Positions 1 through 64,000 of a DNA stretch of 64,000 bases are shown here, one piece after another. Within the stretch, counting starts at the first letter, position 1, and the number at the start of each line of letters is the position of its first letter. A program made the translations under genes and the position numbers. Below the pieces are notes generated by a model. It had not been told where the DNA came from. It worked only from the letters and a program-made list of their open reading frames with translations, and searched no databases. Origin of the DNA: Desulfovibrio psychrotolerans (GTDB lineage Bacteria; Desulfobacterota; Desulfovibrionia; Desulfovibrionales; Desulfovibrionaceae); the NCBI RefSeq assembly GCF_013340305.1, contig NZ_BLVP01000002.1, positions 186,001-250,000 of the forward strand, written 5' to 3'.

Positions 1-1
1 C

Positions 2-433
2 GCCTTTCCGCGTGACCCGCAGGAGTTGTACTTTATGTTCCCCAAGGCCGTGTATCCGCTCACGCAGGAGCAGTTGCGGGCTGCGGTGGCCGCCCGCGCG
101 GAGGCCACGGTGGTGCTGGCAGAGGGCGCGGTGGCGGGGTTTGCCAATTTTTATGAATGGGAGATGGGCGGGCGCTGCTCCATGGGGAATGTTATTGTCT
201 CCCCGGCGGTGCGCGGGCGCGGCGTGGCGCGGTATCTGGTATCGCGCATGGCGGAGACGGCGTTTACGCGGTATGACGCCCGTGAGGTGGCGCTGTGCTG
301 CTTCAGCACAAACACCCCGGCCCTGTTGCTGTATACGCGGATGGGCTTTACGCCCTATGCCGTGGAGGAGCGGGTGAACTGGGACGGGAGCCGCATTGCC
401 GCAGTGATGATGCGACTTGCGCGGCAGGGCTGA
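2..433 (+). CDS. GNAT family N-acetyltransferase, 5'-truncated by the window edge
   Basis: The open frame runs in from the left edge and ends at TGA 431-433. The acetyl-CoA-binding signature VRGRGVARYL (R-x-x-G-x-G/A type) is visible, followed by the C-terminal GNAT pattern NTPALLLYTRMGF. The start codon lies outside the window, so total length is unknown. GNAT enzymes transfer an acetyl group from acetyl-CoA to an amine; the substrate cannot be inferred here. The next gene begins about 260 bp downstream on the same strand with its own Shine-Dalgarno, so an operon is not obvious. Confidence 0.8.
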   Translation, partial: AFPRDPQELYFMFPKAVYPLTQEQLRAAVAARAEATVVLAEGAVAGFANFYEWEMGGRCSMGNVIVSPAVRGRGVARYLVSRMAETAFTRYDAREVALCCFSTNTPALLLYTRMGFTPYAVEERVNWDGSRIAAVMMRLARQG

Positions 434-694
434 GCCTGACGGCAGTGCCGCATTTCGTGTGGGTAGCAGAATGCCGCGCTGTGCGTGAGTGGATGAATGC
501 CGCGTTGCGTGAGGGTGAAAGATGGCGTCTTTTATGTATATGCCATGCAGAATGCCAGATAGCATATGAGGCGCAGCACAGCGCTGAATGCAAAGAATGA
601 TGTCTATTTTTATGAAGATATATGAATGCCGCATTGCACCGGAACGGCATGGATTGCAATTACTATAAACGGGCAACCGCACAGGAAGGATTGT

Positions 695-1930
695 ATGGAC
701 GGTTTTACCTTTTGCGCACCCACCAAGGTGGTGTTCGGGCGCGATACCATTCCCTCGGTGGGCGGGCACATTGCCGAACATGGTGTGAGCCGCGTGTTGC
801 TGGTGTTTGGCGGCGGTTCGGTGCGACGCAACGGGGTGTATGACGCGGTGACGGCATCGTTGCAGGCGGCAGGCGTGGCGTGGGAAGAGTTCTGGGGGGT
901 GCAGCCCAACCCGTCGCTGGCGCAGGTGGAGGCGGGGGTGGACAAGGCCCGCGCCTATGGGGCGCAGGGGGTTCTGGCGGTGGGCGGCGGCAGCGTTATC
1001 GACTGCGGAAAGGCCATTGCGGCTGGATGTTTTCTGGACGATTACTGGACGTATGTGGAAACGCGCAAGCTGCTGCAAAAGGCTTTGCCCGTGTTTACGG
1101 TGCTCACGCTTTCCGGCACGGGCACGGAGATGAACGAGAAGGCTGTGATCACCAACGAGCCTGAGGCCAAGAAGTGGTCGGTGAGCGGATTGTGCATTTG
1201 CCCGCGTGTGACAATCATAGACCCGCAGGTGCAGGCGGATGTGCCGTGGCACCTGACCATGACGGGTGGCATAGATGCCATGACGCACGTGATGGAGAAT
1301 TATTTTCGCGGCAGGCTGGCGGATGCGGCAACGGGGTTTTTCCATGAGGAGACAACGTTGCAACTGAACGAGGGGCTGCTGCGCGGCATTGTGCAGTCGC
1401 TGAACGTGTTGCAGCGCGACCCGGCACATTACGGGGCGCGTGCAAGCCTTGCGTGGGCTGCCTGCTGGGGGTTGAACGGACTTACCGTGGCCGGGCTTTC
1501 CGGCGGCGACTGGACATCGCACGCGTTGGAGCATGCGCTCAGCGGGCGGTATCCGCATATTCCGCATGGCGCGGGGCTGGCGGTGCTGTTTCCTTCATGG
1601 ATGGAAGAGGTGTGCGATGTGGCCCCTGCGGTGTTTGCCCGGTTTGCCCGCACGGTGTGGGGTGTGGGGCAGTCCGGCGGCGAGGCCGCAGGCGTTGCGG
1701 GGGCCATGGACGCGGACCCGCAGGCGATGCGTGCCCTTGCCCGCGAGGGAGTGGCCGCCACCCGCAGGGCCTTTGCCGCGTGGGGAGCACCTGCTGATCT
1801 TTCCCACTGGGGCGTGACCGCGGAGGATGTGCCGGAGATGGTGCGCAACGCCTTTGGTTATCGCGCTCTGGGCAGGCTGGTGCCGCTGAACGAGGAGCAG
1901 GTGACGCGTATATTTATGCGGGTGCTGTAG
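695..1930 (+). CDS. Iron-containing (group III) NAD(P)-dependent alcohol dehydrogenase, YqhD/BdhA-like
   Basis: This 411-aa cytoplasmic oxidoreductase belongs to the iron-containing alcohol dehydrogenase family. ATG 695 is chosen because AGGAAGGA lies just upstream at 683-690; an in-frame extension to 626 has no ribosome site. The nucleotide-binding GGGS is at residues 97-100. The metal-ligand pattern is Asp194-x3-His198 followed by a His-rich segment around residues 276-291 (HALEH then HIPHG). Family members reduce aldehydes or oxidise short-chain alcohols, which fits ethanol and aldehyde metabolism in sulfate reducers. The gene overlaps the 3' end of rlmN on the other strand by 17 bp. Substrate and preferred cofactor cannot be read from sequence. 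Confidence 0.88.
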   Translation: MDGFTFCAPTKVVFGRDTIPSVGGHIAEHGVSRVLLVFGGGSVRRNGVYDAVTASLQAAGVAWEEFWGVQPNPSLAQVEAGVDKARAYGAQGVLAVGGGSVIDCGKAIAAGCFLDDYWTYVETRKLLQKALPVFTVLTLSGTGTEMNEKAVITNEPEAKKWSVSGLCICPRVTIIDPQVQADVPWHLTMTGGIDAMTHVMENYFRGRLADAATGFFHEETTLQLNEGLLRGIVQSLNVLQRDPAHYGARASLAWAACWGLNGLTVAGLSGGDWTSHALEHALSGRYPHIPHGAGLAVLFPSWMEEVCDVAPAVFARFARTVWGVGQSGGEAAGVAGAMDADPQAMRALAREGVAATRRAFAAWGAPADLSHWGVTAEDVPEMVRNAFGYRALGRLVPLNEEQVTRIFMRVL

Positions 1931-2990
1931 TTTGCGTAGTCGGTTCGCCGCACAGGGCCTGCTGTTCTGCCTTGAGCTGTCCGCAGGCGGCCTTGATGTC
2001 TGCGCCCTTGGACTTGCGGATGATGGCTGTGATGTTTTTTGACCACAGGACCTGTTCAAAGGCCAGCACTGCCTCTTCCGTGGGGGCCTTGTAGGGGTCG
2101 CCTTCCGAGGGATTGTAGATGATGAGGTTCATCTTGCCCTTTGTGCGCGAGACAAGGCGCACCAGTTGCTGCGCGTGTTCCACGGAATCGTTTACGCCGC
2201 CGAGGAGAAGGTATTCGAAAGTGATGCGTTCGCGCGTTTTGAGGGGGTAGTTCTCCAGCGCGGTGATGAGATCATTCAGATGCCAGTTGGCGGCTTTGGG
2301 CATGATCTGCTTGCGCAGTTCCTGCGTGGGCGCGTGCAGCGAAACGGCCAGATAGGCAAGGCCGGATTCGCCCAGTTCCCGCAGTCCCTTTTCTATGCCG
2401 CAGGTGGAAACTGTTATGCGGCGGGGGGAGAATTGCAGCCCCAGCACGCTGTTCAGGCTTTCCAGACTGCGCATCATCTCGCGCATGTTGAGCAGCGGTT
2501 CGCCCATGCCCATGAACACCAGATTGCGCAGGGTGGGGTTTGCGGCATCGTCTTGCAGGTATTCGCGCGCCACCAGCACCTGCCCCAGAATTTCTGCCAT
2601 GGTCATGTTGCGCTCGAAGCCCATGGTGCCTGTGGAGCAGAAGGTGCAGCCCATGGCGCAGCCCACCTGACACGAGAGGCACTGCGTGAGCCTGCCGTTG
2701 GAGCCGGGGATGAGCACTGTTTCTACCAGTGCGCCATCGCGCAGGCGCAGCAGGAACTTGGTGGTGCCGTCTGAGCTTTTCTGCATGGTCACCACCTCCG
2801 GCCACACGATTTCGGCATGCTCTTTGAGCATGGCGCGCGTGGCCTTGGACACGTTAGTCATCAGGTCGAAATCGCGGGTGTATTTGTTCCACATCCATTG
2901 CCATAGCTGCTTGGCGCGGAAGGCTTTTTCGCCGCGTTCCACCAGAAAGGATTCCAGTTCCGAGAAGGTGAGGTTAAGAATATCGACCAT
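1914..2990 (-). CDS. rlmN: Dual-specificity 23S rRNA/tRNA adenine-C2 methyltransferase RlmN
   Basis: A 358-aa radical-SAM enzyme that methylates C2 of A2503 in 23S rRNA and A37 in some tRNAs. The radical-SAM cluster motif C-x3-C-x2-C is at Cys111, Cys115 and Cys118, preceded by CLSCQVG. The C-terminal catalytic Cys336 lies in the AACGQL motif, as in RlmN/Cfr enzymes, which use one Cys for methyl transfer and another for resolution. Length is typical. The start is ATG 2990. The 3' end overlaps the convergent alcohol dehydrogenase by 17 bp with no terminator visible between them. Confidence 0.95.
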   Translation of the reverse strand: MVDILNLTFSELESFLVERGEKAFRAKQLWQWMWNKYTRDFDLMTNVSKATRAMLKEHAEIVWPEVVTMQKSSDGTTKFLLRLRDGALVETVLIPGSNGRLTQCLSCQVGCAMGCTFCSTGTMGFERNMTMAEILGQVLVAREYLQDDAANPTLRNLVFMGMGEPLLNMREMMRSLESLNSVLGLQFSPRRITVSTCGIEKGLRELGESGLAYLAVSLHAPTQELRKQIMPKAANWHLNDLITALENYPLKTRERITFEYLLLGGVNDSVEHAQQLVRLVSRTKGKMNLIIYNPSEGDPYKAPTEEAVLAFEQVLWSKNITAIIRKSKGADIKAACGQLKAEQQALCGEPTTQTTAPA

Positions 2991-3311
2991 GCAATGCTCC
3001 GAAGAATGTGGGAAGGATGCGGCCCGCGCGGTGTGGGTGGAGTGGGCGGAAGATGTGCCCGAACAGTTGCGGGCATCGCGGGGGCCTGTTCCGCTGTGCC
3101 GGATTGGTACGGGAAAAGGGGGATGTGTGCAAGGAAAAAGGGGCGGGCGGCAGGGGGCGTGTCTGCGTGCGGGGCTGTGTGTCGGGTGGCATGTAGCTGC
3201 CTGCTCCGCTTTTATGCGGTCTGCCTTGTTGGAAGGAGCGGGAGAAGTTGCGGCGGTCTGACCGGATTTGCCGTGCAGCGGGACGTGCGCGGCGTGCGGT
3301 GCTCCGGAGGC
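2991..3311. other. Intergenic region between rlmN and the glycosyltransferase gene
   Basis: 321 bp lying downstream of the glycosyltransferase gene and upstream of rlmN, both on the minus strand. I see no convincing gene, strong terminator or promoter. Short plus-strand frames crossing it lack ribosome sites and family resemblance. Confidence 0.4.
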
Positions 3312-4298
3312 TTACGCCGTTGGTTCAGGGGTGTGCAGCTGCCTGCGGATGCGGGCGTAAGCCTGTTCCGCATCGAATACAGCCTGCGACCAGTGGCGGT
3401 TCTGTTCGGTGATGAGCAGATTCAGGTAGTGGGCGTTTTTGTGCGCATCGTGCATGTGGTTCAGGCGGATGTTGTGGAATTGCAGCAGTGCCCGCCATAT
3501 GTGGCGGTAGGGCTTGTTGCTGCGCATGGTGAGGGTGTAGCCATCGAATGATTCCGGAATGTACTGCGGGGGCGTGTTCGCGGCGCGGTTTCCCGTGGCG
3601 TAGAGCAGATAGTTTGTGGTGAACAGATTGCGGAAAAGATCCTGCGTGGTCTGCTTATCCAGCCCGTATGCCTTTTTGATGGTTTCGCCGTCGTGCCCGA
3701 GGTGGTCCATGAACGGGGTGTGGTCGAAATAGTACTGGTCAATGCTCAGGCTTTTCAGCTTTTCGCCGTAGTCGCCGTCTTCGCAACCGTATAGCCCGTA
3801 GTCTTCGCACCAGTATCCGGCGATATCGGAAATGGATTTGGGGATGAGTATGGCCCCGCCGGAAACGTGGGAGGTGGTGCGGGCGATGAGCCCCTGCCGA
3901 TCGGTAACGTATTCCGGGTTGTGCATCTGGTTGTTGAGGTCTGCGCCCCACACGGCATCGCGCGGTGCCTTTTGCATGTGCAGGAGCACGATATCCAGCC
4001 ATTTGGGGTTGCGGATGATGACATCGTTATCCAGCTTCATGTAGATGGGCGCGGGAATGAGCCGCCAGCCCACATTGGCGGCAACCGCCACCCCGTAATT
4101 CTTCTCCAGCCGGAACAGATATTCCAGTTGCCCCCGCTCCTTCATCTCCCGCAACAAATCCTGCGTTTCCGCATCGCTGCCGTTGTCCACGACCGTAAGC
4201 GTATGCGGATGCCGGGTGTTATGCCGCACCGCCTCAATCGTCCGGCGCGTCAGCTCCGGTCGGTTAAAGACGGGGATGGTTATGTTGAGGAGGGGCAT
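3312..4298 (-). CDS. Family 2 glycosyltransferase
   Basis: A 328-aa GT-A fold glycosyltransferase. The N-terminus MPLLNITIPVFNRPE is the typical first strand of family 2 enzymes, followed by the nucleotide-binding VVDNGSD at residues 36-42. The metal-binding acidic motif LDND (Asp90, Asp92) follows. ATG 4298 is preferred over an upstream start at 4367 because the domain begins right there. It probably transfers a sugar onto a surface polysaccharide or protein; donor and acceptor are unknown. It sits at the edge of an A+T-rich island and is transcribed away from it. Confidence 0.85.
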   Translation of the reverse strand: MPLLNITIPVFNRPELTRRTIEAVRHNTRHPHTLTVVDNGSDAETQDLLREMKERGQLEYLFRLEKNYGVAVAANVGWRLIPAPIYMKLDNDVIIRNPKWLDIVLLHMQKAPRDAVWGADLNNQMHNPEYVTDRQGLIARTTSHVSGGAILIPKSISDIAGYWCEDYGLYGCEDGDYGEKLKSLSIDQYYFDHTPFMDHLGHDGETIKKAYGLDKQTTQDLFRNLFTTNYLLYATGNRAANTPPQYIPESFDGYTLTMRSNKPYRHIWRALLQFHNIRLNHMHDAHKNAHYLNLLITEQNRHWSQAVFDAEQAYARIRRQLHTPEPTA

Positions 4299-4598
4299 GG
4301 GGTGCCTGTTGACTTGTATGAAGGTATGAACGCCTGAAAATATGCAAGTTTTCAAATGCCGAGTCAATGGTGGTGGGGCGAGTCTGGAAAGGGTTGCTGA
4401 AAAAAAAGAAAAGGCAATGTCAACTTACGTCGACAAAGCCTCCAGATTTTGGATAGGGTGTGTTTATTCGTTTGTCAATAAAGATTGATGCGGTGTTTGC
4501 GGGGAGATCTGGAGTGCCACCGCAATCGCTGGGTGTGTGCGATCTTGATGGCACGATGATGCGTTCTTCATTCTACAACTTGACTGATATGAAGCAGT
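4299..4598. other. A+T-richer intergenic boundary of the ImmA/IrrE island
   Basis: 300 bp between the glycosyltransferase start and the end of the HTH-peptidase gene. Base composition shifts from G+C-rich to A+T-richer here. Apart from the glycosyltransferase promoter at its left end I see no gene and no clear terminator for the island operon. Confidence 0.4.
4339..4367 (-). promoter_or_regulatory. Predicted sigma-70 promoter for the glycosyltransferase
   Basis: On the minus strand TTGACT (4367-4362) is followed after 17 nt by CATATT (4344-4339), about 40 bp upstream of the chosen ATG. Prediction only. Confidence 0.4.
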
Positions 4599-5744
4599 TT
4601 ATGGCATCATCTGCACTAATGGTTTTCTTTCTTGGGTATTCCCAGGTATAAATCTCGAAACTAGCTCTTGATCAACATCTTGTGCAATAAGAATATCAAT
4701 AATGTTTTTTCTTTTATGCCCTGTTTGTTCCTCAATTTCATTAATTTTAATATTGTTGTCTATTAAAAGCGAAATGGCCTCGCTGAAAAGAGAAACTTTT
4801 TCTGTATCTGGTTCATTTGGTTCGTGTATACTTGTGCCTGAATATTTCATTTGCTTGATTGCCCGTATGTACGTTGAATCAGAAAAGATATTAAGTTGCT
4901 TTGCTCTGTATAGCATTGCGCCAATTGATAATTTCCAACGCTTTTTTAATTCTGAAAAAGCAGTATAGTTCCATCTCTTTGGGCATTCATCTTTGAATGA
5001 CTTCCAAGGCATCAAGAAAGAGCTTGCAAAATAATTCGCCTCTTTCTCTTGTTGCATGCTTCCATCTGTATATTCATGCAATAGAAGATGCCCAATCTCA
5101 TGCGCTATACTAAATAAAGCTCTGCTAGAGCTTTCGTGTGGGCACAATACGATTGTAGGAGTTTTTCCTGACATGCTCGAAAATGCATCTATAGAAAATC
5201 CATGTCCATTTTCAAGTTTTATTATTGTATATCCATTGCATTCAAGTGAATTTGTTAAGTTGCTTATTGGGCCAAATCCAAGGTTCAGTCTCTTTCGTAA
5301 CTCAATAGATAGCTCTTCTATATCATATTGTGTTTGGGCTGGTGTTGATAAGTCTGAAATGTTATCCGATGGAAAAGATATCCCTCTTTTTTTGAAAAAA
5401 TTAAAAACATCGGAGACTGCTTCTCCTTGTCGGATTAGCATTTTTTTTTGAGTTGCGCTTGCCTTGCGTTGCCCACGGAAGTGTATCCTAGAAATGTCAA
5501 AAGCTAAGAAGTCGTTTTCGTCTCTTGAAAGAAATTGAGGCTCAACGTTCAAAACTCTCGAAAGAGAAAAAAAAGTTTCTATGTCAGGTCTGAGGTCGCC
5601 TGATTCAATTCGCGAAATAGTTGCAGGCGTTTTGCGCAGACTTTCTGCGAGTTCCTTTTTGGTAACGCCTTTCAATTCCCGAGCATACGTTACCATGCTT
5701 GGGTTTAGCTTGTTAAGATAGTACTGGAGTCCTTTGGATGGCAT
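4599..5744 (-). CDS. HTH (XRE) and ImmA/IrrE-type metallopeptidase (M78) fusion protein
   Basis: A 381-aa protein with an N-terminal helix-turn-helix of the Xre/Cro type (about residues 18-72; ELAESLRKTPATISRIESG is the recognition unit). The C-terminal half carries a zinc-peptidase domain with HEIGH at 215-219 and a downstream Glu (around 235, EKEANYFAS) as the likely third ligand. Such proteins cleave a partner repressor or act as antitoxin-like regulators in mobile elements and stress loci. The gene starts 4 bp after the stop of the upstream 205-aa gene, so the two are probably translationally coupled. Codon use is A+T-rich, unlike the flanking genes, which suggests acquisition by transfer. 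Confidence 0.85.
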   Translation of the reverse strand: MPSKGLQYYLNKLNPSMVTYARELKGVTKKELAESLRKTPATISRIESGDLRPDIETFFSLSRVLNVEPQFLSRDENDFLAFDISRIHFRGQRKASATQKKMLIRQGEAVSDVFNFFKKRGISFPSDNISDLSTPAQTQYDIEELSIELRKRLNLGFGPISNLTNSLECNGYTIIKLENGHGFSIDAFSSMSGKTPTIVLCPHESSSRALFSIAHEIGHLLLHEYTDGSMQQEKEANYFASSFLMPWKSFKDECPKRWNYTAFSELKKRWKLSIGAMLYRAKQLNIFSDSTYIRAIKQMKYSGTSIHEPNEPDTEKVSLFSEAISLLIDNNIKINEIEEQTGHKRKNIIDILIAQDVDQELVSRFIPGNTQERKPLVQMMP

Positions 5745-5748
5745 GCTA

Positions 5749-6366
5749 TTATTTCTTTACCGCCTCCAATCCCATTGCTCCCTCAAAGGAAACTTTGGGA
5801 CGTGCGGGTTTGGGGCGTTCAGTTTCGGCCGGAAAAAGTGGCATTGAACTTGAGGCATTGAAAAGAGTAAGCAGGGGGTTACGAGTGAAACCTTTGGAGT
5901 CAATCCGTGGGTATATTTCGGAGAGGTCTGCTTTTACAAGCCCTTCTTCCGAATCAACATGGAAACCTACCATTAGTTTTCCCTGTGGAATGTATTGCTC
6001 AAAATCCGAAGTGAGTAAATGTTGATCTCTCTTTAAAGATTTTTTGAAAGCAATCGCTCCGTGGGGGATACCCGTTTCTGGCGGCACTCGGTAGCATCTA
6101 AATTCGGTCCCAGCAATATTAAAAATCAACGTATTGTTGGCGAAGGATATAAATTGCCTTAAGTCTTCGTTTTTTTGGCAAAGAGCCACAATCCTTTGGT
6201 GAGAAGAATCCCAGAATGTGCCCCCAAGCGTGTAATTCGTAAAGAAAGCACTGATTGCATATGCGCTACAAGCATCGTTTGCAGCTTCTTTGTAGTTTAT
6301 GAGTAGGTGCGTGATGAAAAACTCAGCGATGGCATCTAGTGTGGAGGAGGAAAAGGTCGTGCTCAA
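5749..6366 (-). CDS. Unknown 205-aa protein paired with the HTH-ImmA peptidase
   Basis: I do not recognise the family. The frame is open to 6426, but that upstream part overlaps a good promoter. The likely start is TTG 6366, with AAGGAG seven nucleotides before it, giving 205 aa. The protein has a hydrophobic and aromatic N-terminal half (YAISAFFTNYTLGG) and a polar, Pro/Lys-rich C-terminal tail; no signal peptide is evident. It is the first gene of a two-gene, A+T-rich unit with the HTH-ImmA protein downstream. It could be the toxin, or the peptidase's target or sensor partner, by analogy with two-gene ImmA loci; that is inference only. Confidence 0.6.
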   Translation of the reverse strand: MSTTFSSSTLDAIAEFFITHLLINYKEAANDACSAYAISAFFTNYTLGGTFWDSSHQRIVALCQKNEDLRQFISFANNTLIFNIAGTEFRCYRVPPETGIPHGAIAFKKSLKRDQHLLTSDFEQYIPQGKLMVGFHVDSEEGLVKADLSEIYPRIDSKGFTRNPLLTLFNASSSMPLFPAETERPKPARPKVSFEGAMGLEAVKK

Positions 6367-6397
6367 TAGAAAACTCCTTTGACTTATTTTTTTTGAA

Positions 6398-6426
6398 AAA
6401 TTAACCATACGACTTGTTATTGTCAA
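6398..6426 (-). promoter_or_regulatory. Predicted sigma-70 promoter of the ImmA island operon
   Basis: On the minus strand a perfect TTGACA (6426-6421) is followed after exactly 17 nt by TAATTT (6403-6398). The predicted transcript begins just before the AAGGAG/TTG start at 6366. This promoter decides the start choice for the downstream gene. Confidence 0.6.
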
Positions 6427-6467
6427 TAAGTTTTATCATATGAGCTGTGAAAGCTTTGAATTTAGAA

Positions 6468-6493
6468 AGCCCGAACGATTTCTCGTCCGGGCT
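6468..6493 (-). terminator. Rho-independent terminator after the HD-domain gene
   Basis: A 10-bp stem (6468-6477 with 6484-6493, one G-U pair, 6-nt loop). On the minus strand it lies 30 bp past the stop of the HD-domain gene and is followed by TTTCTAAA. Confidence 0.6.
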
Positions 6494-6523
6494 AAATCTC
6501 AATAATTCTATGATTAAGGCCAA

Positions 6524-7837
6524 TTACAACTTATACCCCTTCACCCACTCCACAGCCTCCTCAACCGAGTTCACCTGCCCGGCAATCTGAGCCGTGAGCA
6601 ACGCATCTCGGATAATCCCCACATGGGGGCCGGGCTTCAGGCCGGTGGCCTGCATGATATCGCGCCCGTTGAGGTAGGGTTCCACCATCTGTTCCGGCGT
6701 ATCCGCACGTTCCAGATACTTCATATTGTGATTGAACGAGGTGAGCGCCTTACCACGCGCCTTACGATCTGCACGGGCCATCTCTATGAGGCGCGGGTAT
6801 TCATCCAGCGCACGGAACCTGCGGATGCCCTTATCCGTGAGCATGGAGTGGAACCGCAGATGATGCCGCACCAGATGGCAGATGAGGTCTATGTCTTCTG
6901 TGGGGAAGGACAGACGCGAAAGCAGCTTGCGCGTAACCTTGGCCCCCACGCGGTGGTGCTGGTAGAAGGTCCAGCGGTCGCCGTCGAATTCTGCCGTGAA
7001 CAGCTTGCCCACATCGTGGAACAGCAGGGCGAGGGTGCCCAGCCAGTCGAAGGGGAGTTCTTCCGGATACCGGCGCATGGTGGCGATGGTGTGCTCCAGC
7101 ACGGTTTCCTGATCGCCTTCATCATTCTTTATCTGCACCACGCGGGACAGGGCGGCTATCTCTGGCAGCAGGCCGTGCAGGAGCATGGAGTCGAACATCA
7201 ACTGCACGAAATGCCACATGTTTTCCGCTTCCACCTTGCGCCACTCGTCCATGATGTCGCTTACGGCAACATAATCGAGAATACGCGAGCCGCCTTTGAC
7301 GATGGCCATCCATGTGTTCTTTTCCAGCGGCAGGTCGAAGTTTGCGGCAAACCGCAGGGCGCGGATGCCCAGCAGATAGTTGCGGCGCAGGGTTTCATCC
7401 GGGATGCCTTCCAGCCGGATTTCGCCCACATGAAAATCGACGAACCCGTCATAGGTTTCGTAAGTGCGGGGAATATAGGGGCAGGCAAGGTGCGCAGGGA
7501 GCGAGCCGTTTTCTTCCAGCCGCTTGAGCAGGCGGGGGGTTATGCGCGCCAGTGTTGCTTCCGGGTGCGAGGCATCTTCCACATCGGCCGGGTAGAAGTG
7601 GAAGGTGATGCCGCCTTCCTTGAGCATGCCCAGTGAGCCGGTTTCCACACCCGGCTGCAGGCCGGGGAACAGCCGTGCGAGTTCTTCTGTTGGTGGTTCG
7701 CAGGCGATATCAATTTCCGCCTCGCGGCGGGGGCTGTAAAGTTCTTTCTGCAACATGGTATTGACCACATACGCATCGTACCCGTTGCGCATGATGGTTT
7801 TGCATATGCCGATGGCATCCTTGAAAGGCTGGCTCAT
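6524..7837 (-). CDS. HD-domain protein related to CCA-adding enzyme / poly(A) polymerase
   Basis: A 437-aa protein resembling bacterial tRNA nucleotidyltransferases. The linker motif IRALRFAANFDLPLE (158-172) is typical of that superfamily, and an HD phosphohydrolase domain follows (His249, His274-Asp275, His294-His295). The N-terminal nucleotidyltransferase head looks degenerate. Where active enzymes have a G-G-x-V-R-D loop it reads AYVVNTMLQ, and the catalytic D-x-D is replaced by EID at 41-43. It may therefore act mainly as a phosphohydrolase or be a non-catalytic relative. The start is ATG 7837, preceded by GGAGG. It stands alone with a terminator downstream. Confidence 0.75.
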   Translation of the reverse strand: MSQPFKDAIGICKTIMRNGYDAYVVNTMLQKELYSPRREAEIDIACEPPTEELARLFPGLQPGVETGSLGMLKEGGITFHFYPADVEDASHPEATLARITPRLLKRLEENGSLPAHLACPYIPRTYETYDGFVDFHVGEIRLEGIPDETLRRNYLLGIRALRFAANFDLPLEKNTWMAIVKGGSRILDYVAVSDIMDEWRKVEAENMWHFVQLMFDSMLLHGLLPEIAALSRVVQIKNDEGDQETVLEHTIATMRRYPEELPFDWLGTLALLFHDVGKLFTAEFDGDRWTFYQHHRVGAKVTRKLLSRLSFPTEDIDLICHLVRHHLRFHSMLTDKGIRRFRALDEYPRLIEMARADRKARGKALTSFNHNMKYLERADTPEQMVEPYLNGRDIMQATGLKPGPHVGIIRDALLTAQIAGQVNSVEEAVEWVKGYKL

Positions 7838-8109
7838 TCATCCTCCTATGTCATACATCCCGCCTACTGCCAGACGGGATGGATGGTGCGTTCTGTTGCG
7901 GAAAGAATCTGCTTCACAGGGGAAGCTTCCGTTGTCAAGCGAATCGTGGCTGTTTGAACGGGCAGTTGCCCTGCTGCGCTCTGCCGGAAACGTGTGAAAC
8001 ACGTAGGATACAGCGCATATAACACCCTGTTCTGAAAAGACAAGCCTTAACCGTGCCTGTGACTGTGGAAACAGCGCGCTGCCGTATTACCCGCCAGTAT
8101 GCCGGAAGG

Positions 8110-9384
8110 CTACACGACCCGCACGCCTCCTAGCCAATGCGCCTTGACCCTGCCGGTGAGCATGCGGCCAAGGAACGGTGTGTTTTTGCCCTTGGAGTGC
8201 ATGGCATCCGGCGTGAGCACCCAGCGTTCTTCCGGGTCGAAGAGGAAGAAGTCTGCCGGGTCGCCGGGGGCGAAGCGGTTTACGGGCAGGTTGAAGATTT
8301 CTGCCGGGGCGTGGCACCAGCGCCGGATGAAGTCGTGCTCCGAGAGCACGCCATCGCGTACGAGGGTCCATGTGAGCGGCACGGCGCTGTCCAGCCCTGA
8401 GATGCCGTTGGGGGCCTCATCCAGCGTGCATTCTTTTTCGTGCTCGGCGTGGGGGGCGTGGTCTGTGACGAGGATGTCTATGGTGCCGTCTGCCAGTGCC
8501 TGCCGCATGGCTGCCACGTCCGCAGGCGTGCGCAGGGGCGGGTTTACCTTGGCCATGGGCGAGTAGTTGACCAGCTCTGTATCGTTGAGCAGCAGGTAAT
8601 GGGGGCAGGTTTCTGCCGTGACCGGCACGCCGCGCTCCTTTGCCCAGCGGATGAGGTCCACCGACTGTTTGCAGCTTATGTGGGCCAGATGCACGGGAAT
8701 TTGCAGGTATTCCGCCAGCAGGATATCGCGCGCGGCCTGCACGGATTCCGCCACCACGCTCTGGCCCTTGACGCCTATGCGCCCGCTGGTTTCGCCCTCG
8801 TTCATGTGGGTGTCTTTGGCAAGGGTGGGGTCTTCGCAATGGTCTATGACGATGAGGCCGCAGGTGCGGGCGTATTCCATGCAGCGGCGGAAGAGTTCCG
8901 CACCGCCTACGGGACGGCCGTCGTTGGATATGGCGGCGCAGCCTGCGGCTGCCAGTTCCGCCATGGGGGCCAGCTGCTTGCCTTCCAGCCCCACGGTGGC
9001 GGCTCCCACGGGGAAGAGGCGCGGGCCGTGAGGCCACGTTGCGCGGGCCTTGGCAAGCATGGATTGGGTGACGGAGGCGTTGTCGTTGACGGGATTGGTG
9101 TTGGCCATGGCCATGACAGCACCGAATCCGCCATGGGCGGCGGCGCGCAGGCCGGATTCTATGTCTTCTTTGTACTCGTAGCCGGGTTCGCGCAGGTGCA
9201 CGTGGCAGTCTGCGAAGCTGGGGAAGATTTTCAGGCCCTGCGCCTCGTGCACGGCGGTATCAGCAGGGAAGGACCTGCGGGCCGCTTCGTGCGGGGTTAC
9301 GGACTCCACCACGCCGCCGCGCACGGCGATATCCACTGCCTGCCCCAGATACAGGGCGTTGCGTATGATGAGGGGGCTGCTCAT
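8110..9384 (-). CDS. pyrC: Dihydroorotase
   Basis: A 424-aa class I dihydroorotase that cyclises carbamoyl-aspartate to dihydroorotate in pyrimidine synthesis. Metal ligands are seen at [10 protein letters not shown] (His61, His63), and the C-terminal metal/substrate motif TDHAPH is present. The start ATG 9384 overlaps the pyrB stop by 4 bp (ATGA), so the two are translationally coupled. It is the last gene of an amidohydrolase-pyrB-pyrC minus-strand operon. Length is normal for the family. Confidence 0.93.
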
Positions 9385-10337
9385 TTTGTGCCTCCGTCTT
9401 TGCGGGTTGCATGCAGAAAGAGAATGGCCATGCGCACGGCCACGCCGGACGCCACCTGCTCCAGCACCAGACTCTCCGGCCTGTCTGCAAGCTCGGAGGC
9501 TATTTCCAGCCCCCGGTTCATGGGGCCGGGGTGCAGCACCAGCGCGCCGGGATTGGCCATGGCCATATGCCGCGCGGTGAGGCAGTAGGTGGTGGCGTAT
9601 TCGCTGAGGTCCGGGAGCAGGCCCGCCTGCTGGCGTTCCAGTTGCAGGCGCAGGCACATGACGGCATCTGCGCCCTGCACGGCCTGATCAAGCGAGGTGT
9701 GCACGGTGACGGGCCAGTTGTGCACGCCCGCAGGAAGCAGGGTGTGGGGGGCGCACAGGCGCACGCTGGCACCGAGCTTGGTGAGCAGCTGGACATTGGA
9801 CCGGGCCACGCGGCTGTGCAGGATATCGCCCAGAATGAGCACTGTTTTGCCCGCGAAGCTCCTGCCCCAGTGGTTGCGCAGGGAAAAGGCGTCCAGAAGC
9901 GCCTGCGTGGGGTGGGCGTGCCAGCCATCGCCCGCGTTGACGATGGCGCAGTCCAGCCGTTCCGCCAGATACTGCGCCGCGCCGCTGGACCAGTGGCGGA
10001 TGACGATGACATCCGGGTTCATGGCCTGCAGGGTGAGGGCGGTGTCTTTGAGCGTTTCGCCCTTTGTGATGCTGGAGCCGCTTTTGGTCAGGGCGAAGGT
10101 GTCGGCGGAAAGGCGCTTGCCTGCCACGTCGAACGAGGTTTTGGTGCGCGTGCTCGGTTCCGCGAAGAAGAGCACCACGCTTTTGCCCTTGAGGGTGGGC
10201 ACCTTTTTGACGGGACGCCGGTTGATTTCGTGAAACTGCTCCCCGGTGTCGAGAAGATGGTTCACCTCGTCCAGCGAGAGCTGGGAGACATCCAGCAGAT
10301 CCTTGTGAGGCCATGTGAAGCGATGTTTTTCTTGCAT
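9381..10337 (-). CDS. pyrB: Aspartate carbamoyltransferase catalytic subunit
   Basis: A 318-aa enzyme forming carbamoyl-aspartate from carbamoyl phosphate and aspartate. The carbamoyl-phosphate-binding STRTKT is at residues 62-67, and [10 protein letters not shown] and the C-terminal GPMNRG motif are present. No pyrI regulatory subunit is adjacent. Its stop overlaps pyrC by 4 bp, and an amidohydrolase gene ends 22 bp upstream, so the three are probably cotranscribed. An active-dihydroorotase-dependent ATCase arrangement, as in other class I pyrB-pyrC pairs, is possible but not shown. Confidence 0.93.
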
Positions 10338-10359
10338 GTTGCGCACTCTGTTTGATGGG

Positions 10360-11685
10360 TCATGAAAAATCGTTAGGCAGCACGGCATAGCGGAACAGCT
10401 TGCCCGGTTCCAGCGAGCCCAGCGTATGCGAATGCCCCAGTATGCGGGCACCTTCCGCCGTGAGCATGCGCAGCAGGGCGGGAACGGGGATATGGTATTC
10501 GTCGCGCAGGACGCGGGCTTCGTTCCAGAGGTTGAGGTTGTGGTTGGAGGCGAGGCTGTCTGTGCCGATGCAGAGGGGGATGCCTGCCTCCATGAAGGAC
10601 TGTACGGGGGGGCATCCCACCCCGATGAGGGCGTTTGACCGGGGGCACAGGCACACCGTGGCACCGCTGGCGTGTAACAGGGCGATGTCTGCATCATTGC
10701 AGTGCACGCAGTGTACGGCGAGGGTGCATTCGTCCAGCAGGCCGAGTTCTGCGGCATAGGACACGGGGCGCATGCCGGGGGCGGTGAAGTCTGCCGGGAG
10801 CACACGGCGGGAGAGCATGGCGTGGAGCGACCCTGTGCCGCGCAGCAGCATCTGCTCCTCGCCGGGGTGTTCCGCAAGGTGCATAGAAAAATGCCGCTCA
10901 TGGGAGCGGCACCACTGTTTGGCCAATACCAGCGCGGCGGGATGTGTGGAATACAGCGCATGCCCGGCAAGGGCGGTGTTCCGCTTTCGGACCTGAGCGG
11001 GCAGAGAGGATGCGGCGGCGGGCCAGATGTTTTGCATATCTGGCCGGGGGGAAAAGGCGTAGCCGAAGACTTCCATCTGGTGTTCCACGTGCAGCCCGTG
11101 CCGCAGTGCCGCCTCGTGCACGTGAAGCGGGGCGGCGGAGGAGACATCTGCCGCAAGAACGGTGCCTGTGCGCACCATGGACGCCACGGCTTGATCCAGC
11201 GCGTGCAGGCGGTCTGCTGCCGGGACGGCGTCCGGCGCCATGAGGGGCAGCAGGGAGTCTATCCACGCCTCGAATCCCTTGCCGCAGGTTGCCCTTTCCG
11301 CAAGGTGGGAGAGTTCCAGATGGGTGTGGCAGTTCACCAGTCCCGGAAGGATGGTGGCGGGGCCGAGGTCCTGCGGAGAGAAAGGATAGGCGGCGCAGAA
11401 CTCTGCGTAGGGGAGCACGTCTGTAATGACGCCGTGGTGCGCGACCACCACCGCATCGTCAAGGACGGGCGGCAGGGGGACCGGGTCGTGCGGTGCCGGG
11501 CCGTGCGGTGCCGGGTATGACACGGGCGATGCGGGGGCTGCATCGGGTGACGGGGCAGGTGACACGGGTGACGCAACGGGTGACGCAATGGGTGACGGAA
11601 TGGGCGCACGGGAGGCGCTGCCGCAGGGACTGGGCCGCTGGTCGGCCATGGTCAGGACGCGCTTGGCGCGCACGGCTGTGAGCAT
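10360..11685 (-). CDS. Amidohydrolase-superfamily deaminase (SsnA/MtaD-like)
   Basis: A 441-aa metal-dependent hydrolase of the cytosine deaminase/chlorohydrolase type. [11 protein letters not shown] carries the H-x-H ligands, with later HLAEHPGE and a C-terminal GTDSLASN motif. It is the first gene of the pyrB-pyrC operon. Known relatives deaminate adenosine-type compounds; a role as aminodeoxyfutalosine deaminase is possible because a UbiA-type prenyltransferase at 58.8 kb hints at the futalosine menaquinone route, but this is a guess. Between the first strand and the core (about residues 17-65) is a Ser/Pro/Ala/His-rich low-complexity insertion, encoded by a degenerate 12-bp tandem repeat. 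Confidence 0.75.
11548..11605. repeat. Degenerate 12-bp tandem repeat inside the amidohydrolase gene
   Basis: Repeated units resembling GGGTGACGCAAT on the plus strand. On the coding strand they add Ser-Pro-rich residues to the protein without shifting the frame. Confidence 0.6.
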
Positions 11686-12004
11686 GGTTCTGCCGGGTTG
11701 TATGCTTGAGAATCGGGCACACGCCCACACAGTTACCTCACATAATCCCCTCCGTTTGTAAAGGGCGGAGTGGGGGGACGCGGCAGATCATACAGTGCGC
11801 GTGTTCCGGAAAAGAGCGGGAGGAGGCGGTGCAACGGCCTGACGGGAAAAGAAAAATCCTCCCTGACGGGCCGTGGTTGCGGCCTGTCAGGGAGGGGGTT
11901 TTGTATGCTCGTGGCACCGCAGGTTCTTGAAAACCGGTAAAAGTTTTCAGGGCGCTGCTTTTTCCGGCTGTTGTGCCGGAGTGGCGGCGCGGACGGTTGC
12001 CGGA
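11686..12004. other. Intergenic region between the amidohydrolase and DEAD-box genes
   Basis: 319 bp containing a strong bidirectional terminator hairpin (listed separately). I cannot identify a confident promoter for the pyr operon in it. Confidence 0.4.
11858..11895 (-). terminator. Rho-independent terminator of the DEAD-box helicase gene
   Basis: A perfect 10-bp stem (11858-11867 with 11886-11895) extended by an inner GGCC/GGCC pair. A-tract on the left (T-tract on the minus strand) and TTTT on the right make it potentially bidirectional. Confidence 0.8.
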
Positions 12005-13849
12005 CTAGCGGTAGCCTGCGCGGGTGCGGCGGGTATCGCGCGGGGCAACATCGCGGCGGGAGTCGCCATCACGCGAGGGTGCGGCGTTGTCCGTGCGGGT
12101 GCGCTGCGGCTTGCCGGGACGCTGTGCGGCCTTTTCGTAGGGGCGGTCGCCTGCGTAGCCGCGTCCGTTGCCGGAGGCGCGTTCTTCGCCGAATTCACGG
12201 CCCTTGCCGAAGCCTTCACGGCCACGGTAGCCACCGTTGCCGTTACCCGTGTTAGCCACATTACCCGTATTACCGGTACGGTCCTGCCTGTCGAAGCGTT
12301 TGCCTGCATCCGCATTGCGGTCGGATTCTGCGCTACGCCAGGGCTTAACGCCGCCTTCCTGCGCAAACTTGCCAGCAGGCTGCGCGGCACGTCCGTAGGC
12401 GGGCTTTGCGGCGCGCCCGTAAGCGGGCTTGGAACGGTCGTCTGCAAGCTGGTCAGCGTAGGGGGAGCGGCCACCGGAACGCTTGTTGCCGAAGGGGGAT
12501 TCGTCGCGGCCTGCGCGCTCTGAGGAGCGTTCGTAGGGGCGGTCTTTGTACCGATCCTGCGAGGAACGCTGGTCATCCTGCCGGGCAGAACGCTGCGCGG
12601 GAGCGGACTTGCCGCCGCGTCCGGCCTGCTGGCCAGACTTCTGCTGCTGGCCGTAGCGGCCATTGCGTCCGTTGCGTTCATTGGGACGGCCGAAGTTGTC
12701 CTGATCGGGAGTGGAATCCTGCACGCCGTAGGCAAAGCCTGCTACCGTGCAGCGGGTGATTTCGCTGCCCAGAGTGCGTTCGATGGAGCGCATCATGGAG
12801 ACATCTTCGCCTGAAACCAGCGTGAGGGCCTTGCCTGTTCTGTCCGCACGGCCGGTGCGGCCGATACGGTGGGTGTAGGTTTCCGGCGTGTCGGGCAGGT
12901 CGAAGTTTATGACGTGCGAAATGCTTGTGCAGTCTATGCCGCGTGCGGCGATATCGGTTGCCACCATGACGGAGTATTTTCCGGAGCGGAAACCGTCCAG
13001 TGCTTCCTGACGCTTGTTCTGCGAAAGGTTGCCCTGCAACGAGGTGGCGCGCCAGCCCTTTTCACCCAGAATGCGGGCCACGCTCTTGGCGCGGTGCTTG
13101 GTGCGGGTGAAGACGAGAACGCTTTCGTGATCGGTTTCCTTGAGCAGGGCCTCCAGCAGGCTGGTCTTCTGACGCTGCGGAACAGCGTAGGCCAGATGCT
13201 CAATGGAGGTTTTCGGAACGGTGTGGTTCACCTGCAGGGTAATGGGGTCGTTGAGAACCTCTCCCGCAAGGGCACGTATTTCCGAAGGCATGGTGGCAGA
13301 AAACATGAGGTTCTGACGCTTGACGGGCAGGCGGGCGAGAATGCGGCGCAGGTCGGGCAGGAAGCCCATGTCGAACATGCGGTCCGCTTCGTCCAGCACC
13401 AGCACGTCTACCTGCGAGAGGTCGCATTCGCCGCGGTTAATCAGGTCGAGAAGGCGGCCGGGGCAGGCAACGGCTATGGAAGATGCGCGCAGGGACTTTA
13501 TCTGGGGGACAATGCCGACGCCGCCGAACACGGAGGTGCTGCGAAAGCCCGTCTGCTTGCCGAGGGAAACGAAGGTTTCCTGTATCTGCAGAGCCAGTTC
13601 GCGGGTGGGGGCCAGCACAAGCGCACGCACGGGGCCGCGCCGGCTTGCATCGACGTTTACGAGATGCTGGAGAATGGGCAGGGCAAACGCGGCGGTTTTG
13701 CCGGTGCCTGTCTGAGCCAGACCGAGAACGTCGCGTCCCTGAAGGACGGGGGGAATGGCCTGGGTCTGGATGGGGGTGGGGGTTTCGTACCCGCACGCAG
13801 TGACGCCGGCGAGTATGCGCCGGTCAAGAGAAAAGGATTCGAAGCTCAC
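12005..13849 (-). CDS. DEAD-box ATP-dependent RNA helicase with basic, low-complexity tail
   Basis: A 614-aa RNA helicase of the RhlE/DeaD group that unwinds RNA during ribosome assembly or decay. Core motifs are present in order: AQTGTGKT (I), PTREL (Ia), DEAD (II), SAT (III), ARGID (V) and HRIGRTGR (VI). Residues after about 375 form a long Arg/Gly/Asn-rich tail, a likely RNA-binding region. GTG 13849 is the start, with AGGA six nucleotides upstream and the protein beginning directly with the Q-motif region. A strong terminator follows. The upstream gap of over 500 bp could give a long leader, as in cold-regulated helicase genes, but no element was identified. Confidence 0.92.
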   Translation of the reverse strand: MSFESFSLDRRILAGVTACGYETPTPIQTQAIPPVLQGRDVLGLAQTGTGKTAAFALPILQHLVNVDASRRGPVRALVLAPTRELALQIQETFVSLGKQTGFRSTSVFGGVGIVPQIKSLRASSIAVACPGRLLDLINRGECDLSQVDVLVLDEADRMFDMGFLPDLRRILARLPVKRQNLMFSATMPSEIRALAGEVLNDPITLQVNHTVPKTSIEHLAYAVPQRQKTSLLEALLKETDHESVLVFTRTKHRAKSVARILGEKGWRATSLQGNLSQNKRQEALDGFRSGKYSVMVATDIAARGIDCTSISHVINFDLPDTPETYTHRIGRTGRADRTGKALTLVSGEDVSMMRSIERTLGSEITRCTVAGFAYGVQDSTPDQDNFGRPNERNGRNGRYGQQQKSGQQAGRGGKSAPAQRSARQDDQRSSQDRYKDRPYERSSERAGRDESPFGNKRSGGRSPYADQLADDRSKPAYGRAAKPAYGRAAQPAGKFAQEGGVKPWRSAESDRNADAGKRFDRQDRTGNTGNVANTGNGNGGYRGREGFGKGREFGEERASGNGRGYAGDRPYEKAAQRPGKPQRTRTDNAAPSRDGDSRRDVAPRDTRRTRAGYR

Positions 13850-14410
13850 GTGGATTCCTGAAAATATGTTGGAAGGAGTGGGGCAATCGTGCGTGACTGT
13901 CGATTGCGCGTCCGGCCGCATACATGGAAGTGCGCAACGGCGCAATCCGCTGGGCGGTCCGGCAAGTGTCTTGTTGTGCTCTGGACGGGAGTCTGTCGGT
14001 TCGGGTGTTATGCGAAACGGCGTTGCCCTGTGTGCGGCACCTGTTCTCCCTGTTCTGAGGGGCGGTGCACGCGGGCAGACGTGGGGTGTGGCTCATGTCC
14101 GGTCACGCGAGTGGGTTATCTCTACGCGAATCCGGGCCGATGTAAAGCTATTTATGCAATCAATCTGAAAAAAAGAGTTGACGCAGGGCCGGAGAGCCTT
14201 GCTTTGGGCTGGGGAAATGGGCGAAAAACGTATCTTCCTGCTGGAAATCATGGTATGAGGGGGCATTGTACAGTATGGTATGAAGATGCCCGATTCCCGT
14301 ATACAGGCTCCTGCGCACGCTTGCATTAGGCGGACGTGTATGAGGGCGTGCATGCGGACATGATGCGCCAAGGAACGGACCGTAACCCCCACTAGCCGGA
14401 GGTTTTGTGC
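13850..14410. other. Divergent intergenic region between helicase and glgP
   Basis: 561 bp upstream of two divergent genes. It contains an A+T-richer patch around 14135-14180 and two copies of ATGGTATGA near 14250-14282. I found no promoter good enough to name. A 146-aa plus-strand frame here lacks a ribosome site and any family resemblance, and is not called. Confidence 0.35.
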
Positions 14411-16894
14411 ATGGATTCCACCACTCCCGAAGCATTGGCCGGAATGCGTGAGACCGCTTCGCCGGCCACCCTGCCAGCCGATACCCTGAAAGCCGATATT
14501 TTGTGGCATGTTCTTTACAGTCTTGGGCGGGATAACGAACGCCCGGACAGGCAGACCGTGTTTCGCGCGCTTGCCCTTGCCCTGCGCGACCGGCTGGTGG
14601 AAAAGTGGATTGCCAGCCAGCGGGCCATTTATGCCAAGAGTTCCAAGCGGGTGTATTATCTTTCGCTGGAATTTTTGCCCGGTCCGTTTTTGCGGCAAAA
14701 CCTGATTGCGCTGGGGCTGGAGAAAGAGGCGCGTGATGCCCTGACCGAGTTGGGGTTTACCCTTGACGATGTGGCAGGAGAGGAGTGGGAGCCCGGACTG
14801 GGCAACGGAGGGCTGGGGAGGCTGGCCTCGTGCTATCTGGATTCTATGGCGGCCTTGCGCCTGCCCGCCTACGGTTACGGCATACGCTACGCCTTTGGTA
14901 TTTTTCATCAGCTCATCCGGGACGGGCAGCAGGTGGAACGGGCGGACAACTGGTTGCGCGGAGGGCAGCACTGGGAGTTTGAACGCACCCATTACATGCA
15001 TCCGGTACGGTTTTACGGTTCCGTGCGGGAGTGGGTGGATGAGCAGGGCAGGCTGCGGCATACGCTGGAAGGCGGCAGCACCGTGATGGCCATGGCGTGC
15101 GATATGTTCATTCCCGGCTACCGGAACGACTATGTGCTGAACATGCGCCTGTGGGCGGCGAAATCCAGTCGGGAGTTCGAGTTTTCCTTCTTTAACACCG
15201 GGGACTACATAGGGGCGGTGGAAAAGAAGATTCGGGACGAGAATATTTCCATGGTGCTGTATCCCAACGATGAGGCACCGGAGGGCAAGGAACTGCGCCT
15301 GAAGCAGCAGTTCTTTCTTGTTTCCGCCACCATGCAGGATATTGTGCGGCGTTTCCGCAAAAAAGGCGTGGCGTGGGACCAGTTTCCCCGCAAGAACGTC
15401 ATTCATCTTAACGAGACGCATCCTGCCGTTGCCATACCCGAACTGATGCGGTTGCTGGTGGACGAAGAACTGCTGCCGTGGGAAGAGGCGTGGTACATCT
15501 GCGTGCGTACCTTTGCCTACACCAACCACACCGTGCTGCCCGAAGCGCTGGAAGTGTGGCCGGAGGAACTGTTCCGCAAGGTACTGCCGAGGCATTTGCA
15601 GATTATCTACGAGATAAACCGGCGCTTTTTGCATGACGTGCGCCGCCAGTTTCCGCATGACCCCGGGCTGCTTGCCCGTGTTTCACTCATTCACGAAGGG
15701 GAGCAGCGCTTTGTGCGCATGAGCCACCTTGCCATTGTGGGCAGCTTCAGCGTGAACGGGGTTTCGGCGCACCATTCCAACATCATCAAAGAAAGCATTT
15801 TTAACGAATTCTACAAGATATTCCCGGAACGTTTCAACAACAAGACCAACGGGATAACCCCGCGCCGCTGGTTGAGGCAGTGCAATCCCACGCTGGCGTG
15901 GCTGATAACTGAGCATATCGGCACGGAGTGGCTGACAGACCTTGAACAGTTGAAAAAGCTGGAGCCGTATGCGGAAAGCGCAGGATTCCAGAAGGCGTGG
16001 ATGGAGGTGCGGCTGCGCAATAAGCAGAAGCTTGCCGAGTACATACATGCAAAGAACGGCATAACCATTTTGCCGGAAAGTTTGTACGATGTGCATGTGA
16101 AGCGGTTTCATGAATACAAAAGGCAGCTTTTGAATATTTTGCACGTGATAACGCTGTATAACCGCATCCGCAGGGACCCGGACGCGGGAATAGTGCCGCG
16201 CACGTTCATCTTTGGCGGCAAGGCGGCACCGGGATACTACATGGCGAAGCACATTATCCAGCTTATTAACGCCGTGGGGTATACCATAAATACCGATCCG
16301 CGCGTGGGAGATATGCTTAAGGTGGTGTTTTTGCAGAACTACTGCGTGACGTTGGCGGAGCGCATCATGCCTGCCACGGATCTTTCTGAGCAGATATCCA
16401 CGGCGGGGATGGAGGCTTCCGGCACGGGGAACATGAAGTTTGCCCTGAACGGTGCCATTACCATAGGGACGCACGACGGCGCTAACATAGAGATGCTGGA
16501 GCATGTGGGTGATGAAAACCTGTTTCTGTTCGGGCTGCTTTCGCATGAGGTGGAAGACCTGCGCAGGCAGGGGTATAACCCGCGTACCTTCTATGAGACG
16601 GACAGCGAGCTGCGTGAGGTGCTGGACATGATATCCGGTGGCTACTTCTCACCCGGCGACCCCCACATGTTCCGTGATATAGTGGAAAGCCTGCTTAATC
16701 ACGGCGACCGCTACATGGTGCTGGCTGATTTCCGGTCATATGCATATCGGCAGCAGGATGCCGCGAGAGCGTATCTGGATCAGCCGGGGTGGGCGCGGCG
16801 GTCCATGCTGAACACGGCGCGTATGGGCTTTTTCTCCAGCGACCGCTCCATGGGCGAGTATGCCCGTGACATATGGGGTGTGGAGGGCGTGTAG
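14411..16894 (+). CDS. glgP: Glycogen/alpha-glucan phosphorylase
   Basis: An 827-aa pyridoxal-phosphate enzyme releasing glucose-1-phosphate from glycogen or maltodextrin, cytoplasmic. The PLP-lysine signature EASGTGNMKFALNGA is present near the C-terminus, and GNGGLGRLASC near residue 135 is the phosphorylase glycine loop. ATG 14411 is chosen because GGAGG lies 8 nt upstream; a GTG at 14405 would be too close. Length matches the family. A strong terminator follows, so it is monocistronic. Confidence 0.96.
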   Translation: MDSTTPEALAGMRETASPATLPADTLKADILWHVLYSLGRDNERPDRQTVFRALALALRDRLVEKWIASQRAIYAKSSKRVYYLSLEFLPGPFLRQNLIALGLEKEARDALTELGFTLDDVAGEEWEPGLGNGGLGRLASCYLDSMAALRLPAYGYGIRYAFGIFHQLIRDGQQVERADNWLRGGQHWEFERTHYMHPVRFYGSVREWVDEQGRLRHTLEGGSTVMAMACDMFIPGYRNDYVLNMRLWAAKSSREFEFSFFNTGDYIGAVEKKIRDENISMVLYPNDEAPEGKELRLKQQFFLVSATMQDIVRRFRKKGVAWDQFPRKNVIHLNETHPAVAIPELMRLLVDEELLPWEEAWYICVRTFAYTNHTVLPEALEVWPEELFRKVLPRHLQIIYEINRRFLHDVRRQFPHDPGLLARVSLIHEGEQRFVRMSHLAIVGSFSVNGVSAHHSNIIKESIFNEFYKIFPERFNNKTNGITPRRWLRQCNPTLAWLITEHIGTEWLTDLEQLKKLEPYAESAGFQKAWMEVRLRNKQKLAEYIHAKNGITILPESLYDVHVKRFHEYKRQLLNILHVITLYNRIRRDPDAGIVPRTFIFGGKAAPGYYMAKHIIQLINAVGYTINTDPRVGDMLKVVFLQNYCVTLAERIMPATDLSEQISTAGMEASGTGNMKFALNGAITIGTHDGANIEMLEHVGDENLFLFGLLSHEVEDLRRQGYNPRTFYETDSELREVLDMISGGYFSPGDPHMFRDIVESLLNHGDRYMVLADFRSYAYRQQDAARAYLDQPGWARRSMLNTARMGFFSSDRSMGEYARDIWGVEGV

Positions 16895-16931
16895 GCGGCG
16901 GGACGGTTTGCAGGACAGATATGATTGCAAA

Positions 16932-16957
16932 GGGCGGCACGGGCCGCCCTTTTTTTT
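16932..16957 (+). terminator. Rho-independent terminator of glgP
   Basis: A perfect 7-bp GC stem (16932-16938 with 16943-16949, loop ACGG) followed by eight T residues, about 37 bp after the glgP stop. Confidence 0.9.
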
Positions 16958-17020
16958 GGAAAGTGGAGTGGTGAGCCGGCGCCTGCATTGAAGCCCGCTT
17001 TGGGAAGCAGGAGAATCCTT

Positions 17021-18085
17021 TTACGCCTTTCCCGCTGCGGCATGCTGGCTGTTTGCCCATGCGATGGTGCGGCGCAGGCCTTCCTCAAAGGTAATTTGGG
17101 GCGCGAATGCCGTGGTCTGCGTGAACAGGGAGATGTCTGCCTGCGAGTGGTAAATGTCACCTGCGCGGGGAGCGGCGTGGCGGATGGAACTGCCCGTGCC
17201 GGTGGTGGCGATGGCCTTTTCTGCCAGACTGCGGATGGTGATGCTGCTGCCGGTGCCCACATTATAGATACCGGAAAGGGGCGCGGTGAGGCCGGTTGCC
17301 GGATTGGGGATGACTCCCCCGGCAATGAGGTAGGAACGTACCACGTCTGAGACGTAGATGAAATCGCGGGTCTGCCCGCCGTCTCCGAAGATGGCGAGTT
17401 CATCGCCTGCCGTTGCCTGCGTGATGAACTTGGAAACCACGCCGCTGTAAGGGCTGCTGGGATCCTGCCGGGGGCCGAAGATATTGAAGAACCGCAGGGA
17501 GCAACCGTAGCCGCTTTCCTGCATGAGGCGGGAGGAGAGGTATTTGGATCGCCCGTAGGGGCTGTTGTGGACGGTTTGGGGATCGGCGTATTCTTCCCGC
17601 AGGGGGAGGCGCGGATCATCGCCATATTCCGCCGCCGACCCCGCGAACACAAAGGCCTGCGCCCCGGCTTCCCGCGATTCTGCGTGCAGGGCCTGTGTGG
17701 CCGTGTAGTTGGTGGCCATGGTCAGTTCCGGGTGTTCCATGGAAAAGGCCACCATGACCACGGCGGCAAGGTGGAACACATGGCCGATGCGGGGGTATTC
17801 CTCATGGCAGCGTTTGAGGACGCCGTGGCGCGTGATGTCGTGCTCCACATAGCGGAAGGCCGGATTGCCGAAGGCATCCGACAGGTTGGCTGCCTGCGCA
17901 CGGGGAATGATATCCACGCCCACGACGGGAAAGCCCAGCGACAGCAGGGCATCGGTAAGGTGGCTGCCGACAAATCCGGCGCAGCCGGTGACAAGGCAGG
18001 CGTTTTGTGGATGGGTTGGCTGGCCGGGTGCTGCTGGCGTCTTTTGCGTTTTGGGAGTCTGTGGCGTTTCTGGCGTCTTTGGCAT
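17021..18085 (-). CDS. NAD-dependent sugar epimerase/dehydratase (extended SDR)
   Basis: A Rossmann-fold nucleotide-sugar enzyme resembling UDP-glucose 4-epimerase. It has the NAD motif TGCAGFVGSHL near the N-terminus and the catalytic Tyr-x3-Lys in SPYGRSKYL. ATG 18085 gives 354 aa with a Thr/Pro/Lys-rich lead-in (KTPETPQTPKTQKTP). Another ATG at 18124 is possible; neither has a strong ribosome site. It probably supplies an activated sugar for surface polysaccharide; the exact sugar is unknown. The gene follows proC, separated by a terminator. Confidence 0.8.
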   Translation of the reverse strand: MPKTPETPQTPKTQKTPAAPGQPTHPQNACLVTGCAGFVGSHLTDALLSLGFPVVGVDIIPRAQAANLSDAFGNPAFRYVEHDITRHGVLKRCHEEYPRIGHVFHLAAVVMVAFSMEHPELTMATNYTATQALHAESREAGAQAFVFAGSAAEYGDDPRLPLREEYADPQTVHNSPYGRSKYLSSRLMQESGYGCSLRFFNIFGPRQDPSSPYSGVVSKFITQATAGDELAIFGDGGQTRDFIYVSDVVRSYLIAGGVIPNPATGLTAPLSGIYNVGTGSSITIRSLAEKAIATTGTGSSIRHAAPRAGDIYHSQADISLFTQTTAFAPQITFEEGLRRTIAWANSQHAAAGKA

Positions 18086-18242
18086 GATGGGCTGGCCCTG
18101 CGAAGGTTTGCGGGGTTGGTACATACGGCGGTTCGCTGCCGGGCATCTGACAGGGGGGCGGGGGTATGTGCCTTCTTTTCCAGACGCACACTTTGGCAAA
18201 GTACGGCGCGCGCGCGGTGTATGCAAGCGGAAAGACAAAGAA

Positions 18243-18266
18243 GGCGCGTACCTTGCGGTACGCGCC
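18243..18266 (-). terminator. Terminator after proC
   Basis: A perfect 10-bp stem (18243-18252 with 18257-18266, loop TTGC). On the minus strand it lies about 45 bp past proC and is followed by TTCTTTGTC. Confidence 0.65.
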
Positions 18267-18311
18267 CCCGGCACGCAGTCGATACCCCCCGTCACGCGGG
18301 CACGCTCGGTG

Positions 18312-19115
18312 CTATTTGCTCATCTCCTGCCCGCGTGTGCGGGCCTGGAGAACGGCGTCGATTATGTTGCCCCGCACGGCAGTGCGGTCCAGATGGTTTA
18401 CGGCGGCAATGGTAACCCCCGCAGGGGAGCAGACCATTTCGCGCAGCACGGAGAGGTGCTTGTCGGATTCATCCGCAAGTTTCACCGAGCCCTTGCAGAG
18501 CTTGATGATCATATCCGTTGCGTCCTGCCGGGTAAAGCCCACGGTGACTGCCGCTTCAACCAGCGCTTCCATGAAGTGGAAGACATAGGCGGGGCCGCAG
18601 CCTGCAACGGCTGTAAAGGCGTTGAACTTGCTCTCCGGCAGCACCATGACCTGCCCTATTGCGCCGAAGATGTCCTGCACGGTCTGCATACGGGCTTCGC
18701 CAAGGTCCGGGTCTTCCAGACACAGGGCGAAGATGCCTTCGCCCACCATGGCGGGTGTGTTGGGCATGCAGCGCACCACGGCACAGGCACCGCCGCTGTA
18801 CTGTTTAAGCGCAGCCTGCGAAACACCCGCGGCGATGGAGATGACCGTTTTTCCGGCAAGCCGGGGCGCGATTCTGGCAAGAACGGGCTCCACCTGATCG
18901 GGCTTTACAGCCAGCAGGATGTAGTCCGCGTGCTCAGCGACCTGTTCTTCCGACCCGCAGATGGTGAACCGGGGCAGGGCGGCATCGTCCTTAAGCGTTT
19001 GCAGGGTGGTGGTGCTGCGGTCGTAGCCGGCAAGGGCAATATCCTCGCGGCTTCCCAGTCCCTTCAGAATGGCGGACCCCATATTGCCGCAGCCTATGCA
19101 GCCGAGAGTGATCAT
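18312..19115 (-). CDS. proC: Pyrroline-5-carboxylate reductase
   Basis: A 267-aa enzyme for the last step of proline synthesis. The N-terminal dinucleotide motif GCIGCGNMGSA and the C-terminal region with the dimer/substrate residues (SPAGVTIAAVNHLD) are recognisable. The start ATG 19115 overlaps the ndk stop by one base (TAATG), implying coupled translation. It is the last gene of a long minus-strand run, with a terminator after it. Confidence 0.93.
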   Translation of the reverse strand: MITLGCIGCGNMGSAILKGLGSREDIALAGYDRSTTTLQTLKDDAALPRFTICGSEEQVAEHADYILLAVKPDQVEPVLARIAPRLAGKTVISIAAGVSQAALKQYSGGACAVVRCMPNTPAMVGEGIFALCLEDPDLGEARMQTVQDIFGAIGQVMVLPESKFNAFTAVAGCGPAYVFHFMEALVEAAVTVGFTRQDATDMIIKLCKGSVKLADESDKHLSVLREMVCSPAGVTIAAVNHLDRTAVRGNIIDAVLQARTRGQEMSK

Positions 19116-19534
19116 TAGCCTGTAATCTCCAGTGCGTTGAAGAAGTAGCTTATTTCGAACGCGGCGGTTTCCGGCGCATCGGAACCGTGCACGGAATTCG
19201 CTTCCAGATTCAGGGCGAAGTCCTTGCGCAGGGTGCCTTCCGCCGCATTGGCGGGGTTGGTTGCGCCCATGAGTTCACGGTATCTGGCAATGGCGTCATC
19301 GCCTTCCAGCACGGAGCAGACCACGGGACCGGAGCACATGAATTCTGTGAGGCTGCCGAAGAAGGGGCGCTCTTTGTGCACGTGGTAGAATCCTTCCGCC
19401 TGTTCCCGGGTCATGTGTATTTTCTTCATGGCCACGACGCGCAGACCGGCCTTCTGGATACGGGCGAGGATTTCGCCTTCGAGATTGCGGTTTACGGCAT
19501 CGGGCTTGATGATGGAAAACGTTCTTTGCAACAT
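19115..19534 (-). CDS. ndk: Nucleoside diphosphate kinase
   Basis: A 139-aa enzyme that balances nucleoside triphosphate pools. Near the N-terminus is [11 protein letters not shown]. The usual catalytic motif N-x-x-H-x-S/G-D is seen as [15 protein letters not shown] 19534 is chosen because GGAGG lies 10 nt upstream; an ATG three codons earlier is too close to that site. Length is typical. It overlaps proC by one base. Confidence 0.95.
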
Positions 19535-19614
19535 GACAGACATTCCTCCGAAAGTGTAATGGTATGTTCGGACTCCCGCAAGCGGCAACATGCGTTGCGG
19601 GATAATGGCCCCTC

Positions 19615-21033
19615 TCAGTTTGGCCGGAGCGAACGCACGGTTACCACGCTGACCGCCGGATTGCGCCTTGCCTCCCATTGCTTGAGGGCTGCAAGGGTTT
19701 CCGGCAGGGGATGGCCTATGGCTATGGCCTGCCCCGTGGTAAGGGCTATGCGCTCTGCCTTTTCCAACTGGTGCACAATGCTTGGTACATCCTGTACCAC
19801 GTCAATGAAGACGCTCCGCTTGTAGGCGGTGAACCCGGCCTTCTTCGCTTCGCCGAAGAACACGGATTTGGGGTGCGTCCAGCTGTCCAGCACGAACAGA
19901 TCGCGTTCGCGCAGTTCTTCCAGCACCGCTTGCACGGCCTGTCTGTCCTGCGTGAACCGTGACCCCATGTGGTTGTTGATACCCACCGCATACGGAACCA
20001 TTTTCAGGTTTTCCGCAATGATGGTGTGTATCTGGTCCGGTGTCATGCGCACGAACACTGTTCCCGGTCCGGGGCGTACCTCTGGGTAGCCGATCGGCTC
20101 CATGGGCTGATGGAGGATGATCTCCTCGCCACGTTGCCTGCCTATTTCCGCCACCAGCTTGGCGTTTGTGGAACGCGGCCAGATGGCGAAGGTGACAGGG
20201 TAGGAGAGCGAGGCCAGTTTGCGGGCGGCGTTCACGCTTTCGCCAAGGTCGTCAATGACGATGGCGAGACGTCCGGTTCCTTCCGGGGTCGGGCGTGGGT
20301 CTGGTCTGGGTCTTGTTGCCGGAGTTGCACCGGATTCAGCGGACGGAGGTTCCCCGGAATCCGGTGTTGTGGAAATATCTGTTTCCGCCCCCTGTGTATA
20401 CGGGGGAGCGGGGGATGCTGCAAGGGTCAGTTCGTGGGTGGAGGCACCGTTGACCGATATGGTGAAGCTCTCCGGACCGGTGGGCGTGAACGTGGCGTTG
20501 CCCACCCATGCGGCAAGCGAGTTTGCTATGGCTGCGGTCACCTTTTCCGGTTCCGTGCTGTAGAGGCGCATGCGCTGGAAGTGATACTCCTGTCCGTTGT
20601 GGAAGCGGGTTTCCACCTCTTCCAGAAGCACGGCGGAACGGTGCAGGGCAAGACCTGCGAATGCCTGCAGGAGGGCGAAATCTATCTTCTTTACGCTTTC
20701 TTCCAGCGGTCCGCCCAGTGTTTCCTCATAGGGCAGGGAGGTGGGGTCCACGCGCCCGCGCAGCGAACCTGCCGCCGTGCTCTCAGCTGCTTCGGTTGCA
20801 TTGAGGGCGGTTGTTGGCGCAGGCGATTGCATGCAGCGCACAATGCCCAGCAGGAGAAGAACGCAGAGCACGCCCGCAAGGAAGGGGAGTGCCCACCGCG
20901 GCAGCGCGTTTTGCAGGCGTGACAGGGAGGACCGGAGGCGTGCGGATGCCTGCGCGAGCAGGGCAGCCTTGCCTTTGGCATCTCCGCTGGCGGGGCCGTG
21001 TGTATTTTCTGGTTTTGGGGAGTGGGTCATCAT
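19615..21033 (-). CDS. Divergent polysaccharide deacetylase (YibQ/DUF610-like), membrane-anchored
   Basis: A 472-aa protein with one N-terminal membrane segment (about residues 46-66), a Ser/Thr/Pro-rich periplasmic linker, and a C-terminal divergent polysaccharide deacetylase domain. That domain begins with [12 protein letters not shown] and carries HQPMEP and [11 protein letters not shown] motifs. The family is usually found next to envC and ctp genes, exactly as here, and is thought to act on envelope glycans. No catalytic activity is proven for most members. A hairpin separates it from ctpA upstream. Confidence 0.85.
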
Positions 21034-21071
21034 GGAGCGTGCTGCAGCGATGGCGGGGGGCGTTGCAAACC

Positions 21072-21095
21072 GGGGGCGCGGATTTCCGCGCCCCC
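21072..21095 (-). terminator. GC-rich hairpin between ctpA and the deacetylase gene
   Basis: A perfect 10-bp stem (21072-21081 with 21086-21095, loop ATTT) just after the ctpA stop. The T-tract is weak, so partial termination or message processing within the operon is more likely than full termination. Confidence 0.45.
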
Positions 21096-21104
21096 GTGGT
21101 TATT

Positions 21105-22397
21105 CTAGTGGATGCTCTGTATTCTGGGCAGGGAGTGCACCAGTTGCAGCGCCATGCGCAGCTGGTTGTCGCGGTCCAGCGCCTCCTGCACTTCCTGCGT
21201 GCGCTTGAAGTCGCCCTTGGGAGCAACGCCGGTCTTGTCTGCCGGGTTGTCCAGATGCCGGTCAAGATCCTTTTCGCGCATGGTGCGGCGCGGTTTCTTT
21301 TCCGTTTCTTCAGCGGGCATCTCAAAGGGCAGGAGGATGTCCGGCTGGATGCCTTCTGCCTGAATGGAGGTGCCGTTGGGCGTGTAGTAGTGCGCGATAG
21401 TCAGCTTGACCGCGCCGCCGTCGCTGAGGGGGATGATGTTTTGCACGGACCCCTTGCCGAAGCTGCGTTCGCCCACCAGAAGCGCCCGCTTGTGGTCGCG
21501 CAGGGCACCGGCCACGATTTCCGAGGCGGAGGCGGAGCCTGCGTTGATGAGCACGACCATGGGAGCCGTGATGTCTGAGCTTTGGGTGCGTGCGGTGAAT
21601 TCGCGGCTTTCCTTGCCGCGTCCGCGGATGGACACCACAGTGCCCTGACCGAGGAAGGCATCTGCAACGCTGACGGACTGGTCCAGAAGACCGCCGGGGT
21701 TGTCGCGCATATCCAGAACGATGCCCTTAAGCTCGTTTTGCTTGGAGTATTCCGCTATCTTTTCGTACAGTTCATCGGTTGTGCGTTCTGAGAAGCGCAT
21801 GAGACGGACCCACAGGAAACCGTCATCCAGCAGTCGCGTCTTCACGCTGATGAGCGGGATGATGTCGCGCGTGATGGTCATTTCCTTGGGTTCGTTGGCA
21901 TTTTTGGGCAGGACGGTCAGCGTGACCTTGGATCCCTTGGGGCCTTTGATAAGCGAAACCGCCTTGCTCAGGGACATCTCCTGCGTGGGAGCGCCGCCCA
22001 CTTCAAGGATAAGGTCGCCGCTTTTCAGCCCGGCTTTCCATGCGGGGGTGTCTTCAATGGGGGCCACCACCTTGAGAATACCGTTTTCATCCTGCGTTAT
22101 TTCTATGCCTATGCCGAAGAATTCACCGGAGGTGGTCTCCTGCATGCTCTGGTATTCGGTGGGGTCCATGAACGAGGAGTGCGGGTCAAGGGATTGCAGC
22201 ATGCCCTGAATGGCACCGTCTATGATGTCCTTGCGGCTGACTTCATTGACATAATAGCGTTCAACCATGTCCAGAACCTGACTGAAGCGCTTCAGGGAGT
22301 CGAACTTGTTCTGATCGCCGGTAGCAAGGCCGGGAGCCGTGGAAAAAGCGAGTATTGCAAGGGCCGCCGCCGAGGCGACCCACATGGATATACGCAT
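21105..22397 (-). CDS. ctpA: C-terminal processing peptidase (S41), periplasmic
   Basis: A 430-aa secreted serine protease that trims periplasmic or envelope proteins. Signal peptide at residues 1-25, a PDZ domain around 85-170 (GIGIEI through GDLILEVGG), then the S41 core. The nucleophile Ser lies in NAGSASASE and the general-base Lys in GERSFGKGSVQ. The start ATG 22397 has GGAGG 8 nt upstream. It lies 29 bp after envC, a classic pairing because EnvC-type activators and Ctp proteases both act in cell-wall remodelling. Confidence 0.93.
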   Translation of the reverse strand: MRISMWVASAAALAILAFSTAPGLATGDQNKFDSLKRFSQVLDMVERYYVNEVSRKDIIDGAIQGMLQSLDPHSSFMDPTEYQSMQETTSGEFFGIGIEITQDENGILKVVAPIEDTPAWKAGLKSGDLILEVGGAPTQEMSLSKAVSLIKGPKGSKVTLTVLPKNANEPKEMTITRDIIPLISVKTRLLDDGFLWVRLMRFSERTTDELYEKIAEYSKQNELKGIVLDMRDNPGGLLDQSVSVADAFLGQGTVVSIRGRGKESREFTARTQSSDITAPMVVLINAGSASASEIVAGALRDHKRALLVGERSFGKGSVQNIIPLSDGGAVKLTIAHYYTPNGTSIQAEGIQPDILLPFEMPAEETEKKPRRTMREKDLDRHLDNPADKTGVAPKGDFKRTQEVQEALDRDNQLRMALQLVHSLPRIQSIH

Positions 22398-22426
22398 TAC
22401 AGATCCTCCGAGAGACCGTATTGTAC

Positions 22427-23590
22427 CTAATTCGAAGCTGTTAGCCACGGCTCAGGGTTAATGGCTTTTTGATGAAAACGCAATTCGAAATACAGGCCCG
22501 GGCCTTCTACACGGGGGAAGTGTCCCGCCGTGCCGAGCTTCTGTCCTCTGGTTACATTCTGCCCCACGCCCAATCCGCTTTCGGACAGGAAGGCGTAGAG
22601 GGTATAGTAGGCTGAGTCATGCATGACGATGACCACCCTGCCGAAGCCACGCAGCACATCGTTATGCACCACCTTGCCGGAGGCAACGGAGCGGACCTCT
22701 GTGCCCTGCGAAAGGGCAAGGGCCATGCCCCGGTTGGGCGGGTTGGCGTTTGGCGCGAACTTGTGTGCCAGCCTGCCTCTGGCGGGCCAGGGCAGTTTGC
22801 CCTTCATCTTGGCGAATTCGCCTTCCGGGCCGCCTGTTTCCTCCATGCGGTAGTTCAGGTCCTTGATGACGTCGAGCACGTTTTTAAGCGTGGCTTCCGC
22901 GTCTTCCTTTTCCTTGCGCACGGCCTGCAATTTGCTGTTGTGCTGCAGCCTGTCGCGCAGGAGCCTGTCTTTGGTCTTATTGACAGCGGCCAGACGCTCG
23001 CGGGCACTGCGGGCAAGTTCTTCCTGCGTTTTCAGGGCCTTGGCGATGCTCTTTTCCTGTTCCGCAATGGCCCGGTTTTTTTCGTCTATGGCGGCGTATA
23101 TTCTGCCCGACCATTCGAACTGGCGGTCGGCCTCGTGCCAGTCCGGGACGTTGCCGCCACGTCCGGCCTGACTCTGCATGTACAGGGGCCACATGGCATC
23201 GAGCAGTTCACGCAGTTCCTGCTCTGTTTTCCGGCGCTGGGCCAGTACCTGCCCGTGTTCTTTTTCTGCCGCTTCGCGCTTGCGCTCTATGGCGGCGAGG
23301 TCCGATTCCTGCTTGGCGAGATCGCGCTCAAGCTGCTTCATACGGTCTTCTGCCGCAGCAAGTTCCTTGTGCAGGGCACGTTCCTGCGCGGTGAGGGCGT
23401 TCAGCTTTTTTTCTGTCTGCTTGGCCTTATTCTGCTGCGTGGAGAGGGACTTTTCTATGGTCTCCTGCTTCTGCGCATGTGCCGTGAAGGCAGGCAGCAT
23501 GAGCATGACGGCGCAGCACAGGAGCAGCACCGTGCATACAGAGGCGGCAGGGCAGGGCAGGGACGGGTGGCGGTGGGTGTGCGTGGTCAT
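22427..23590 (-). CDS. envC: Murein hydrolase activator, EnvC-like (coiled coil plus LytM domain)
   Basis: A 387-aa exported protein: signal peptide at about 1-39, a long Lys/Glu/Gln-rich coiled coil (about 40-265) and a C-terminal LytM/M23 domain. The M23 zinc ligands are not intact: the first strand reads RGMALALSQG and the last ELRFHQ rather than H-x-H. This matches non-catalytic EnvC-type activators of amidases. The start overlaps the stop of the endonuclease gene (ATGA). It is cotranscribed with ctpA downstream. Confidence 0.88.
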   Translation of the reverse strand: MTTHTHRHPSLPCPAASVCTVLLLCCAVMLMLPAFTAHAQKQETIEKSLSTQQNKAKQTEKKLNALTAQERALHKELAAAEDRMKQLERDLAKQESDLAAIERKREAAEKEHGQVLAQRRKTEQELRELLDAMWPLYMQSQAGRGGNVPDWHEADRQFEWSGRIYAAIDEKNRAIAEQEKSIAKALKTQEELARSARERLAAVNKTKDRLLRDRLQHNSKLQAVRKEKEDAEATLKNVLDVIKDLNYRMEETGGPEGEFAKMKGKLPWPARGRLAHKFAPNANPPNRGMALALSQGTEVRSVASGKVVHNDVLRGFGRVVIVMHDSAYYTLYAFLSESGLGVGQNVTRGQKLGTAGHFPRVEGPGLYFELRFHQKAINPEPWLTASN

Positions 23591-24249
23591 GCGGTGCCGC
23601 CGTTCAGGTACGGGTTGAGCGGGCATTGTGCGCAGAGGGGGGCTGATTTGCGGCACCATTCCTTGCCCACCCGCACGATGAGGGCATGGTATTCGTTATA
23701 AAGGGGCACGTCCTGCGGCAGTACATCCATGAAATAGTCCCGCATGGTATGGTAGTCCGCATCTTCCGGCATAAGGCCGTGCCGGGTGAGAATGCGGTGG
23801 GTGTAGGCATCTGCCACAAAGGTGGGCAGCCCTGCGGCGTAAAGTGCTATGGAATCTGCTGTTTCCGGCCCTATGCCCTTGATGGCGAGCAGGGCTTCGC
23901 GCACATCTGCCGTATCTTTCTCCGCGAGGGCGGCGATATCGCCTCCGGCGTATTCCGTGAGCCAGCCTGCAAAGGTGCGCAGCCGTTTCGCCTTCATATT
24001 ATAATAGCCCGAAGGACGGATGCGCTCCGCCAGTTCGGATTCCGGCATGCCGAGGATGGCACGGGGGGAAAGGGCGTTTGCCTGTTTGAGATTGGCGATG
24101 GCGCGTTCTACGTTGCCCCAGTTGGTGTTCTGGGTGAGGATGGCCCCGACGGCGACCTCGAACGGAGACTCTGCGGGCCACCAGCGGCTGGGGCCCAGAC
24201 GGTCCAGCATGGCTTGGAACATGTTCAGGAGGAGTTGTTGGCGATTCAT
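23587..24249 (-). CDS. Endonuclease III-like DNA glycosylase
   Basis: A 220-aa HhH-GPD DNA repair protein. The helix-hairpin-helix reads IKGIGPETADS and the catalytic Asp region is VADAYTHRIL. Where classical Nth has the catalytic Lys (GVGRKTA) this protein has Glu, so it is likely monofunctional or belongs to the endonuclease III-related subfamily. The C-terminal iron-sulfur loop has three cysteines (CRKSAPLCAQC), but the fourth expected position is Leu. It is the first gene of the envC-ctpA run. Confidence 0.82.
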   Translation of the reverse strand: MNRQQLLLNMFQAMLDRLGPSRWWPAESPFEVAVGAILTQNTNWGNVERAIANLKQANALSPRAILGMPESELAERIRPSGYYNMKAKRLRTFAGWLTEYAGGDIAALAEKDTADVREALLAIKGIGPETADSIALYAAGLPTFVADAYTHRILTRHGLMPEDADYHTMRDYFMDVLPQDVPLYNEYHALIVRVGKEWCRKSAPLCAQCPLNPYLNGGTA

Positions 24250-24647
24250 TATGCCCGCATGCTAGCGTTTCCCGCAGCGTGTTGCAACTGGGGCGGTGAC
24301 GGATGTGCAATAACGCCCTGCATGCAGCTTGCCTGTAGCGGGCGGGAGTATTACCTTGCCTTGCGGAGCGGGAATGCCTATTCGCGCAGTTGCCTGAATT
24401 GAAAGTGCAACGGTGCGCAATGAAAGCTTTTTTGGTGTGCTGGTCCGTGGGATGTGTCCGGTGTGTTGTGTCCGGTGGGATGTGTCCGCAGGGAAACGTG
24501 CTGCTGCCGTTGCCCCGGGCGTGATAGGGATGCGCGCTCAGAATGGACATTCAAGGATACGCGCTCAGAATATTCGATCAGGATATTCGATCAGGAAATA
24601 CGATCAGGTTGCGTTGACGATACGTTAATTTTTGTGAGGAAACGATT
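24250..24647. promoter_or_regulatory. hgcA upstream region with clusters of short direct repeats
   Basis: 398 bp between the divergent endonuclease gene and hgcA. Around 24440-24490 there are three copies of a TGTGTCCG core. Around 24532-24608 there are two copies of GCGCTCAGAAT followed by two copies of ATTCGATCAGG and one of TACGATCAGG. These could be operator half-sites or simply slippage-prone repeats. A TTGACG at 24614-24619 is the best -35 candidate, but no good -10 follows, so I do not name a promoter. Confidence 0.45.
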
Positions 24648-26219
24648 GTGAAGCTGTTTGAACCGTTGCGCATGGCGCCACAGGCTTCTGCGCCAGACCC
24701 GGCACAGTGCTGCCCGGGCCAGACAGACCGGACAGGACAATGCTGCCAGACAGACCAGACAGATCAGACAGACCTGGCAGGCCAGTATACCCCCTCAGGC
24801 TCGTCCTGTGCGGCTGCGCCGCTTTCCGGCGGGGCACCTTGTGCATGTTCGCCGGAAGCGTGCCCGCCCGTTGGCAGTACGGTTCCCGGATGCTGTGCTG
24901 CTGAAGCAGGGCCGGATTCGCCATTTGCGCCTGTTCCTCCGGTTGCCTTTTCCGGGCGGGAGGCAGGAGGGATTGCGGCGTCTGCATTTGCTGATGCCTC
25001 CCGTGGTTCTGTTCATGATTCTGCCTTGGATTCCGCCAGTGGTGCGACCTGTGATACGGGATGCGGTTCAGCATGCGGCGAAAGTGCCAACCCTGCCGCC
25101 GAGCCGTGCTGAGGCCCACCGCCGCGACCTGAGGCCAGGTCGTACGAGCGGGCGGGCTACGCCGTGTATTCCTGCGTGGACACCTTTCTGGATACCCCTG
25201 CCGGTCCCGTACCCCGCGTGCGGACCCGGCGCGGACCGGGAGACTGGGCCGGTACTGCCCTTGCCCGTTTGGGCATAACGCGGGACAACTATGTCGTTTC
25301 GCCCGGTCTGTATGCCGTGGGCACGCCGGATGCGGCTTCTCCGGTTATTGTTACCGCCAACTACAAGCTGACGTTTGATGTGGTGCGCGAAGACCTTGCG
25401 GGGCAGCATGTCTGGCTGCTGGTGCTGGATACTCGCGGCATTAACGTGTGGTGCGCGGCGGGCAAGAATTTGTTCTCTACGGATGAGGTGGTGCGCCGCA
25501 TACGGCGTGCAGAGCTGGATAAGGTGGTATCGCACCGCAGGGTAGTGCTGCCGCAGCTTGGGGCACCGGGGGTTTCTGCCCGCGAAGTACGCCGGGCCAC
25601 GGGTTTTTCCGTGGTGTACGGTCCTGTGCGGTCGGCGGACCTGCCTGACTTTCTCGCTGCCGGACAGAAGGCTACCGAGGCCATGCGTCTGGTGGATTTT
25701 CCCCTGCGGGAGCGGGCGGTTCTTATTCCCGTGGAATTGGTGCTGCTGTGGAAGACGCTGCTGCTGGCCTTTTGCGCAGTGTTCGTGCTTTCCGGCATAG
25801 GGCCGCATGTGTTTTCGTTCACCGAAGCGGTGACGCGGCTGGGCGGATTTGCGTGGGCGACCCTGTTCGGGGTGCTGGCGGGCCATGTGGGCGTGCCGCT
25901 GCTGCTGCCGCGTATTCCCTTCCGGGCCTTTGCCGCCAAGGGGGCGGTGGCGGGCGCGTGCGTGCTGCCGCTGCTGGTGTTTGCTGTGTGGGCCGGAGCT
26001 GCCGGAGCCGCCGGAAGTGGAGGGCCGGGCCTGATGGAGTGGGTTGCGCTGGGGCTGTGGACGGTGACTATCAGCTCGTTTCTGGCCATGAATTTCAGCG
26101 GTTCCACCCCCTACGCCTCGCCCTCCGGGGTGGAGTGGGAGATGCGCCGCGCGGTGCCGCTGCAGGCGCTGGTAGTGGTGGTGTGCGCCTTTTTATGGGT
26201 CTTTGCCGCCTTTGTGTAG
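24648..26219 (+). CDS. hgcA: Mercury-methylation corrinoid protein HgcA, predicted selenoprotein (in-frame TGA at 25110-25112)
   Basis: HgcA methylates Hg(II) using a corrinoid methyl group. Read from GTG 24648 (GAGGA 7 nt upstream), the protein is 523 aa if TGA at codon 155 is Sec. Residues 1-154 form a Cys-rich, low-complexity extension (14 Cys) ending in Cys154-Sec155. Next come GPPPRPEARSYERAGY and the HgcA core: the cap-helix motif NVWCAAGK at 266-273, with Cys269 the expected cobalt ligand, then five membrane segments. A hairpin after the TGA fits a bacterial SECIS. A GTG at 25164 would restore an uninterrupted frame, but it has no ribosome site and drops the residues just before the core. 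HgcA identity is near certain; Sec is inference. A nonsense mutation or sequencing error is the alternative. Confidence 0.85.
24691..24782. repeat. CAGACAGA-type short tandem repeats in the hgcA N-terminal region
   Basis: Repeats of CAGACAGACC and CAGATCAGAC encode Thr-Asp-Gln runs (QTDQTDQTD) in the Cys-rich extension of HgcA. The frame is kept open throughout. Confidence 0.55.
25113..25142 (+). promoter_or_regulatory. Candidate bacterial SECIS element in hgcA
   Basis: Immediately after TGA 25110-25112, a perfect 6-bp stem CGACCT/AGGTCG (25125-25130 with 25137-25142) closes a 6-nt loop GAGGCC. Exactly 18 nt separate the TGA from the loop and the loop begins with G, matching the accepted bacterial SECIS pattern. 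The fdhA element in this window has the same 18-nt spacing. Confidence 0.6.
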
Positions 26220-26227
26220 GAGGATGT

Positions 26228-26518
26228 ATGCAGGGCTTCAGATATATTGAGAATGTGGTCACCATAGGCCTGGATGCGGAGAAGTGTGTGGGCTGTGGCC
26301 TGTGCACGGAGGTGTGTCCGCATCTGGTGTTTCGCATGCAGGATGGGAAGGCCGGATTTGCGGACCGCGAAGCCTGCATGGAGTGCGGGGCGTGTGCGCG
26401 CAATTGCCCTGTGGGAGCGCTTTCCGTGAACCCCGGCGTGGGGTGCGCCTCGCTGATGATTAAACGCTGGCTGCATGAAAAGGGACTGCCCGTGCGCATG
26501 GGCAACGGCTGCTGCTGA
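26228..26518 (+). CDS. hgcB: Mercury-methylation ferredoxin HgcB
   Basis: A 96-aa 2[4Fe-4S] ferredoxin required with HgcA for Hg(II) methylation; it is thought to reduce the corrinoid and pass mercury through its extra cysteines. Two C-x2-C-x2-C-x3-C motifs (Cys20-Cys30 and Cys50-Cys60) bind the clusters. The diagnostic HgcB features are all present: Cys73 in PGVGCASL and a C-terminal Cys95-Cys96 pair. The ATG is 8 bp after the hgcA stop, with GGAGG overlapping that stop, so the genes are coupled. A very strong hairpin terminator follows. Confidence 0.95.
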   Translation: MQGFRYIENVVTIGLDAEKCVGCGLCTEVCPHLVFRMQDGKAGFADREACMECGACARNCPVGALSVNPGVGCASLMIKRWLHEKGLPVRMGNGCC

Positions 26519-26662
26519 CCTGCGGGGGCGCTGTAGCACTGTCGCGTTGTCGGGCTGCCGGGCTGTCTGCGATGACGGCGGACGGCGGTGAGTTGCCGGG
26601 CATGCGTAAAGCAGGGGCTGACCGGCACACAGACTAGCGTGCCGGCGGAAAGAGAGTGTTTA

Positions 26663-26724
26663 GGGCGGTATGCCCATGCTCTGTTGAGACTTTTTTCAAC
26701 AGGGTATGGGCATACCGCCCTTTT
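26663..26724 (+). terminator. Long hairpin terminator between hgcB and hrpB
   Basis: A perfect 15-bp stem (26663-26677 with 26706-26720) extends inward with few mismatches to about 25 bp around a T-rich loop, then TTTT. It ends hgcAB and lies beyond the convergent hrpB stop. Confidence 0.85.
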
Positions 26725-26772
26725 GTTTGGCGTGCGTTTGTTCGCTGCCTTTCAGCAGGGTGTTCTCTGCTG

Positions 26773-29724
26773 CTAGCCGGGTTGCTGCATGCGTTTGGTG
26801 ACGTGGCGGGTGGGCTGTGCCGTTGCGGGGTCTTCCGGCCATGGGTGTTTGGGATAGCGGCCACGCATTTCTGCGCGCACTGCCGGGTAGCCGTTTTTCC
26901 AGAATGAGGCGAGGTCGCGCGTGACCTGCAGCGGGCGGCCTGCGGGGGAAAGCAGGTGCACGGGCAGGGCGTAGCGTCCGCCCGCGATGGTGGGCGTTTG
27001 CTGCGCGCCGAACATTTCCTGCAGTTTGACGGGGAGTACGGGGCCTTGTTGCTGTCCGCCGCCCGTGGTGTAATCGAGCCGGATGCGCGACCCGGACGGC
27101 ACTGTGATGTGGGTGGGAGCTTCTTTGTCCAGACGCTGCGTGGCCTGCCAGCCGAGCAGGGCGGCAAGTGCCGCCGCAAGGTCTATGCTCCTGAACTGGG
27201 AGCGGCGCGTGATGCCGCCGAGAAACGGCCCGAGCCACGCGGGAAGGGTGCGGAGCAGGGCGTCGTCCGAGAGGTCCGGCCACGGGCATTGCGGCATATC
27301 CGGGCATGAAGCTTGCGGTATGTCTGGACATGGGCCTTGCGGCATATCGGGGGACGAGCCTTGCGGCTGTAGAGTACGCAGAAACTGTACCCGTGCACGC
27401 AGGCTGAGGGTTTCTTCCGTCCACGGCAGGCAGTGCAGACCTATGGAGCGGATGCCATCCGTAACCGCGTGCATGATATCCTCTTCCCGCGCGGAGTCGC
27501 TGGGGGCGTCTGCAAGCACAAGCGCGCCCAGCCGGGTCTGCCGCCGTGCCGTGACGGATTCTGTCCGGCTGTCCCACAGGACGAAATCATCATCGGCAAG
27601 GGCGTGCGCGAAGAGGCGTTCTATGTCCTGCTTCGTGATGGGGGCGGCGCTCCATATGCGGGCGCGGGCGGCGTTGCCGTCCAGTTCCGCCACGGCAAGG
27701 AACGGTTCGCGCGCGAGCGGGTCTTCCTGCGGGAGGAAGGCGGTTCTGCCGCCGGAAAGGCGGAATACGCCTGCGCCGCGCTGCTGCCCGATGCGGTCGG
27801 GGTAGGCGAGGGCAAGGCAGATTCCCGTATCTTCCGGTTCTGCAGCCTGCGTAGCTAATTTAGCCAATGGAGTCTGTCCGGCCCGTTCGGCCTGTTCACG
27901 GGAGGGGGCAAGGTGCGATACGGTGCGGGCAATGTGGTGGATGGCAGCCGTCATGCGGTTGGTTGTGCCATGCGGGCCTGCGGGGGCATGGCCCTGCTTT
28001 GTCAGCCGGGAAATATCGCGCGCGTAACGCGCCACGGCGGGGCGAAGGTCTGCACCGGAAGCGCGTTCTCTTTCGGAGAGCAGGGCAGCTACCACGCAGG
28101 CGGTGGCCGCATGGGGATGTTCCGCATTATGGCCGGAAGGCTTCTCCGGCGTGTTTTCCGTATTACGCTCGCTCTCCGGGGATGCGGCCCGGAGTACCAT
28201 ATGCGCCAACCGGGGATGCAGGGGCAGGGCGAGCATGGCCTTGCCGTGCGGGGTGATGCGGTGGGCGGAGTCCAGCGCGCCGAGGCTGTGCAGCAGTTCG
28301 CATGCCTGTGCGAAATTGCCTTGCGGCGGCGGAGTGAGCCACGGCAGGGAGACTGCACCCGCGTATCCCGCCACGCCCCATGCGGCCAGTTCCAGCGCCA
28401 GCGGGGACAGATCGGCCTCTGTGATTTCCGGCGCGGCAAAGGGGCGCATGGAGTGCTCCTCTGCCTGTTCCCATAGCCTGTAGCAGACGCCCGCCTCCAA
28501 CCGACCCGCGCGGCCTGTGCGCTGGGCAGCGGCGGCGAGGGAGACCCGTTCCGTGACCAGCCGGGTCATGCCGCTGTTAGGGTCGAAGCGGGGCAGGCGG
28601 GCGTATCCGGCATCTATGACCACGCGCACGCCTTCTATGGTGAGTGAGGTTTCCGCAATGGATGTGGCCAGTACGACCTTGCGGATGCCGGGGGGCGGCG
28701 GTGTGATGGCGGTGTCCTGTTCGCGCGCGGAAAGGTCGCCGTAGAGCGGGAACAGGCGCACGTCCGGCGGCAGGGAAGGCGCGGTTGCGTTGCCCATTGT
28801 GTTGTCAGTCGAGCCAGTCGGAAGAATCGCCGGGCCACCCGGATGTGCCGAGCCGGCAGCAGATGTCTGACCAGCCGGAGAGGTCAATCCTGTAGCGGCG
28901 CGGGAACCGTAGTCCTGAGGAGCACCCAGCAGTTCCGTCACGGAGCGGATTTCTCCCGCACCGGGCAGGAACACAAGGATGCTGCCCGGTTCCGATGCCA
29001 GCGCGTGACCCACGGCGGCGGCAACGTGGCGTTTGTCTGCCTGTGCGTGCGCGCCGCCCGCAGGAACGGTACCGCGCCGGGGCGGGGGCAGGTGGCGCAC
29101 GGTGACAGGAAAGGCGCGCCCCTCACAGGAGATGACGGGGCAGCCGCCCATGAGGGTTGCCACGGGGCGGCAGTCCAGCGTGGCGGACATGACCAGCAGG
29201 CGCAGGTCTTGCCGCAGGGCGGACTGGGCTTCCAGACACAGGGCAAGGCCGAGGTCTGCGTGCAGGCTGCGTTCATGAAATTCATCGAAGATGACCATGC
29301 CGTATCCGGCAAGTTCCGGGTCCGACTGAAGCAGGCGGGTGAGGACACCCTCTGTGACCACCTCTATGCGGGTGGCTGCGCAGACGCGGGTTTCGTGGCG
29401 GATGCGGTAGCCGACCGTGTGTCCCGGTTGTTCTCCCAGCAGGCGCGCCATGTAGCGGGCGGCGGCACGGGCGGCGATGCGGCGCGGTTCCAGCATGAGG
29501 ATGCGCCTGCCGTTCAACCACGGGGCGTGCATGAGCGAGAGCGGCACCAGCGTGGTTTTGCCCGCGCCGGGCGGGGCGTGGAGCAGGGCGTTCGGGGTGG
29601 TGCGCAGGCTTTCGGCCAAGTCTGGGAGGATGCCGGAGACGGGCAGGTCCGGTAGATTCGGCAAACCCGGATGTGGCGGATGCGGAAGCAGGGGAGGTTT
29701 GCTGGTCGGAGGTGCGGGCTTCAT
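26773..29724 (-). CDS. hrpB: ATP-dependent helicase HrpB (DEAH/DExH RNA-helicase type)
   Basis: A 983-aa superfamily 2 helicase. P-loop PPGAGKTT near residue 50, DEFHER as motif II, and the HrpB C-terminal signature ending in KRMQQPG identify the family; the cellular role is poorly known. Family members are usually 800-850 aa. The extra length comes from at least two low-complexity insertions: a Gly/Ser/Ala-rich segment after the nucleotide-binding domain and a Pro/Asp/Cys-rich 8-residue repeat near the C-terminal third. The start is uncertain: ATG 29724 is used, but no ribosome site is visible, and a GTG at 29769 is possible. Confidence 0.85.
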   Translation of the reverse strand: MKPAPPTSKPPLLPHPPHPGLPNLPDLPVSGILPDLAESLRTTPNALLHAPPGAGKTTLVPLSLMHAPWLNGRRILMLEPRRIAARAAARYMARLLGEQPGHTVGYRIRHETRVCAATRIEVVTEGVLTRLLQSDPELAGYGMVIFDEFHERSLHADLGLALCLEAQSALRQDLRLLVMSATLDCRPVATLMGGCPVISCEGRAFPVTVRHLPPPRRGTVPAGGAHAQADKRHVAAAVGHALASEPGSILVFLPGAGEIRSVTELLGAPQDYGSRAATGLTSPAGQTSAAGSAHPGGPAILPTGSTDNTMGNATAPSLPPDVRLFPLYGDLSAREQDTAITPPPPGIRKVVLATSIAETSLTIEGVRVVIDAGYARLPRFDPNSGMTRLVTERVSLAAAAQRTGRAGRLEAGVCYRLWEQAEEHSMRPFAAPEITEADLSPLALELAAWGVAGYAGAVSLPWLTPPPQGNFAQACELLHSLGALDSAHRITPHGKAMLALPLHPRLAHMVLRAASPESERNTENTPEKPSGHNAEHPHAATACVVAALLSERERASGADLRPAVARYARDISRLTKQGHAPAGPHGTTNRMTAAIHHIARTVSHLAPSREQAERAGQTPLAKLATQAAEPEDTGICLALAYPDRIGQQRGAGVFRLSGGRTAFLPQEDPLAREPFLAVAELDGNAARARIWSAAPITKQDIERLFAHALADDDFVLWDSRTESVTARRQTRLGALVLADAPSDSAREEDIMHAVTDGIRSIGLHCLPWTEETLSLRARVQFLRTLQPQGSSPDMPQGPCPDIPQASCPDMPQCPWPDLSDDALLRTLPAWLGPFLGGITRRSQFRSIDLAAALAALLGWQATQRLDKEAPTHITVPSGSRIRLDYTTGGGQQQGPVLPVKLQEMFGAQQTPTIAGGRYALPVHLLSPAGRPLQVTRDLASFWKNGYPAVRAEMRGRYPKHPWPEDPATAQPTRHVTKRMQQPG
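27277..27372. repeat. Four 24-bp tandem repeats inside hrpB
   Basis: Four imperfect 24-bp units encode an 8-residue repeat: PQGSSPDM, PQGPCPDI, PQASCPDM, PQCPWPDL. They are in frame and lie in an apparent linker. Confidence 0.75.
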
Positions 29725-29944
29725 GGCGATGGGTGGTTGCTGATTGGGACGTGAAGTCCGGGAAGGCACGTATACCGCATACCACTCCGGCTGGAAAGGG
29801 CTGCGGGACCGGTCCGGTGCGGAACGGTTCGGTCAAAGAGTCTGCTGTCTGTCAGGAATCTGCCCGGAACTTGTTCGGAACTTGTCCGGAACCGGCAAGA
29901 TGCGTGATTGGCACCTGCACGACAGCTGGCAGCCCGCCTGCTTT

Positions 29945-30724
29945 TCAGCGTATGTACCGCCGGATTATGGATTCCACCTCTCCACGCTCGCGCAGCACGT
30001 CAAGCGCGTTCTGAAAGTCGCGGATTATGGCGTCCGGCGTGCTGATGTTGAAGGCGAAATAGAGTTCGGAACTTTCCAGCGTGAAGATGGTTTCGAAATC
30101 GTCCGGGTCGTAACCCGCCTCGCCTATGAAGTAGCGTGCCACAGATTCTTCATACGCCCATGCGTCCACCCGCCGTTTGTTCAGCATTTCTATGATGCTG
30201 CTGGCGTAGGGGTTTGTGGCGATGCGTTTTTCGGGGTATCCTGCATTGATGAGCAGGGAATGTCCTATATCATCGTGCAGCGCGGCAATGGTGTGTGCCT
30301 TGAGTGCCTGCGCATCTGGCACCTGCATGTTGCGGTCTTTGCGGGCAATGACCGCAATGGTGGTGGGCATGACCGGTCCCGCCCATTTGAAGAGATTTTC
30401 GCGGAACCCGCTCCGTGTCATGACAAAGAGGCAGGAGTCCGGCACATGCAGTGCCGTTTTGTAGGCGCGCGCCCACGGAAGATGGCGGACGTTGTTTACA
30501 GAGACGGTGGCGTTCAGTTCTTTGAAGACCAGATCAAGAAGTTCTACGGAAATTCCTTTGAGTGTTCCGTTGTGCATGTAGTTGAACGGAGGATATTGTT
30601 CCGTCATGAAGTCTATATCATTAATGCTTGCAGCGGGAATGGCATGTCCCTGTGCCGGACCGAGAACGGACAGGCAAAGCAGCATGGCCGCAACGTGCAG
30701 CGTAACGCGGAGTATATATCCCAT
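29945..30724 (-). CDS. Periplasmic substrate-binding protein (SBP family 3-like)
   Basis: A 259-aa exported protein with a signal peptide (about 1-26) and the layout of family 3 amino-acid-binding proteins. Typical elements are FMTEQYPPFNYMHNG at the first lobe, LKGISVELLDLVFKEL, and a C-terminal helix ending VESIIRRYIR. No ABC permease or ATPase genes are adjacent, so it may be an orphan binding protein or a sensor-like protein. ATG 30724 has AGGAG 6 nt upstream. It is divergent from fhs. Confidence 0.82.
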   Translation of the reverse strand: MGYILRVTLHVAAMLLCLSVLGPAQGHAIPAASINDIDFMTEQYPPFNYMHNGTLKGISVELLDLVFKELNATVSVNNVRHLPWARAYKTALHVPDSCLFVMTRSGFRENLFKWAGPVMPTTIAVIARKDRNMQVPDAQALKAHTIAALHDDIGHSLLINAGYPEKRIATNPYASSIIEMLNKRRVDAWAYEESVARYFIGEAGYDPDDFETIFTLESSELYFAFNISTPDAIIRDFQNALDVLRERGEVESIIRRYIR

Positions 30725-30885
30725 GCAGGTCTCCTGAGAAGAAATATGCGTTCAGTATACGGGAAACATCATGGATGCTGCAAGCCTGAGGGCGCAGAAT
30801 ATAATCGCTGTGGTATGTGGAGAAGGTACTGAGAGGCGGGGTGATGCTCCTCAGTGATTATATTGCGCAAAAAATGATGCTAAAG

Positions 30886-30915
30886 TTGACGAAATGAGCA
30901 TTTTTGAAGTATGAA
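30886..30915 (+). promoter_or_regulatory. Predicted promoter of fhs
   Basis: TTGACG (30886-30891), an 18-nt spacer, then TATGAA (30910-30915), about 70 bp upstream of the fhs ATG. Prediction only. Confidence 0.4.
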
Positions 30916-30985
30916 TTGTATGCGGGCACCACTATGTGTGGCGCGCCCGCGTTGCCCTGATCATGTCTTGCCAAGGAGCGAGCCT

Positions 30986-32785
30986 ATGTTGCTGGATACC
31001 GCCGGAATGAAATCGCTGGACCCCAAGGAGCACCCGGACTGGGAAATAGCGCAGGATGCGGAAAGCCGCATGAAGACCATCTACCGTCTGGGTGACGAGA
31101 TGGGGCTGGAGGAGCGCGAGTTGCTTCCCTTCGGGCACTATATGGGCAAGATAGACTACCGGGCGGTGCTGCGGCGGCTGGCAGGAAAGCCCAACGGCAA
31201 GTATGTGGATGTGACCGCCATAACGCCCACCCCTTTGGGCGAGGGCAAGTCCACCACGACCATCGGGTTGGTGCAGGGGTTGGGGCGCAGGGGGAAGCGG
31301 GCTTCCGCAGCCATCCGCCAGCCATCCGGCGGGCCGACCATGGGGGTGAAGGGGTCTGCCGCCGGGGGCGGGCGGTCGCAGTGCATTCCGCTTACGCCGT
31401 TTTCGTTGGGGTTTACCGGCGACATAAACGCCATAATGAATGCCCACAATCTTGCCATGGTGGCGCTTACCGCGCGCATGCAGCATGAGCGCAACTACTC
31501 GGACGACAAGCTGGACCAGCTTTCCGGTCTGCGGCGGCTGAACGTGGACCCCACGCGCGTGGAGATGGGGTGGGTCATTGACTACTGCGCGCAGGCGCTG
31601 CGTAATATCATTATAGGCATAGACGGGGTGAACGGGGCCAATGACGGATTCATGATGCGGTCCAAGTTCGATATCGCTGTTTCCTCGGAACTTATGGCCA
31701 TTCTTTCCGTTGCCAAGGACCTGAAAGACCTGCGCGAGCGCATGGGCAAAGTGATCATCTGCTACGACAAGTTCGGCAAGCCGCTTACCACCCGTGATTT
31801 TGAGGTGGACGGTGCCATGACGGCGTGGCTGGTGGATGCCGTGAACCCCAATCTTATCCAGACGCTGGAAGGGCAGCCCGTTATTGTGCATGCGGGGCCT
31901 TTTGCCAACATTGCCATAGGGCAGAGTTCCATCATAGCCGATCAGGTGGGGCTGAAGCTCTCTGAGTATCATGTGACGGAGTCGGGGTTCGGGGCGGATA
32001 TTGGGTATGAGAAATTCTGGAATCTGAAGTGCCATTACAGCGGGCTTACGCCGGACGCCGCCGTGGTGGTGACCACGGTGCGGGCGTTGAAATGCCACGG
32101 GGGCGCGCCCGTGCCCACACCGGGAAAGAAGCTGCCGCAGGCGTATGCCGAGGAGAATGTGGAGTGGGTGGAAAAGGGCTGCGCCAACCTTTTGCACCAT
32201 GTGCATATTGTGAAGCAGAGCGGGGTTTCCCCTGTGGTGTGCATAAACGCCTTTGTGACGGACACCCGGGCGGAGATAGCCAAGGTGCGCGAACTGTGCG
32301 AGGCTGCCGGGGCCAGAGTTGCCGTTTCGCGGCATTGGGAACTGGGTGGCGAGGGGGCTCTGGAGCTTGCCGATGCCGTGATGGACGCCTGCAACGACGA
32401 AACCGTGTTCACACCCCTGTATGACTGGTCCATGCCCATGCGCCGCCGCATAGAGACGGTGGCGACCAAGGTGTACGGCGCGGAGGGCGTGGATTATTCG
32501 TTTGAAGCCAAGGCGCGGCTGGAAGCCATTGAAAAGGATACGGAGCTTTCGCGGCTGGGACTGTGCATGGTAAAGACGCATCTCTCCCTTTCCGATGACC
32601 CTGCGCGCAAGGGGGTACCCACCGGGTGGCGGCTGAAGGTGCGTGATGTGCTCACCTTCGGCGGGGCAGGATTTATTGTGCCGGTGGCGGGGTCTATCTC
32701 GCTTATGCCGGGCACGGGGTCCAATCCTTCGTTCCGCCGCATTGACGTGGATACGGAAACCGGCCGGGTGAAGGGGCTGTTCTGA
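30986..32785 (+). CDS. fhs: Formate-tetrahydrofolate ligase
   Basis: A 599-aa cytoplasmic enzyme converting formate, ATP and tetrahydrofolate to 10-formyl-THF. The ATP-binding loop [14 protein letters not shown] and the strongly conserved [12 protein letters not shown] and GFTGDINA segments are present. ATG 30986 follows AAGGAG at 30973-30978; the open frame extends upstream to 30911 without a ribosome site. Next comes folD, then a formate dehydrogenase, so this is a formate/one-carbon locus of Wood-Ljungdahl methyl-branch type. Confidence 0.97.
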
Positions 32786-32868
32786 TGCGGATTGCGGGTT
32801 GACAGCGTGCCGTGTCTGGGCAATACCGGGCGCGGCGTGTCCTTTCATCCCAGCCACAGGAGACGGAA

Positions 32869-33786
32869 ATGAGTGCGGAAATAATCAGCGGAACCCAAAT
32901 GCGCGCCGCCATACTTGAGGAGCTTGCCCGCGAGGTGAACATGATGCGGGAGAAGCACGGCAAGGTGCCGGGATTGGTGACTATTCTTGTGGGTGAAAAC
33001 CCCGCCTCCGTAAGCTACGTCAGCCTGAAGGTGAAGACAGCCGTTTCGCTGGGATTCCATGAAGTGCAGGACAACCAGCCGGAGTCCATTACGGAAGAAG
33101 CCCTGCTCGACCTCATTGACCAGTATAATCAGGACCCGGACATTCACGGTATTCTGGTGCAACTGCCGCTGCCCAGGCATATCAGCGAGGAGCGCGTTAT
33201 CCACGCCATTGACCCCGAGAAGGATGTGGACGGGTTTCATCCTGTCAATCTGGGGCGCATGGTGCTGGGCGACCGCCGATGCTGCTTTTTGCCCTGCACC
33301 CCCGCAGGGATACAGGAAATGATTGTCCGTTCCGGCACGCCCACCAGCGGGGCGGAAGTGGTGGTTGTGGGGCGTTCTAACATTGTGGGCAAGCCCATTG
33401 CCATTATGATGGGACAGAAGGGCGAAGGGGCGGACAGTACCGTGACCATGGTGCACACCCGTACCCGCGACCTTGCGGCGCACTGTCGCCGGGCGGATAT
33501 TCTTATCGTTGCGGCAGGCGTGCCCGGTCTGGTGAAGCCCGACTGGATTAAGCCCGGTGCCACGGTTATAGATGTTGGCGTGAACCGCGTGGGGACTGCC
33601 GCATCCGGCAAGGCCATTCTGAGCGGCGATGTGGACTTTGAAGCTGCCAGCAAGGTGGCGGGTAAGATTACGCCTGTTCCCGGCGGCGTGGGACCCATGA
33701 CCATTGCCATGCTGATGAAGAACACCGTGAAAGCCGCGTGGATGCAACTGGAAAACAGGCCCGACTGCACGCATATCTGCCGCTAG
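32869..33786 (+). CDS. folD: Bifunctional methylene-THF dehydrogenase/methenyl-THF cyclohydrolase
   Basis: A 305-aa enzyme interconverting 10-formyl-, methenyl- and methylene-THF with NAD(P). The motifs YVSLKVKTAVSLGF (catalytic Tyr/Lys), VQLPLPRHI and the C-terminal TPVPGGVGPMT are diagnostic. ATG 32869 is preceded by AGGAGA. It is 83 bp downstream of fhs and acts on the product of that enzyme. A GC-rich hairpin follows. Confidence 0.96.
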   Translation: MSAEIISGTQMRAAILEELAREVNMMREKHGKVPGLVTILVGENPASVSYVSLKVKTAVSLGFHEVQDNQPESITEEALLDLIDQYNQDPDIHGILVQLPLPRHISEERVIHAIDPEKDVDGFHPVNLGRMVLGDRRCCFLPCTPAGIQEMIVRSGTPTSGAEVVVVGRSNIVGKPIAIMMGQKGEGADSTVTMVHTRTRDLAAHCRRADILIVAAGVPGLVKPDWIKPGATVIDVGVNRVGTAASGKAILSGDVDFEAASKVAGKITPVPGGVGPMTIAMLMKNTVKAAWMQLENRPDCTHICR

Positions 33787-33795
33787 GTACTTTTC

Positions 33796-33822
33796 GCGCC
33801 GCCCGCTTCTTACGGGCGGCGC
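33796..33822 (+). terminator. Hairpin after folD (terminator or attenuator)
   Basis: A perfect 10-bp GC stem (33796-33805 with 33813-33822, 7-nt loop) without a good T-tract, located 20 bp before the start of the formate dehydrogenase small subunit gene. It may allow partial read-through. Confidence 0.5.
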
Positions 33823-33841
33823 AACTGTTTGGGAGCCTTTC

Positions 33842-34603
33842 ATGAGCCGTTCTGATTCTTCCGGTCCCAAAAAGTCCGGGTCCAAAAAGTTTGAGCCTAG
33901 AACATTCGATACGGACACGTCCGGTCGAGATTTGCCCAGACCGGATGCGTCGGGTCCGAATTTGCTTGGACCGGACACGACCGGCACTGCCATATCGGAC
34001 GCCGGACCGCTGTGCCCGGACGCATCGGGTGCGGACATATTCCCCGCAGGCAACAGCCCGCATGCCACAGGCGGCGCACACGCCGGATGCCGCGGGGATT
34101 CCTGCTGCTGCGGTGAGGAGGCGGGCAGCTCCCGGCACGCTGTAACCCCGGAACAGTGGGCCGCCGTGGACGCAGTGATTGCGCGCCACAGGCATGTGCC
34201 CGGTTCGCTGATCACCGTGCTGCGCGAGGCGCAGGAGGTGGTGGGGTATTTTCCGACCCCGCTGCTGGACCGCATTGCCGAAGGGATGAATATTCCCGGC
34301 AGCGACGTGTTCGGCGTGGTTTCCTTTTATTCCCTTTTTTCGCTGGAGCCGCGCGGGAGGCATTCCATAAAGGCATGCACGGGCACTGCCTGTTATGTGA
34401 AGGGCATCCGCGAAGTCATAAGCCGCATTGCGGGAGAATACGGCATTCGTGAAGGGCAGACCACGCAGGACGGGCGGTTTGACCTTGAAGGGGTTCGGTG
34501 TCTCGGTGCCTGCGGACTTGCTCCGGTGATGGTTGTGGGCGGCGACACCCACGGGGCCGTTTCTGCGGATACTGTGCTGGAACTGTTGAAGAAGTACGCC
34601 TAG
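33842..34603 (+). CDS. NuoE/HydC-like [2Fe-2S] subunit of the formate dehydrogenase complex
   Basis: A 253-aa thioredoxin-like [2Fe-2S] protein. The NuoE domain occupies about residues 100-253, with cluster ligands in CTGTAC and CLGACGLAP. It normally passes electrons between NADH-binding NuoF-type subunits and their partners. The first 100 residues are an unusual low-complexity extension, Ser/Gly/Asp/Pro-rich with repeating Asp-x-SG-like units, followed by a Cys cluster (CRGDSCCCGEE). It is first of three genes leading to nuoF-like and fdhA genes. Confidence 0.87.
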   Translation: MSRSDSSGPKKSGSKKFEPRTFDTDTSGRDLPRPDASGPNLLGPDTTGTAISDAGPLCPDASGADIFPAGNSPHATGGAHAGCRGDSCCCGEEAGSSRHAVTPEQWAAVDAVIARHRHVPGSLITVLREAQEVVGYFPTPLLDRIAEGMNIPGSDVFGVVSFYSLFSLEPRGRHSIKACTGTACYVKGIREVISRIAGEYGIREGQTTQDGRFDLEGVRCLGACGLAPVMVVGGDTHGAVSADTVLELLKKYA

Positions 34604-34799
34604 AGTTATCCGATGACACAGGATGGTATGCCGGGGTGCGGCACACTGCACGGAACAGCGTATGGCTGTGCGCGCGGCGCAGGGAGGCTGATGCTCTTGC
34701 ATCTGTTGCCCTTGCGCCTGCCACATCTGGGTTTGTTACCTGCCGGAGCCATTGAGCTGCCCGCGGGCACGGCAACCGCTTGAGAACGAAGGAGCCGCC

Positions 34800-36710
34800 A
34801 TGAATGACCACCGCCCGCCGGAAGCACCCGGCTGCACCACCCCCACGGATATGCCGCCCGGAACGGGCTGTCTGTCGGTGGACGATCTGCATGTGCTGCG
34901 TGCGGCGTATGAAGCGCGGCTGAACGCCCCCGGCGTGCGGCATGTGTTCATCTGCGGCGGCACCGGGTGCCATGCCACGGGCAGCATTGCTGTGAAGGAG
35001 CGTCTGGTGGCGGAGATTGCCGCCCGTGGTCTGCAGGAGCGGGTGCGTGTGGTGGAGACGGGCTGCAACGGATTCTGCGCCTTGGGCCCGTTGCTGCTGG
35101 TGCATCCGGACAACGTGTTTTACCAGAAGCTCGGCGCGGATGACATGCCGGAACTGGTGGAAGAGCAGCTTGTGCACGGGCGGCAGGTGGAGCGGCTGCT
35201 CTACCGCGACCCGCAAAGCCGCACCCCCATACCGCTTTTTGCCGATATTCCCTTCTTTGCCCGCCAGATGCCGTGGACCCTGCGCAACAAAGGCCTGATC
35301 AATCCGGAATCCATTGAAGACGCCATCGGGCGGGGCGGGTATCTGGGCACTGCCAAGGCACTGCTGGACATGACCCCGCAGGATATTGTGGAGCAGATGA
35401 AGATTTCCGGGCTGCGCGGGCGGGGCGGAGCGGGATTTCCCACAGGCATGAAATGGGAATTTGCCATGCGCAGCCCCGGCGGGGTGAAGTATGTGCTGTG
35501 CAACGCGGACGAGGGCGACCCCGGCGCGTTCATGGACCGTTCCATTCTGGAGGCGGACCCGCACGCCGTGCTGGAAGGCATGATTATCGCCGCGCGCGCC
35601 ATTAACGCCCACAGGGGATACATTTACTGCCGCTCGGAATATCCGCTGGCGGTGCGCCGCGTGCAGATGGCCATTGAGCAGGCACGGGCACGCGGATTGC
35701 TGGGCGGGAATATTCTCGGTTCCGGGTTTGCGTTTGACGTGGACATCTATCAGGGAGCGGGGGCCTTCGTCTGCGGCGAGGAGACCGCCCTTATGCGGTC
35801 CATTGAAGGCAGGCGGGGTATGCCGCGTCCGCGTCCGCCCTTTCCCGCCCACAGGGGGCTGTGGGAGAAGCCAACCATTCTGAACAATGTGGAAACCCTT
35901 GCCAACGTGGCGCAGATAATGCTGAACGGCGGCGCGTGGTATGCCTCGGTGGGCACGGAGCGCAGCAAGGGGACCAAGGTGTTCGCGCTCTCCGGCGATG
36001 TGTGCAACATAGGACTGGTGGAGGTGCCCATGGGCACGCCGCTGCGCACCATCGTGTACGACATAGGCGGCGGTATTCCGGGAAAGCGCAGGCTGAAGGC
36101 CGTTCAGTTGGGCGGGCCTTCCGGCGGATGTATTCCGGAATCGCAGCTGGATGTGGTGGTGGATTACGAGGAAATTGCCAAGGTGGGAGCCATTATGGGG
36201 TCCGGCGGCGCCATTGTGATGGACGACCGCACCTGCATGGTGGATATGGCGCGCTTCTTTCTTGAGTTCATACAGGATGAAAGCTGCGGCAAGTGTACTC
36301 CGTGCAGGGAGGGCACACGCCGTATGCTGGAGATTCTGGAGAATATCTGCGCGGGGAGGGGGCGCTCCGGTGATGTGGAATTGCTGGAAGAGCTTGCCGC
36401 CGTGATAACGGATTCCGCCCTGTGCGGGCTGGGGCAGACGGCGGGCAACCCCGTGCTTTCCGCCCTGCGGTATTTCAGGGATGAGTTCGAGGCCCACATT
36501 GAACACCGGACCTGCCCGGCGAGGCGGTGTGCCGCGCTGCTGGATTTTGCGGTGGACCCCGGACGGTGCAAACGGTGCGGCAAGTGTTTTCATACCTGCC
36601 CCGCAAACGCCGTGCGCTGGAAGAAGAAAGAGGTGGCCACCATTGACCGCGACCTGTGTGTGCGGTGCATGAGCTGCTACGGCGCCTGCGCCTTTGACGC
36701 CATTGACTGA
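34800..36710 (+). CDS. NuoF/HydB-like NAD-binding flavoprotein subunit with extra ferredoxin domains
   Basis: A 636-aa subunit with an N-terminal thioredoxin-like [2Fe-2S] domain (about residues 40-125; CGGTGCHATG and TGCNGFC). The central FMN/NADH domain has GLRGRGGAGFPTG and NADEGDPGAFMDR. The N3-type cluster motif is ESCGKCTPCREG, and a C-terminal 2[4Fe-4S] domain follows (CKRCGKCFHTC and CVRCMSCYGAC). This is the HydB/HylB layout seen in NAD-linked and electron-bifurcating hydrogenases and formate dehydrogenases. ATG 34800 has AAGGAG upstream. It probably exchanges electrons between FdhA and NAD+, possibly with ferredoxin. Confidence 0.92.
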   Translation: MNDHRPPEAPGCTTPTDMPPGTGCLSVDDLHVLRAAYEARLNAPGVRHVFICGGTGCHATGSIAVKERLVAEIAARGLQERVRVVETGCNGFCALGPLLLVHPDNVFYQKLGADDMPELVEEQLVHGRQVERLLYRDPQSRTPIPLFADIPFFARQMPWTLRNKGLINPESIEDAIGRGGYLGTAKALLDMTPQDIVEQMKISGLRGRGGAGFPTGMKWEFAMRSPGGVKYVLCNADEGDPGAFMDRSILEADPHAVLEGMIIAARAINAHRGYIYCRSEYPLAVRRVQMAIEQARARGLLGGNILGSGFAFDVDIYQGAGAFVCGEETALMRSIEGRRGMPRPRPPFPAHRGLWEKPTILNNVETLANVAQIMLNGGAWYASVGTERSKGTKVFALSGDVCNIGLVEVPMGTPLRTIVYDIGGGIPGKRRLKAVQLGGPSGGCIPESQLDVVVDYEEIAKVGAIMGSGGAIVMDDRTCMVDMARFFLEFIQDESCGKCTPCREGTRRMLEILENICAGRGRSGDVELLEELAAVITDSALCGLGQTAGNPVLSALRYFRDEFEAHIEHRTCPARRCAALLDFAVDPGRCKRCGKCFHTCPANAVRWKKKEVATIDRDLCVRCMSCYGACAFDAID

Positions 36711-36727
36711 ACGGGAGAGCGAGCCGG

Positions 36728-39475
36728 ATGGACAACATGCTGACTTTGAACGGCACCGCGTGCGACTTTGTTCCCGGTGAGACCATTCTGGACGTTGCGC
36801 GGCGGAACCATGTGGATATTCCCATCCTGTGCCATCTGAAAGGGGCTTCTCCCACGGGGGCGTGCCGCCTGTGCGTGGTGGAGGTGCGGGGGGCACGCAC
36901 GCTGGTGGCTGCCTGCGCCGCTCCTGCCGGGGCGGGTATGGACGTGCTTACGGAGTCGCCCCGCGTGGTGCGGGCGCGGCGCATGAATCTGGAGCTGCTG
37001 CTGGCCTCCGGGCCGCATGACTGCCTGCTGTGCCCTGCTTCCGGCGACTGTACGTTGCAGGCGCTAGCCTTCCGGTATAACGCGGGCGGCAAAACCTTTG
37101 CGCGGCGCGGGGAGGCGGGAAGGCATCATGAGCCTTCAGAGCGGGACAGGGGGGCGGAGCGTGGCAGAGCGGCTGAGCGGCGCACGCCGGATACGTCCAA
37201 TCCCTTTCTCATCCGCGATTTTTCCAAGTGCGTGCTGTGCGGCCGCTGCGTGCAGGCCTGCAAGGACGTGCAGGTGAACGAGGCCATTGATTACGGCTAC
37301 CGGGGGGCACAGACCAAGATCATTACCCGTAACGACCTGCCGCTGGGGCAGTCTGACTGCGTGTTTTGCGGGGAGTGCCTGCAGGTGTGCCCCGTGGGAG
37401 CCATAACGCTGAAGGACGCGCGGTCCAGACCGCGCCTGTGCGAAACCACGGCGGTGCGCACCACCTGCGCCTACTGCGGCGTGGGATGCCAGATGAACCT
37501 GCATGTGCGGGACAACGTGGTGCATATGGTCACGGGGGCAGAGGGCGTTCCCAACCACAGCAGCCTGTGCGTGAAAGGGCGGTTCGGCATGGAGTTTATC
37601 GCATCGCCGGACAGGCTGACCACGCCGCTGGTGCGCCGGGATGGCGTGCTCACGCCCGCCACGTGGGATGAGGCGCTGGATGCCGTGGCAGAGGGGCTTG
37701 GCCGCATACGCCGGGAGCAAGGGCCGGATGCGGTGGGCGTGCTGGCTTCGGCCCGGTGCACCAACGAGGAAAACTACCTGTTGCAGAAGTTCGCCCGTGC
37801 CGTGGTGGGCACCAACAACGTGGACCACTGCGCGCGGCACTGACACTCCCCCACGGTGGCCGGTCTGGCCGCCGCCTTCGGAAGCGGTGCTGCAACCAAT
37901 CCCATAGACGACGTGGCCCGGGCGGATGTGGTGCTGCTGGCCGGTTCCAATCTGTCGGAGAATCATCCGGTGATGGCGGCGGCGGTAAAGCGGGCGATGA
38001 AGACCGGGACGCGCCTTATCGTGGCGGACCCGCGCAGGGTGGACATGGCCCGCCGCGCCCATGTGTGGCTGCGGCCCGCGCCGGGAACAGACACTGCGTG
38101 GATTCTGGGCATGGCCCACGTTATTCTGGCAGAAGGGCTGCACGATGCCGCATACATTGCCGCCCGCACGGAAGGGGCGGAGGCGTTTTTCGCAAGCGTG
38201 GGGGCATACACACCGGAAAGGGTGGAGGCCATCAGCGGCATTCCGGCACAGCGCCTTACGGAGGCTGCACGGCTGTATGCGTCCGGCAGGGCGGCCATTC
38301 TGTACTGCATGGGCATAACGCAGCATGTGGGCGGCACGGAAACGGTGAAGGCTCTGGCCAACCTTGCCATGCTCTGCGGCAATGTGGGGCGCGAGGGCGG
38401 CGGGGTGAATCCCCTGCGCGGGCAGAACAACGTGCAGGGCGCGTGCGATATGGGCGGCCTGCCGGACAAGCTGCCGGGTTACCGTTCCGTGAGCGATGCT
38501 GCGGCACGGCGGTGTCTGGAAGAGGCGTGGGGCACGGTGCTGCCGGACACGCCGGGCATGACCTCGCGCGATATGTTCCGCGCCATGGAGCAGGGACGGC
38601 TGAAGGGGCTGTATCTGGTGGGTGAGAATCCCATGCTCTCTCACGCCAATCTAAACCACGCGGAAGCGTGCCTTGATGCGCTGGATTTTCTGGTGGTGCA
38701 GGATATCTTTCTTACGGAAACGGCACGCCGGGCGCACGTGGTGCTGCCCGCTGCCTGCTTTGCGGAGAAGGACGGCACCTTTACCAATACCGAACGCCGC
38801 GTGCAGCGGGTGCGCAAGGCTGTGCGCGCGCCGGGAGACGCATGGGAGGATTGGCGGATAGTATGCGCCCTTGCTTCTCGCATGGGCTACCCCATGGGCT
38901 ATGCGTCCTGCGCTGAGATTATGCGGGAGATTGCCGCCGTGGTGCCTTTGTACGCGGGGATTCGCCATGCACGGCTGGAAGGCGGGGGGATTCAGTGGCC
39001 CTGCCCGGACGTGCGGCATCCCGGTACGCCCATTCTGCACACGCGGGAATTCACGCGGGGGAAAGGGCAGTTCCACGCTGTTGCGTGGGTGCCGCCCGCA
39101 GAGGTGCCGGATGCGGATTATCCGCTCATCCTCACCACGGGGCGGGTGCTTTTTCAGTACCATACCGGCACCATGACCCGGCGGGCACGGGGGCTTTCGC
39201 GGCAGGAGCCTGCCCCCTTTGTGGAGATTGCGCCACAGGACGCGCAGCGGGTGGGGGTGGTGCAGGGCGGCATGGTGCGGGTGGTATCGCGCCGGGGAGA
39301 GATAGAGGTGGCGGTGCGCATTTCATCCAAGGCAGTGGAAGGCACGGTGTTTGTTCCCTTCCATTTTGCGGAGGCGGCGGCAAACCGCCTGACCAGCGAT
39401 GCGGCGGACCCTGTGGCGGGCATAAGCGAATTTAAGGTCTGCGCGGTGCGTCTTACGGCAATTCAGGCTTTGTAG
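36728..39475 (+). CDS. fdhA: Selenocysteine-containing formate dehydrogenase catalytic subunit
   Basis: A 915-aa molybdo- or tungstopterin enzyme oxidising formate to CO2. TGA 37841-37843 encodes Sec372 in the motif CARH-Sec-HSPTV, which is invariant in this family; pipelines may split the gene here. N-terminal NuoG-like modules come first: [2Fe-2S] (CHLKGASPTGACRLC), a His-Cys cluster (HDCLLCPASGDC) and 2[4Fe-4S] (CVLCGRCVQAC, CVFCGECLQVC). The catalytic domain follows, with cluster motif CAYCGVGC, then pterin-binding and C-terminal domains. It begins 17 bp after the NuoF-like gene. The neighbouring fhs and folD connect it to folate one-carbon flow. Confidence 0.96.
37844..37873 (+). promoter_or_regulatory. 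SECIS element of fdhA
   Basis: A 7-bp stem (37855-37861 with 37867-37873, one G-U pair) with loop GGTCT starting 18 nt after the TGA. The loop matches that of E. coli fdhF as I recall it. Confidence 0.85.
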
Positions 39476-39604
39476 CGTGCTGCGCCCTATCGTCCGGTAA
39501 CTCGGTAGATAGTGCCATGCTGTTCGTGGGGCGGTGCATCCTGCTGCCGCGCGCGGCAAGGCATATCGCTTGCCGCCTTATGCGGCAGATAGGGCAAAGA
39601 AAAA

Positions 39605-39667
39605 CGCCCGTCCGGCAGACCCGGAGCGCTTTGCGGCGTATCCGGGGCTCTTGGGCGGGCGCTTTTT
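39605..39667. terminator. Bidirectional terminator between fdhA and the Lrp-type regulator gene
   Basis: A 9-bp stem (39605-39613 with 39653-39661, one G-U) with a further inner stem, flanked by an A-tract on the left and TTTTT on the right. It separates two convergent genes. Confidence 0.75.
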
Positions 39668-39686
39668 GTGCGCTCTGCGTGCGGGG

Positions 39687-40151
39687 TTATTCCGGCAGAG
39701 TGTCGGGGTCGAGGATATAGGGAGCCATCATGCGGGTGCCCTTGTAAACCACAAAGCTCTCTACGGAGAGGATGCCGTCTACCTTGGACATTTCGTTGGA
39801 ATAGAATTCCAGCAGACCGAATCCTTCCCGCAGCAGCAGGGTGAGGATGATGTCGAACCGTCCCGTGACCACGGCGGACGAGATGACGCCCTTCAGTTCG
39901 CTCAGCTCCTGACATTTTGAAAACAGATCGCGCTCGCTGAGGCGCACGCCCGTGTACACGATGGTGTGCCCGGGCAATTTTTCGATATCCAGCCGACCCA
40001 CTATGTCCATCACGCCGTCTGCCTGCATCTTGTTGATGCGCGAACGCACGGTGTTTTCCGCAACGGAAAGCTCCTGTGCGATCTCCCTGTAGGACTTGCG
40101 CCCGTCAAGCAGCTGCCCCGCAATCTGGAAGCTCAGCTTGTCGATTTTCAC
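39687..40151 (-). CDS. Lrp/AsnC family transcriptional regulator
   Basis: A 154-aa regulator with an N-terminal winged helix-turn-helix (YREIAQELSVAENTVRSRI, about residues 21-39) and a C-terminal RAM-type ligand/oligomer domain. Family members sense amino acids or related metabolites. It is convergent with fdhA and upstream of nifV in orientation, with a 441-bp gap. A role in nif or formate gene control is possible from position alone. A close relationship to AsnC-type regulators of sulfate reducers is likely but not shown. Confidence 0.88.
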   Translation of the reverse strand: MKIDKLSFQIAGQLLDGRKSYREIAQELSVAENTVRSRINKMQADGVMDIVGRLDIEKLPGHTIVYTGVRLSERDLFSKCQELSELKGVISSAVVTGRFDIILTLLLREGFGLLEFYSNEMSKVDGILSVESFVVYKGTRMMAPYILDPDTLPE

Positions 40152-40592
40152 TATTTCCTCCGGTAGTCTCTGTTACGGCGGGTGCGCTTTTCCGCAGCCC
40201 GGTACGCAACGCAGGGTGAGGGGAACAGGGCGAAAGCCCGGACAACCACGATAAACCATCTTCCGGCACGGCAGAACCGTAATGGAAATTACAAAAAAGT
40301 TCAATTCCCTGCCCTTCACAAAGTTGTTTTTGCTGAAAAGCGCAAGATTCAGCCTGCCGGAAACATTGTCGTTCCACCGGATGTGATGAGGTGGGCAGGT
40401 GCTTGTGCGCATTTAGGGATGCTTTTTTGCGGAAAAAAGCACTCCCCGGAGCGCGCATGGTGAAAACGGCAGGCCATTGCCGTTTGGCACATAGAGCAGG
40501 TGCCGCAGTGCTGCACAAAACGGCAGATGGCGTGTCGGTTATGGCTGCGCCGCTCATGACAAGGATGGAAAAAGTGTCGTTTGCCGCGTGGT
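40152..40592. other. Intergenic region between the Lrp-type regulator gene and nifV
   Basis: 441 bp. It includes an A+T-richer stretch (40278-40345) that probably holds the regulator's promoter, and a perfect 8-bp inverted repeat GCTTTTTT/AAAAAAGC (40421-40428 with 40433-40440) that may terminate nifV transcription. No gene is seen. Confidence 0.4.
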
Positions 40593-41843
40593 TCAGTGTG
40601 CCCGGTGGGGTGCTGTGTTCGCATTGTCAGGAGCCTGAGTGTGCACTTGGTGGCACAGGTTGCGAAATTCCGCATCCGTCAGGGCGCGGTTGCAGCGGTC
40701 GGAAAGGGCGCGCACACGGGCGACCAGTTCGTTGACGGCATGTCGGGAAAGGCACCACCCCGCGTTGCGGGCCGCATGGGCAACGGCGGCGGCTCCTGAT
40801 TTGCGCCCGAGCCGGATGGAGCGTGAGCCCTGCACCAGTTCCGGAGCATACGGCTCGAAAAGTTCGGGCGATTTGTGCATGCCGTCCGCATGGATGCCGC
40901 TTTCTACGGAAAAGATATCGGCACCTATGACCGGAAGGTTGCGGGCGAGGGGCATGCTCGTCAGCCCGGCTACCGTGTGCGCCAGCGTGCGCAGGGCGGC
41001 AAGGTTGTACTGCGGGGAGGCATCGGACCGGCTGTGCGCTCCCTGTGTGCCGGCCGCATTATGCGCTTCGCCTGTCAGGACGCGGGCGGCGGCAACCTCT
41101 TCCAGCCGGGCAATGCCTGCCCGTTCCCCCAGTCCCAGAATGGAAACGTCTGTGCTGTCCGCGCCACTGGCAAGGGCGGTTATGGCGTTGGCCGTGGCCA
41201 TGCCGAAATCATTGTGAAAGTGGGTGGCAAGACGCACGTGCGCGGGCAGGTGGCGGCGGAAGAACCGTACCAGTTCAGCCGTCTGCATAGGCGTGAGAAT
41301 ACCTACGGTGTCTGAGAGGCGGATACGCGCCGCCCCGTGCGTCACCCCGTGCAGTGCCATGCGCAGGGCTGTCTGCGGCGCGGCGCGGGAGCAGTCTTCC
41401 AGACCCAGCGAGACAAAGCCGATGCCGCAGGTGCGGGCCAGACGCAGCACGGATTCCAGACGGGCGAGCAGGGCTTCTTCCGTTGTGCGCAGGCGGGTGA
41501 CAATGTGCGCGTGCGATACGGGCACGCCTATGCTGATGCGTGTGACCCCCAGCGCGGCAACGGCGTGGATGTCTTCCTCGCGGCAGCGGCACCAGACGGT
41601 GCAGGGCATATTCGGGGCTGCGCGCCGGGTGTGCTGGAGAAGCTGCGGCAGGCTCTCCTGTCCCGCATAGCCCAGTTCCATTTCTTCTATGCCTGCGGCG
41701 TACAGCGTTTTTATGATGTGCCGTTTGGCATTCATATCCAGATAGACGCCGAAAGACTGTTCACCCTCGCGCAGGGTGGTGTCCAGCAGGGCGGGAGGGG
41801 TGGCGGGCAGCCGTTCGGTCTGCCGGAATATTTCTGTGCGCAT
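40593..41843 (-). CDS. nifV: Homocitrate synthase, NifV type
   Basis: A 416-aa HMG-CoA-lyase-like TIM-barrel enzyme. It condenses acetyl-CoA with 2-oxoglutarate to give homocitrate, the organic ligand of the FeMo-cofactor. LLDTTLREGEQ at the N-terminus and the metal motif ATHFHND are diagnostic of this superfamily. NifV rather than isopropylmalate synthase is inferred from length (no LeuA regulatory domain) and location beside nif. ATG 41843 has GGAGG upstream. A sigma-54-like promoter lies about 130 bp upstream on the same strand. Confidence 0.85.
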   Translation of the reverse strand: MRTEIFRQTERLPATPPALLDTTLREGEQSFGVYLDMNAKRHIIKTLYAAGIEEMELGYAGQESLPQLLQHTRRAAPNMPCTVWCRCREEDIHAVAALGVTRISIGVPVSHAHIVTRLRTTEEALLARLESVLRLARTCGIGFVSLGLEDCSRAAPQTALRMALHGVTHGAARIRLSDTVGILTPMQTAELVRFFRRHLPAHVRLATHFHNDFGMATANAITALASGADSTDVSILGLGERAGIARLEEVAAARVLTGEAHNAAGTQGAHSRSDASPQYNLAALRTLAHTVAGLTSMPLARNLPVIGADIFSVESGIHADGMHKSPELFEPYAPELVQGSRSIRLGRKSGAAAVAHAARNAGWCLSRHAVNELVARVRALSDRCNRALTDAEFRNLCHQVHTQAPDNANTAPHRAH

Positions 41844-41973
41844 GGTGCCTCCTGCATCCGGGGACATGGCCTGCTCCTTGGGTATGAAAATGGTGCGGTT
41901 TTACAACCGCCGCTCTTGCAGCCGCTTCAGTTGGCTGCCGACGGGGCAGCCTGACCAACTGACGATAGGTGTT

Positions 41974-41989
41974 TGCACTATCGGTGCCA
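41974..41989 (-). promoter_or_regulatory. Sigma-54-like promoter of nifV
   Basis: On the minus strand TGGCACCGATAGTGCA: invariant GG and GC spaced by 10 nt, as in the -24/-12 consensus. Confidence 0.65.
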
Positions 41990-42087
41990 GCCGGCACAGG
42001 CCGGTTGAAGGAAGGAGTCAGGCCCCGCGCCGGCAGCGGCGGGCCTTGTTTTTACCGGATGGGCGCGAGGGAGTCCGGGCCTACATT

Positions 42088-42132
42088 GTTGCCCCCAAAA
42101 GTGTAGGTGCACACACTTTTGTAGGGTGCAAC
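42088..42132. repeat. Long inverted repeat upstream of nifH (possible operator)
   Basis: A perfect 9-bp pair CAAAAGTGT/ACACTTTTG (42096-42104 and 42113-42121, 8-nt spacer) is flanked by a second near-perfect pair (GTTGCCCCC against GGGTGCAAC). It lies about 85-130 bp upstream of the nifH sigma-54 promoter. Confidence 0.6.
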
Positions 42133-42198
42133 AGTGTAGGCAACCGAACGGACATGAATGGCTTTTCTTTATAAATTCCTGTTATTGCGGTGTGTTGA

Positions 42199-43221
<1,023 letters not shown>

Positions 43222-43280
43222 GGGCCCGTCCTTCCGGATGACCATCCCCCCCCCGCACTGAACACCAAAGGAGAGAGACG

Positions 43281-43622
43281 ATGATCATGGTACGAGCCAT
43301 TGTGCGCCCCGAAAAGTCCGATGAAGTTCTGGCTGCCCTTATGGACGCGGGGTTTCCCGCCGTCACCAAGCTTTCCGTGGCCGGACGCGGCAAGCAGCGC
43401 GGCATAAAGATAGGTGAAGTGACCTATGACGAAATTCCCAAGACCATGCTCATCAGCGTGGTGCAGGACCGCGATAAGGACTTTGTGGTGGAAACCATCA
43501 TGAAGACTGCCCGGTCCGGTGCCAAGGGAGCGTTCGGCGACGGCAAGATATTCATCACTCCCGTTGAAGACGTGTACACCATAAGCTCCGGTGTGCGCGA
43601 AGGGCAGGAGGCTGCCGCATGA
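43281..43622 (+). CDS. nifI1: PII-family nitrogenase regulator NifI1
   Basis: A 113-aa PII-like protein. With NifI2 it binds and switches off dinitrogenase in response to ADP/ATP and 2-oxoglutarate, as worked out in methanogens. The N-terminus MIMVRAIVRPEK and the GDGKIFITPVEDVYTI C-terminal signature are typical. The start ATG 43281 follows AAAGGAGAG. Its stop overlaps the nifI2 start (ATGA). Position between nifH and nifD is diagnostic. Confidence 0.95.
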   Translation: MIMVRAIVRPEKSDEVLAALMDAGFPAVTKLSVAGRGKQRGIKIGEVTYDEIPKTMLISVVQDRDKDFVVETIMKTARSGAKGAFGDGKIFITPVEDVYTISSGVREGQEAAA

Positions 43623-43993
43623 AAGAGATAGTGGCCATTGTGCGCATCAACATGATGAACAAGACCAAAAAGGCTCTTACCGAGATAGGCGTGGATGCGT
43701 TTTTTGCGCAGGAAGCCTTTGGACGGGGCAAAGGGCTGGTCAGTTCGCACCTGCTTCAGGGAGCCAAAAAGGGCTACGAGGAAGCGATAGAACTGCTTGG
43801 TGAGAAAGACCGTCTGTACACCAAGCGCATGGTTACCGTTGTGGTGCCCGACGAGCAGGTGGAAGACGTGGTGGAGGCCCTTATTGCGGCCAACAAGACC
43901 GGCAAACCCGGCGATGGCAAAATATTCGTGTGTCCTGTGCCGGAGGCGGTGCGCGTGCGCACCGGCGAAATCGGTGAAAAGGCCATCGTATAA
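43619..43993 (+). CDS. nifI2: PII-family nitrogenase regulator NifI2
   Basis: A 124-aa partner of NifI1, with MKEIVAIVRINMMNKTKKAL at the N-terminus and GDGKIFVCPVPEAVRVRTGE at the C-terminal PII signature. The 4-bp overlap with nifI1 suggests equimolar production, consistent with the known NifI1-NifI2 heterocomplex. It lies 35 bp before nifD. Confidence 0.95.
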   Translation: MKEIVAIVRINMMNKTKKALTEIGVDAFFAQEAFGRGKGLVSSHLLQGAKKGYEEAIELLGEKDRLYTKRMVTVVVPDEQVEDVVEALIAANKTGKPGDGKIFVCPVPEAVRVRTGEIGEKAIV

Positions 43994-44028
43994 GCGGGCC
44001 GGAAAAGGCCAACCGAATGAGGTGCAGT

Positions 44029-45657
44029 ATGGCTGTTGAAAAGAAGAAGAAGGTATTGAGCGCGGAAGCGGTGAAGGAAGAGCTTCTGAAGAAGTATCCT
44101 CCCAAGGTTGCCCGTAAGCGCGACAAGCAGATTCATATTACCGGGGAGGAAGATTCCTCCGAGATTATGGCCAACGTGCGGACCATTCCGGGCATAATCA
44201 CCATGCGTGGCTGCACATACGCGGGCTGTAAGGGCGTTATTCTGGGACCCACCCGCGATATCGTGAACATTACGCATGGTCCCATAGGCTGCGGATTCTA
44301 TTCGTGGCTGACCCGCCGTAACCAGACCAAAGCCCCTTCCGCCACGGACGAAAACTTTATGCCGTACGCATTCTCCACAGATATGCAGGACGAGGATATT
44401 ATCTTCGGCGGCGAGAAGAAGCTGGAGCAGGCGTGCCTTGAGGCATACGAACTGTTCAAGCCCAAGGCCATGGCTATTTTTGCCACCTGCCCCGTGGGGC
44501 TTATCGGCGATGACGTGCACGCCGTGGCCCGGAAGATGAAGGAAAAGCTCGGCATCAACGTGTTTGCCTTCAGCTGTGAAGGGTACAAGGGCGTGTCTCA
44601 GTCTGCCGGGCACCACATCGCCAACAACCAGATTTTCACGCACGTGGTGGGTGAAAACGATACGGTGAAGATGGGCGAGTACAAGATCAACGTGCTGGGC
44701 GAATACAACATAGGCGGCGATGCCTTCGAGATTGAACGTATACTGGAAAAGTGTGGCATTACCATGGTTTCCACGTTCAGCGGCAACTCCACCTACGAGC
44801 AGTTCGCCACCGCCCACACGGCGGACCTGAACACCGTTATGTGCCACCGTTCCATCAACTACGTGGCCGAGATGATGGAGACTAAATACGGTATTCCGTG
44901 GATCAAGATCAACTTCATAGGCGCGGAAGCCACGGCCAAGTCGCTGCGCAAGATTGCCCAGTACTTTGGCGACAAGAAGCTCATTGACCGCGTGGAAGAG
45001 GTTATTGCCGAAGAAATGCCGCAGGTGCAGGCTGTCCTGGACGAGGTGTTTCCCTTTACCAAGGGCAAGACAGCCATGCTGTTCGTGGGTGGCTCGCGCG
45101 CGCACCACTACCAGGAACTCTTCAACGAGATGGGCATGAGAACCCTCTCCGCCGGGTACGAGTTCGGCCACCGCGATGACTACGAAGGCCGCCACGTTAT
45201 CCCCGACATAAAGGTGGATGCGGACAGCCGGAACATTGAGGAACTGGAAGTCACGCCGGATACCGCCCGCTTCAGCCCCCGCAAGAGCGTGGAGCAGCTG
45301 ATGCGGCTTGAGGCAGAAGGGCTGAAGTTCAAGGATTACGAAGGCATGATGCCCGAGATGGACAAAGGGTCCATCGTCATTGACGACCTGAACCAGTACG
45401 AGGCCGACAAGCTGGTGGAACTGATGAAGCCCGACATTTTCTGCGCGGGCATCAAGGAAAAGTTCTCCATCCAGAAAATGGGTGTGCCCATGAAGCAGCT
45501 GCACAGCTACGACTACGGCGGACCCTATGCAGGCTTTAAGGGTGCTTGCAACTTCTACAAGGAAATCAAGCGCATGGTTACCAGCAAGGTCTGGTCAGGC
45601 ATGAAGGCTCCCTGGGAAGAGAATCCGGAACTCTCGGCCACCTATGTCTGGGAATAA
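44029..45657 (+). CDS. nifD: Nitrogenase MoFe protein alpha chain NifD
   Basis: A 542-aa alpha chain holding the FeMo-cofactor. P-cluster ligands are Cys62, Cys88 and Cys154, the same numbers as in the Azotobacter protein. His195 (HHIANN) near the active site is present, the cofactor-binding Cys is 272 (VMCHRSINY), and the cofactor His lies in LHSYDYGGPY. It is longer than Azotobacter NifD (about 490 aa), consistent with the insertion seen in the clostridial/anaerobe-type group. Start 44029 is preferred over ATG 44017 because GAGGTG sits before it. I call it Mo-type from the accompanying nifE, nifN and nifV genes. Confidence 0.97.
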   Translation: MAVEKKKKVLSAEAVKEELLKKYPPKVARKRDKQIHITGEEDSSEIMANVRTIPGIITMRGCTYAGCKGVILGPTRDIVNITHGPIGCGFYSWLTRRNQTKAPSATDENFMPYAFSTDMQDEDIIFGGEKKLEQACLEAYELFKPKAMAIFATCPVGLIGDDVHAVARKMKEKLGINVFAFSCEGYKGVSQSAGHHIANNQIFTHVVGENDTVKMGEYKINVLGEYNIGGDAFEIERILEKCGITMVSTFSGNSTYEQFATAHTADLNTVMCHRSINYVAEMMETKYGIPWIKINFIGAEATAKSLRKIAQYFGDKKLIDRVEEVIAEEMPQVQAVLDEVFPFTKGKTAMLFVGGSRAHHYQELFNEMGMRTLSAGYEFGHRDDYEGRHVIPDIKVDADSRNIEELEVTPDTARFSPRKSVEQLMRLEAEGLKFKDYEGMMPEMDKGSIVIDDLNQYEADKLVELMKPDIFCAGIKEKFSIQKMGVPMKQLHSYDYGGPYAGFKGACNFYKEIKRMVTSKVWSGMKAPWEENPELSATYVWE

Positions 45658-45675
45658 CGAAGGACGGGTACATAC

Positions 45676-47052
45676 ATGCTGCTTAGACACACACCTACTG
45701 AAATAAAGGAGCGCTCCGCGCTCAGCATAAACCCGGCAAAGACCTGCCAGCCCATCGGGGCCATGTATGCAGGTCTGGGCATCCACGGGTGCCTGCCGCA
45801 CAGCCATGGTTCGCAGGGCTGCTGCGCCTACCACCGCAGCACGCTCACCCGGCATTACAAGGAACCCGTTTCCGCTGCCACCAGCTCCTTCACCGAGGGT
45901 GCTTCCGTGTTCGGCGGGCAGGCCAACCTGCTGCAGGCCATAGATAACATCTTCACCGTATATGAGCCGGAAGTGATTGCGGTGCACACCACCTGCCTTT
46001 CCGAGACCATAGGCGACGACCTGAAGCAGATTGTGGACAAGGCCCAGAAGGAAGGCAAGATTCCCACCGGCAAGAACGTGGTGTACGCCTCCACCCCCAG
46101 CTATGTGGGGTCGCACGTTACCGGGTTTTCCAACATGGTCAAGGGCACGGTAAACGTTCTGGCTGAATCCACGGGCAAGAAGAACCACAAGGTGAACATC
46201 ATCCCCGGCTGGGTGGAACCTTCCGACATGGAAGAGCTGAAGCGCATCTGCGCCATGGTGGGCGTGCCCATCATCATGCTGCCCGATACTTCCGGTGTGC
46301 TGAACGGTCCCATGACCGGCACATACGAGATGTTCCCCAAGGGGGGCACCACGGTGGCGGAGATAAAGAGCACCGGCGACAGCATGGGCACTCTTGCCCT
46401 TGGCGAATGGTGCTCTGCGGACGCCGCCCGCACGCTGGACACCAAGTTCAAGGTTCCCTGCCGCGTGCTGGACATTCCCATAGGCATTAAGGCCACGGAC
46501 CGCTTTGTGGATGCCCTGCGTATTGCAGGCGGCACCTCGGTGCCGGAAACCGTGGCGTTTGAACGCGGGCAGATGCTGGATATGATGGCGGACTACCACC
46601 AGTACTTCTTCGGCAAGAAGGTGGCATTGGTGGGCGACCCCGACCAGCTTATCGCGATGACGGAGTTTTTGCTCACGCTGGACATGAAGCCCGTGCATAT
46701 TGTCACCGGCACACCGGGCAAGAAGTTTGAGGCCCGTATCACCGAACTGTGCAAGGAAAAGGGCTATGAGCCCAACGTGCGCGCCCACGGCGATATGTTC
46801 CTGCTGCATCAGTGGATGAAGAATGATCCTGTGGACCTGATTATGGGCAACTCCTACTGCAAGTATATTGCGCGGGACGAGGATCTGCCATTTGTCCGGT
46901 TCGGGTTCCCCATTCTGGATCGCCCCGGACACCAGTACTTTGCCAGCGTGGGCTACAGGGGCGGCATGCGCCTTATGGAGAAAATGCTCGGCGTGCTGCT
47001 GGACCGCAAAGACCGCGACTCACCCGAAGAAACCTTCGAACTCGTCCTCTAA
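45676..47052 (+). CDS. nifK: Nitrogenase MoFe protein beta chain NifK
   Basis: A 458-aa beta chain sharing the P-cluster. Likely ligands are Cys24, Cys49 (SQGCC) and Cys107 (HTTCLSETIGDD). It lacks the roughly 50-residue N-terminal extension of proteobacterial NifK, which fits the longer NifD of this group. It starts 18 bp after nifD. Two hairpins follow the stop before the next gene and probably set the high nifHDK to accessory-gene message ratio. Confidence 0.97.
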   Translation: MLLRHTPTEIKERSALSINPAKTCQPIGAMYAGLGIHGCLPHSHGSQGCCAYHRSTLTRHYKEPVSAATSSFTEGASVFGGQANLLQAIDNIFTVYEPEVIAVHTTCLSETIGDDLKQIVDKAQKEGKIPTGKNVVYASTPSYVGSHVTGFSNMVKGTVNVLAESTGKKNHKVNIIPGWVEPSDMEELKRICAMVGVPIIMLPDTSGVLNGPMTGTYEMFPKGGTTVAEIKSTGDSMGTLALGEWCSADAARTLDTKFKVPCRVLDIPIGIKATDRFVDALRIAGGTSVPETVAFERGQMLDMMADYHQYFFGKKVALVGDPDQLIAMTEFLLTLDMKPVHIVTGTPGKKFEARITELCKEKGYEPNVRAHGDMFLLHQWMKNDPVDLIMGNSYCKYIARDEDLPFVRFGFPILDRPGHQYFASVGYRGGMRLMEKMLGVLLDRKDRDSPEETFELVL

Positions 47053-47063
47053 CACCGCAAAGC

Positions 47064-47126
47064 GCGGAACCTTTCCGCCTTTTGCATTGCAGACACAGAG
47101 CCCGGGACGCCCCGGTCCCGGGCTTT
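47064..47126 (+). terminator. Two tandem hairpins after nifK
   Basis: First hairpin: 6-bp stem (47064-47069 with 47073-47078), then a T-tract. Second: a perfect 10-bp stem (47099-47108 with 47115-47124), then TTTCT. They lie between nifK and the NifB-like gene, suggesting partial termination or 3'-end protection. Confidence 0.6.
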
Positions 47127-47168
47127 CTCAAGATTGTTTTGTCCGAAACCGAGTCACAGGAGCCAGCC

Positions 47169-48389
47169 ATGACCGCCTCTCACCCCTGTTTCAGCCCGGA
47201 TGCCCGTTCCACCCATGGACGGCTGCACCTGCCGGTGGCACCCAAGGCCAACGTGCGCAGCCGGTACGGCGATGCTATGTTTGTGGCCGCAGGCAGAAAC
47301 CTGCTGGAAAAGGCTCCGCAGACTCTTTCGCCCGCCGAGGCTCTGGCCTACGCGCAGCGGGTTGCCGCCGGGGGGGTGGAGCTTGCCGTGGTAGGCATTA
47401 CCGGCCCCGGAGACCCCTTTGCCACTCCCGACCTGATCCTTGAAACCCTGCGCCTTGTGCGCGGTGCCATGCCCGGTGTGGACCTGTGTGTCACCACCAA
47501 CGGGCTGAATGTTGCCCCCTATGCCGGAGAGCTTGCCGCATTGAACGTAGCACACGTTACCATTCTTATGGACGGCGTGGAACCTGCCATTGTGGAGCAG
47601 CTTTGCGGCTGGATACGCCCCGGCACCAGAACCGTTCCGCTGGCGGAAGCCGCAGCATTGCTTGTGGAATCTCAGAAGGCAGCCATTACTGCCCTGCGGG
47701 ATGCCGGAGTGACGGTGAAAGTGAATACCACCGTGTATCCCGGCATCAACCATGCCCATGTGGGCGAGGTGGCACAGTGTGCCGCCGCGCTGGGGGCGCG
47801 TATCATCCATGTGGTTCCCTTCCTGCCGCCCTGGGAGGGTGCGGAACCGCCGGACGCGCCCGCGCTGCCGAAGCCCGACGATGCCGTTATGGCATCCGCC
47901 CGGGCTGCCGCCGCTGCTCATCTGCCGGTCATGGAAGCCCCGGAGCATTGCGGGCAGATGATTGTGGGCGTGATGGGCGAAAGCTGCGGCACCGGACCGG
48001 AAGCCGTGACTCCGCAGGCCGGTCTGCCCGTGCCCGGCGGCGACAGGCCCAATGTGGCTGTTGCCAGTTCGGACGGGTTTGATGTGAACGAGCACCTGGG
48101 CCATGCCCGAAAGTTCCTTATCTACGGTCCCAAGCAAGGCCCTGTTTCGTTGCTGGAGGCGCGCCCCGCCCCGGCACCGGGAACGGGAGACGATCGCTGG
48201 GAAATACTGGCCCAAACCCTGCGGGATTGCCGGTACGTGCTGGTTTCCAGCGCGGGCGGACGTCCCCGTGAGGTGCTGGCAGCCCACGGCATACGGGTCA
48301 TTCAGACGGAAGAGAACATAGAGGGACTGGTGGATGTGCTCTACGGTGGAGGTAAGGGCGGCAAGGGCGGCAAGGGACGCGGAAAGTAG
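47169..48389 (+). CDS. NifB paralogue lacking the radical-SAM cluster motif, with C-terminal NifX-like domain
   Basis: A 406-aa protein clearly homologous to NifB from the window's own gene at 51776. Both share HPCF, HLPVAPK, the TNGLN and VKVNT segments and a C-terminal NifX/NafY-type domain (residues about 295-395). However, the three cluster cysteines of NifB (Cys32, Cys36, Cys39) are Ala27, Ser31 and Gly34 here, and the later HCKRCRADAVG segment is absent. It therefore cannot bind the radical-SAM cluster or make NifB-co by the known chemistry. A carrier, scaffold or NifX-like role is plausible from its position between nifK and nifE. ATG 47169 follows AGGAG. The tail is a Gly-Lys run. Confidence 0.85.
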   Translation: MTASHPCFSPDARSTHGRLHLPVAPKANVRSRYGDAMFVAAGRNLLEKAPQTLSPAEALAYAQRVAAGGVELAVVGITGPGDPFATPDLILETLRLVRGAMPGVDLCVTTNGLNVAPYAGELAALNVAHVTILMDGVEPAIVEQLCGWIRPGTRTVPLAEAAALLVESQKAAITALRDAGVTVKVNTTVYPGINHAHVGEVAQCAAALGARIIHVVPFLPPWEGAEPPDAPALPKPDDAVMASARAAAAAHLPVMEAPEHCGQMIVGVMGESCGTGPEAVTPQAGLPVPGGDRPNVAVASSDGFDVNEHLGHARKFLIYGPKQGPVSLLEARPAPAPGTGDDRWEILAQTLRDCRYVLVSSAGGRPREVLAAHGIRVIQTEENIEGLVDVLYGGGKGGKGGKGRGK

Positions 48390-48433
48390 CTCTTTACGGA
48401 ACCCATATCTATTCAGAACAAAAGGGAAATATC

Positions 48434-48742
48434 ATGCCGAAGCCGACATATCAGATAATGCTCTGTCAGAGTTTCCGTGCCAAGGGCGAGCCCAAGGGCG
48501 TCTGTTTCAAGCAGACCGACGGGTTTGCGCAGTACATCGAAGAAGAAGTGCTGGACCGGGGGCTGGATGTGCTCATCACCACCACGGGCTGTCTGAAAGC
48601 CTGTGAGGAAGGTCCCATTATGGTTGTGCAGCCCAACAACTGGTGGTTCAAGGGCGTGGACAGCACGGACAAGATAGACGCCATACTGGACGGCCTGGAA
48701 GAGGGCAGCCCGGCGGAAGATCTGCTGCTGTACGAAGCATAG
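48434..48742 (+). CDS. nif-associated thioredoxin-like [2Fe-2S] ferredoxin
   Basis: A 102-aa ferredoxin with four Cys in the C-x12-C-x28-C-x3-C arrangement (Cys11, Cys24, Cys53, Cys57), the thioredoxin-fold type found in many nif clusters. It is likely involved in electron supply or cofactor assembly rather than being the main donor; the precise role is not established. It sits between the NifB-like gene and nifE, in the operon direction. Confidence 0.88.
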   Translation: MPKPTYQIMLCQSFRAKGEPKGVCFKQTDGFAQYIEEEVLDRGLDVLITTTGCLKACEEGPIMVVQPNNWWFKGVDSTDKIDAILDGLEEGSPAEDLLLYEA

Positions 48743-48793
48743 CAGGGCGTTTTCAGCGTCACCGAAAACAAGGAAATTCAATGCCGTCTGGCG

Positions 48794-48824
48794 GCGCGGG
48801 CGGGGAGTGTATCCCCTCCCGCGC
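48794..48824 (+). other. GC hairpin in the leader of nifE
   Basis: A 7-bp plus 5-bp stem with one mismatch (48794-48806 with 48812-48824) just before the nifE ribosome site. No T-tract, so mRNA processing or translation control is more likely than termination. Confidence 0.4.
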
Positions 48825-48848
48825 ACAAAAGAACGGAGGGCACACGCC

Positions 48849-50369
48849 ATGACCATACATGCCAAACCTGTTCCGAACCTCATGACGATAGCGGTGGACG
48901 GCGAACCTGATGTTATGCCGGACGGCGACCTGCTGGACGAGAGGCGTTCGCAGGTGCACCGCACGGGCGAGGGACCGCTGGACATGGCCTGCAACCGCGA
49001 AAGCCTTGCCGGGGCCGTGAGCCAGCGCGCCTGCGTGTTCTGCGGCTCGCGCGTGGTGCTCTATCCCATCGCCGATGCCCTGCACCTGGTGCACGGTCCC
49101 ATCGGCTGTGCGGTGTACACATGGGATATTCGCGGCGCACTCTCCTCCGGGCCGGAACTGCACCGGCTGAGCTTTTCCACCGATCTTCAGGAAAAGGACG
49201 TTATCTTCGGCGGCGAACCCAAGCTCACTGCCGCGCTGGATGAGCTTATCGACAGGCATAACCCCAAGGCCGCCTTTGTCTACTCCACCTGCATTGTGGG
49301 CATTATCGGCGACGACCTTGAGGCCGTGTGCCGCAAGATGACGGCGACGAAGGGCATTCCGGTCATTCCCGTCATGTCGGAAGGGTTTAAGGGCAACAAG
49401 CGCGAAGGCTATGTGGCCGCGTGCAAGGCCATGTTCCGGCTGGTGGGCACTGCCTCCGGAAACGAAGCGGCCCCGCTGGAAAAGGAGGCCGTGCGTGCCG
49501 CCGTGCGGCCCATGACCCTGAACATTCTCGGCGATTTTAACCTTGCCGGGGAGATATGGATTATCCGTGAGTATTTTGAACGCATGGGGCTTACGGTCAT
49601 TGCCAATATTACCGGAGACGGGCGCGTGGACGACATTCGCCGCTGTCATACCGCCGCGCTGAACGTGGTGCAGTGCAGTGGCGCCACCATGGATCTGGCC
49701 AAGATGATGAAGGAAGAATACGGCACGCCCTTTTTGCGGGTTTCGTATCTCGGCATAGAGGATATGGCGGATTCGCTTTACGACGTGGCGGAGTTTTTCA
49801 GCAAGGACGACCCGGACATAATGCGCCGCACGCAGGAACTGGTGCGTGGCGAACTGGCTAAGCTGATGCCGGAACTGGCCCGTTACCGCAGGGATTTGCA
49901 GGGCAAGCGGGTGGCTATGTACGTGGGCGGCTCATTCAAGGCCTTTTCGCTGGTCAAGGCGTTCCGGCATCTGGGTATGCAGGTGGTGCTGGTGGGGTCG
50001 CAGACAGGCACCAAGGAAGACTACGAGGAACTGGCAGCCATTACTGATCCCGGCACTGTTATTGTGGACGATTCCAACCCGCTGGAGCTTTCTAAGTTCA
50101 TTAAGGAAAAGGATGTGGATCTGTTTGTGGGCGGCGTGAAGGAACGGCCCATAGCCTACAAGCTGGGGGTGGGCTTCTGTGACCACAACCACGAGCGCAA
50201 GGAAGCGCTGGAAGGCTTTGTGGGCATGTTGAACTTTGCGCGGGAGGTACATGCCTCTGCCATGAGCCCGGTGTGGCGTTTTGTGCCCCGGCGCGAAAAA
50301 CGGCCTGCCCATACTGCCCAAGCGGCTACTGCGGCGACCGGTCAGGAAAAGAAGGAGGACGCGGCATGA
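48849..50369 (+). CDS. nifE: FeMo-cofactor scaffold protein NifE
   Basis: A 506-aa NifD paralogue that with NifN forms the scaffold on which NifB-co matures. Conserved cysteines appear in RACVFCGSR, GPIGCAVYTWD and STCIVGIIGDD. ATG 48849 has GGAGGG 8 nt upstream. A Lys/Ala/Gln-rich tail of about 30 residues ends in the nifN overlap (ATGA), so NifE and NifN are coupled. Confidence 0.95.
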   Translation: MTIHAKPVPNLMTIAVDGEPDVMPDGDLLDERRSQVHRTGEGPLDMACNRESLAGAVSQRACVFCGSRVVLYPIADALHLVHGPIGCAVYTWDIRGALSSGPELHRLSFSTDLQEKDVIFGGEPKLTAALDELIDRHNPKAAFVYSTCIVGIIGDDLEAVCRKMTATKGIPVIPVMSEGFKGNKREGYVAACKAMFRLVGTASGNEAAPLEKEAVRAAVRPMTLNILGDFNLAGEIWIIREYFERMGLTVIANITGDGRVDDIRRCHTAALNVVQCSGATMDLAKMMKEEYGTPFLRVSYLGIEDMADSLYDVAEFFSKDDPDIMRRTQELVRGELAKLMPELARYRRDLQGKRVAMYVGGSFKAFSLVKAFRHLGMQVVLVGSQTGTKEDYEELAAITDPGTVIVDDSNPLELSKFIKEKDVDLFVGGVKERPIAYKLGVGFCDHNHERKEALEGFVGMLNFAREVHASAMSPVWRFVPRREKRPAHTAQAATAATGQEKKEDAA

Positions 50370-51721
50370 GCAGGGTTCCTTACACATCCACCACCAATGC
50401 CTGCAAGCTGTGCACGCCGCTGGGCGCGGCGCTTGTGTTCAAGGGCATAGAAGGCGGCGTGCCGTTTCTGCACGGTTCGCAGGGCTGCGCCACGTACATG
50501 CGGCGCTACATCATAAGCCATTTTCGTGAGCCCATGGACATTGCCTCCTCCGCGCTGGGCGAAAAGCATGCGGTGTACGGCGGCGGACCCAACCTGAAAA
50601 AGGGTCTGCTCAATGTCATGAAGAAGTATTCTCCTGCGCTCATAGGCGTGGCTTCCACCTGCCTGACGGAAACCATAGGCGACGACGTGCAGATGATTCT
50701 GCACGAGTTCCGCAAGGAGTTTGGTGATCTGGAACTGCCGGAGATAGTGCATTGTTCCACCCCCAGCTACATGGGCACCCATATGGAAGGCTGGCACCGT
50801 GCCGTGCGCGCCATTGTGGACCAGATGGTCACGGACAAGGCACCCCCTGCGCATTCGGTGAATATTCTGCCATCGCTGGTTTCTCCGGCGGACATACGGC
50901 ATCTCAGGGAGCTGTGCGCCACCTTCGGCATTGCGCCGGTCATACTGCCGGACATTTCCGATACGCTGGATGGAACCGCCAAGGAAGACTACGAGCCCAT
51001 TCCCGAAGGGGGCACGCCGCTTGCCGCCATACGGGGCATGTCCGGCGCGCGGGCGACCATTCAGTTCGGTCGCACCCTTGCGGACAGGGACTCTGCCGGT
51101 GAATCGCTGCGCAGGCGGTTCGGGGTACCCTGCCATACCGTGGGCATGCCCATAGGTATACGGGAGTCGGACGCGTTCTTTGCCGCGCTGGAAGAGGCTG
51201 CGGGTGTGCCCATGCCCCGTGAGGTTGGGCTGGAGCGCGGCAGGCTGGTGGATGCCATGGTGGACGCGCACAAGTACGTCTTCGGCAAGCGGGTGGTGGT
51301 CTACGGCGAGGAAGACCTTGTGGTGGGGCTTACGGCGTTTCTGGCGGAAATAGGCATGAAGCCCGTGCTGGTGGCTACAGGTGCACGCAACATGGGGCTG
51401 GAGAAGCACATAGCGGACGTGTGCGCCGGTGTGGCGGGCGAGTTGCCGGAAATACACGAAGGCGTGGATTTTCATGACATTGCCGAGCGTTCCGCCACCC
51501 TCGCCCCCGATCTGATGGTGGGGCACAGCAAGGGCTATCGTTATGCCCGGGAATGGAATGTGCCGCTCATACGGGTGGGCTTTCCCATACATGACAGGTT
51601 TGGCGGGCAGCGGATGCTGCATATCGGCTACCGGGGCGCGCTGGCGTTGCTGGACCACATAGTGAACGCCATTCTGGAAAAGAAGCAGGAAGACAGCCCT
51701 GTCGGCTATGTCTACCTCTAG
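50366..51721 (+). CDS. nifN: FeMo-cofactor scaffold protein NifN
   Basis: A 451-aa NifK paralogue and partner of NifE. Conserved sites are TNACKLCTPLGA, GSQGCATYMRR and STCLTETIGDD. AAGGAGGA precedes ATG 50366 within the nifE tail. It is not fused to NifX, unlike in some genomes; NifX-like domains in this cluster occur only in NifB and the NifB-like protein. Confidence 0.95.
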   Translation: MSRVPYTSTTNACKLCTPLGAALVFKGIEGGVPFLHGSQGCATYMRRYIISHFREPMDIASSALGEKHAVYGGGPNLKKGLLNVMKKYSPALIGVASTCLTETIGDDVQMILHEFRKEFGDLELPEIVHCSTPSYMGTHMEGWHRAVRAIVDQMVTDKAPPAHSVNILPSLVSPADIRHLRELCATFGIAPVILPDISDTLDGTAKEDYEPIPEGGTPLAAIRGMSGARATIQFGRTLADRDSAGESLRRRFGVPCHTVGMPIGIRESDAFFAALEEAAGVPMPREVGLERGRLVDAMVDAHKYVFGKRVVVYGEEDLVVGLTAFLAEIGMKPVLVATGARNMGLEKHIADVCAGVAGELPEIHEGVDFHDIAERSATLAPDLMVGHSKGYRYAREWNVPLIRVGFPIHDRFGGQRMLHIGYRGALALLDHIVNAILEKKQEDSPVGYVYL

Positions 51722-51775
51722 CTGACGGGCAACGATGAATAACGCCGCGCTATAACGGGATATAAGGAGGCGGAC

Positions 51776-53044
51776 ATGCAGATTGTGAAGAATACGGATA
51801 ATCATCCCTGCTTCAACAAAGAAAGCAAGGGAAGCTGCGGGCGTGTCCACCTTCCGGTTGCACCCAAGTGCAACATTAAGTGCAACTACTGTAACCGGAA
51901 ATACGACTGTGTGAATGAATCGCGCCCCGGTGTCACCAGCGGCGTGCTCACTCCGCCGCAGGCACTGGCGTATATGGAAAAGGTGCTGGAGGCTGAACCA
52001 CGTATTACCGTGGCAGGCATTGCCGGTCCCGGCGACCCCATGGCGAACCCTGTGGAGACGCTGGAAACCATGCGGCTGCTCAAGGAGCGTTATCCGCAGT
52101 TGCTGTTCTGCCTTTCCAGCAACGGGCTGAACATGCCCCCGTATCTGGATGAGCTTGCGGAACTGGGCGTTACCCACATTACCGTGACCATGAACGCCGT
52201 GGACCCGGAGGTGGGTGAGAAAATTTACGGATGGGCGCGGGAAGGCAAGGTGGTCTACCGAGGCAGGCAGGCGGCGGAACGGCTTATTGAGCGGCAGTTG
52301 GAATCCATACGCGGAGCCAAGGAACGCGGCATGATGGTTAAGGTGAACACCATCATCATTCCCGGCGTGAACGATGCGCACATTCCGGAAGTGACCCGTG
52401 CGGTGGCGGAGCTGGGAGCAGATATTCAGAACCTGCTGCCCCTGTGTCCCACGGCGGATACAATGTTCTCGGACCTGCCGGAACCTTCTGCCGAGATGGT
52501 GAAGGCGCTGCGTGCAGAGGCAGGGGCGCACATCACCCAGATGACGCACTGCAAGCGTTGCCGCGCTGATGCTGTGGGGCTGCTGGACAAAGATCGCTCC
52601 GCCGAGTTGTGCGGTACGTTGCAGGCGTGTTCCAAGCTTACGTCCGCGCCGGAGGTGGATCGGCCGTATGTGGCTGTTGCCAGCCGCGAGGGCATGCTGG
52701 TGAATCAGCACCTCGGTGAGGCGGCGAGTTTTGAGATATGGGCCAGACGAAACGGCGGCTACGTGAAGATTGACGAGCGCGAGGCTCCTTCGCGCGGGTG
52801 CGGGCCGGACCGCTGGAAGCAGCTTGCCGCTGTGCTGAAGGACTGCCGTATTCTGCTTGTGGCGGCCTTTGGCGAGCACCCGAGGCAGGTGCTGACCGGG
52901 TTGGGGATTACGCCTGTGGCAGCCAATGGATTTATTGAGTCTGCGGTGGCAGCTGCCTTTGGAGACGGGGACTTGTCCGTGCTGCGCGGCAGGCGTCCGG
53001 AGGTAGCCGGTTCCGGCTGCGGCGGCAACGGCTGTGGCTGCTGA
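51776..53044 (+). CDS. nifB: FeMo-cofactor biosynthesis radical-SAM protein NifB
   Basis: A 422-aa enzyme building NifB-co ([8Fe-9S-C]) from two [4Fe-4S] clusters with SAM. The radical-SAM motif is Cys32-x3-Cys36-x2-Cys39 in KCNIKCNYCNRKYDC, and accessory-cluster cysteines include HCKRCRADAVG. A C-terminal NifX-like domain (about residues 295-410) ends in GCGGNGCGC. AAGGAGG lies just before ATG 51776. It is the last gene of the nif operon, followed by a strong terminator. Confidence 0.96.
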   Translation: MQIVKNTDNHPCFNKESKGSCGRVHLPVAPKCNIKCNYCNRKYDCVNESRPGVTSGVLTPPQALAYMEKVLEAEPRITVAGIAGPGDPMANPVETLETMRLLKERYPQLLFCLSSNGLNMPPYLDELAELGVTHITVTMNAVDPEVGEKIYGWAREGKVVYRGRQAAERLIERQLESIRGAKERGMMVKVNTIIIPGVNDAHIPEVTRAVAELGADIQNLLPLCPTADTMFSDLPEPSAEMVKALRAEAGAHITQMTHCKRCRADAVGLLDKDRSAELCGTLQACSKLTSAPEVDRPYVAVASREGMLVNQHLGEAASFEIWARRNGGYVKIDEREAPSRGCGPDRWKQLAAVLKDCRILLVAAFGEHPRQVLTGLGITPVAANGFIESAVAAAFGDGDLSVLRGRRPEVAGSGCGGNGCGC

Positions 53045-53070
53045 AACAAGGTTCTTCTTCCTCAGAAAAC

Positions 53071-53104
53071 AACGCCCCTGCCGAAAAATATCGGCAGGGG
53101 CGTT
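53071..53104. terminator. Bidirectional terminator after nifB
   Basis: A perfect 14-bp stem (53071-53084 with 53091-53104, loop AAAATA), with the stem ending in AA/TT and TT after it. It separates convergent nifB and ywbE. Confidence 0.9.
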
Positions 53105-53131
53105 TTCGTGTGCTTTACGTGTGTGGCGGGA

Positions 53132-53329
53132 TTACGACGTGAGGATTTCCTTCACCCGGCCCACCAGCCCGTCTTCCAGCCGCACCTTGATGCCGCGTGA
53201 GTGGTAGGGGGCCTTGGTGAGCAAGGCTTTGACAATGCCTTCCGTGAGTTTGCCGGTGCGCTGGTCCTGCTTCTGCACTATACGCACGCGCTGACCGGGG
53301 CAGATGAGGCTGCGGTTTGTTCCGTCCAT
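53132..53329 (-). CDS. ywbE: YwbE family small protein
   Basis: A 65-aa protein matching the conserved YwbE family of unknown function: GQRVRIVQKQDQRTGKLTEG and a C-terminal GIKVRLEDGLVGRVKEI. It is basic, with no signal peptide. It starts 2 bp after the stop of the AI-2E-type gene and is surely cotranscribed with it. Confidence 0.85.
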   Translation of the reverse strand: MDGTNRSLICPGQRVRIVQKQDQRTGKLTEGIVKALLTKAPYHSRGIKVRLEDGLVGRVKEILTS

Positions 53330-53331
53330 GG

Positions 53332-54609
53332 TTAGCGCTCCTTGGCGTTGTTGTTCTGTTCTGTAGCGGGCGGGGCATTCTTATGGGCTTCTGCGGGTGT
53401 TTCTGCAGTATCGGGTTGTAAAGGTGTCTCGTCTGCAGGTGCCTTATCGGACGTGTTCTGCACAGGCGGGGACGGTTTCGCGGCATCAGGTGTGATCGGC
53501 CCTGCGGTACCAGGTGGGACAGGTTCTATGATGCGCCGGTAATACGAGAGGCACAGCACCGTCATGGGCAGGGCAATGAGCAGGCCCAGCAGGCCCAGCA
53601 GTTTGCCCCACACCGAGAGCGAGAGCAGGATCATCCACGGAGAGAGCCCCATGGCCTTGCCCATGACGCGGGGGACCAGCACGGCGTCCTGTATGAGCTG
53701 CACCACGGCGAATATGGCAAGGATAAGGCCCATGACCAGCGAGAGGCTCATGTCCGTTTCCAGCCAGTGCACCACGCCCAGCATGACGGCGGGAATGAAG
53801 CCCAGAATTTGCAGGTACGGGACCATGTTTAAAAGCCCGATGAACAGGCCGAGCATGATGCCCATGGGCAGCCCCATGAGGGAGAAGGCGATGGCGAAAA
53901 GCACTCCCACAATGCCCGCCACCAACGCCTGCGCACGGAAGTAGCGGTTCATGCCCGCCTCAAAATCACGGACGAAAAGGGCTACCGGTTCCCGCCACGT
54001 GACGGGCAGCATGGACTGCCAGTTTTCCTGCACTTTGCGGAAGTCCAGAAGCAGGAAGACCGTGTACAGCACGATGATGAGCAGCCCGGTTATGGCCAGA
54101 ATGATATCCCGTGCGCCCTTTACCGCTCCCCACAGGCCCGGAAGCACCTTTTTGGCCATGGTCTGCACCATGTCCAGCCCCTGTGAGGAGGTGAAGAATT
54201 CGCGCAGGTCGCTCTGGGTGAGTGCGTCCCGCAGTACTATCCACACTTCTTCCGGCAACTGGCGGGAGGCTTTGGCGGCAAGGTCGGAGTTGGTGGCAAA
54301 GGCTGTTATGAGCCGCCCCATGTGCTTCACTTCCGCCATGATGTACGGCATGACGAAGGAGAACAGGGTGGAGATGGCAAAAACGATTATGGCAAGGCTG
54401 AGCAGCACGGCTGCCTGCCTGTTGCGGATGCGCGTTTCCACCGCCATGACCAGCGGATGCGCCAGATAGGCGAGGATGAGGGCCACCACAAACGGGACAA
54501 GTACGTCGCTGAGGTACCCCAGAACGGTGACGATGCCCCACAGCAGACCCACCGTGATAGCAATGCGGATGACTCTGTCAAAGGTGAACGGTTTGTCGCT
54601 GATGACCAT
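53332..54609 (-). CDS. AI-2E family transporter (PerM-like permease)
   Basis: A 425-aa inner-membrane protein with about eight hydrophobic segments, two pairs near the N-terminus, and the characteristic GLLNMVPYLQILGFIPAV and MLLSLSVWGKLLGLLG regions. The family name comes from a proposed autoinducer-2 exporter; other members are Na+/H+ antiporters or unknown. The last about 60 residues are a Pro/Ala/Thr/Asp-rich cytoplasmic tail. AAGGAAGC precedes ATG 54609. ywbE follows in the same transcript. Confidence 0.87.
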   Translation of the reverse strand: MVISDKPFTFDRVIRIAITVGLLWGIVTVLGYLSDVLVPFVVALILAYLAHPLVMAVETRIRNRQAAVLLSLAIIVFAISTLFSFVMPYIMAEVKHMGRLITAFATNSDLAAKASRQLPEEVWIVLRDALTQSDLREFFTSSQGLDMVQTMAKKVLPGLWGAVKGARDIILAITGLLIIVLYTVFLLLDFRKVQENWQSMLPVTWREPVALFVRDFEAGMNRYFRAQALVAGIVGVLFAIAFSLMGLPMGIMLGLFIGLLNMVPYLQILGFIPAVMLGVVHWLETDMSLSLVMGLILAIFAVVQLIQDAVLVPRVMGKAMGLSPWMILLSLSVWGKLLGLLGLLIALPMTVLCLSYYRRIIEPVPPGTAGPITPDAAKPSPPVQNTSDKAPADETPLQPDTAETPAEAHKNAPPATEQNNNAKER

Positions 54610-54958
54610 GAAGCTTCCTTGCGCGGTTTGGCGGCGCGGTGTTGTGGGGTTGCCTGTTCTGCTGGAAGATATACCCGCAGCGTGTCAGTTTCGCAAGATT
54701 CGCCTGCTGTGCTGTGCGCCATGCGCACCGGGCAATGACTTTACGGGGCAGCCCTTCAGGTTGGCCAGTACGGCGCGGACTGTCGGGTTTGTATGTCGGG
54801 CTGGCGCCGAACGGCGGGTTCGCCGGGTGTGTACGGTTGTGTTTGGGGTTGTCTGATGATGCTTGGGCGGGATGAGCATATCCTTCTTGCCTGCGGCAAC
54901 GGTTGGGAATATAATTCCTCTTTTGAAATGATTCTGCCGTCTGAGTGGAGAAAACCTC
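54610..54958. other. Divergent intergenic region between the AI-2E-type and LysE-type genes
   Basis: 349 bp. On the plus strand it contains a good sigma-70 promoter at 54887-54915 (listed separately). Nothing else is recognised; plus-strand frames here are not convincing genes. Confidence 0.4.
54887..54915 (+). promoter_or_regulatory. Sigma-70 promoter of the LysE-type gene
   Basis: TTGCCT (54887-54892), a 17-nt spacer and a perfect TATAAT (54910-54915), 44 bp before the GTG start. Confidence 0.7.
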
Positions 54959-55609
54959 GTGGACAGTACCCTGTGGGCCTTGCTGGGCCTTGCGTTTCTG
55001 CTGGTCATAACCCCCGGACCCGATACCATGCTCGTGCTGCGCAACGTGATGCTGCGCGGAAAGTTTGCAGGCGTGGCAACGGGAGTGGGCGCGTGTTGCG
55101 GCCTTTTTGTGCATGCCACCCTGTCCGTGTGCGGGCTTTCCGCCGTGTTGCTGTATTCGGCCACGGCGTTTACCGTGCTCAAGGTGCTGGGCGCGTGCTA
55201 TCTGGTCTACCTTGGCGTGCGTTCTCTGTGGGGCGCATGGCGGACGGGGGTGTCGCCGGACGTTGCCGCTTGCGAGGGGGCGCCGCTATTGCGCGGCGAC
55301 ATGGGCAACCTGCGTCGTTCATGGGGTGAAGGGTTCATGAGCAATGTGCTCAACCCCAAGGTGGTGGTGTTCTATCTCGCGGTGCTGCCGCAGGTGATCG
55401 GCGAGCCTTCTCTTATCCTGCGCGATACCCTGTTCTTTGTGGGTTTTCAGTTCGTCATTGCCGTTGTGTATCTTACGGTGCTCTCCATGTGTCTGGGCAG
55501 GGTGCGGCATGTGCTGTTGCGTCCGGCTTTTCGCCGCAAGCTGGAGACGGTGACCGGCGGGCTGATGGTGGTTTTCGGCATCCGCCTTGCCATGGAACAG
55601 GCACCGTAG
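54959..55609 (+). CDS. LysE/RhtB family amino-acid exporter
   Basis: A 216-aa inner-membrane exporter with about six membrane segments. The family signature TPGPDTMLVLRNVMLRG near residue 20 and FMSNVLNPKVVVFYLAVLPQ in the middle are typical. Substrates are usually amino acids or homoserine lactones; not predictable here. The start is GTG 54959, with GGAG upstream and the conserved N-terminus right after it. Confidence 0.88.
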   Translation: MDSTLWALLGLAFLLVITPGPDTMLVLRNVMLRGKFAGVATGVGACCGLFVHATLSVCGLSAVLLYSATAFTVLKVLGACYLVYLGVRSLWGAWRTGVSPDVAACEGAPLLRGDMGNLRRSWGEGFMSNVLNPKVVVFYLAVLPQVIGEPSLILRDTLFFVGFQFVIAVVYLTVLSMCLGRVRHVLLRPAFRRKLETVTGGLMVVFGIRLAMEQAP

Positions 55610-55629
55610 TGCGGAGAGGGTGGTGCCGC

Positions 55630-56334
55630 ATGGATGACCGCAATCGCTTGTGGGATTTTGGGCGGGATGTCTGGTGCAGTGGCGGGCGGACAGCCGGACT
55701 TGCTTCCGGCCTAGTTTCCGGCCTGATTTCTCAGGCTTCCGGTCAGCCTTCCGCGAGGTATCGCGCCCTGAGAGCGCTGCTCTGTCTTGCGCTGGTGGTT
55801 TCCGGCATGTGTGGCCTGCTTGCTTTATCCGGTTGTCGTGAAGCCGGGCAGAAACAGGATGCCGCGCAACGGGACATGCCCCTGTGGTCCGACGAGTTCA
55901 CGGAGCCTTCCGGAGCAGAACCGGGGTCTGGTGCGGACTTCGGGGCAGAAGCCGGTACGGTGGCTTCTTCACGTTTTACCATAGACATAGCCCCGTTATG
56001 GCGTGCCTGTGCACGGCGTTGCCTGCAGGACGATGAATACGGTATTCTGACCCGCCGCGGGTGTGTGGAAGGATGCCAGATGGCCTATGCCACCATAACA
56101 GACAAGGGCATGACCTACGGGTCCGCGGAAGGATGCCGCCGCGACATAGCCAGGATGAAGACGGACGAACGGGTGAAGGAGTTGCGGAAGCAGTGCACGG
56201 ACCGCTGGAAGCATCTGTTCAAGCGGCGGGGATGTTCAGACGCGGTGGAGACGTATTTTTCCCCGTGGTCGGAGAGGCTGTGCGTGCCGGAGAATATGCC
56301 CATTTCCCCTGACCAATGGCCACCACTGGACTGA
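55630..56334 (+). CDS. Cys-rich putative lipoprotein of unknown function
   Basis: A 234-aa protein not matched to a family I know. A hydrophobic segment (about residues 48-67) ends in the lipobox-like LALSGC, so a lipid-anchored periplasmic form is likely. The stretch before that segment is unusually long for a signal peptide, so the true start may be internal. The mature part has many Cys, several spaced as in small covalent or metal domains (RACARRCLQDD, GCVEGCQMAY). ATG 55630 is 21 bp after the LysE-type stop. Confidence 0.6.
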   Translation: MDDRNRLWDFGRDVWCSGGRTAGLASGLVSGLISQASGQPSARYRALRALLCLALVVSGMCGLLALSGCREAGQKQDAAQRDMPLWSDEFTEPSGAEPGSGADFGAEAGTVASSRFTIDIAPLWRACARRCLQDDEYGILTRRGCVEGCQMAYATITDKGMTYGSAEGCRRDIARMKTDERVKELRKQCTDRWKHLFKRRGCSDAVETYFSPWSERLCVPENMPISPDQWPPLD

Positions 56335-56522
56335 AAAACCGGGCTGACGGCCAGCGCCGGTGCGCATGGGAAGGCCCGGCAGGGCGCGTGTTGCACTTCG
56401 AATTCTAATGGTGCGGCGTTAACCGTTATCATAGTATAGCATCCGGTGTGCCTGCGGAGACCGCAGGCGCGCGAACCGTTCCGGGAGCGTCTTGTGCGTT
56501 CCGGCGGGAACAGGAGGCGTAA

Positions 56523-57443
56523 ATGCCTGAGTGTTCAATACATGTATGCTGCACCGTCCGCAGGGACGAGATGCGTTTTTTCCGCGCACCGGACCTGAGA
56601 GAGAGCGGCGGCTTGGAAGCGGAGCCGCAGACGTTTGCCGGTGCTGCCCAGATTGCCAATTCTGCCTGCTCTGCCAATTCTGCCAACTTCTCTGGCTTCT
56701 GGCCCGTAACCGGCCTTGGGCGCAGGCCGTGGTTGCCCGCAGGCACGGTGCTGAGGGCCGTATCCGGTTCCGGGGGCTGCGCGGAAGGTGCGGATCTTTT
56801 CCGGGTGGTGTGCAATACGCAGTTGCCGGTGCCGGGGGCGGTGCATGCCGCGAAGGGCTTTTGGGCGCAGGCGCTGGCGGATATTCCTGCTCTGACCGGG
56901 GTGTCAGGCGGAACGGAGTCTAAGCCGCTGACGCTTGCCACGGCAAAAACCGGACTTAGTATTGCGTGGGTTACGCTTTCTGACAAAGGAGCAGCCGGTC
57001 AACGCACGGATGAAAGCGGACCTCTGATAGAGCGGCTGATGCGTGACTCGCTGAACGTGGGCTTCGCGCAGGGGTTTATCCTGCCGGATTCCGTGAGCGA
57101 ACTGCGGCATGTGGTTACCGACCTTGCTCTCGGGCAGGCCTATGACGTTATTGTCACCACCGGGGGGACGGGGGTGGGGCCGCGTGATACCACGCCGGAG
57201 GCGCTGGGGAGCCTGCTGGAAAAGCGGTTGTACGGGTTTGAGCAGGCCATGATGGCAGCCAGCCTGAGCAAGACGCACAATGCCGTCATATCGCGCGCGG
57301 TGGCGGGCACGCTGGGGGGCAGCCTGATCATCACCCTGCCGGGAAGCCGTAAGGCTGTGGCAGAAAATCTTGAAGCCGTACTTCCTGCGGTGGCACATAC
57401 CGTTGCCAAGCTGCAGGGAGACGGAGCGGACTGCGGCGGATAG
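56523..57443 (+). CDS. MoaB/Mog-type molybdenum cofactor protein with N-terminal extension
   Basis: A 306-aa protein. The C-terminal half (about residues 140-300) is a MoaB/Mog domain with TTGGTGVGPRDTTPEA and a final PGSRKAVAENL. That domain adenylates molybdopterin or inserts metal during cofactor synthesis, needed here for FdhA. The first about 135 residues are an additional region of unclear identity, perhaps MOSC-like, and contain an Asn/Ser/Ala repeat (IANSACSANSANFSG). AGGAGG precedes ATG 56523. Confidence 0.82.
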   Translation: MPECSIHVCCTVRRDEMRFFRAPDLRESGGLEAEPQTFAGAAQIANSACSANSANFSGFWPVTGLGRRPWLPAGTVLRAVSGSGGCAEGADLFRVVCNTQLPVPGAVHAAKGFWAQALADIPALTGVSGGTESKPLTLATAKTGLSIAWVTLSDKGAAGQRTDESGPLIERLMRDSLNVGFAQGFILPDSVSELRHVVTDLALGQAYDVIVTTGGTGVGPRDTTPEALGSLLEKRLYGFEQAMMAASLSKTHNAVISRAVAGTLGGSLIITLPGSRKAVAENLEAVLPAVAHTVAKLQGDGADCGG

Positions 57444-57533
57444 CCGGAAGCCGTTTCTTCCGCCGGGGGGCAGGAGGAACGGCGTGGGCGGGCGGTACTG
57501 CCCGCAGGGATGAACACACACTGGGATTGAGAC

Positions 57534-58790
57534 ATGCAAGTCAGGCTTATTGATCTTATGGGCGTGCTATCGCGCGCGCTGGACCTTGTTTCCCGTATGC
57601 TGGGCAACCACCACGTGCATGTGGGGTTTCTTGCCGCCCGGTTCGCGGGCAGGCTGGGCATGGATGCCGCCACACAGCGCGATGTGCTGCTGGCGGGCAT
57701 GGTGCACGATGCCGGGGCCATTGCCCTGCACACCGCCCTGGAATCTCTTGCCTTTGAACGGGACCTGTATACGCATGCCCGTGCGGGCCAGCTATTGCTG
57801 GACAACTGCCCGGGATTTGAAGGGGTCTCGTGGATGGTTGGGGAGCACCACACCCCGTGGGATGTGCTCCGCGAAAGGGATTCCGGCTCGCTGGGTCTGG
57901 GGGCGAACATCATCAATGCGGCGGATTTTGTGGATGTGCGGCTGCGGCGGCACAAGCCCTATGCCGTGCAGTTTGCCGACGTGGCTGCATCTGCAAAGCG
58001 TGAGGCGGGCAGGCTGCTTAACCCGGATTGCGTGGAGGTGTTCCGCGAACTGGTAGCGGAACATGGCGCCCTTGACGGTCTTTACGCACCCGCCAGCCAT
58101 CTGTACACGGATGCAGAGGAGCGGATGGAGCAGGAGTATCTGGGCTGCGAAGACGTGGTGCGCCTCTGTTCACCCTTTGCGCAGGTCATCGATTTTCGCA
58201 GTCGGTTCACAGCAACGCATTCACGCGGGGTGGCGGTGGTAGCTGAGGATCTTGCCCGTGCCGTGGATTTTTCGCTGACCGAGCAGCGAACCATGCATGT
58301 GGCCGGGTTGCTGCATGACATAGGCAAGCTGGCTGTTCCGGGGAGCATATTGGAAAAGCCGTCGGCACTGGAGGATGCGGAGTTCGCTGTTATGCGCGAG
58401 CACGCCCGGATAAGCGGTGAGATTTTGGGCAACGTTGCGGGACTGGAACTGGTTTGCCAGTGGGCCGGGCAGCACCATGAACGTCTGGACGGCACTGGGT
58501 ACCCGTTCGGCCTGCGGGGCGAGGCTATTTCCCTTGGGGCGCGGATTATACAGGTGGCGGACGTGTTTACCGCCATTACCGAAGACAGGCCCTACCGCGA
58601 AGGCATGCGGCCGGAGGCGGCAGCGGCGTTGCTGCGCAGACAGGCGGATGCACGCGTGCTGGACCCGGAAATTGTCTGCCTGCTGCTGGAACGCATGGAC
58701 GACCTGAACTGCGCGCGCGAGCGTGAACAGCAGAAGGCCAGAGATGAATTTGAGCGCTTTTCAGGCGGGTTGCGGAACCTGCGGCATTAG
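57534..58790 (+). CDS. HD-GYP domain phosphohydrolase with two HD domains
   Basis: A 418-aa protein. The N-terminal HD domain includes GNHHVHVGFLAAR and GMVHDAG. The C-terminal HD-GYP domain has GLLHDIGK and the diagnostic HHERLDGTGYP. HD-GYP proteins hydrolyse cyclic di-GMP to GMP; the intact signature suggests this one is active. There is no sensory or membrane domain. It lies 90 bp after the MoaB-like gene and 35 bp before the prenyltransferase gene. Confidence 0.88.
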   Translation: MQVRLIDLMGVLSRALDLVSRMLGNHHVHVGFLAARFAGRLGMDAATQRDVLLAGMVHDAGAIALHTALESLAFERDLYTHARAGQLLLDNCPGFEGVSWMVGEHHTPWDVLRERDSGSLGLGANIINAADFVDVRLRRHKPYAVQFADVAASAKREAGRLLNPDCVEVFRELVAEHGALDGLYAPASHLYTDAEERMEQEYLGCEDVVRLCSPFAQVIDFRSRFTATHSRGVAVVAEDLARAVDFSLTEQRTMHVAGLLHDIGKLAVPGSILEKPSALEDAEFAVMREHARISGEILGNVAGLELVCQWAGQHHERLDGTGYPFGLRGEAISLGARIIQVADVFTAITEDRPYREGMRPEAAAALLRRQADARVLDPEIVCLLLERMDDLNCAREREQQKARDEFERFSGGLRNLRH

Positions 58791-58825
58791 CGGCGTGTAA
58801 CCTGTAGCTTTTTTTCCGGAGCGTC

Positions 58826-59683
58826 ATGAATCCCTTTGCAAATTTTGGTGCGGTGTGCCGCATGATCAAGATAGAACACTCGGTGTTTGCCCTGCCGTTC
58901 GCCTATCTGGGCGCGTTTATTGCCGCAGGGGGCTGGCCCGGATTGCTGCCTCTTCTTCTGCTCACCGTTGCCATGGTGGGCGTGCGGTCATTTGCCATGG
59001 CTTTCAACCGTGTGGTGGACCTGCCCTTTGATTCCCGCAACCCGCGCACGCAGCAGCGACCGCTGGTGACGGGCGAGATATCGCCCGCGCAGACGTGGGC
59101 CTTCATATGTGTGATGGCAACGGTGTTTGTGCTCGCCTGCTGGGGACTCAACCCGTTGAGCCTTGCCCTTGCCCCCGTGGCCCTGGCCGTATCTGCCGTG
59201 TACAGCCTGCTCAAGCGGTTTACGTGGATCTGCCATTTCTGGCTTGGCGGAGTGCTTGGGCTTTCACCCCTTGCGGGGTGGATTGCGGTGGACCCTCAGT
59301 TCACCGTGCCCGCCGTGCTCTTTTTCTGGGGGATTGTATTCTGGGTGGCCGGATTCGATATCATTTACTCGTGTCAGGATACGGAGTTTGACGCTTCCGC
59401 CGGATTGCATTCCGTGCCGGTGCGCTTCGGCATTCCGGCGGCGCTTATCATCTCCTCGTTCTGCCATGTGGTCACGTCTGTGATGTTTCTCATGGGCGGG
59501 TGGGCGGCAGGGCTTTCTTGGCCCTATTATCTTGTGTGGGCTGCTGTTTCCGGCGTGCTGTACTGGGAGCACTCCATTATTTCCGCAGAGGATATGAGCC
59601 GGGTGAACATGGCGTTCTTTACCCTGAACGGCTATATTTCCGTGGCGCTGTTTGCCGGTGTGCTGCTGGGCGTTTTTCTTTGA
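58826..59683 (+). CDS. UbiA-type prenyltransferase, probably for menaquinone (MqnP-like)
   Basis: A 285-aa integral membrane prenyltransferase with about eight hydrophobic segments. The first Asp-rich motif is Asn61-Arg-x-x-Asp65 (NRVVDLPFD) and the second lies in CQDTEFDASAG. It attaches a polyprenyl chain to an aromatic acid. In Desulfovibrio-type organisms this homologue is normally the futalosine-route menaquinone enzyme; that assignment is from context and memory. GGAGCG precedes ATG 58826. Confidence 0.85.
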   Translation: MNPFANFGAVCRMIKIEHSVFALPFAYLGAFIAAGGWPGLLPLLLLTVAMVGVRSFAMAFNRVVDLPFDSRNPRTQQRPLVTGEISPAQTWAFICVMATVFVLACWGLNPLSLALAPVALAVSAVYSLLKRFTWICHFWLGGVLGLSPLAGWIAVDPQFTVPAVLFFWGIVFWVAGFDIIYSCQDTEFDASAGLHSVPVRFGIPAALIISSFCHVVTSVMFLMGGWAAGLSWPYYLVWAAVSGVLYWEHSIISAEDMSRVNMAFFTLNGYISVALFAGVLLGVFL

Positions 59684-59719
59684 TGCCCCGCCGGGCGGAG
59701 AGACCATGATATGCATTAC

Positions 59720-59753
59720 GCCCCTGCGGAATACCGGTTCCGCAGGGGCTTTG
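59720..59753. terminator. Terminator between the prenyltransferase and mrp/ORP genes
   Basis: A perfect 12-bp stem (59720-59731 with 59738-59749, loop TACCGG) followed by TTTGTGTTTT on the plus strand. Confidence 0.85.
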
Positions 59754-59775
59754 TGTTTTGTCCGGACAGGCGGGA

Positions 59776-61152
59776 TTAATGGTCGCAGGTATTGGCTCCC
59801 GCCGGGAGGGTGCCCTGCATGTAGCGGCTGACAACCTCTGAGGGGCCAATGCCTGTTCCGTTGTCGGAACGGGCACCGCAGATGACGGTGATGTTCTTCT
59901 CGTTGAACAGGGTCTGCGCCTTCTGCCCCATGCCGCCGGCGATGACCAGCCGCACGCCGAGCCGTTCCACAAAGGCGGGCATGACGCTGGGTTCATGGGG
60001 TGGCGGGGTGACCAGTTCGCTGGACAGGATTTCTTTGGTGTCGAAGTTGGCGGTTACCACCGCAAGCTGTTCGCAGTGTCCGAAGTGCTGGGTGAGCTGG
60101 CCCTTGGCAAGGGGCACCGCCACCTTGACAATCCCCGTTTCCGCCGGGGCGGGAGCAAATCCGGCAGGGGCGGCCACAGCTGCCTGTGCCGGGTCCTGCG
60201 GGTCGGGAAGCAGCAGGATGGGCTTGAGAATTTTTTGAATGGCCTTGGCGGTGGGGCTGTCTGTCTGCACCTTGAGGAAGCAGTATCCTTCGTCACCGGA
60301 GCGGACCACTTCCGGGTCCAGAGGGATTTCGCCAAGGAAGCGGACGCCGGTTTCCTGCGCAAGGCGCATGCCGCCGCCCTTGCCGAAGATGTTTTCCACA
60401 TGTCCGCACTGTGAGCAGACGATGCCGCTCATGTTCTCCACTATGCCGAGCACGGAGTTGCCCACATCGCCCACGAAAGTGACGGAACGGCGGACATCGT
60501 CCACGGCGACACCCTGCGGGGTGGTGACGATTACCGCTTTGGCGTCCGCTCCCAGCATTTGCAGAACGGAGAGAGGCTCATCGCCGGTGCCGGGCGGGCA
60601 GTCCACGATCATGTAATCCAGATCTCCCCATGCGACATCTGCCAGCAACTGCTGGATGAAGCCCTGTTTGACGGGGCCGCGCCAGATGACCGGCTGGTAG
60701 GGATTGGGCAGCAGAAAGCCCAGCGACATGACCGAGAGGTTTTCGCTCCACGGTACCGGTTCTATATGGTTGGCGTCTATGTGCACCTTCGCGTCGCGCA
60801 AACTGAGCAGGCGGGGGATGCTGGGGCCGTGCACGTCTACATCCAGCAGGCCCACTTTTTTACCTGCGAGGGAAAGGCCCACGGCAATGTTGGTGGCCAC
60901 GGTGCTTTTGCCCACGCCGCCCTTGCCGGACATGACGACGATTTTGTGCTTCACACGGCGCAGGGTGCGGTTCATGCGATCCTGTTCAGGGCTGATTTCC
61001 TGATGATGCCCGCCGCATCCGCTGCCGCACCCGCCGTGGTTCCCGCCCTGTCCGCCGTTACGGGACGGGGTGGTTTCGCCCGAGCAATCTCCTCCCGAGC
61101 AATCTCCTCCGGCGCAGTCCGAATTTGTGCAGCCACATGCTTTTTCGCTCAT
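59776..61152 (-). CDS. Mrp/NBP35 ATPase fused to an ORP/NifX-like metallocluster domain
   Basis: A 458-aa fusion. Residues 1-50 are Cys/Gly-rich. An Mrp P-loop ATPase follows (GKGGVGKST at 76-84; cluster CxxC at Cys246-Cys249). From about residue 342 there is a NifX/'orange protein' domain (KVAVPLAKGQLTQHFGHCE). Mrp proteins carry Fe-S clusters; ORP domains bind a Mo-Cu-sulfide cluster in Desulfovibrio. A fused Mrp-ORP has been described in that group, and the two MinD-like genes next door complete the known locus. ATG 61152 is chosen because the Cys-rich leader starts there. The locus has been linked to cell division. Confidence 0.9.
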   Translation of the reverse strand: MSEKACGCTNSDCAGGDCSGGDCSGETTPSRNGGQGGNHGGCGSGCGGHHQEISPEQDRMNRTLRRVKHKIVVMSGKGGVGKSTVATNIAVGLSLAGKKVGLLDVDVHGPSIPRLLSLRDAKVHIDANHIEPVPWSENLSVMSLGFLLPNPYQPVIWRGPVKQGFIQQLLADVAWGDLDYMIVDCPPGTGDEPLSVLQMLGADAKAVIVTTPQGVAVDDVRRSVTFVGDVGNSVLGIVENMSGIVCSQCGHVENIFGKGGGMRLAQETGVRFLGEIPLDPEVVRSGDEGYCFLKVQTDSPTAKAIQKILKPILLLPDPQDPAQAAVAAPAGFAPAPAETGIVKVAVPLAKGQLTQHFGHCEQLAVVTANFDTKEILSSELVTPPPHEPSVMPAFVERLGVRLVIAGGMGQKAQTLFNEKNITVICGARSDNGTGIGPSEVVSRYMQGTLPAGANTCDH

Positions 61153-61442
61153 GATCGGTATCTCCTTGCAGTGTGTGTTCCGGTTGCCTGTGGGCGTTGC
61201 CCGGTGCCGGTCCTGTTCCGGTCCTGTTCCGATCCTGTTTCGGCACGGAAGGGGCTTGGTGCCGGGCAGGTTCTGTCCGGGCGTTGCAGCCAGTTCTGAA
61301 GCCGCTCTGCAGCCGTTTGGGCGCTGCTCTTTCTTCCGTATGCGGGAAGATGCAGGGCGGGTGCGGACTGTACGGACTGTACGGGTCGGGCGGACCATGC
61401 CGGGACACAGTATGATGTTGTCGGTTGCAGTCTTGTCTGTCG
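61153..61442. other. Repeat-rich gap upstream of mrp/ORP
   Basis: 290 bp between the two minus-strand genes. It holds tandem repeats of TTCCGGTCCTG (about 61205-61240) and CGGACTGTAC (about 61364-61385). No gene is called. Confidence 0.4.
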
Positions 61443-62321
61443 TTACATGCGGGCGAGCAGGGTTTCCCATAGCTGCTCAAACCGGGGTTTCCACGCATCG
61501 GGTCTGTATTCGGTAACCGCAAGCCCCAGCAACTGTGCCTGCGTGAAATCTTCTGTCCAGCCGAATTCGCCTGCCACAGGCAGGTTGTTCTCCGCGCACC
61601 ATGCGCGCATTTCGTCCGCCAGAGCGGGGTGGATGTCTGCCTTGTTCAGCAGCAGCGCGGCAGGAACCCGGAAGTGCCGGGTAAGCTCCACAATCCGTTG
61701 CAAATCGTGCAGGGCGGAACGGGTTGGTTCCGATACTAAAAGGGCCATGCGCGTGTTTGTCAAGGAAGCGATGACCGGACATCCTATGCCGGGCGGGCCA
61801 TCGGTGAGAATAACATCCAGACCCTGTTCCCGTGCCGTGTCCCCTGAGACGGTGCGCACGGTGGTGACCAGCTTGCCGGAGTTTTCTTCCGCTATGCCAA
61901 GTGCCGCATGAATCATGGTGCCGAAGCGGGTTTCGGAGCGGAACCACTGGCCGCAGAGCCGCTCCTGCATGCGGATGGCCCCTGCCGGACAGACATAGGC
62001 GCACATGCCGCATCCCTCGCAGTATTCGGGCCGCAGGCGGATATCTTCGGTTATGGCGTTAAAGTGGCATTTTTCATGGCAGATACCGCACTGTGTGCAC
62101 TGGTCCGGGTCCAGAACAGCCCGCTGGCCACTGTGGAATGGGTGTGCCTGTGTTGTTCCGGGGACAACTCCCTGTGCCTGAGGGAGGGCAATAAGATGCA
62201 GGTCTGCGGCATCTACATCGCAGTCTGCCACAACCTTGGCGGGGCCGGTGGCGGCAAGTCCCGCCGTGATGGATGTTTTGCCCGTGCCGCCCTTGCCGCT
62301 GATGACAAGCAGTTCACGCAT
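61443..62321 (-). CDS. MinD-like P-loop ATPase with inserted 2[4Fe-4S] ferredoxin domain (1)
   Basis: A 292-aa ATPase. The deviant Walker A SGKGGTGKTS is at the N-terminus, then a ferredoxin insert with two clusters (CTQCGICHEKC and CEGCGMCAYVC), then the rest of the MinD/NifH-type fold (LTDGPPGIGCPV). Such paired ATPases belong to the Desulfovibrio orp locus and are thought to work with ORP in metal-cluster handling and septum placement. ATG 62321 follows GGAGG. It overlaps the upstream MinD-like gene by 8 bp. Confidence 0.9.
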   Translation of the reverse strand: MRELLVISGKGGTGKTSITAGLAATGPAKVVADCDVDAADLHLIALPQAQGVVPGTTQAHPFHSGQRAVLDPDQCTQCGICHEKCHFNAITEDIRLRPEYCEGCGMCAYVCPAGAIRMQERLCGQWFRSETRFGTMIHAALGIAEENSGKLVTTVRTVSGDTAREQGLDVILTDGPPGIGCPVIASLTNTRMALLVSEPTRSALHDLQRIVELTRHFRVPAALLLNKADIHPALADEMRAWCAENNLPVAGEFGWTEDFTQAQLLGLAVTEYRPDAWKPRFEQLWETLLARM

Positions 62322-63471
62322 GATGCGCCTCCGATGCGGATTGAAGTGCCGCAGCATGCCTGGCAGCCTTGGTGTCAGTTTCGGTGTCAGGTCTGGCGTT
62401 AGTTTTGACGCCATGTATGGTCGTCGAGAGTGCGGAAGCTTTGGCGGATGCGGCTTCCCCGGTGGTTTCCGCTTCCGTTGTGTTCCGTCCCTGCGTCACA
62501 ATCTGATGCAGGCGTTCCCACAGGGCGGCATACGCATCGCGCATCTGCGGCAGGGCGTTTATAAGCAGTTGTCCTTCTGCACAGACGGTGGCGGCCTGCT
62601 GGCTATGCGGAATGCGGGCCAGCACGGGTATGGCCTGTGCTGCGAGCCATTCATCTACCCGGTTGTCTCCCATGCCGCTACGGTTAATGACCACGCCGAA
62701 CGGTTGCTTGAGGGTGCGTAGCGTTTCAACGGCCAGTTGCAGGTCGTGCAGGCCGAAAGGAGTGGGTTCCGTGACCAGAATGGTGTAGTCGGCACCATCC
62801 ATGGAAGTGATGACCGGGCAGGAGGTGCCGGGAGGACAATCGCGCAGCACGATTTCTTCGTTTCTTCGCGGAACAGATACGCGTATGCGCTCTGCCTGTC
62901 CTGCATGCACGCCCATATCAAGCTGATCAAGCTGTTCAAGCTGTCCAAAGAGTTCGCGGATGAGCGGCGGTGACATGGCTTCTCCCACGCGCAGGCTGCC
63001 GGTGAGCAGACGCAGGGCCGGGGTGTCAGCCGTGTGGCTGTTTTGCGGGGAAATCGATTCCGCCCGAACAGCATCCATTTGGACAGTACCCATTTGGACT
63101 GTGCCTATGACCCGTGTGCTTTCCGTTATGGCTCCTGCCGGGCAGGCTTCCATGCACAGACCGCAGCCGTGGCACAGTTCGGGGAATTCCATGATCTCCC
63201 CCATCCAGATAAGGGCTTTGAACCGGCATTCCGTAACGCATATGCGGCAGGTTTCACCGATGCAGCGGCTACTGTCCACGGCGGGTACGGGGGCGTGGGC
63301 GGTGCGTGTCCATGCCCATTGCGGTTGGAAGAAGAGGTGCGCGTTGGGTTCTTCCACGTCGCAGTCCACGAGTGTGACGGGGAAGCCGCTGCGGGAGAGG
63401 TGGGCGGCAAGATTGACGGAGAGGGTGGTTTTTCCCGTTCCGCCCTTGCCGCTGGCTATGGCTATATGCAT
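62314..63471 (-). CDS. MinD-like P-loop ATPase with inserted 2[4Fe-4S] ferredoxin domain (2)
   Basis: A 385-aa paralogue of the neighbouring ATPase. ASGKGGTGKTT is at the start, the ferredoxin insert has CIGETCRICVTEC and CHGCGLCMEAC, and RDCPPGTSCPV follows. Compared with its partner it has extra repeats: TVQMGTVQM after the ferredoxin domain, EQLDQLDMG, and a Lys/Ala/Thr-rich C-terminal tail. ATG 63471 is used because the P-loop begins at residue 6; the longer frame to 63645 has no support. Translational overlap with the next gene suggests a hetero-oligomer. Confidence 0.9.
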   Translation of the reverse strand: MHIAIASGKGGTGKTTLSVNLAAHLSRSGFPVTLVDCDVEEPNAHLFFQPQWAWTRTAHAPVPAVDSSRCIGETCRICVTECRFKALIWMGEIMEFPELCHGCGLCMEACPAGAITESTRVIGTVQMGTVQMDAVRAESISPQNSHTADTPALRLLTGSLRVGEAMSPPLIRELFGQLEQLDQLDMGVHAGQAERIRVSVPRRNEEIVLRDCPPGTSCPVITSMDGADYTILVTEPTPFGLHDLQLAVETLRTLKQPFGVVINRSGMGDNRVDEWLAAQAIPVLARIPHSQQAATVCAEGQLLINALPQMRDAYAALWERLHQIVTQGRNTTEAETTGEAASAKASALSTTIHGVKTNARPDTETDTKAARHAAALQSASEAHHA

Positions 63472-63535
63472 GCGATATCCTGTACAAATAGAATGTTTGT
63501 GCCGGGTTTGTTCTTGGGGCATGCTACCCCTGCAT

Positions 63536-63593
63536 ATCCCGGAGCGGCCTGCCGGCCTGCATGTGGGAGGAGTCGCCGGACCCGCTCCGGGAT
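63536..63593. repeat. 12-bp inverted repeat upstream of the MinD-like genes
   Basis: ATCCCGGAGCGG (63536-63547) is the reverse complement of 63582-63593, with 34 nt between. It could terminate the upstream minus-strand gene or serve as an operator. Confidence 0.45.
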
Positions 63594-63717
63594 TGTGGTC
63601 GGCACGGTCGCAGGCAGGCGGACAGGCGTGCACTGCGTAACCCAACCGTGTGGAGTCGGCTGGGGACCGGGTTATCCGTGCCGTTGCAGCCTTGCGAAGT
63701 TGACCGTTGGCAGCCGT

Positions 63718-63999
63718 CTATTCTTCGGGCCGTTCGGGGGCGGTGCCGACACGCCTGCGGCAACTGCCGTCGCGCAGTCGCAGCCCTCTTCCGAAGCCGC
63801 CCCGTGTCATGCCAGCTGCCTGCGCGGGAGCGGCATCGTCCGTCGCGGGGTTTTCCATCAAAACATCGCTGCCAAATCTGTTGTTGCGGCGTAGCCGGTT
63901 TTCCTGCCCGTCTTCAGTCAGGTCGCCGCGATAGCGGCCTTTGCCGCACTGGTTGCCCCGCTCGTAGCCCGCTGTTTCGAAGCGTCTGCCGTGGCCGTT
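63718..63999 (-). CDS. C-terminal part of a Gly/Arg-rich protein (DUF5320-like), truncated at the window edge
   Basis: At least 93 residues read in from the right edge and end at TAG 63718-63720. The visible part starts with Gly/Arg-rich sequence (NGHGRRFETAGYERGNQCG) like the small proteins often found beside MinD/ORP loci in anaerobes. The family assignment is tentative. It lies upstream of the MinD-like genes on the same strand, so it may belong to that unit. Its start lies outside the window. Confidence 0.5.
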   Translation of the reverse strand, partial: NGHGRRFETAGYERGNQCGKGRYRGDLTEDGQENRLRRNNRFGSDVLMENPATDDAAPAQAAGMTRGGFGRGLRLRDGSCRRRVGTAPERPEE

Positions 64000-64000
64000 T

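Follow-up and report, generated by a model that had tools for sequence, protein, structure and literature searches.

Methylmercury is produced by HgcA together with HgcB, a reaction that poses two questions of mechanism, namely how Hg(II) is delivered to the methylated corrinoid and how the product is released. The hgcA gene in the window, by which we mean the whole analyzed stretch of 64,000 nucleotides, contains an in-frame TGA between a Cys-rich N-terminal extension and the HgcA core, which raises the question whether this codon is read as selenocysteine (Sec) and what Sec might do in a mercury methylase. The first-pass annotation had described a frame that starts at GTG 24648 behind a GAGGA, reaches a TGA after 154 codons and then remains open through the HgcA core with Pro-Cys-TGA-Gly-Pro-Pro-Pro at the interruption. 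These coordinates were reproduced: TGA 25110-25112 is the sole break in the frame from GTG 24648 to TAG 26217-26219, and the context reads AEPC-U-GPPPRPE (AEPC-U-GPPPRPEARSYERAGYA). The features of the locus are the following.

24636..24640, + strand: likely ribosome binding site GAGGA, from the sequence
24648..26219, + strand: hgcA, very probably encoding a selenoprotein of 523 residues with a single Sec (residue 155); read-through protein 407 bits with NF040863
24648..25109, + strand: N-terminal extension of HgcA, 154 residues with 14 Cys and three Cys-Cys pairs
25110..25112, + strand: TGA very probably read as Sec, second residue of the conserved Cys-Cys/Sec pair, from the frame and aligned homologues
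25125..25142, + strand: predicted SECIS hairpin, 7 bp, loop AGGC, from fold and covariation
25164..26219, + strand: HgcA corrinoid-binding and membrane part (CdhD domain, PF03599); GTG 25164 is the start under the ordinary code
25452..25454, + strand: cap-helix Cys codon (NVWCAAGK; Cys93 in ND132 numbering, PMC7305189)
26228..26518, + strand: hgcB, all-Cys form, 125.5 bits with NF040864 (cut-off 99)
26444..26446, + strand: HgcB Cys73 codon, TGA in the Sec-HgcB clade

The identity of the core is clear from the profile search, in which the part after GTG 25164 reached 409.1 bits with NF040863 at a curated cut-off of 275, from the cap-helix motif NVWCAAGK with the Co-ligand Cys and from the adjoining hgcB. 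GTG 24648 is the likely start because the sister locus L101 (genome G143 of the same genus) opens with VKLFNLF, likewise from a GTG, in the place of VKLFEPL in the window; the corresponding residues of the second congener, L102 (G145), are VKPLDLM. The exact extent of the extension is less certain than the Sec site, since its codon usage is not gene-like and its conservation is poor. Codon usage failed as support for the extension, giving no gene-like signal over the 154 codons (–0.126 bits per codon in frame) and a third-position GC of 0.54 in 24648-25109 versus 0.74 in the core. The similarity between the extensions of the window and L101 was no better than that of shuffled sequences (30 of 200 shuffles at least as high), while the corresponding numbers were 1 of 200 for the window and L102 and 0 of 200 for L101 and L102. 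Early in the window's extension, an ordinary Cys-Cys pair is present (AQCCPGQ).

Open reading frames on both sides of a TGA are weak evidence for readthrough, as by a mechanical rule 86 TGAs in the 64-kb window have long open flanks. It is the comparison with other genomes that excludes chance, because the TGA is kept in the genus, exchanges with Cys codons at a single column and is followed by a covarying hairpin. HgcA was found in three of the ten genomes of the genus that were searched, including the window's own, and the TGA was present in all three, with mostly synonymous differences around it; the check in sister genomes that the first-pass annotation had proposed thus found the codon in both other hgcA-bearing members. 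At the family level, 55 of 288 genomes had HgcA and in 37 of the 55 a TGA lay inside the match, while six more loci (L135, L138, L139, L142, L143 and L144) carried a CUPP site further upstream, nearer the N-terminus. A sample of the phylum yielded HgcA in 126 of 395 genomes and 36 matches with one TGA, a mechanical count in which not all TGAs lie at the Sec site (the one in G598/L214 does not). When the N-termini were aligned, as had also been proposed, one column pair was CU in 51 and CC in 39 of 215 distinct loci, with the TGA and the Cys alternatives at equal distance from the HgcA core. The earlier remark that many homologues have Cys-Cys-Gly at this place was borne out, the second Cys of a conserved CCG being replaced by TGA in the aligned loci. 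Cys-type HgcA proteins (CCGP, for example L002, L018 and L030) share the column and the spacing to the core with the HgcA of the window but have a Cys codon instead of the TGA and usually lack a SECIS hairpin. Many HgcA proteins contain no Cys pair and no Sec near the site, as in 18 of the 102 loci that combine all-Cys HgcB with an HgcA free of Sec.

For bacterial SECIS elements, the review PMC13188914 gives the rule that the loop lies 16–37 nt after the UGA, with a G in the first two loop bases and a folding energy of at most –7.5 kcal/mol. The hairpin in the window conforms to this rule, with a stem of 25125-25131 paired to 25136-25142, the loop AGGC 19 nt after the TGA and –12.4 kcal/mol. 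The hairpin of the first-pass annotation, with a 6-bp stem and a loop starting with G 18 nt after the TGA, is present as an alternative pairing. It had been said to lie at the same distance as in fdhA of the window, an enzyme unrelated to HgcA from an undisputed Sec family, with TGA 37841-37843 in the context NNVDHCARH-U-HSPTVAG inside the read-through ORF 35861-39475. A hairpin of similar size and distance was indeed found there, with the fdhA loop 19 nt after the TGA in the predicted fold. Taken alone, the hairpin of the window was not significant against synonymous-codon resampling (p 0.108). Among 100 Sec loci, defined by a motif pattern that was written after inspection of the loci, 78 had a qualifying hairpin compared to 19.5% of synonymous-codon resamples, and 22 had none that conformed to the rule; two pattern matches that lie ahead of likely starts (L053 at –116, L157 at –70) were discarded, and the hairpin statistics do not include the upstream site of L102. 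Cys loci had such hairpins in 7 of 74 cases versus 11.7% of their resamples. When all 50 distinct canonical sequences were aligned without gaps, six of the seven pairs varied on both sides and the covariation score was 0.335, compared to at most 0.107 for slid pairings. A count over the 38 sequences in one register, which omitted the 12 of 50 with a shifted hairpin and was repeated with all 50, gave 0.414 versus 0.130.

The source genome contains the genes for Sec insertion that the first-pass annotation had asked for, each above the cut-off of its family: selA (611 bits, cut-off 268), selB (366, 242), selC (79.4, 47) and selD (341, 125). We rejected the presence of selA as a discriminator, because nearly all other hgcA-bearing genomes examined have it as well, 132 of 139 in total (75 of 80 and 57 of 59 in the two counts). 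As a separate observation, selD of this genome (L098, C8:668866-669792) has an in-frame TGA of its own and is therefore likely to encode a selenoprotein itself.

Since Cys and Sec exchange at the column, the TGA is kept in the genus, the SECIS element covaries and selA, selB, selC and selD are present, we are confident, on these sequence comparisons, that UGA 25110-25112 is read as Sec and that hgcA is a selenoprotein gene, as the first-pass annotation had proposed. If the TGA instead terminated translation, the Cys-rich segment would be a leader peptide of its own that ends at 25109, and HgcA would start at GTG 25164. An ordinary in-frame start does exist at this position, the numbering published for the ND132 protein is compatible with a start codon in this region, and neither the window's own hairpin nor its codon usage is strong. 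Against this reading, GTG 25164 is not preceded by a ribosome binding site, the SECIS element covaries, and 39 of the 215 loci have an in-frame Cys instead of the TGA, so that the segment belongs to HgcA there; on these three grounds we rejected a stop with downstream start and consider it very improbable. A sequencing or assembly error at 25112 is refuted for practical purposes and has a negligible probability, because both other hgcA-bearing genomes of the genus, along with dozens of further loci, carry the same TGA. Annotated hgcA genes are likely to be truncated wherever the UGA was taken as a stop.

A selenoprotein mercury methylase had been expected to be new, but it is already in print. 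The table of a 2026 review (PMC13188914) contains HgcA (motif CU, with one Sec) and HgcB (GVGU) as selenoproteins with reference to Haft and Gwadz 2023 (J Bacteriol e00259-22), the paper to which PMC11588087 likewise refers, in one sentence, for both proteins. A further source given in the review is its reference 61 (PMC2398784), in the main text of which we found neither HgcA nor CO dehydrogenase. The gene in the window is thus another member of a known group, with variants in its relatives. It shares the family (NF040863), the Cys-Sec pair and the in-frame UGA with the Sec-HgcA catalogued in PMC13188914, but its Cys-rich extension is unusually long, and in contrast to the one Sec tabulated there, its two congeners have a second one. 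We found no paper describing HgcA with two Sec residues or an alternation of Sec between HgcA and HgcB in the open literature, a scope outside which Haft and Gwadz 2023 lies.

The second in-frame TGA of the congeners stands in the contexts GFC-U-APPAGSGFG (L101) and GGC-U-APPSRPEFRS (L102), 113 and 90 residues before the first TGA and 131 and 108 residues before the core, respectively. In both cases a stable hairpin lies downstream, its short loop containing G and located about 18–19 nt from the TGA, and in L102 the surrounding segment resembles the main one (PSRPEFRS and PPRPEARS). Because this second TGA (CUAPP) has its own hairpin, two of the three hgcA-bearing members of the genus are likely, judging from their sequences, to possess HgcA with two Sec residues. 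G032 (L150) also has a second TGA, AAE-U-GG, within the membrane part of its HgcA; we did not count this one as Sec, and a broken gene, a wrongly called codon or a sequencing error may lie behind it. The motif itself varies as well: among 101 Sec sites counted, 66 were CUGP and 12 CUPP, the order was reversed to UC in L186, L187, L191 and L224, GUGP occurred in L114 and L212 and LUGP in L207, and seven sites had no neighbouring Cys. A tree of 246 HgcA cores built with FastTree required at least 18 changes between Sec and non-Sec (19 on an earlier tree with 214 rows), which indicates that gain and loss of Sec are frequent. The positions that Sec takes across the family offer testable clues to the handling of mercury.

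The position of the Cys-Sec pair also bears on the protein used in biochemical studies. Residues of HgcA from ND132 are numbered Thr60, Thr66, Val91 and Cys93 in PMC7305189. Counting from the Val of VDGF-type starts in group g37, which includes two contigs named Pseudodesulfovibrio (L001 = L110 and L031 = L113), we found Thr60 in 20 of 20, Thr66 in 19, Val91 in 17 (Ile in 3) and Cys93 in 20 sequences. This Val lies 22 residues after the Sec column, and the TGA is present in 20 of the 21 hgcA genes of g37, the remaining one being cut by the end of its contig. Since the published numbering begins past the column of a TGA that is so common in the group, HgcA as studied biochemically probably has no Sec arm, as far as can be told from the sequences. 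HgcA from ND132 is active in lysates (PMC11588087), and because the published protein appears to start after the site and is active, methyl transfer itself can probably proceed without the arm. If natural HgcA of the Pseudodesulfovibrio type has a Cys-Sec arm that is absent from the published constructs, then the natural protein has to be used to measure activity, mercury affinity and selenium dependence anew.

In HgcB (NF040864), the partner of HgcA in the mercury pathway, Sec can take the place of Cys73, and HgcA was then without Sec in the examined loci. With the numbering of the window and ND132, a TGA at residue 73 (motif PGVGU) was present in 58 of 247 usable loci, lying among L003-L076 (22 loci) and L247-L310 (37 distinct); on the FastTree tree they formed one clade of 57 plus L304. 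The 247 loci remained after 25 of 272 had been dropped, 7 without readable N-terminus, 7 without HgcB and 11 without the motif; 13 of the 25 have Sec-HgcA, and wherever HgcB was readable among these 13 (10 loci) it has Cys (NPDDGCGC and similar). No usable locus combined Sec-HgcA with Sec-HgcB (0 of 247, in a sample drawn partly on TGA), and HgcB had Cys73 in 87 Sec-HgcA loci. We rejected a strong claim of exclusion from the pooled Fisher test (p 1.5e-13), which is inflated because loci had been fetched for a TGA in either gene and relatives are not independent. Among loci chosen by similarity alone (80, of which 67 were usable), none had Sec in both proteins where 3.45 were expected (p 0.013). 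Within the Sec-HgcB clade, 3.3 changes to Sec-HgcA were expected under a crude assumption of constant rate and none was seen (P 0.039), and a test on independent pairs found only one or two pairs. The Cys pair of HgcA was missing from 43 of the 58 Sec-HgcB loci, compared to the 18 of 102 all-Cys HgcB loci without Sec-HgcA, and from 15 of 21 versus 2 of 35 such loci in the similarity-only set. As there is a single Sec-HgcB clade plus L304 and few independent events, we regard the alternation as a lead rather than a result. A speculative and rather unlikely generalization would be that HgcAB places its selenol at one site only, the Cys-Sec arm of HgcA or residue 73 of HgcB, as alternative solutions to the same mercury hand-over, that the Cys pair of HgcA decays where HgcB took over, and that an elaborated arm can duplicate its Sec sites, as in the genus of the window.

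The explanation that we favour overall, with reasonable though not full confidence, is a selenoprotein HgcA with a Cys-Sec arm as soft-metal ligand; that the pair binds mercury itself we consider about an even call. The ribosome very probably reads the UGA as Sec, guided by the downstream hairpin, SelB and tRNA-Sec, and readthrough thereby joins the Cys-rich extension to the HgcA core. The pair then sits on an arm that precedes the corrinoid domain, 22 residues before the published numbering, as a putative soft-metal site that may capture Hg(II) or take over the methylated product and may exchange mercury with HgcB through Cys73 and the C-terminal cysteines of the latter. Selenium might strengthen and speed this exchange, and the arm would aid the supply or release of mercury rather than methyl transfer itself. 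Alternatively, Sec may be inserted but have a structural or redox function instead, such as forming a selenenylsulfide by which Cys or Co is kept in the reduced state. Neighbouring Cys and Sec are common redox motifs, and the variation between CU, UC, GU and LU, along with the seven of 101 sites that lack a neighbouring Cys, would suit such a role. On the other side, vicinal cysteines handle Hg(II) in HgcB and in mer proteins, and the second place where the system uses Sec is Cys73 of HgcB, which was proposed as the acceptor of methylmercury and is essential in ND132, where its replacement by Ala abolished methylation (PMC7305189). We hold the redox or structural role to be possible but less probable than mercury binding by the Cys-Sec pair.

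Two further observations concern HgcB. Near residue 73, the HgcB proteins of the Sec-HgcA loci L015, L035, L053, L059, L066, L075, L079, L080, L156 and L158 have DDGCGC or DNGCGC instead of PGVGC. HgcB of L004, which lies on the same contig as L292, has a second TGA in the context ASC-U-DSGCC that could be another Sec or an early stop.
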